From contig NC_058504.1 in assembly GCF_020382885.2 (NCBI RefSeq), positions 15,697,019 to 15,761,018 on the forward strand: a DNA stretch of 64,000 nucleotides, read 5' to 3'. A program made the position numbers and the translations under genes. The notes below the pieces were generated by a model. The model worked only from the letters and a program-made list of their open reading frames with translations. It was not told where the DNA came from and made no database searches. Source of the stretch: Scatophagus argus (Eukaryota; Chordata; Actinopteri; Scatophagidae). The first letter of the stretch is position 1. Each line of letters opens with the position of its first letter. Below are positions 1-64,000 of the stretch, piece by piece.

Positions 1-102
1 AACAAACGAAAAGGCAGTTTAATGTTTCCCCAAAGTAAATGGAGATGGATGATAAACCTGGACGTTTAACTCTAAAGCGCTGTGAGTGTGAGGATGCCGT
101 AC

Positions 103-35537
<35,435 letters not shown>

Positions 35538-35990
35538 CTCCAGATCTCCGGTCCAGAAGTGCAGAAGCCTGAGCGGTGATTCTTTTACTTTTTTTTTTTG
35601 TTGTTTTTTTCTTTTTAAATCGATTTTTAATGCGGGTGTAGAGGTGATTTGAATGATTGTCCGTAGACGGGAGAGAAAAAAAAACCACTCAGGTGAACCT
35701 CGGCCAATCGATGCCTGATCAGTACTCAGCACAGAGGAGGACAAAGCCGAAATGCTGAGGGAAAAGGAGGAGGTGAAAAAAACGTTGTGTTTTTCCAAGT
35801 TTTGTCAAAAGGATGCACAAGGCACTGAATGGGATTTACAATGATTTCCTTTTCCTCAGCTCGTGACTGGAACGCATGCACACCCATCCATCCAGATCAT
35901 AAAACAAGCTGAATTGGAAGGGGTGTGTGTTAGCGGGGTGAGGTGTGTGTGTGTGTGTGTGTGTCGGGGGGGTGGGTGGGTGGTCTCCCC
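35538..35990 (-). promoter_or_regulatory. Probable flt4 5' UTR and promoter-proximal region
   Basis: Sequence just upstream of the flt4 start codon. No TATA box or clear initiator could be fixed. The distal end has a (GT)n tract (35943-35964) followed by a G-rich run on the plus strand. The assignment rests on position only. Confidence 0.35.
35943..35964. repeat. (GT)n microsatellite upstream of flt4
   Basis: GT run followed by a G-rich tract (CGGGGGGGTGGGTGGGTGG), about 400 bp upstream of the flt4 start codon. Confidence 0.9.
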
Positions 35991-36111
35991 CTAACATCCA
36001 TGACAAATTTCCTTCCTTAGGGATCCCATTCGTTTCATTTGCTGCTTTGATAAGCTACAGTAACCTAATCACGCTGTAGACAATGCATCTTATTGCATTG
36101 TGTGATCAATT

Positions 36112-36315
36112 TTTAATTTTTCTTTATTTAATTTACTTTATTAATCCCAAGCTGGGAAATTACTTCTCTGCATTTAACCCATCACTGATTGAAACACACA
36201 CACATGCAACATGCAACATGCAGTGAAACACACAGCAGCAGTGGGCTGCATCAAGCGCCTGGCAGCATATTGGGGGATAAGTGCCTTGCTCAAGGGCACA
36301 TCAGACGGCTAATGG
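36112..36315 (-). mobile_element. SINE fragment, same family as the prelid1 insertion, head missing
   Basis: The reverse complement shares long words with the SINE at 56716-57085: GATGTGCCCTTGAGCAAGGC, CCCCCAATATGCT, GTGTTTCACTGCATG and a GGGTTAAATGCAGA stretch, and it ends with a GGGATTAATAAAGT-type 3' end. The tRNA-related head with A and B boxes is absent, so this is a 5'-truncated copy. It lies upstream of flt4. Confidence 0.8.
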
Positions 36316-37107
36316 GCACCATATGAAGAACACTTTTAACAGTGATCCAGCTGTGGATTTCCATTGGCTGCTTTGGTGCAAAACTATTTCATGCTGATTT
36401 TAATTTCATAGGTTTTTCAATGCATTTAAATCCCTTCTGACATCCAAAAAGTTCAGCAGGTAATCCTAATACCATCAGAAATTCTTATAAAGCCACCGCA
36501 GGAATACAACAGCGTTACAAAAGGAGTGACACATACCACACTGAGAAAAGATATACACAGACTCAGGAGGAATGTTACATGATATTTTCTTCTTTGGTCA
36601 GCTGTGTTTAATCTACAAAACAATACGATAAGTCCTGACACCATAATGTTAATGCATTTTCATCTGTTCAGGTCAAACGTCGGCCATTAATTTGAGGTAG
36701 AGAAAGTTATCTATTGCGCCTATGAACACAAAATCCCCAAGACGTCCAACAAACTAAAGCTGAGCAGAGATGCCTCGGGAGACACTCACTATTAAAAGTC
36801 TGTAATTATTCTTCCAGAAGGTCAGATGTAAAGATGCCTCCGATGAAACTAAAGTGTTCAGCGAGAGTTCTTCCAACCTTGTCCAAGTCCTGTTAACCCC
36901 GTCCTCCCACACATCCATCCTCCTCAGGGAGTCCTCAGAGTGTAAATGAAAATCATGTACTAAGAGTACAACATGCCCATAGTGAACTGCTATCAGCCCG
37001 GTTTTATTTTACAGGGAGCGATTCTGAAAATTGAAAACCCATGTACCATATACACTCAGATATAAAAAGTCAAAAGGTGCAAGAGGTATGCACTTGGATG
37101 ATCAAGC

Positions 37108-37142
37108 GCACACCCACACGCACACACACACACACACACACA
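37108..37142. repeat. (CA)n microsatellite
   Basis: Imperfect CA run (CACACCCACACG lead, then clean CA). Confidence 0.9.
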
Positions 37143-38699
37143 TGCATATATAGAGTTTTGGGTGCAGCTGTAAGTTTAATTCATTAATTGTCTGATGTAG
37201 CAGTCCAGTTCAATCCCTTACGGAGCCTCAGAAGAACTAACATGCCCATTCAAGCCAATACAATTAATCCCAGACAGGTCTGTTTTCCAGGAACATGAGT
37301 GTGCTGTAAAATCAATGGCATGCTGTATCTGTACTTGGATATCCATTACAACAATAATAACACTAGTTGACTCAAGACTCCCTCTTCACTGTTGAACACC
37401 AGTCCACCCATCAGCCAACAGCAGCTGTTGAATTGATATATGAGAAAAAAAATCTATTTTCTCTCAATGTGTTGATGTTATTCTCAATGATTTCTGAGCC
37501 ACGGAGAAACCAGACAAGAGTGTGTGGAATAACAGGGAGTCAAAAGATCATTCCGTGTTATTGTGGGCGTGCGTTTCCCCCCAGATCCCTTACGGCAATC
37601 CACCTCTTTGACCTTAAAACACAATGTTGTGATTGAATGGTTGTAATTAAAATGTTCTCCAGGTTTCAGCCCCACAGCGAAGTCAGCTTCAGAGGAAAAT
37701 AAACACACTAAATCGTGCTGATAGTTTAACAAAGCCATGCCCAGGGAGTACCAAATCTCATTATGAATATAAAACAGATAATGTCATAAAAACACTTGAG
37801 AGGCCAATAAAATAATAAACTGCACACATAAGCATTCAGACAAGCCATTAAGACAACAGTGATAACAAACAATAGCCCTCATGCAGGATAGCATGATCGC
37901 CCCTGCTGTGTCAGATGAAAAGGTTTCGGTTTGTAATCCTGCTGGCTCCAGAGAGACAACTGAGGATTCAAGGACCCGTCCTTGAAGTGCCAGCACTCCA
38001 TCCAGGCCCATCCTCAGGTCAGGAAACACATTACAGATCCACAGCTAATATCATAGGAAGGATGTGGGGCATGCATGCAAGCGGCTCACTCTCTCTCACT
38101 GAAGCCCATGCCCATGGGCCTGTGCACTGCGCTGCACTCTGCCAAGCTACTTTGAAGTAGCTCCCACTGTTCAAGAGCTTTTTGTCTCGATTTGATTAAA
38201 GTAACGAAAACTATTCCATGCTCACCGACAGGCAGAAGGAGCAGTGCTGCTGCGTGCTTACATGTAAATTATTTACTAACGAATTAGCCAGGAAACTAAT
38301 GCATTGAGCGAAATGCAGCCAGTCGATGGAACTTCCTCTGTGATGCAGAACTCTTGCAGCTCAAAGCAAATGGTGCCAGAAGTGCTTTGACTGTGTCTTT
38401 TGGCGGGGAGGGGGGGCCGTAAACACAACAGTGATGTATCAACACCTTTAAAAGATGATGTAGTTAATGTGTAAGTAGACATTGAGCAGGTAGAACACAA
38501 AAACAATAGTATTTTTGTCCACCGGTCCAATGCTCATTCCCCTTTTAGCTCTTTTGGTCTCCACCTTCTCCCGAAGGAAATATGTGGCTCTTCAGCTGTC
38601 TCCAACTTTGTCTGCTGTCTGGGGCTGGGCATTTAGATGGCAGTGGGGTTTTTTTGTTTTGTTTTTCCTGCAAACGTGACTGCTGTTGAAGAGTTCAGG

Positions 38700-39085
38700 A
38701 GAAGAGATCAGGCTTGTAGTACTCGAGTCTGAGTCCAGGACCGGGACTCGAGTCCAACTTGTGCCCTCATTTGTCACTTGACTCGGAGTTGAGCACAGTT
38801 GACTTGGACTAGGACTCGGACTTGTGCATTAACTGCATTCAGACTCGTAAATCGGAAACAGGTATTCAGATTTTAATTTTATTGCCTAAAAATAAATATA
38901 TATCTATAATAATATCTATATTAAGCTCAATATTATATAATAATTATACAATAATATATTTGGATTGGACTTGACTTGGACCTGACTGGGATCAGTAGTG
39001 GACTCAACTTGGACTCGACTTGGAATTTTCTTTAATGACTCACTGGGAACTCGAAACTGGACTCGGACTCAAAGTTTGGTGCCTT
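38700..39085. repeat. Degenerate GACTTG/GACTCG-word repeat
   Basis: Two clusters (38716-38850 and 38960-39075) are built from variants of GGACTTG, GACTCGG and their reverse complements (CGAGTCC), separated by an AT-rich middle of TATATAAT words. The reversal of word orientation between and within clusters suggests a palindromic mobile element of a kind common in fish genomes; the family is not identified. Confidence 0.6.
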
Positions 39086-40755
39086 GACTACAACACTGTA
39101 GTTGATCTCTTCGATCAAGTTGTGGGACAGAAAACCAAAACAGTTAGCCGAAAGATGACAAAACACACTGCTCAGGGGAACTGTGGAGTCGATTCTCCTT
39201 GCACAGTATATTCTGTCTTTTTTCCAACTGCTTTCATTTTGAGTGCCTCTCATCAGACTACTGCCAACACTTTAATCATAACAACAAGGAAAACAAATCT
39301 TATAGTATAATTTCATATCACTTTTCAATCAAGAGGGACAAATAGTGGCTTCCCAGAGAGGACACGGGATCCAAAAAGAGCCACATGCATTTAGAGGCTC
39401 TCTTCATAATCTTTTCATATTCATGTACAGTGGAGATTCTCTTCAATTTAGGAGATTCAATTGATTTCAGCATGCATCTATAGGTCACAGACAGTGACTT
39501 GTGTGTTATCTGTGTGTGGTCAACGCACCCATTTCATGCAGCTGCAGTGCAGGAAATGAATGGGGTCCCCCTCTGGTGCAGTTCATTGTGCCACCTTTCC
39601 AATCTGCAAAGGAGGAAGCAGGAACCTGCTTTAGCATGCCCCCAGGGCCCATCGAGCTGACCAGAGGCATCCCCACTGTCACTCTGTTTATCTGACCTTT
39701 CACCTGGTAGGAGGAAACAGGACATCAGTGCTCTTGTGTTTGCAAAGATAACCGAAGAGCCCGCCCGTTCTTTGCTCTGTAAGCGTCCGACATGGCTTAT
39801 GTATTCATAACTGTCCATAGCTGCGGTGAGCCACTTTGATGATGCTTAATAACATCCTTGATTATTTCAAGTGAGGTCATAGGAGTGTGTGGTGTCACAG
39901 CTGCAGAAAAGGATCAAAGACGATGTTTATTAAAGGAAGAAAAAGTGATTTGGTTTATTATTTGCATCAGCATGTTTTACAGTAAATGTTTGGGCCTTAA
40001 TCAGGATGACAAGGACTTGTGTTTAACATGCAATGACAGAAACACAAAATATACCACAAAGAACTACATTTTAGTCATTTCCTTGAAGGATACAACAAAG
40101 GAGCATTTTGTCACATTAAGTGTTCAAATTTAGGCAGATGTAATGTATATAAAGGGACGTAAAATAGTCAAAAATCATCAGGAGCTGCTAGAAATCAAAA
40201 CAACACATCTGAATTAAAAATGCAAAAATGTTTAATTTCATGTATAAATCATGAAGAGCATTTTGATTACATATAAAATCTCAGCGTAAAGTGCACATTT
40301 TATACAAACTGAATGAGCTCAGTGATTAAAAAACCCTTTCACAAGCAAGCCTAATGATAGTCTGAGAGATAATTATTCAGATTATCATTTGAAAGGTCAG
40401 CTGTCTCCATCTACAGTATTTAAGATTTTTGATTGAACACTATGTCTTCATATTGTAAATAATAAATAATAATATACAATTTGATGCATCTAAGCTTAAG
40501 TTTAACAACCAAGCCAAAATGAATGAATATTTGTTTTTAATGTGTTTCTGCTTTTAAGGTTCATTTCACATTCAAAAATAAAATCATCTGGCCATATATG
40601 ATCGTTAAAGCATCATCAAATCAAAGTCAGAAGTGTTAAATTCATACTGCTAAAAATAGCAGCACTGTCTTCTAGCAGGTGAGTGATAAGCCATTGGTCA
40701 TTAAGTGAACAGAAGGCTCTTACATACTGAAACCCTTTCACTGATTGCGCCCATG

Positions 40756-43700
40756 TTAGCCAGAGAGAGCGACACAAGGGTAGTGGAGGAGTTTGATCAG
40801 CTGAGGTTTCTGACTGCGGTCGCTAATGCACGGGCTGAAGAAGGGGAACACCTTGTCCCTCGGCCCGTTGTTGAATGAGTACAGCAGACGCATATCACTG
40901 GCGTTGTAGAAGGACACTCTCCTCTCCTCAAAGTCTAAAAATACCCCGATCCTCTGAGGGGAAGACCTGAGCTGCAGCCTCGTCCAGGGCTGTGTGCCAG
41001 CAGAGTACTCATTACCATTGCGCAAACGCAGTGTCCAGTAGCCGGTTTCAGGGCTCAGCTTGATCCGAGCGTGCCTGTTGATGGTCTCAGAGGCCACGCC
41101 CAGGTCCCATTTGGGTTTGGAGCCCACTTCCACCTCCCAGTAGTGTCGGCCTGACTGGAAGCCCTGGGCAGCCAAGATGTTGACACACTGGAGAAAACGT
41201 CTCTGGTGGTTTACATAGGGGAATACAGCGTCGCATTCAACTGCCATGGTTTTGTCTCTGGAGACGTGGATGCTTGGGTGCGCTGTGTCGACGTCGAATG
41301 TTAATGGGGAAGGGCCTTTGGGGTGAAACAATTCATTGAAATAGTGATAATATTTTCTGTATTAAGACTCAACAGTGTGTCACATTTTAAATTGAAAATA
41401 TATCTTATCAGTGGAACAGTGGTACCATTACTGTCGTTCTTTTAGCACTTAAATATCTTTATATAATACTCTATAATTTTTCCATAATTACTCCTCTTGC
41501 TGAGACAGAACCAATTTTCAGCTCAAGCCCTTTTGTGGGTATTCAAGCACACCAGAGGGAAAAATTACCTGGCCTCAAAGACTTGAACATCTTTCTCCAT
41601 GTGATATACTGTAATGGGGCCGTATATTTGCTGCTGAAAGCGTCTATATCAAACTCTGGGGAAATATCCACCCGTACACATGGTCTGTTGAAAATAAAAA
41701 AAAAAAGCAAACACACCCTTAGGGTGATTTATTCCAAGCACAAATGGCACTAAATGGAAATGTAGATATCAAATAAAGAAAAGAACACTTGCCTTATCTG
41801 TGGGAGCTAGAGAGAAGGAAATGAAGGAAGAATGACATAAATCAACTTTTATTTTCAAATCGATGCAAAACAAGTCAAACAAGATGACACTCAGGGTTTA
41901 ATTTCACTTCAGATTTGGTCTATACATACTCATCTTGGTGGCTACTTTGAGCTGAGATCTTACCTCAGTCAATACGACGTTCTCTGTGGCAGCTTTAGCC
42001 TGATGTAGCTCTCTCATATTATCCTCCAGCTCCCTTATAGCCAGCTCGACGGCCTCCAGGTGGCGCTGGACCTTCTCCAGCTCCTCCTCCTGCTCTCTTC
42101 TTAGCTGCTCCAGCAGGCAGGCCTCCTCATTGTGCAGGATCTGAAAGAGAGCTTGGAATTCCCCTTTGACACGAGCCTGCAGATCTGCTCCGACTTTCTG
42201 TGGCAGGAAAAAACGACTGATGTTACAGGTGGAGGACATAATGCAGCACGTTGCTTTCTGTGTTTTATCACATTTTTCATTGACCAGGAAAGTGGAGGAG
42301 TGGAGCGTTGACTCAAGTATCTTGTTCCACTGAAGCTCCACATATCTCCTGCTGGAAGACACATCTCCAAAGAAGCAGGGAAGGATTTTCTGTTGATCAT
42401 CTCAGCACAGCACGCACAACTAACCTCACGCTCTTATCTTTCATCTGTCACACACACATTAAGTGCCTGTTTGTTTCTGTTGGTTTTGCCTGTGCAGTTT
42501 GCCACATGGTAACGAAAAAATTGCAAAATTGTAATGCACAATCATTTTCATCTAAGTGTAAGACTGTACAGGATTAAGGATGTCCTATGCAAAGCTGATA
42601 CACAATTAAGTCAGAGCTTAGAAAGGCATTTATGTCCTCAAGCAGACAACCATTATGTTTTACATATCAAAGCATAAACAGTCACTTACCACATCTGCAA
42701 ACACCACTAAATATGCACCGTGATATACAGCACACAGCCATTAGGGAGGGACATGTGCATTCTTATCTGTTAAGTGCTGCTATCCCTTCAGCTCCCCACA
42801 GGAGTGTACCTTTATGGTGTCCATCTTGTCTTTGTCTCTGCGAATACTGTTGATGAAATCCTCCTTCCTCAGGCGGTGGCTCTCCAGAGTCTCTTTCAGT
42901 TGTTTCTATACAGCAGTATGCAAATCAAATCAGTGTGGACACAAACAACTACAAAAAGAGAGACCTTGCAGAGAATGAAGGAACTCTTAAACAACTGTCA
43001 ATGGGCCTATTAATGAGCGAGCAGAAAAACAGTGATGCAATAAATATGTCTAGCTCAAAAGATTCTGTTTTTGATAACACTGTCAACTCCATGTTATGTT
43101 CTGCTACTGCTGATTCATTTGTACAGGGTGCACATCCAACCAAGTGAGCTAGAGTTACACCTCAAGAAATAGCTTAACTTTTTAGTAAGTACACTTTGCC
43201 GTTTTGTTGAAGTCTTGTCATGACCACAAAGTTGCCAAGTGCCTCGCAGAAAGTGAGTGCGCCCAGCCAAGTAACAATCCTACACATAAAGCCCCTTAAA
43301 ACTGCCATTCGTTGATTTTACACTTCAGCTTTTGTACAGAATAAACAAGCAAGTTATCAAGTGGTACACAGTAATTTTTTTTTTTTTACCTTTCAACAGA
43401 GCCAGACCCATTTCACCTATTTCCACTTTTAATGCTTAGCTAAGACAACCAGCTCCTTAGCCTTATATCCACTAGATAGAGATATCAATCTGCTCAACTT
43501 TGAATAAACCCATTCTTTTAGAAACAACCATTACATTAAACAAACACATTTCTAACACAGCATATATAGGACTGCAATAGATAGGATTTATTAAAGGAAT
43601 TTAGGCTAGTACTGTTTTCTTGTTTTTGTTTTTTTTTTTAATTCTGGCAGTCATTTGTCAGTTGGCTCTCCCACTGCAGTTAAGTCACATTCACTGTCAT

Positions 43701-44206
43701 ACAAAGTAATATAAAAAGGAGTGGAGAGTGAACTTTGCCCTGAGCAATTCAAGTGAGTTGTGTTCAGGGTGGAACTACAGTGAAATTAACACAGATGTGG
43801 ACTGAAACATAGAACAGAATTGTATTCAACCACACACTTCATAATACTTTCCAGGTGACCAAGAGTAAAGGCATGGAAGGCAGCCAAGCACGATCATGAA
43901 GTGCAGGCATTAACTCACCTCGATGTTCTTGATGTAAGTGTCCGAGGTGGTGGCCCTGACCTTCTCCACCATGGCTGTCACAAGGTAGTTAGTCTGAAAC
44001 TGTTTGGAGGTGAACTCCTTGCGACACTGTGGGCAGCTTACAGGGCCCTGAGTTCCCCTCCAGTACCGGGAGATGCAGGGTTTGCAGAAGTGGTGCATGC
44101 AGGCCAACATGACCGGCTCCCGGAACAGATCGCAGCATATGGCACAGGTCAGGTCCTCCCTCAGGCTGCCTTTGGAAGATGTGGCAACAGCAGCAGCAGC
44201 AGCCAT
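40756..44206 (-). CDS. TRIM-type E3 ubiquitin ligase: RING, coiled coil, PRY-SPRY, no B-box seen
   Basis: Predicted E3 ubiquitin-protein ligase. Coding exons: 43919-44206 (288 nt), 42810-42905 (96), 41964-42197 (234), a tiny exon near 41793-41806 not firmly resolved, 41569-41684 (116), 40756-41315 (560 with stop). The 96/234/tiny/116/SPRY pattern is the classic exon layout of SPRY-type TRIM genes. Exon 1 encodes a C3HC4 RING ([19 protein letters not shown]; about residues 20-65). The next two exons are charged, heptad-like coiled coil. The last exon is PRY-SPRY, with WEVEVG, WDLGVA and [12 protein letters not shown]. Phase demands that the tiny exon be 2 mod 3 in length, giving about 433-438 residues. 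In most such TRIMs exon 1 also encodes a B-box; here it stops right after the RING. The start ATG at 44206 sits shortly after a splice acceptor (ctacatccag at about 44245), so the 5' UTR is split. TRIM7/TRIM41-type genes near human FLT4 are possible relatives; orthology is not settled, so no symbol is given. Confidence 0.88.
41793..41806 (-). other. Candidate micro-exon of the TRIM-type gene with a GC donor
   Basis: On the minus strand a pyrimidine-rich tract (ttccttctctctag) precedes CTCCCACAGATAAG, followed by gcaagt, the best-known form of a non-canonical GC-AG donor. A length of 14 nt (or 5 nt, using the second AG) restores the phase between the 234-nt and 116-nt exons. Related genes usually have a 23-nt exon here; no GT-bounded 23-nt exon was found. 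Confidence 0.4.
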
Positions 44207-44787
44207 GGTGAATATGTCCACGCTGAGGAACTGAAAGCAGAAGCCTGGATGTAGAGACACACAGAGAGAGATTAAACACTCCCTTTCGAAAGACAGTTAA
44301 CAGGGCGAAGGATCTCAACTGAGCCAGCTGAAATGAAATAAATTTCACATTACATAGCAACAAATGACTCTTGTATGTCACATTTTACTAGTTATTCATT
44401 AACTAAATCCGAATCTAGCAAAGAGGGTTGTGCACCTCAAACATTAAGTCCTAAACTAATGACAAATCAGTGTAAAAAAAAAAACTGTCCACTTGCACCA
44501 ATTAATATACTAAGGACCTGCTTTAAATGTTACCAGTTCAAGTGTAAATGCTAATCGGGGCGAGGAGAAATCAGCTGATACATCACGGGACTCTAAAGGC
44601 TTACTTATGATTTTATGGTCAAAGGGACGTTTGGTCAGTTGTTTTGTTTGGTGTCTGCCCAGCCATGAAGCCCGCTAGCGGTTAGCGACGTGCAGCAACC
44701 AGGAAATGGACAGTTTAAGCAACACAGAGCAAAACAAAGAAACCATGACAAAGTGACTATAAACATATTTTAGTTACAATTTTGGTG

Positions 44788-44900
44788 TACCTACTTTGTC
44801 TGTTCTTCGGAAAATGGGAAGCAAAATATCTCAAAGTACGGATCCCCCCACTGCTGTTTAGGAACAAGACGTACACGCTTACTGCGCATGTGCCAACTAC
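44788..44900 (-). promoter_or_regulatory. Probable first non-coding exon and promoter of the TRIM-type gene
   Basis: On the minus strand a CAAAGTAG|gtacac donor at about 44793 could end a 5' UTR exon. An NRF1-like word TGCGCATGTGC lies at 44883-44893, in a locally GC-richer stretch. No TATA box is seen. Based on position and motif only. Confidence 0.35.
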
Positions 44901-47560
44901 ATAGGCACCTTTGATTGGTCCAAGTGTTTCACAGTTTATTTCTTATTCTTGGTGTTTCGCAGTAAGCAGCAGCAGGATGTGAATTTTGTGCAGTCGCTTG
45001 CATTTTTTTTCCATTTTCAGTTCTTTTATTTTCTGTTTCAATTAAGCGTGCTGCGCTGAAGACTACTGTGAACAAAAACTACATTTCTCTTCTGCACATT
45101 TGCGAAACGAGACACTTCATTGTGTTTTGTCCCAAGCAGAGCAGAGGAAGGTATTTCAGGCACACTGAGTCCAAACAAACAACTTTTTGATCAATTAATT
45201 TAACTGGTCAGTTGCATTTTGTAAATTTCACTCTTTTACATGATAGTAGTTTGCCTTACATCCACTATCTGCCTTGTGTGCACGGTAAATTGTAAATGTG
45301 GAATACAAAGTCCTTTGCATGTTTGCAACCTCCAAATTCCCAGAAACAATACCGAGGCCATGACCTTGGTGTCCTCAGTCCTCAACTCTGCTCACAAGGA
45401 ATGTAGCTGTTAAAAGTATGTTTAGCAGGGCACTTATTTTTCTGACTCTAGGGCCACATAGATAGGATAGGATCAGACCCTGGTGAGTTTTGGTTTCCTA
45501 GACACATTGGCCTTGTCCTAGAACAAAAGAAAAGTACACCATGGGTGTAAATGGTGCATCCCACACAAATACTTACTGCAGGAATCCAATTTAGAGACTT
45601 CTTAGACTGTCCATCCATTAAAATCAATATTTTGAATCACTGAAGAATTAAAGGCTGTTATCTGGGTTAGGCTGCAGTCTACATCTGTCAAGTTCAACCT
45701 GTGCGAGAAACACCAAGAGCCAAAGAACAAAGGAGGAGGTATGGATGGGATTCCTCAGCTTGTTTGTTCTCCACTCCCACATTCATTAATTTGCACAGTC
45801 TTCACACAGACAGATGGATGGACTGAGAGAGAGAGATACAGGATGAGAAACCCTAGAAGTGTGTGCACCATGGTGGGTTTTGTAGCTGTGCAACATAAGC
45901 ATATCTGATCATGTCATGGCCAGGGCTCTCAAAGGAACCACACACAAACAGCAATCAGATGGAGAACAGTAGACCATCAATCTAGGATCCACGGCATGTG
46001 GAGGGGAGTCAGGTGTAGCTCACTAATTAATAAGGTGTGCATGTAGATCGATATGAGCACAGGTAAAGTTTGAAGCTGCAGGAAAACCAGTGGTTCAACT
46101 TAAAGAACAGTGCAGAGCACAAAAATCTTCTTCCGCACTGTAAAATCCCCCAGGCTTTGCTGGAGATAAGAAAGCACAGAAATCCTTCATCAGTGATGCA
46201 TGGAACCCAGTCTGATTCACCCCTGACTGCCGAGTGACCCAGTGCACACAGAGACAGCGCGCCGGCTCTCATAATTGAAAGAATAAATTGAGACAGAGAG
46301 GCAGTCTGCCCCAATCAATAAGGGTAATCTCTGGTGCTGAGTCAATCAGTACCCCAATTATTGCATCACCAAATAAAATCCCCACCAAGAGAATCTCACA
46401 ATCTCATACACTGTTATTCCCTGAACAATAAATCTAAACTGGGATGGCGAAAGGCGATTCTTAATGGCTCCAGGGAAATGAAAACAGGGCTCAAGGGAGA
46501 CACGAACTCCTGATCTGTTATCAAAACCACAAAATATTTTTTTAGTGGGTGAATTTTTGACAGGTCTAAAGCTCCTCTATGTGTCTAATGACAGCATATT
46601 TCAGGTCCTTCCCTAAATTATCTGATTGACATTCCCATGACGCCTTTGTGCCACAGATAACAATCTACAGGTGAACTCATTTCAAACAGACTGCTGGAGG
46701 CTGCAAATATATGCAAATAGATCAAATTGTTTATTGTTTCAACATTTCCAGTAACTTTTACAAAGCTTTCTCTAAGTTTGTTCTGTAGGGTTCTGCTAAG
46801 CGTTAAGGTTTTATTTTCATGACCTTACTCTTAATATACTGTGCAGCTTCAAGGCTATCTTTTCACACATCTATTCAAGCAGGACGATGGCTCCTGGAAC
46901 ACTTCAATATGACATCATTAATTCACACCGCGTGAGAACTGAAATCATTCAGATGAATGACGACTCAGTCAGAATGTTCTTTTTGATTGAAATTTCCAAA
47001 ACACTTCAGTAGGTTGGCTCTCTCTCCCTCTCTCTATCCCCTCCCCCCCCCTCTCCAATTATATGGCATCCAAAACTTCTCTTGCATGTGTGTGTCTACA
47101 GCTTAAAATCAAAATAAATTTAATTCAAGCTCACGTAAATGAGTTACGACAGATTTGTGTCGTTACTGTCTTGCCAGGGAATCACCTAACTCTGACAGCC
47201 GTTTCCTGCAGAGCTGATTGTTGTTCACATGATTGGTGAAATTAGATCAGACAGCGATGTGGTGCCTCAAATAAAGCAATATACAGGATTTACTTTACAA
47301 TCTTATATCGATCCAAAGTTCATTCAAACTGGTATACGTGAATAAGACTGGGAAATATAACACTCTTTAAAGCGGAAAGCCTCCCTGGAAATAGAGTAAA
47401 TGATAAATGGAGATAATACAAAATGTCATAAACTTGACGTTTCTCTACGTGTTTCTTTCACAAGACTTTTTATGACATTTAATTACTTTTCTTTACTGTG
47501 CAATGCGGTGGAAATAAATCAGCACAGCAACGACGCCTTAAGATGTGACCTGCAAAGCGC
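44900..47560. other. Intergenic region, no gene recognised
   Basis: About 2.6 kb between the divergently oriented TRIM-type gene and the NPY receptor. Open frames are short and unsupported. A C-rich/CT run occurs near 47020-47055. Nothing else was recognised. Confidence 0.6.
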
Positions 47561-47768
47561 GATCCCTGTGCAGATCTCCAGCAACAGTCCCCGGCACCGA
47601 TGTGGACGCTCACACTGGATCCCGTAGACCTGCCTCAGGGACGCACGGTCGAGCCACAAGATGCGCACTGGGCGCTTCAGCTTGGGAGGAGCTTCGGGAT
47701 TTTCTCCCCCTTACCTCTCGCCACTCTCGAGCGAAGATTCGTTTGCTAAAGGAGGTATAGGGGGAAAG
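47540..47768 (+). promoter_or_regulatory. Candidate 5' non-coding exon of the NPY receptor gene
   Basis: A GC-rich stretch, distinct from its AT-rich surroundings, ends in GGGGAAAG|gtgagt, a strong donor, on the strand of the receptor. The receptor coding exon begins with a clear acceptor at 50387 and so needs an upstream exon; a further acceptor-like site (ctctctccacag) lies at 49147-49159. Linking these is inference. Confidence 0.4.
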
Positions 47769-50387
47769 GTGAGTCCATTAATATGTGCATAGCGTTAATT
47801 TAGACCTTAAATGACCATTGCGAGGTTGTTTTAGTGACCAAAACTGTATCCCTGAGGTGAAGGATATTAAATTATCTGTTTTTTTTGTGACTGCGTAAGT
47901 TGTAGTTGGTGAAACTATTATATGTGCGTAATTTAGATATGAGAGGAACATTTGAAAAGGAGGATGAACAAGTGTCTAAATTACGTGGCGCAAGAGACTA
48001 TCTTTGTGTTGGAGGGAAGCGTTTTGCACCTGTCTAGCAGGTCGAATAAGCTTTGAGAGCTCCCATGGAGATTTTTGAATGCGCACTATTCATTGAGTTA
48101 GAGAAATGGCGACAAATTACGCACGAGCGTAGTATCAATGCATATCTGATTCAGAATTAGGTATCTAATCATGATTTGACGGCAGTGCGTGGAGTTAAGT
48201 ATCGTGCATTTTTGTTCCAGCAGGTGTAGTTTTCAGATTCTTCAGCGACACAAGCTCGCCTTAAGTCCAGGATTACCATCGCTGATCAGAAAAGGGTGCT
48301 TTGACAAATTGCTGATGTTTTTTGAAGTGCACATGTCGCTTGGAGTCTGCCTTATAATTCCCTAATGCGTGTGGCTGTCTGCTCTGAGGGAACAGGCAGG
48401 CTGTACATGGATTTTGATTTATGGGCAGTGCCACACTTCAGCTGTCATGACCACAATTTCAGTGGTCCCTACGGATTCAGAGTGATCCTGCCATTTATTT
48501 CATGACTCACGGTATATCTAGATATGTGTGTGTGTGTGTGTGTGCGTTTGTGCGTCATTGATTACTTCTCCTAATAGATCACACTTGATATGTTATATTA
48601 TTCACTTAAATCTTCAGCAACACACACACACACATTAAGACCTTTTTCAGCTTGAGGTCAGTCATAGGGAGAACAATATGATTCATGTAGAACACTGGAA
48701 CAAAATAACATTAACTCCATGTCCTCCAAAATACATTTTTAGTAGTGAATAAAAAAGAAAAAGCAAAGACCTCAGTGAACTATGTGCAAAGGTCTGTCAA
48801 AAAATAGACTATGGTATCCCCAGAGCAACCAAAGTGTGTCTGTCACCAAAGCGATGACCTCTCACTAAATGGTCGGTGGTCTCCTGTTTGTCAAAAAAAT
48901 TCCATAACGAAAACTTTAGGAACTGAGTGTTAGCGCCCATCTTTTCCTGTGAGCACACAAAATCTCACAGATTTAAATGAAATCCTTTAAAATCAGATTA
49001 TTGTGGATTTGTTGAAGGCTTCTGACTGAGTCTATTGTCACTTAATGAAATTAGCATTAATCCTCTGAGTGAGGATACAGAGATTTTGCAGTGACTTTGG
49101 AGTCTAACATTAACAGTGTTTTCTATATGTGCTTTGACAAAACTTTCTCTCTCCACAGCAGGAGCTCTCGTGCTCTCAGGACATTAACATAAACGACAAG
49201 ATAATGAACTACAGAAAGTGTACTGAAAAGAGTGGATTTCTGGTGGAGGCCATCTTTCAGACCGAACTCAGACACAGCACACAATATTCCCTTTATGAGA
49301 TGCAGACTGTGTATGAGAGTCGTCTACGGCTCTAATGATGAAGCTTTGAACTGGTTGACTCCTCCTGATCGCATTGCTTCCTCCGTCATTTTCCTTTAGC
49401 CTTTGAAATGGCACAGGTGTTCGTGTCTCTTAGAAAAACTGCTTGCTGTAACCAAAAAAAACTCCTCGTACGCAGGCCAGCGGCAAAGACATTTTCCCTG
49501 GCCGTAGCAATAAGGTCTGTTTTGATCTTCCATTGATTACCATCTGTTACAGAAATGCGCTTTTCATTTTCTCAGCTTTTCAGAACACCCACTTCCTCAA
49601 TGCAATCGTGAGTGGTTGTTCTAATAATTAGGCTGCATTCATTAGAGCATTATCTTCTAAATTGCACTGTTTCATTGCCCCGAGTTAAATATATAATGGC
49701 TTTAATAACAGTATGACATTTAGAATGTGAACTATCCTTCCCGCTCGATATGAAGAGAATAATGAAATAGCTGTATATCAGTTCTATTTAGTCAGATTCA
49801 TTAGAAGCTGGATTAGCCAAAGCTCCTGCACTTTATTCTATGCTGAGAAGGAAGAAGATCCTGAGAATAAATGACAAGTTTTAAGTCTAATGTGACTTTG
49901 TCTGTCTAAGCGTGTTGTGGAGGAAACGTCCATGTTCAGTTTCTTTGGATGACAGGAGATATATATCGTTTAATTGCAGAAACAGAGGGAGAGAGCATGC
50001 CAAAAGATAACCAGGAGGTAAAAATACAAGCCCACCACCAAAGAGCCCCACTGATCAATTCCCAGCACCAGTCTTTGGCGGTGGTAAGCTGGTGAGAGAT
50101 GGTGTTCTTGTCACTGTATCAGAAACTCATACTGGTTGTTTGGAACACCTAAACAACTTAGGAGGAGGAGGTATGTGGTACATCGCAAGTGACTGGTGAT
50201 ACCTTACGAATGCAGCAGTGGAGTTGGTGTGGAGTGACAGGAAATGCAGATGATGGAATTCTAAGTTGGAGAGAAAAATATGAAATTCAACACCTCAAGC
50301 TCGAGTATTTTTCAAACAGTTGGTTTTTCATAACTTGTATACTATCCTGCTCCCACTTGATTTTTTAAAAATGTTTTCTTTCCTCAG
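47769..50387 (+). other. Presumed 5' UTR intron region of the NPY receptor gene
   Basis: Non-coding by eye. It contains a (GT)n run (48525-48546) and an acceptor-like site at about 49159. It ends with the strong acceptor tttctttcctcag at 50387. Confidence 0.4.
48525..48546. repeat. (TG)n microsatellite
   Basis: TG run in the presumed first intron of the NPY receptor gene. Confidence 0.85.
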
Positions 50388-50424
50388 GTGTCAGCACAGC
50401 CTCCATCTGGCATCTTCCAATAAA

Positions 50425-51540
50425 ATGAGCCCACCATACACATCCAACAGCACAAGCGAAGGAGAGGCTGGTGAAATCAATCCCTGGATTCTACTTAATG
50501 AAAGCATGGGTTTATACCCACCCAGCTTCCACACTGACATCACCAAGCACCTTGGAGTCCAGATCACCCTGATCACAGCTTATTCCCTAATAATTCTGCT
50601 GGGGCTGGTGGGGAATGCTCTTGTCATCTACATGATTATTCGCTACAGAAACATGCGAACAGTGACCAACTTCTTCATAGCTAACCTGGCTCTGGCAGAC
50701 CTCCTGGTGGACACTCTCTGCTTGCCTTTCACTCTGGTTTACACTCTGTTAGATGAGTGGAAGTTTGGAGCTGTGTTGTGCCACATGGTGCCCTTTGCCC
50801 AGGCCCTGAGTGTCCAGGTATCCATCCTGACCCTGACTGTCATTGCTCTGGAGCGTTACCGCTGCATCGTCTTCCACCTTGGTCAGCGCCTCACGTGGCA
50901 CTCCAGTTTCCTCATCATGGCAGTCACCTGGACTGTGTCTGCTGTCCTGGCAGCACCTCTGGCCATCTTCAAAGAATACCGCTACGAAGAGATCCCTTCT
51001 ATCAACCTGCGTATTGCTGTCTGCTCTGAGAGCTGGCCCCATGGAACCAGCAGGGATGGAGTCATCTACAGCCTCTCAATGCTGCTCCTACAGTACATTA
51101 TTCCTTTAGCCATCATCAGTTATGCTTACATCTGCATATGGATCAAACTGAAGAATCATGTCAGCCCGTCCAGCCGTAACGACAGCATCAACCGTCGCAA
51201 AAAAACCACCAAGATGTTGGCGCTGGTGGTGTTGGTGTTTGCTATCTGCTGGCTGCCGTTCCATGTGATTCAGTTAGCCAGTGATCTGGACCTGGCACTG
51301 AGGCTTAAGGAGTACAAACTCATATACACAGTGTTCCATATCGTAGCCATGTGTTCGACTTTTACCAACCCTCTCCTATATGGGTGGATGAATAAAAACT
51401 ACAGGAATGGCTTCCTCATGGTCTTTCGTTGTGAGGACAAGCCAGATTCTTTTCACCCTGAGGGCTCATTCAGAACACGCTCCATAAGAGGGAGGACTCT
51501 GAATGGCCGCAATGGAGGACACCCTCCAACTGCTGTATGA
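50425..51540 (+). CDS. npy7r: Neuropeptide Y receptor of the Y2/Y7 group, probably Y7
   Basis: Seven-helix class A receptor for NPY/PYY peptides, Gi/o-coupled, at the plasma membrane (family knowledge). The coding region is one exon of 371 codons, as usual for this family. Visible features: N-glycosylation sequons at N8 and N25; TM1 with GNALVI (63-68); TM2 NFFIANLALADLL (82-94); disulfide cysteines C119 and C200; the TM3 DRY-type motif as ERY (143-145); TM6 FAICWLPFH; TM7 CSTFTNPLLYGW with NPxxY (315-319); and a palmitoylation-type cysteine C336. The frame is open upstream to an ATG at 50320, but a strong acceptor (tttctttcctcag, ending 50387) interrupts it, so the ATG at 50425 is preferred. 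CSTFTNPLLYGWMN and the C-tail place it with Y2/Y7. Y7 is favoured because the neighbours are 5q35-type genes whereas NPY2R lies on human 4q; npy2r/npy2rl remain alternatives. Confidence 0.9.
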   Translation: MSPPYTSNSTSEGEAGEINPWILLNESMGLYPPSFHTDITKHLGVQITLITAYSLIILLGLVGNALVIYMIIRYRNMRTVTNFFIANLALADLLVDTLCLPFTLVYTLLDEWKFGAVLCHMVPFAQALSVQVSILTLTVIALERYRCIVFHLGQRLTWHSSFLIMAVTWTVSAVLAAPLAIFKEYRYEEIPSINLRIAVCSESWPHGTSRDGVIYSLSMLLLQYIIPLAIISYAYICIWIKLKNHVSPSSRNDSINRRKKTTKMLALVVLVFAICWLPFHVIQLASDLDLALRLKEYKLIYTVFHIVAMCSTFTNPLLYGWMNKNYRNGFLMVFRCEDKPDSFHPEGSFRTRSIRGRTLNGRNGGHPPTAV

Positions 51541-51883
51541 GATATACAGTATTTTAAAAGCCTATTGATGAATGTGACTGAAAACACTGAACACTTCTGA
51601 TTTGTGGTGCTTGTTGTTCTAAAGTAGCCTTGTTACTTGAAGGTCTCAGCTTCAGTATCTACAGTGCCTATAAAAGGTATTCACCCCCTTGGATGTTTTC
51701 CCACTTTGTTGCTTTTAATAAATTGAATCATAGTCAATATAATTGGGCTTTTTTGACAAAAAAGAAGTCAAAGTGAAAACAGATTTCTGCAAAGTAATGT
51801 CAGTTATTTAAAATTATATAATGTAATATAAGTGATTGCGCAAATATTCACCCCCTTGTAGTCAGTATTTAGTAGATGCACCT

Positions 51884-52752
51884 TTAACTGCAATCACAGC
51901 ACTGAGTCTGTGATTGCAGTAAAGATGTGCAAGCCTGATTGAGGCTTGCACATCTGGACACTGCAATTTTATTGCATTCTTCTTTGCAAAAGTGCTCAAG
52001 GTCTGCCGTGTTGCACAGGGATCGGGCGTCAACAGCTCTTTTCAAGTCCAGCCACAAATTCTCAGTTGGATTGAGATCTGGGCTTTGACTCAGCCACCCC
52101 AGAACATTCACCTTGTTGTCTTTAAACCATTTCTGTGTAGCTCTCACTGTGTGTTTCAGGTCATTGTCTTGTTGAAAAATGAATCCTCTGTTAGGTCGAA
52201 GTTCTCCTGCAGACTGAATCAGATTGTCCTCCAGGATTTCCGTATATTTGATTGCATTCATTTCACCATCTACCTTTACAAGCTTTCCAGGGCCTGCTGA
52301 TAAGAAGCATCCCCACGGCATGATACCACCACCACCATGCTTCTCGGTGGGGATGGTGTGTTTTTGGGCAATGTGCAGTATTTGATGTCGGCCAAACATA
52401 GCATGTAGTCTGATGGCCAAAAAGCTCCATTTTGGTCTCATCAGACCAAAGAACCTTCTTCCAGTTGACATTGGAGTCTCCCACATGTCTTTAGGTGAAA
52501 TCTAGTTGAGATTTAATGTGAACTTGAACAGTGGCTTTCTCCCATAAAGCTTTGACTGGTGAAGAACCTGGGCAACATTTGCAGTATGCAGAGTCCCTCC
52601 CATCTCAGCTGCTGAAGACTTAAGAGTACTACTTCAGGGTAATCATAGGTGTCTTGGTGGCCTCTCTCACTTGTGTCCTTCTTGCACAGCCACTCACTGT
52701 GTGAGGATGGTCTGCTCTGGGCAGATTTATACTTGTGCCGTATCCTTTCCAT
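51884..52752 (-). pseudogene. Tc1-like transposase, frameshifted
   Basis: DDE transposase of the Tc1 group (cut-and-paste, inserts at TA). The longest frame (51884-52486) has GGGGIMPWGC, the second catalytic Asp in FQQDND and the DD34E glutamate in SPDLNPTENLW. The first catalytic Asp (LWSDETKME) is read in a different frame (52263-52484), so there is a frameshift between them at about 52390-52440. The N-terminal DNA-binding part (about 52500-52750) is also scattered over frames. Non-functional as it stands. Confidence 0.9.
51890..51955. repeat. Two adjacent perfect inverted repeats in the Tc1 element
   Basis: GCAATCACA (51890-51898) pairs with TGTGATTGC (51909-51917). AGATGTGCAAGCCT (51923-51936) pairs with AGGCTTGCACATCT (51942-51955) around a 5-nt loop. 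Both overlap the 3' end of the transposase frame. Confidence 0.9.
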
Positions 52753-53279
52753 TTTTTAATAATGGTTTAAACAGAACTCCTGGGGATGTTCAATTAAAAC
52801 TGAAGACTTAAGTTAAGACTTATATTTTACAATATCATTTTCTCAAAGTTGCTTGGAATGTTCTTTTGTCTTCATGGTGTAATTTTAGGAATACTGATTA
52901 ACCAGTGACTGGACCTTCCAGACACAGGTGTCTTCATACTACACTCACCACTCACCCGAGACACATTTACTGCATTCAGGTGATCTCCATTTCAATAACT
53001 ACTAGCACCAATTGGCTGGAGCTCTGCTGAGTTAGGTCAGTCTGCTTAGACTTCAGTAACATCTTATTTTATTTTACATTATATATTTTTAATTAATCAA
53101 CATTACTTTGTGGAAATCTGTTTTTACTTTGACATTAAAATGTTTTTGTTTTGATTTTTTTTTTTTAATTTTTGTCAAAAAAAAACAAAAATGCAAAAAC
53201 AGATTATAGTTGCTATGATTCCATTTATAAAAGCAATAAAAAAAACATCTAGGGTGAATACTTTTTATAGGTATTAAAC

Positions 53280-55200
53280 GCCACTGGAGGGGGTCCGAAG
53301 CTTTGCATGCATGCACTATGTGTAAAGCTGTTCTTTCCTTTGTGAATGGTACTAGTGAAAAAAAAGACATTTGTCAAGCTTGTTTAAATATGTGTTTAAG
53401 ATGTTCACTGGGTGTTAATTAACTCTGTACAATGTATAATGTGTTCCTTGTAAATGCAGAACTCTTTCTGGTAAGTAATGTCCAATTAGTTATGCATTCC
53501 AGTGCATACATCTGATGCTATTAATGTGTGCATTCTTACTGTAGGGAAGAAGGTGGTTATTGTGACTGTTAAAACAAGTTTAGTGTCCATTCTTGTTTTT
53601 CTATTTGTTTAGTTGTTCAAGAACATTTGGATGAGTTTTTCTTAGTTAATCCAAATGCTGCATTTTAAATTAACTCCAGTATTTTTGCAGAATAACATTC
53701 AATACCCATCCAAGAAATTATTGCTTTTCTGTCCAACCAGGAGACTAATTGTGTCTCCTGGTTGAATGGGATTAAATACCTGAACTGTATGAAGTGAAAG
53801 CAACAAGTTCTTGATATCTTTGGGCAGCTGCTTTGAGGATGCATAAAATAAGGGATTCAGAATAAGCCAAAACAATTTTACACTCAGCTGCTAAAGTGTC
53901 CTTTTAATAATGAACAGGGGCATATTATTCAACCAGGGGGCTTCTGGTCACACATAATGAGACCCCAATGTACATCTAAGTCCCAGAATCAATATGACCA
54001 TCAGGAGAAATTATGTTTCATGCCTCTGTGTAAAATAAACAGACATTTATCTTGGATAAAAGTTGGATTAGTGGTAAATGTCTGTCAGATCCGGCCTGGG
54101 TGCAGAACTGAAGATAGTGGCATATTACGAAATGTATTGAACACTGACAATATATGTAGACTACTCAGACTCTTTAAGAGTTGCAGTGTGTGTTATAGTG
54201 TATGTACCCTCTATACTTAGCTTAACTCTTTGAACCCAACAGCTGGAAAATTCATCCATGGAAAAATAGTCCACAGCAATAGCAGCAATGCATATTTCTT
54301 TTGTTTGTATAAAACTGTCGTAAATCAAAGTATTTAACATAAACACTGAGACTTAGTTTTGAACAAAAAAAAAAGAAAACAGTGGCTCCAAATAACATCC
54401 AATAAAGCATTTAATGAGCAAGTGGCCTACACAGTGTGATTCATTTTACAGCAGAGAAAATTAGTAATAGGTTGTATTGCTGGTTCATGACACCCACATT
54501 ACTGATTTCCTGGCTTAGCCTATATTACTGTATGTGCTTTAGATTATTATAGAAGGTTTAAGCCTTTATCAGGAGCACCAGCAGACAAACACTGAGCTAT
54601 AGGTCTATGGCATTAGACTCACTGGGCATTAGAGCTAATGTGTGAAGATTTTGCTGCAGAGTTGATGTGTTTTCAGGGACGATTTCAGTATGTGAAAAAG
54701 ATTAGCCATCTGTCCTCCAGTATAGTGTGCTAAAGGGGATTTTATTTTTCTCCTCCAAAAAAAAAAAAAAAATAGCAAGACAAGGTCAGATTTAACCTAA
54801 TATTTTTTTCCACGGTGCCTTACAGGCGCCACTCTCAGCTGTTACATCACATTTTACCCAAACATTTATTTAATCAAAATTCCAGATAAGCATTATTCTT
54901 AAAATTAGTAAAGCAACACCAGTTTGATTTTCTCTTGACACCACAGTAAAAACATGATTCAGGAAAATTAAAAATTTTGAGATATCTTATCACAAAAACT
55001 CAACACCAACTTGGCTGCAATTCCCAGGAGTGCAAAAAAACACGATTTAGCAAAAAAAAAAAGGGAGATATCCATTTTAGCAAATTAAATCTTAAACGCT
55101 GCGTGGTGTATTATACAGTTACCTGCTGCCCCCTAGAGTTGAGAGTGGGCATCGAATTTGCACCACCTACCGGATATGTCGTCATGTGTGACCTTCTCCC
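53280..55200. other. Intergenic region between Tc1 element and prelid1
   Basis: AT-rich, no coding region recognised. Part may be NPY receptor 3' UTR. It contains a perfect 11-bp stem (53734-53744 with 53754-53764, 9-nt loop) and poly(A)-like runs at 54366, 54758 and 55050. Confidence 0.5.
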
Positions 55201-55313
55201 TGGTTCGAGACGACTCAAGTTTGACATGATTCATAGGTAGCTACACGGTGAAGTTCATCCCGACAGGAGCATAAAATGCAGTTACTTATTTTTTGAATGT
55301 TGTCACCACACAG
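55200..55313 (+). promoter_or_regulatory. Candidate first non-coding exon of prelid1
   Basis: A donor CACACAG|gtaacc at 55313 precedes the acceptor tgtctccacag at 55866 that opens the exon with the prelid1 start codon 30 nt further on. The exon start and promoter are not resolved. Confidence 0.35.
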
Positions 55314-55895
55314 GTAACCGTCTTTACTTCTGAAATCAAATCTTAATTTTGCTTGCTGATGGTTTTGCAAAGATGGATCATGCTCTGCCATTCATTCATG
55401 GGGTTAGCCTCATGCTTGGCTAGTTCGTGCTAACCAGGAAGCTAAGGAGTGCGGACGTGACAAATGTGACAGTAGCGTTATATCTGATGTTAACCACTCA
55501 CTGTGAAAATAATTATTAGTCTGTCACTTAATGACAACCACATAACTCGTTCTACCAGAAGGCTCACTGTAATACTTGGAAGGTAAAATGCGTTTGTATT
55601 TTTAATCTGAGTGACAGTCGACATGTAGCTGGAACGTTCAGGAAATTGTGTTTCTCTGTTAACCACTAATTCAGTACTTGTAGTATGTAACATATTTACA
55701 CACTACAAGTACTGCTACATATTTACTAAGTCGTGTGGTGTGTTTACCATGTGTTTGGTGTGTTTACCATGAGCTACAGCGGTCACTGTTATTCTAGGTT
55801 ATGATTTGAACGCTAGTTGCTTAAACTCAGCAAACTAACACGTATGTTTGTTCTGTGTCTCCACAGGGTATTGTTAAGGGCAAACGCACGGAACA

Positions 55896-58374
55896 ATGGT
55901 GAAATATTTCTGCTGTTTCGGTGTGCTCAAAAGCACTTGGGACCAAGTTTGTGTTGCATTCTGGCAACGATATCCCAACCCATACAGGTGAGGGCGATGG
56001 GCGCACTGATAGTTTGGATACAGTTTCTTCTCTGATCCTTGCATAAACTGTTTAATCCAGATTGCACTGCATAAATACAGTAGTTGAAATTAAATCTCAT
56101 CATTCTTCTATACTGAGAAGGTTAAACAGTGGTAGAAAGTAAAGAAGTATATTATGCAAGCAGTGTATAGCTCTGAGGTACTCCATTGGTATCAGCTAAT
56201 GTGTAATCTTACTTTTCATAGTTTAAGAAATTTCAGTTTGTCTTCCAGCACTGAGGTTGAGAACACTGTTTCTCCAGGCAGCAGTGATGTGCGTATCATA
56301 GTTCGACAGGGGCAGTTTCGGTTTATTACTCTTTTTGAAAGCACAGATACAGAAATACACTTGTCCCAGATTCTCAACTGATAATATTTGAAATTTCATA
56401 TCTTTAGTTTTTGGCCTTTGTCAGATAAGAAAGAAATAAGAAGAGTACTACCATTTTTCACTATTTTCTATCACTATTTAGACCGAACAGTTAATTGACT
56501 AATGAAGAGGACAGTATCATATCTGCATTGGTTGCTGTTTTACATCAATGGAAATTCGAAACAAACCATTGATAGTTGTCTCTTTGAGTTTCTGGAATGT
56601 GTTTTTATTATTGTTTCGATTATTATTGTTTCTTTTCCTCCTTTCTCACAGTAACCACGTTTTGACCGAGGACATAATTTTCCGAGAGGTTACTCCAACC
56701 AATTGCCTCATTTCATTGGGGGCAGCCGTGGCCTAGAGGTTGGAGAAGCGGCTTGTGATCGGAGGGTCACCGGTTCGATTCCCCCACTGGACGGGCAGGA
56801 AAAATTTGGGTGTGGTGGAGTGATTAATGCGAAAAATACTCCCCCCCTCTATTAGCCGGCTGATGTGCCCTTGAGCAAGGCACTTAACCCCCCAATATGC
56901 TCCCCGGGCGCCTGATGCTGCCCACTGCTCCTGTGTGTGTTTCACTGCATGTAATTTGCCGGGTGTTGCATGTGTGTGTTCAACTAAGGATGGGTCAAAT
57001 GCAGAAGACGAATTCAGTGTGTGTATGTAAAAATATATATACTGCCAATAAAGTTGATTCTTCTTCTTCTTCTTCTTCTTCTTCAAGACGTCTGTTGACC
57101 AAAACTAGCCGTGCACCTCGCTGGATGGAGCGGTACCTTCCGAAGCACATGGCCAGCTCGGCATATATCATTGAGGACTCTATTGTGGATCCTCAGAAAA
57201 GGACCATGACCACACTAACATGGAACATCAGCCATGCTCGCCTCATGGTACCACGGTGTTTGATTCCACGGGCAGTATGTCATTTCTCTAAGTAAAAAAC
57301 ACAACTTCATGATGCTTTTGTTTGTTTTTTTCCTCTCGGTTCCAGTCCGTGGAAGAGCGGTGCGAGTATCGAATTAACCCTGAGAATGGCAGCTGGACAG
57401 AGATTAAAAGAGAGGCTTGGATCTCATCCAGCATCTATGGGCTCACTAGAGCTATTCAGGTCAGTAGAGCGTAGAGTAAAGTGAAGCATCACAGTACGTA
57501 ACAGCCCAGGGAAAGTGGTGTGTGTGTGTGTGTGTTGTCTGAAAGGGAGACTCGCCCACCTGTCTGTCATTCTGTAATTGGTAACATAATACACAGGGGG
57601 AAGATGCCAAGTGACAGCTGAGAAGTTTAAGCTGTCTGCCAAGATTTGGGTCACTGAATGATTTATGTTCAAGTCTGAGTGGTCTTTTATTGTTATCAGG
57701 CTCTGAGAGAATATGTGGTGATGTGACTTGCAGGTTATTGATGCATTGTTTTCTGTCTTTAGTGTTTTTTGCTGTGTTAGTTAACTATTTTTCTTCACTT
57801 ACCAGGAATTTGGTCTTGCAAGGTTCAAGACCAGTGTTATGAAGACCATGAAGGGCTTTGAGTATGTGCTGGCTAAAATGCAAGGTAAAGTGTGGATATT
57901 GATAACATCAGTTAATTTGGATTGCAGAACAAAGACATTGCTAATCCTATTAGTAACACTTGTCCTTTTCCTGCTGAGACAAGTCAAAATTTCTGATGAA
58001 AAAGAGAAATAAGAAAGCACAAGTTCTAAGATGTAAAGTACAAGGTGGACAATAAAGGAAAAACTTTGTGATGTTGACTGAGCAAACACATCAATCAATT
58101 CAAAAACACAAAGAGGCCTGTCTGACTTTTGAGTCTACTTCAGTTTAGGAGAGCTTCTTGGCTTTTGTGTGTAAAGCTTGATCATTAAACAGACAACATA
58201 AATATTGAAATATTTCAACCAATATTATAACCGATATGTTGACTTTTTGTAGGTGAAACTCCATCAAGAACCTTAGCAGAAACCGCTACAGAGCGGGCAC
58301 GAGAGACAGCACTGGCAGCTAAGGAGAAAGCCAAAGACCTTGCATCACACGCCCAGAAGAAACAATATGTCTGA
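55896..58374 (+). CDS. prelid1: PRELI domain protein 1 (mitochondrial phosphatidic-acid transfer), exon 2 interrupted by a SINE
   Basis: PRELID1 with TRIAP1 moves phosphatidic acid across the mitochondrial intermembrane space for cardiolipin synthesis (family knowledge). Coding exons: 55896-55987, 56652-56715 plus 57086-57247 (one exon split by an insertion), 57346-57459, 57806-57884, 58253-58374. Ignoring the inserted 370 nt, the parts form 210 residues, near the 219 of the human protein. Recognisable stretches: WDQVCVAFWQRYPNPY, HVLTED, RRLLTKT, EDSIVDPQ, MTTLTWNISHARLM, REAWISSS, EFGLARFK, MKGFEYVLAK. The C-terminus has Ala/Lys-rich LEA-type repeats (ETALAAKEKAKDLAS). All other splice sites are consensus. 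In the genome the frame after codon 52 runs into SINE sequence and meets TAG at 56732-56734. Whether this copy is functional, an allele or a new pseudogene is open; teleosts often keep prelid1a and prelid1b, and which one this is cannot be told. Confidence 0.85.
56716..57085 (+). mobile_element. tRNA-derived SINE inside prelid1 coding exon 2
   Basis: The head GGGGGCAGCCGTGGCCTAGA has an A-box-like word (TGGCCTAGAGG) and is followed by a B box (GGTTCGATTCC), both RNA polymerase III promoter elements of tRNA-derived SINEs. The body has GATGTGCCCTTGAGCAAGGC and the end is CAATAAAGTTGATTC plus about ten TTC units. TTCA occurs on both sides (56712-56715 and 57082-57085), a possible short target duplication. 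The intact (TTC)n tail and boxes suggest a recent insertion. Confidence 0.88.
57055..57084. repeat. (TTC)n tail of the SINE
   Basis: About ten TTC units directly before AAGACGTCTG of prelid1 exon 2; on the mRNA strand it makes a pyrimidine tract ending in AAG. Confidence 0.95.
57518..57535. repeat. (TG)n microsatellite
   Basis: Short TG run in prelid1, in the intron after the exon ending at 57459. Confidence 0.8.
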
Positions 58375-59193
58375 GCTACAGAGTTCACGGGTTCTTTTGC
58401 CACTGATACTGGGACAGATTTATCTTTACCCCTTGGGTCCTCCTCTGGGGTAAGACAAACCAATCCTGGTCATGGGTAGACACCTCTGTGAGGAAGCATC
58501 CAGCCGAAATGGTGGGTGGACCATAAAAGGCCTGAGCTGGGTTCAAGAGCCTGTTCCAGCGTCCCAGTTTGCGTCTTGCTGAATATGTCATACCTTTGAT
58601 ACCAGATCATCTCAGTATTTACAACAGTTACAGAGCTTAGAAAGGAACGGTTGAATATGACCGTGGGTGCCATAAAATGATAATAGCTTTTTGCTGGCCT
58701 TGATACTGTTCCTGAGACCTTTGCTCAATCTCTACATCCATCAACACTTGCTTTTAACTCTTTTCCTCTGAGTATGTCATTTTATATAATTAACAGCCTC
58801 TTGCCCAGGAGCTAAGATTAGCCTACCAATCTCTGATTAATGCAAATGTATGTGCATGATTTACATCTGTTGTGTTTTTTGTCGCTATTCTGTTATGTTT
58901 TACTTAAGTTCGCCCAACCATATCTTAATCATCCTACTGAGACTGATTGCTTCATGCTCAAGTTCATTGACTGAAGGGTCCATACTGTTGGCTGACATGG
59001 CTTGAAATTAGTCCCTGAGCACTCTTGATATTGTGAGAAGACGCGGCTGTAGTGGATGTCATGTTTTGGCCTAAATTCAAAATGTGTGTACAAAGACTGA
59101 AAGGACACCTTGTATTGTACTTTCAGCTAAAGTCTGATGATATAATCCTCCCAACAATGTGCTCTTACTGCACCAATCAAACATAAGCTTGTC

Positions 59194-59199
59194 AATAAA
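59194..59199 (+). terminator. Candidate prelid1 polyadenylation signal
   Basis: AATAAA, 820 nt after the stop codon, in otherwise non-coding sequence. On the opposite strand AATAAA occurs at 59428-59433, suited to mxd3. Confidence 0.45.
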
Positions 59200-59427
59200 T
59201 GGACAGCTTCTTTGTAAGGACCATGCTGTGATGTCTTTGATAAATAAGTGATATATCTGTTGTTAAAACTCTCCTGTAAGCCTTCTTTTCATGTCCTTGC
59301 TAATGACTACATAACTATAGCTTGACATCCAAAATCCATCCTTGTCTGGTTGTATAGAAACCAGTTGGCTCTGCTTTGTTTTACAGGGTCACAATCTAAA
59401 AACAAACAGCAAATAAATAAAGAAATA

Positions 59428-59433
59428 TTTATT
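59428..59433 (-). terminator. Candidate mxd3 polyadenylation signal
   Basis: TTTATT on the plus strand (AATAAA on the minus), about 1.2 kb beyond the mxd3 stop codon. The stretch 59434-60635 holds no other gene and would be mxd3 3' UTR. Confidence 0.35.
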
Positions 59434-60635
59434 TAATTAAAAAAAAAGCTTACACCAGTATAAAAAAATGCTACATAATATTACTGGGCGGAGAGACAGA
59501 TGAATGCATACATGAAAGTAAAAGATAAGGTATTTTGCATATACAAAAGTGAAGAGGAAAAAAAGCACCTTCAGTTATTAAATATATAGCACTGAGTATG
59601 ATACATACTTGTAATACAGCATCAATTGCATAATCATTACAAGTAGACATTACCTGCCTGACTGGTGAATTTGATGCATTCATAATTAACATGCTGACAA
59701 AAGCAGAAGCATTGAAGTGCAAAGTTGTGACAAAGAACACTTCTAAAAAAACATACTAGTTAATATTATCAGTAAATTCCACTGTAACTAGCATTTGACA
59801 CCTCTCTCTTTCTCTACGTGCTTCCACTTTAATACAGGCATCAATGTTCTTGCACTTAATCACAGACTGAATTTTGTACCAATGCACCAAATCAATATTT
59901 GGCACAGTTACTTAATTGGAAGATATAATGTGCAAATATGACAAGTTAATGTCTGTTCACGGGTTTCATTATGATATATGCACAACCTTTTAGAGACAAA
60001 CAAGTGCAATGTGTGGACGTTTTGTGCAACAGAGGAAAAGATCAAAATACATGGCTGAACTTACATAATAGGACAATACAACACAGATTAATGTTTAAGT
60101 GCACACTACATGTGATATTACTGAAATAAGAACTTAGTGCTAGAGAGAAGCTTTATGGAATACTAAACCAAATCTGATTTTAAGGCAGAGTCAGTATAGA
60201 CATACTGTAGTAATGAATAAGGTATGACTTTTGAATAAAAAGGCCTTATTTGGATCTTTTTTAAAAAGCCCTTAGAGATGAATGATTAGAATTCATGGCT
60301 TTGGAAAAAAAAACAAAAAACAAATTTCATTAATGGTTGATGCCAGGAAATGCATATGCAAAATGTTACATCCATCCCAGCCCAGTGATTTTAACTGCTA
60401 TTCAGTGCAAATGAACACAGCTCATTTGTAACATTATCATTCAGCTTGTGGTCGGACAACAACAAATGCGTTCAGTTGTACAGTGACATGTTTGTCCATT
60501 CTCCCACCTCCTTCTCCTCCGTTTGTGTGTGTGTATGTGTGTTTTTTTTTTTCTTATTTTGTTTTGTTTTCTCGGAACGTTTACTCCTCTTCCTGTCCAC
60601 ATGACAGTGACATAACAAGATAGCTTTTACCGCCG

Positions 60636-63160
60636 TCATAGCCAAGCTTTGTCTGTGCTGGAGTAACAGTGGTCTGCGTCAGTGTGTGTGATGCTCAGTC
60701 CATCAGAGTCCACACAGTCAAACACGATGCTCTCCACATCAACCTCCACATCCTCTGTAAGGTAAACAACCAAAGATCAAATTCATTAGCAGAATGAAAT
60801 ATGACAAGATCCACTTGCCAGATTGAATTAAAAAACTGGAGCTTGTTAATGTCACAATATTAACAATATATATTATATTAATTGTTAATATCATGATATT
60901 AACAAGCTGATTTGTCCATCAATTATTTTTCGTACAATACAGCAAACGTATGAAAAATCTAAAACTAATTCACATTAAATGCAGTTAACTGCATTTTTCT
61001 ATCATGTGTTAACAGACAGAAGTAACTCTTCAGCAATGTAACGTGCATTTATTTTACATACATTCACTTTTCACATGCTTATTTTGTTAACATTTGATGT
61101 CATCTTGCTTTAAATCATTCACACAGATGATTCCTCTAAAGTTTATAAACTTAATAATGTCACCTTACTGCCAAGCTATATTTCAAATCATGCTACTCAG
61201 AAAATATTAGCAAACATTAGGAAAATGTAAACATGATAAACTCCTGTTAATGAGCAGGCTATTGTTATGTATGATTAACAACTGCACATCATTAGTAGAC
61301 AGGCGATAAAGTGTCTTTTTTTTTCTTCAGTCTTTGCTGAAACTTCCATTTCTCACTGACACTAGAATTAGGATGATTTGAATGTGCCTGAATAAAAATC
61401 TACAACATCTTGAGGTTGCACTTATTGAATCAAAAGCTATAGATAGATAGATACTTTATTGATCCCAAGGGAAATTCATGATAATCATCTATAAGATGCA
61501 GTAATGCCCAAGCATCCGTGCACGACTTGAGACCCTTCTGGCGTCAGGCCGACCTACCTCTGTCGGAGTCAGACCTCTCAGACGACATGGTCGAGCCCTG
61601 GCTGTTGTTCCTCATCCTCTCCGAGCCTCTCTGCAGCTGCTCCAGCCGAACACGCAGCTCTCTCTGCTCCCAGCGCAGGCGGCCCTTTAGCTGCTCTGCA
61701 CGCTCGTCCTGCTCCTGCAGCTTCTGACAGAGGAAATGACAGAGAAGCAAAAACCTTAGATGCAGCCAAGCAGCGAAGATGCTGTCGATTCAGCGGCACG
61801 AGGCGAACAAAAAACGTGAGACTTCGTTCGACTCCCCCTAACGTGCCCTCAACCAGCACTTGTGCCAGTCCCATGCCAGGATGTTGTCTCTACCTTGATG
61901 TGAAGCTGGGCTCTTCTCAGCAGGTTGAGGGTGGTGTTCCTCATCGAGTCAGATGACAGTGGGACTTGCTTCTTGAGCTGCTCCAGGCAGTGTCTCAGCT
62001 GAGCTCGTCTACAAAGCACAAAAAGCAGCAATTGCTGCTGTTTAATCTACGCGAGTGAAAACATTTGTTATTTGTTCTGCCTCCTCATTTACTTTGGAAC
62101 TTTCTTGTTCACTATGAGACAAAATACTCATTACCTGTTTTTTTCCAGCTCGTTGTGAACTGACCTGCAGTTACAAAAAGACGTGAGTTTGTTTAGCTCT
62201 GAAATGCATTGATGACAACAACTGCTGCTGTGTAGCAATGACAGCTTCAGATGCGTTCATGTTTAACAGGATGGCTTATCAAAACTGAGAATCTCGACAA
62301 CCACGCCCTGTCGGCAGTTGTATGTTATGTAATGTATTCACCTATTGGCACCGGCAGATATCTTCTTACTCTTCTGTTTGCTTCGCTTGTCAGAGTGGTC
62401 TGGACTGAGGGGCAGGACCGAAGCATATCCATGTTCTGCCTCTGTGCAGGGCAAAAACATCACAGATGTGTCACAAATCAGTCTGAAAGGAGAAGTGACG
62501 CCTAATATAAACTTACACAGTTATAAACTTTAATGAACCCTTGCGCTACGGATTAACCACGGTGTCCTAAACTGTAATACAAGGAAGACAAAAGCACAGA
62601 TTTGCCGTCATCGGCATAAAAAGCTGGACGATGTTCTGGATTTTGGCGCCATCACACATTGCCTGTTCTCCATTGAAAAGCAACCCTCTGTAGCCTCTTG
62701 AACAGAAATGTCCAAAGCAGTGCTCAAAGTGTGCAAACAGTGAATGGAAGTTAAAGTGTTGCTGTTTTTTCTTCCTTCCTCGCTTTCATTCCCCGTAATC
62801 AGCGCTCTGCGCCACTCGGGTTCATTTTCAAATTGCACCAGATTGGCGCCTTTGAGTACAATGATGCGACCGATATGTAGGTCACTGAGTCAAATCGGAA
62901 AGATCGCCAAAAATAACCTTCTGGCAGGAATCTCGATGGTTTCTCCAACAACTGCACTGCATCGTGCCTCAGTGTTATATTTTGCATGAATATCTTTAGT
63001 CTACTTATTGTCGCTTCATTGTGCATTTTGTTGTTTCAACAATAACCAACTTCTTCCCCCGTAGACTGACAGTTGTCATATAATACTCACCGCGCTCTCT
63101 TCTCTCCAGAAACTCAGCAGCCCAAAGAAGCACCTGAATGTTGCAAACGCTTCCTTCCAT
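60636..63160 (-). CDS. mxd3: MAX dimerization protein 3 (bHLH-leucine zipper repressor)
   Basis: Nuclear transcription repressor: dimerizes with MAX, binds E-boxes and recruits SIN3, opposing MYC (family knowledge). Six exons: 63091-63160, 62342-62441, 62135-62164, 61894-62008, 61558-61723, 60636-60754 including the stop. All phases agree; 600 nt, 199 residues (human about 206). The N-terminal SIN3-interaction helix is [19 protein letters not shown] Lys-rich stretch ([10 protein letters not shown]) may be a nuclear signal. The basic region and helix 1 start [21 protein letters not shown] (spread over exons 3 and 4). Helix 2 is [14 protein letters not shown], and exon 5 gives the zipper. The tail has [11 protein letters not shown] and [12 protein letters not shown], both typical of MXD3. 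The start ATG (63160) gives the standard Mad N-terminus. It is convergent with prelid1, as I recall for the human pair. Confidence 0.95.
60840..60908. repeat. Imperfect palindrome in mxd3 intron 5
   Basis: Arms 60840-60867 and 60881-60908 (28 nt each, a few mismatches, 13-nt AT-rich loop), built on AGCTTGTTAAT and ATATTAACAAT words. Could be the remains of a small inverted-repeat element. Confidence 0.8.
61438..61478 (-). repeat. Short retroposon 3' tail (GGGATCAATAAAGT + ATCT repeats)
   Basis: Read on the minus strand: TTCCCTTGGGATCAATAAAG then TATCTATCTATC. Same type of tail as at 13965-14003, opposite orientation, in mxd3 intron 5. Confidence 0.6.
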
Positions 63161-63340
63161 TATTGTTTTTGTTAAACTAAAACAACCGCGGGTAAACAAC
63201 CTAATGTGGTGCGATCGTCACTAGCCTTAAGTAGCTGAGGCTGTGTCTGTGCTACGTCCTCAACCCACAGAGCTCAACACTGTGCTGCCTTCACCTGCTC
63301 CACAGCAGCATGGAAATTTGAACTACCGTTATCAATACGC
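63161..63340 (-). promoter_or_regulatory. Probable mxd3 5' UTR / promoter
   Basis: Sequence upstream of the mxd3 ATG, with some CpG-containing words (GTGCGATCGTCAC, GGCGGGCGCC further out at 63345-63353). No TATA box or defined start site. Positional assignment. Confidence 0.35.
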
Positions 63341-63349
63341 TCTGGCGGG

Positions 63350-64000
63350 CGCCAGGGGTAAAATCACAAAATTATCTTTTGTTCTAAAGTTTCGCCCTCT
63401 TTTAGTTTATTTCAGTTATAAAAGAGTATTCTTCTCATATGGGTGGACATTTTGTCAAAAAAACATAAGACTGACAATAGAGTTCCTCTAGTTCGGGCGT
63501 ATATAGCAATAGCCCGCTATCGGTGTTAAACGATAACAACGATAAAGTAATAAATATATGCTTTTTATTTTTATATTTTTTTAATAAACACAATGTCATA
63601 CAAGTTATAAACAAAAAGATGTCGATTAAAGATTCACTTTTCTTCTCGTCTTGTAATGGGTCTATAGTGAGCTTCGTTGAGTATTCCCAATGCATTTGAA
63701 GGCATCGACAGGAAACGTAATAGTAAAGCCCTTATCCCCTCTGCTTTCACAGCACCTTTATTAATTTTGTTTCAAACATTTATTAAGCTGGTTGACAACT
63801 ACATGCCACTGGGAAATCCAAAAATACACAGTGTATAAACTGGTCACCTGGGAGCTAGTTTTTAAAACTTTTATTTAGCTTACATATGTGCCATTACCTT
63901 TATTTTTATTTTTTTATCTCACTCTCCTCAACTACCGATGACTGATAAAAGATACATCTTTATGTCAACTCCAACCCAAATGCCTCATTCGGTAAACAAC
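63350..64000. other. Right-edge region, nothing recognised
   Basis: AT-rich sequence with short open frames only. AATAAA occurs at about 63584 on the plus strand, but no gene can be tied to it. Confidence 0.5.

Follow-up and report, generated by a model that had tools for sequence, protein, structure and literature searches.

SINEs that insert into exons and alter splicing have been described in several systems, the closest of which are two dog genes. A 218-bp SINE has brought stop codons into RAB3GAP1 exon 7 in Alaskan Huskies; affected dogs are homozygous for this allele, and the great majority of their transcripts are spliced to a new acceptor within the SINE, which preserves the reading frame (PMC4751546). 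The authors of that study reported that PTPLA uses the same SINE acceptor, and stated that their own data alone do not prove causality (PMC4751546). The SINE in exon 2 of dog PTPLA has been associated with multiple splicing defects, a 99% decrease of the normal transcript and disease (PMC3465307). SINE-born introns have been described as well, one in the coding sequence of rice catalase A and others, derived from Alu elements, in four human genes, where all of them lie in 3' UTRs; this 2007 paper presented the four human cases as the first vertebrate introns reported to have arisen by SINE insertion (PMC2394776).

We analyzed a window of 64,000 nucleotides of the Scatophagus argus genome (contig NC_058504.1), the whole stretch of DNA to which all coordinates refer, in which a SINE lies inside a coding exon of prelid1a. 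As far as the published descriptions go, the locus resembles dog RAB3GAP1 in that a SINE with stop codons in a coding exon is predicted to make an acceptor that would turn the exon sequence in front of it into intron without a shift of the frame. By sequence, prelid1a shows two features of the RAB3GAP1 and PTPLA kind, a SINE in a coding exon and a strong acceptor created by it (from 2.56 to 13.74 bits). However, the SINE itself contains the acceptor in dog RAB3GAP1, where 39 residues give way to 46 new ones, whereas the prelid1a acceptor uses an AG of the host gene; here the SINE contributes only a branch-point-like word and a pyrimidine tract, and no SINE residue enters the predicted protein. 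Use of the dog acceptor was shown by RNA, while that of the prelid1a acceptor is a prediction from the DNA sequence. Dog PTPLA shares the exonic SINE with prelid1a, the multiple splicing defects and the 99% fall of the normal transcript being observations on PTPLA. Rice catalase A and the human Alu introns are alike in that an exonic SINE creates new intron boundaries, but a whole coding intron was gained in rice and the human introns are in 3' UTRs, whereas in prelid1a the change would lengthen, on the 3' side, an intron that is already there. An exonic SINE with an acceptor is thus of a known kind, and what is new here is a SINE 3' end that is predicted to supply an acceptor to prelid1a. The insertion was unreported in the titles and abstract openings searched, a scope outside which most subscription papers lie.

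The prelid1a gene is located on the + strand and has five coding exons with GT/AG boundaries. Exon 1 (55896..55987) extends from the ATG to the donor CAG/GTGAGG and ends in phase 2; the donor scores 11.3 bits with the approximate consensus-frequency matrices that were used for all splice sites. Exon 2 (56652..57247) consists of 226 nt of exon and 370 nt of insert, and the gene model continues with exon 3 (57346..57459), exon 4 (57806..57884) and exon 5 (58253..58374), which reaches the stop codon. Since introns are present, this copy is not a retrocopy. As the earlier note had claimed, the frame resumes at 57086, and joining 56715 to 57086 yields an uninterrupted PRELI protein of 210 aa. This insert-free protein matches human PRELID1 (6i3v) with 280 bits over residues 1-172, compared with 73 bits for PRELID3B, and Pfam PRELI (PF04707) with 167.7 bits (cut-off 27) at profile positions 1-156 of 157. 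Judged by these scores, it belongs with PRELID1 in the Ups1/PRELI lipid-transfer family and is nearer to PRELID1 than to PRELID3. Among the matches listed, the best named relatives are the prelid1a proteins of Cololabis saira, Acanthopagrus latus and Sander vitreus, each with 93% identity over the whole length, which suggests a percomorph-like teleost. PRELID1/TRIAP1 serves the synthesis of cardiolipin by delivering phosphatidic acid to the inner membrane of mitochondria (PMC7949116). The donor of intron 2, ATG/GTACCA at 57248-57253, scores only 1.4 bits with these matrices. After the motif HARLM, a stickleback protein (P0031) reads VPKRW... and a sunfish protein (P0052) VPH, which looks like a similar GTNCC donor combined with some intron retention or misprediction.

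The insert, a 370-bp SINE in sense orientation within exon 2 (56716..57085, + strand), has ends that are ambiguous by 4 bases because TTCA is found at both flanks (56712-56715 and 57082-57085). These 4 bases (TTCA) are the only candidate for a target-site duplication and are in part common to the TTC tail. The element ends in a short simple repeat, a perfect (TTC)9 tail at 57058-57084 with 100% matches, in agreement with the earlier description of the tail as uneroded. Compared with the A and B box consensus of pol III promoters, it contains an exact B-box word at 56772 and an A-box word at 56729 that is recognized by a loose pattern only; a strict A-box pattern had no match in the SINE. Likewise, neither ARAGORN nor Rfam found a tRNA in it, and SINE heads are often too diverged for a tRNA relationship to be recognizable. 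The term tRNA-derived used in the earlier note is therefore a probable description, based on the two promoter words. Stop codons are present in all three sense frames of the block, and a sense AATAAA at 57047..57052 could cause premature polyadenylation. The window contains a partial relative of the 3' half of the SINE at 36167..36313 (- strand, 83% identity), and a 20-base SINE core word occurs twice in the window but in none of 100 shuffles. Another element whose 3' end is related lies at 27868-27930 (- strand) and reads GGAATGGGTTAAAATGC...AATAAAG...CTTCTTC. The exact 28-base SINE core was absent from collections of viral and prokaryote contigs, which contain no fish, so that this absence was expected. 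SINE_FR1D and SINE_FR2 are SINE names given in PMC3151243.

The reading frame proceeds as ...REVTPTNCLIS up to 56715, continues into the insert as LGAAVA and then meets a TAG inside the SINE at 56734..56736 (+ strand), so the product is 58 aa long. This is the break of the coding exon by a SINE that the earlier note had described, although the stop was placed there at 56732-56734, 2 positions too low. The reading frame of the assembled haplotype is thus not intact and, on its sequence, this haplotype is unable to make the normal PRELID1 protein. If exon 2 is kept whole, the stop after 58 aa is followed by three exon junctions downstream, which makes the prelid1a mRNA with the retained SINE a candidate for nonsense-mediated decay.

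The first AG after the insert, at 57087, is predicted to be a strong 3' splice site (57054..57087, + strand), composed of TTGAT (with the A at 57057), (TTC)9 and CAAG. The branch-point-like word TTGAT lies 30 nt upstream of the AG; this word and the 27-nt TTC tract come from the SINE, and the AAG comes from the host gene. With the approximate matrix the site scores 13.74 bits, compared with 14.92 bits for the native acceptor at 56651; without the insert, this AG would score 2.56 bits. Among the 4238 + strand AGs of the window this corresponds to a percentile of 99.8 with the SINE and of 82 at the empty site. By sequence, the 3' end of the SINE turns a background AG into a near-native acceptor.

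We then scored donor-acceptor pairs from the exon 1 donor or any GT or GC of exon 2 to any AG of exon 2. An open frame was obtained in 44 of the 799 alternative pairs. The best of all 799 was the pair that joins exon 1 to the acceptor at 57087, which scores 25.0 bits and leaves the frame open; the next open pair scores 11.9 bits, and the native pair sums to 26.2 bits. Splicing of exon 1 to 57088 would give a shortened exon 2 of 160 nt (57088..57247, + strand) and an in-frame protein of 188 aa. The possible splicing outcomes are thereby narrowed to one favoured candidate, which the earlier note did not contain. With the weak intron 2 donor behind it, the 596-nt exon may lose out to the 160-nt version beginning at 57088, and use of the 57087 acceptor is expected in part of the transcripts. 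However, the native acceptor, which is upstream, scores slightly higher, and the 57087 acceptor ends in AAG; together with the sense AATAAA, these features make it plausible that truncated transcripts are formed too. Other routes were tried and rejected. With the 57087 acceptor and introns of at least 60 nt, no GT or GC donor in exon 2 or the SINE keeps the frame open, and skipping of exon 2 shifts the frame. The frame match at 57087 was also dropped as an argument for significance, since placing the SINE in simulation at 513 positions of exons 2-5 gave an equally strong in-frame acceptor at 82 of them (16%).

The predicted 188-aa product reads ...NPY/RRLLTKT... and would lack SNHVLTEDIIFREVTPTNCLIS. 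These 22 missing residues are conserved: in 137 of the 158 PRELI proteins fetched from the matches listed, a 22-residue segment separates the NPY-type motif from the RRLLT-type motif. A single protein shows a clean deletion of the segment, and the other 20 are of neither sort, being truncated, with a retained intron, variant in the motifs or shorter by one residue in the segment. In the model of a full-length control, the lost segment covers the predicted strand 38-44 and reaches into the first part of strand 50-59. A seven-stranded sheet has been described, as has lysine 58 of human PRELID1 as a specificity residue (PMC6408443); the position of this lysine is outside the lost segment. The mean AlphaFold pLDDT was 61.9 for the full-length control (P0003) and 69.7 for the deleted form (P0077), the control being the less confident of the two.

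The one clean deletion is isoform X2 of prelid1a of the opah Lampris incognitus (P0077, in a cluster of 10 member sequences), which is annotated with the identical NPY/RRLLT junction and 188 aa. In a search with the junction region it ranked first among the matches listed, with 90 bits compared with 77 bits for the next row, and a clean junction of this type was not found in the other 157 fetched proteins. At most, the opah isoform suggests that the host AG can act as an acceptor without a SINE. Four fish proteins of 145 aa (P0121-P0124, three from lgn contigs and one from Channa argus) start at the internal motif MERYLPK; they are truncated models or transcripts without the start of exon 2.

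To assess the state of the gene, the insert-free protein was compared with 27 intact orthologues from the 28 top rows (P0001-P0028; P0009, with 209 aa, was dropped). It has 2 residues that are seen in no other row, compared with 0-9 in each of the 27 orthologues, and its residues 31-52 agree with the consensus at 21 of 22 positions. The earlier statement that the other coding exons are intact is borne out: their boundaries are GT/AG, they are in frame, and no second lesion was found in the prelid1a coding exons. With 2 private residues and no second lesion, either the insertion is young or selection is still acting on prelid1a. The young age proposed earlier agrees with the lack of further decay, as continued constraint would.

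These results are best explained by a recent retroposition of the SINE in sense orientation into exon 2 of a genuine, intron-bearing prelid1a gene. Through the TTGAT word and the 27-nt pyrimidine tail, the AG just behind the insert would become a strong 3' splice site. Part of the transcripts would then be spliced straight from exon 1 to 57088, with the SINE and the 64 nt of exon 2 that precede it treated as intron. The resulting in-frame protein of 188 aa, without 22 conserved residues and one predicted strand of the PRELI sheet, is expected to be weak or inactive. We therefore favour, with modest confidence, a loss-of-function or hypomorphic allele that is partly spliced to the SINE acceptor and that, as we infer from the conservation of prelid1a, is most likely segregating, for example with the sequenced fish being heterozygous.

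One alternative is that the mRNA loses precisely this block, because the block is an older intron or because a reaction that excises transposons, such as SOS splicing, acts on it. Exact removal would restore the protein, and the earlier note had named an ancestral intron at the insertion point and clean removal of 56716-57085 as findings that would speak against its interpretation. On limited evidence, the intron was not found: besides the retention of the segment in 137 of 158 proteins, one sequence (P0127) has exon 1, intron 1 and exon 2 as a single frame that is unbroken at the insertion point; this contig seems unspliced and is, we infer, cypriniform-like. The five equivalent excisions begin with TT, TC, CA, AT and TT, and none has GT...AG or GC...AG ends, so exact removal of the SINE by GT-AG or GC-AG splicing is impossible. 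SOS splicing needs terminal inverted repeats, and none were found in the insert, where the longest pair of non-overlapping arms measures 8 nt and does not link one end with the other. SOS splicing has been cited as excising DNA transposons (review PMC13247085). Altogether, we regard exact removal as very improbable. An artefact of assembly or sampling, in which the SINE was joined wrongly or represents a rare somatic or haplotype event, is in keeping with the single assembly available, but the block has the structure of a true insertion, with TTCA at both flanks, an intact tail and a frame that is restored exactly, and such an artefact appears improbable.

Two further readings assume that the insertion is fixed. 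Loss of prelid1a in the species, with another copy such as prelid1b as a substitute, would agree with the broken reading frame and with the proteins named prelid1b in carp among the matches listed. However, the coding exons carry no second lesion and conservation is ordinary, so that the loss would have to be very recent; we consider a fixed dead gene unlikely. Alternatively, the species might live on a 188-aa PRELID1 made from the SINE acceptor, with intron 1 extended by the SINE tail so that it ends 436 nt further downstream, within exon 2, and with one PRELI strand lost. The near-native acceptor with its matching phase and open frame, the same deletion in the annotated opah isoform, the position of lysine 58 of human PRELID1 outside the lost segment (PMC6408443) and the lack of decay in the rest of prelid1a all speak for such a rescue. 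Against it, the 22 lost residues are conserved in most of the fetched PRELI proteins and include the predicted strand 38-44, the gene's own copy of the segment shows no evident drift, the frame match is ordinary among simulated insertions, and the dog parallels are associated with disease. We hold functional rescue, and with it the boundary shift, to be rather unlikely.

If the favoured reading of a defective, segregating allele is correct, the broken prelid1a of the assembly is a segregating defect; otherwise it may be a natural test of a PRELI domain that loses a strand. The case suggests that the 3' end of this SINE, TTGAT followed by the TTC tail, needs only a following AG to become an acceptor. 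Should the insertion be fixed and spliced as predicted, a SINE would very recently have altered an intron boundary within the coding sequence of a vertebrate. Under functional rescue, a SINE-made boundary in a conserved vertebrate gene would be seen soon after its birth, at a place where the opah has the same annotated junction.

Several other features were observed in the window. A single-exon rhodopsin-type receptor is encoded at 50284-51537 (+ strand), its nearest solved structure being the neuropeptide Y receptor type 2 (432.6 bits). On the - strand, 51887-52501 contains a transposase-like fragment (DDE_3, 27.5 bits, just under the Pfam cut-off of 28.6), which we take to be a Tc1-type relic. 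The same strand carries exons of a receptor tyrosine kinase with Ig domains at 22-15216 and a TRIM-like gene with RING and PRY-SPRY domains at 40759-44296.
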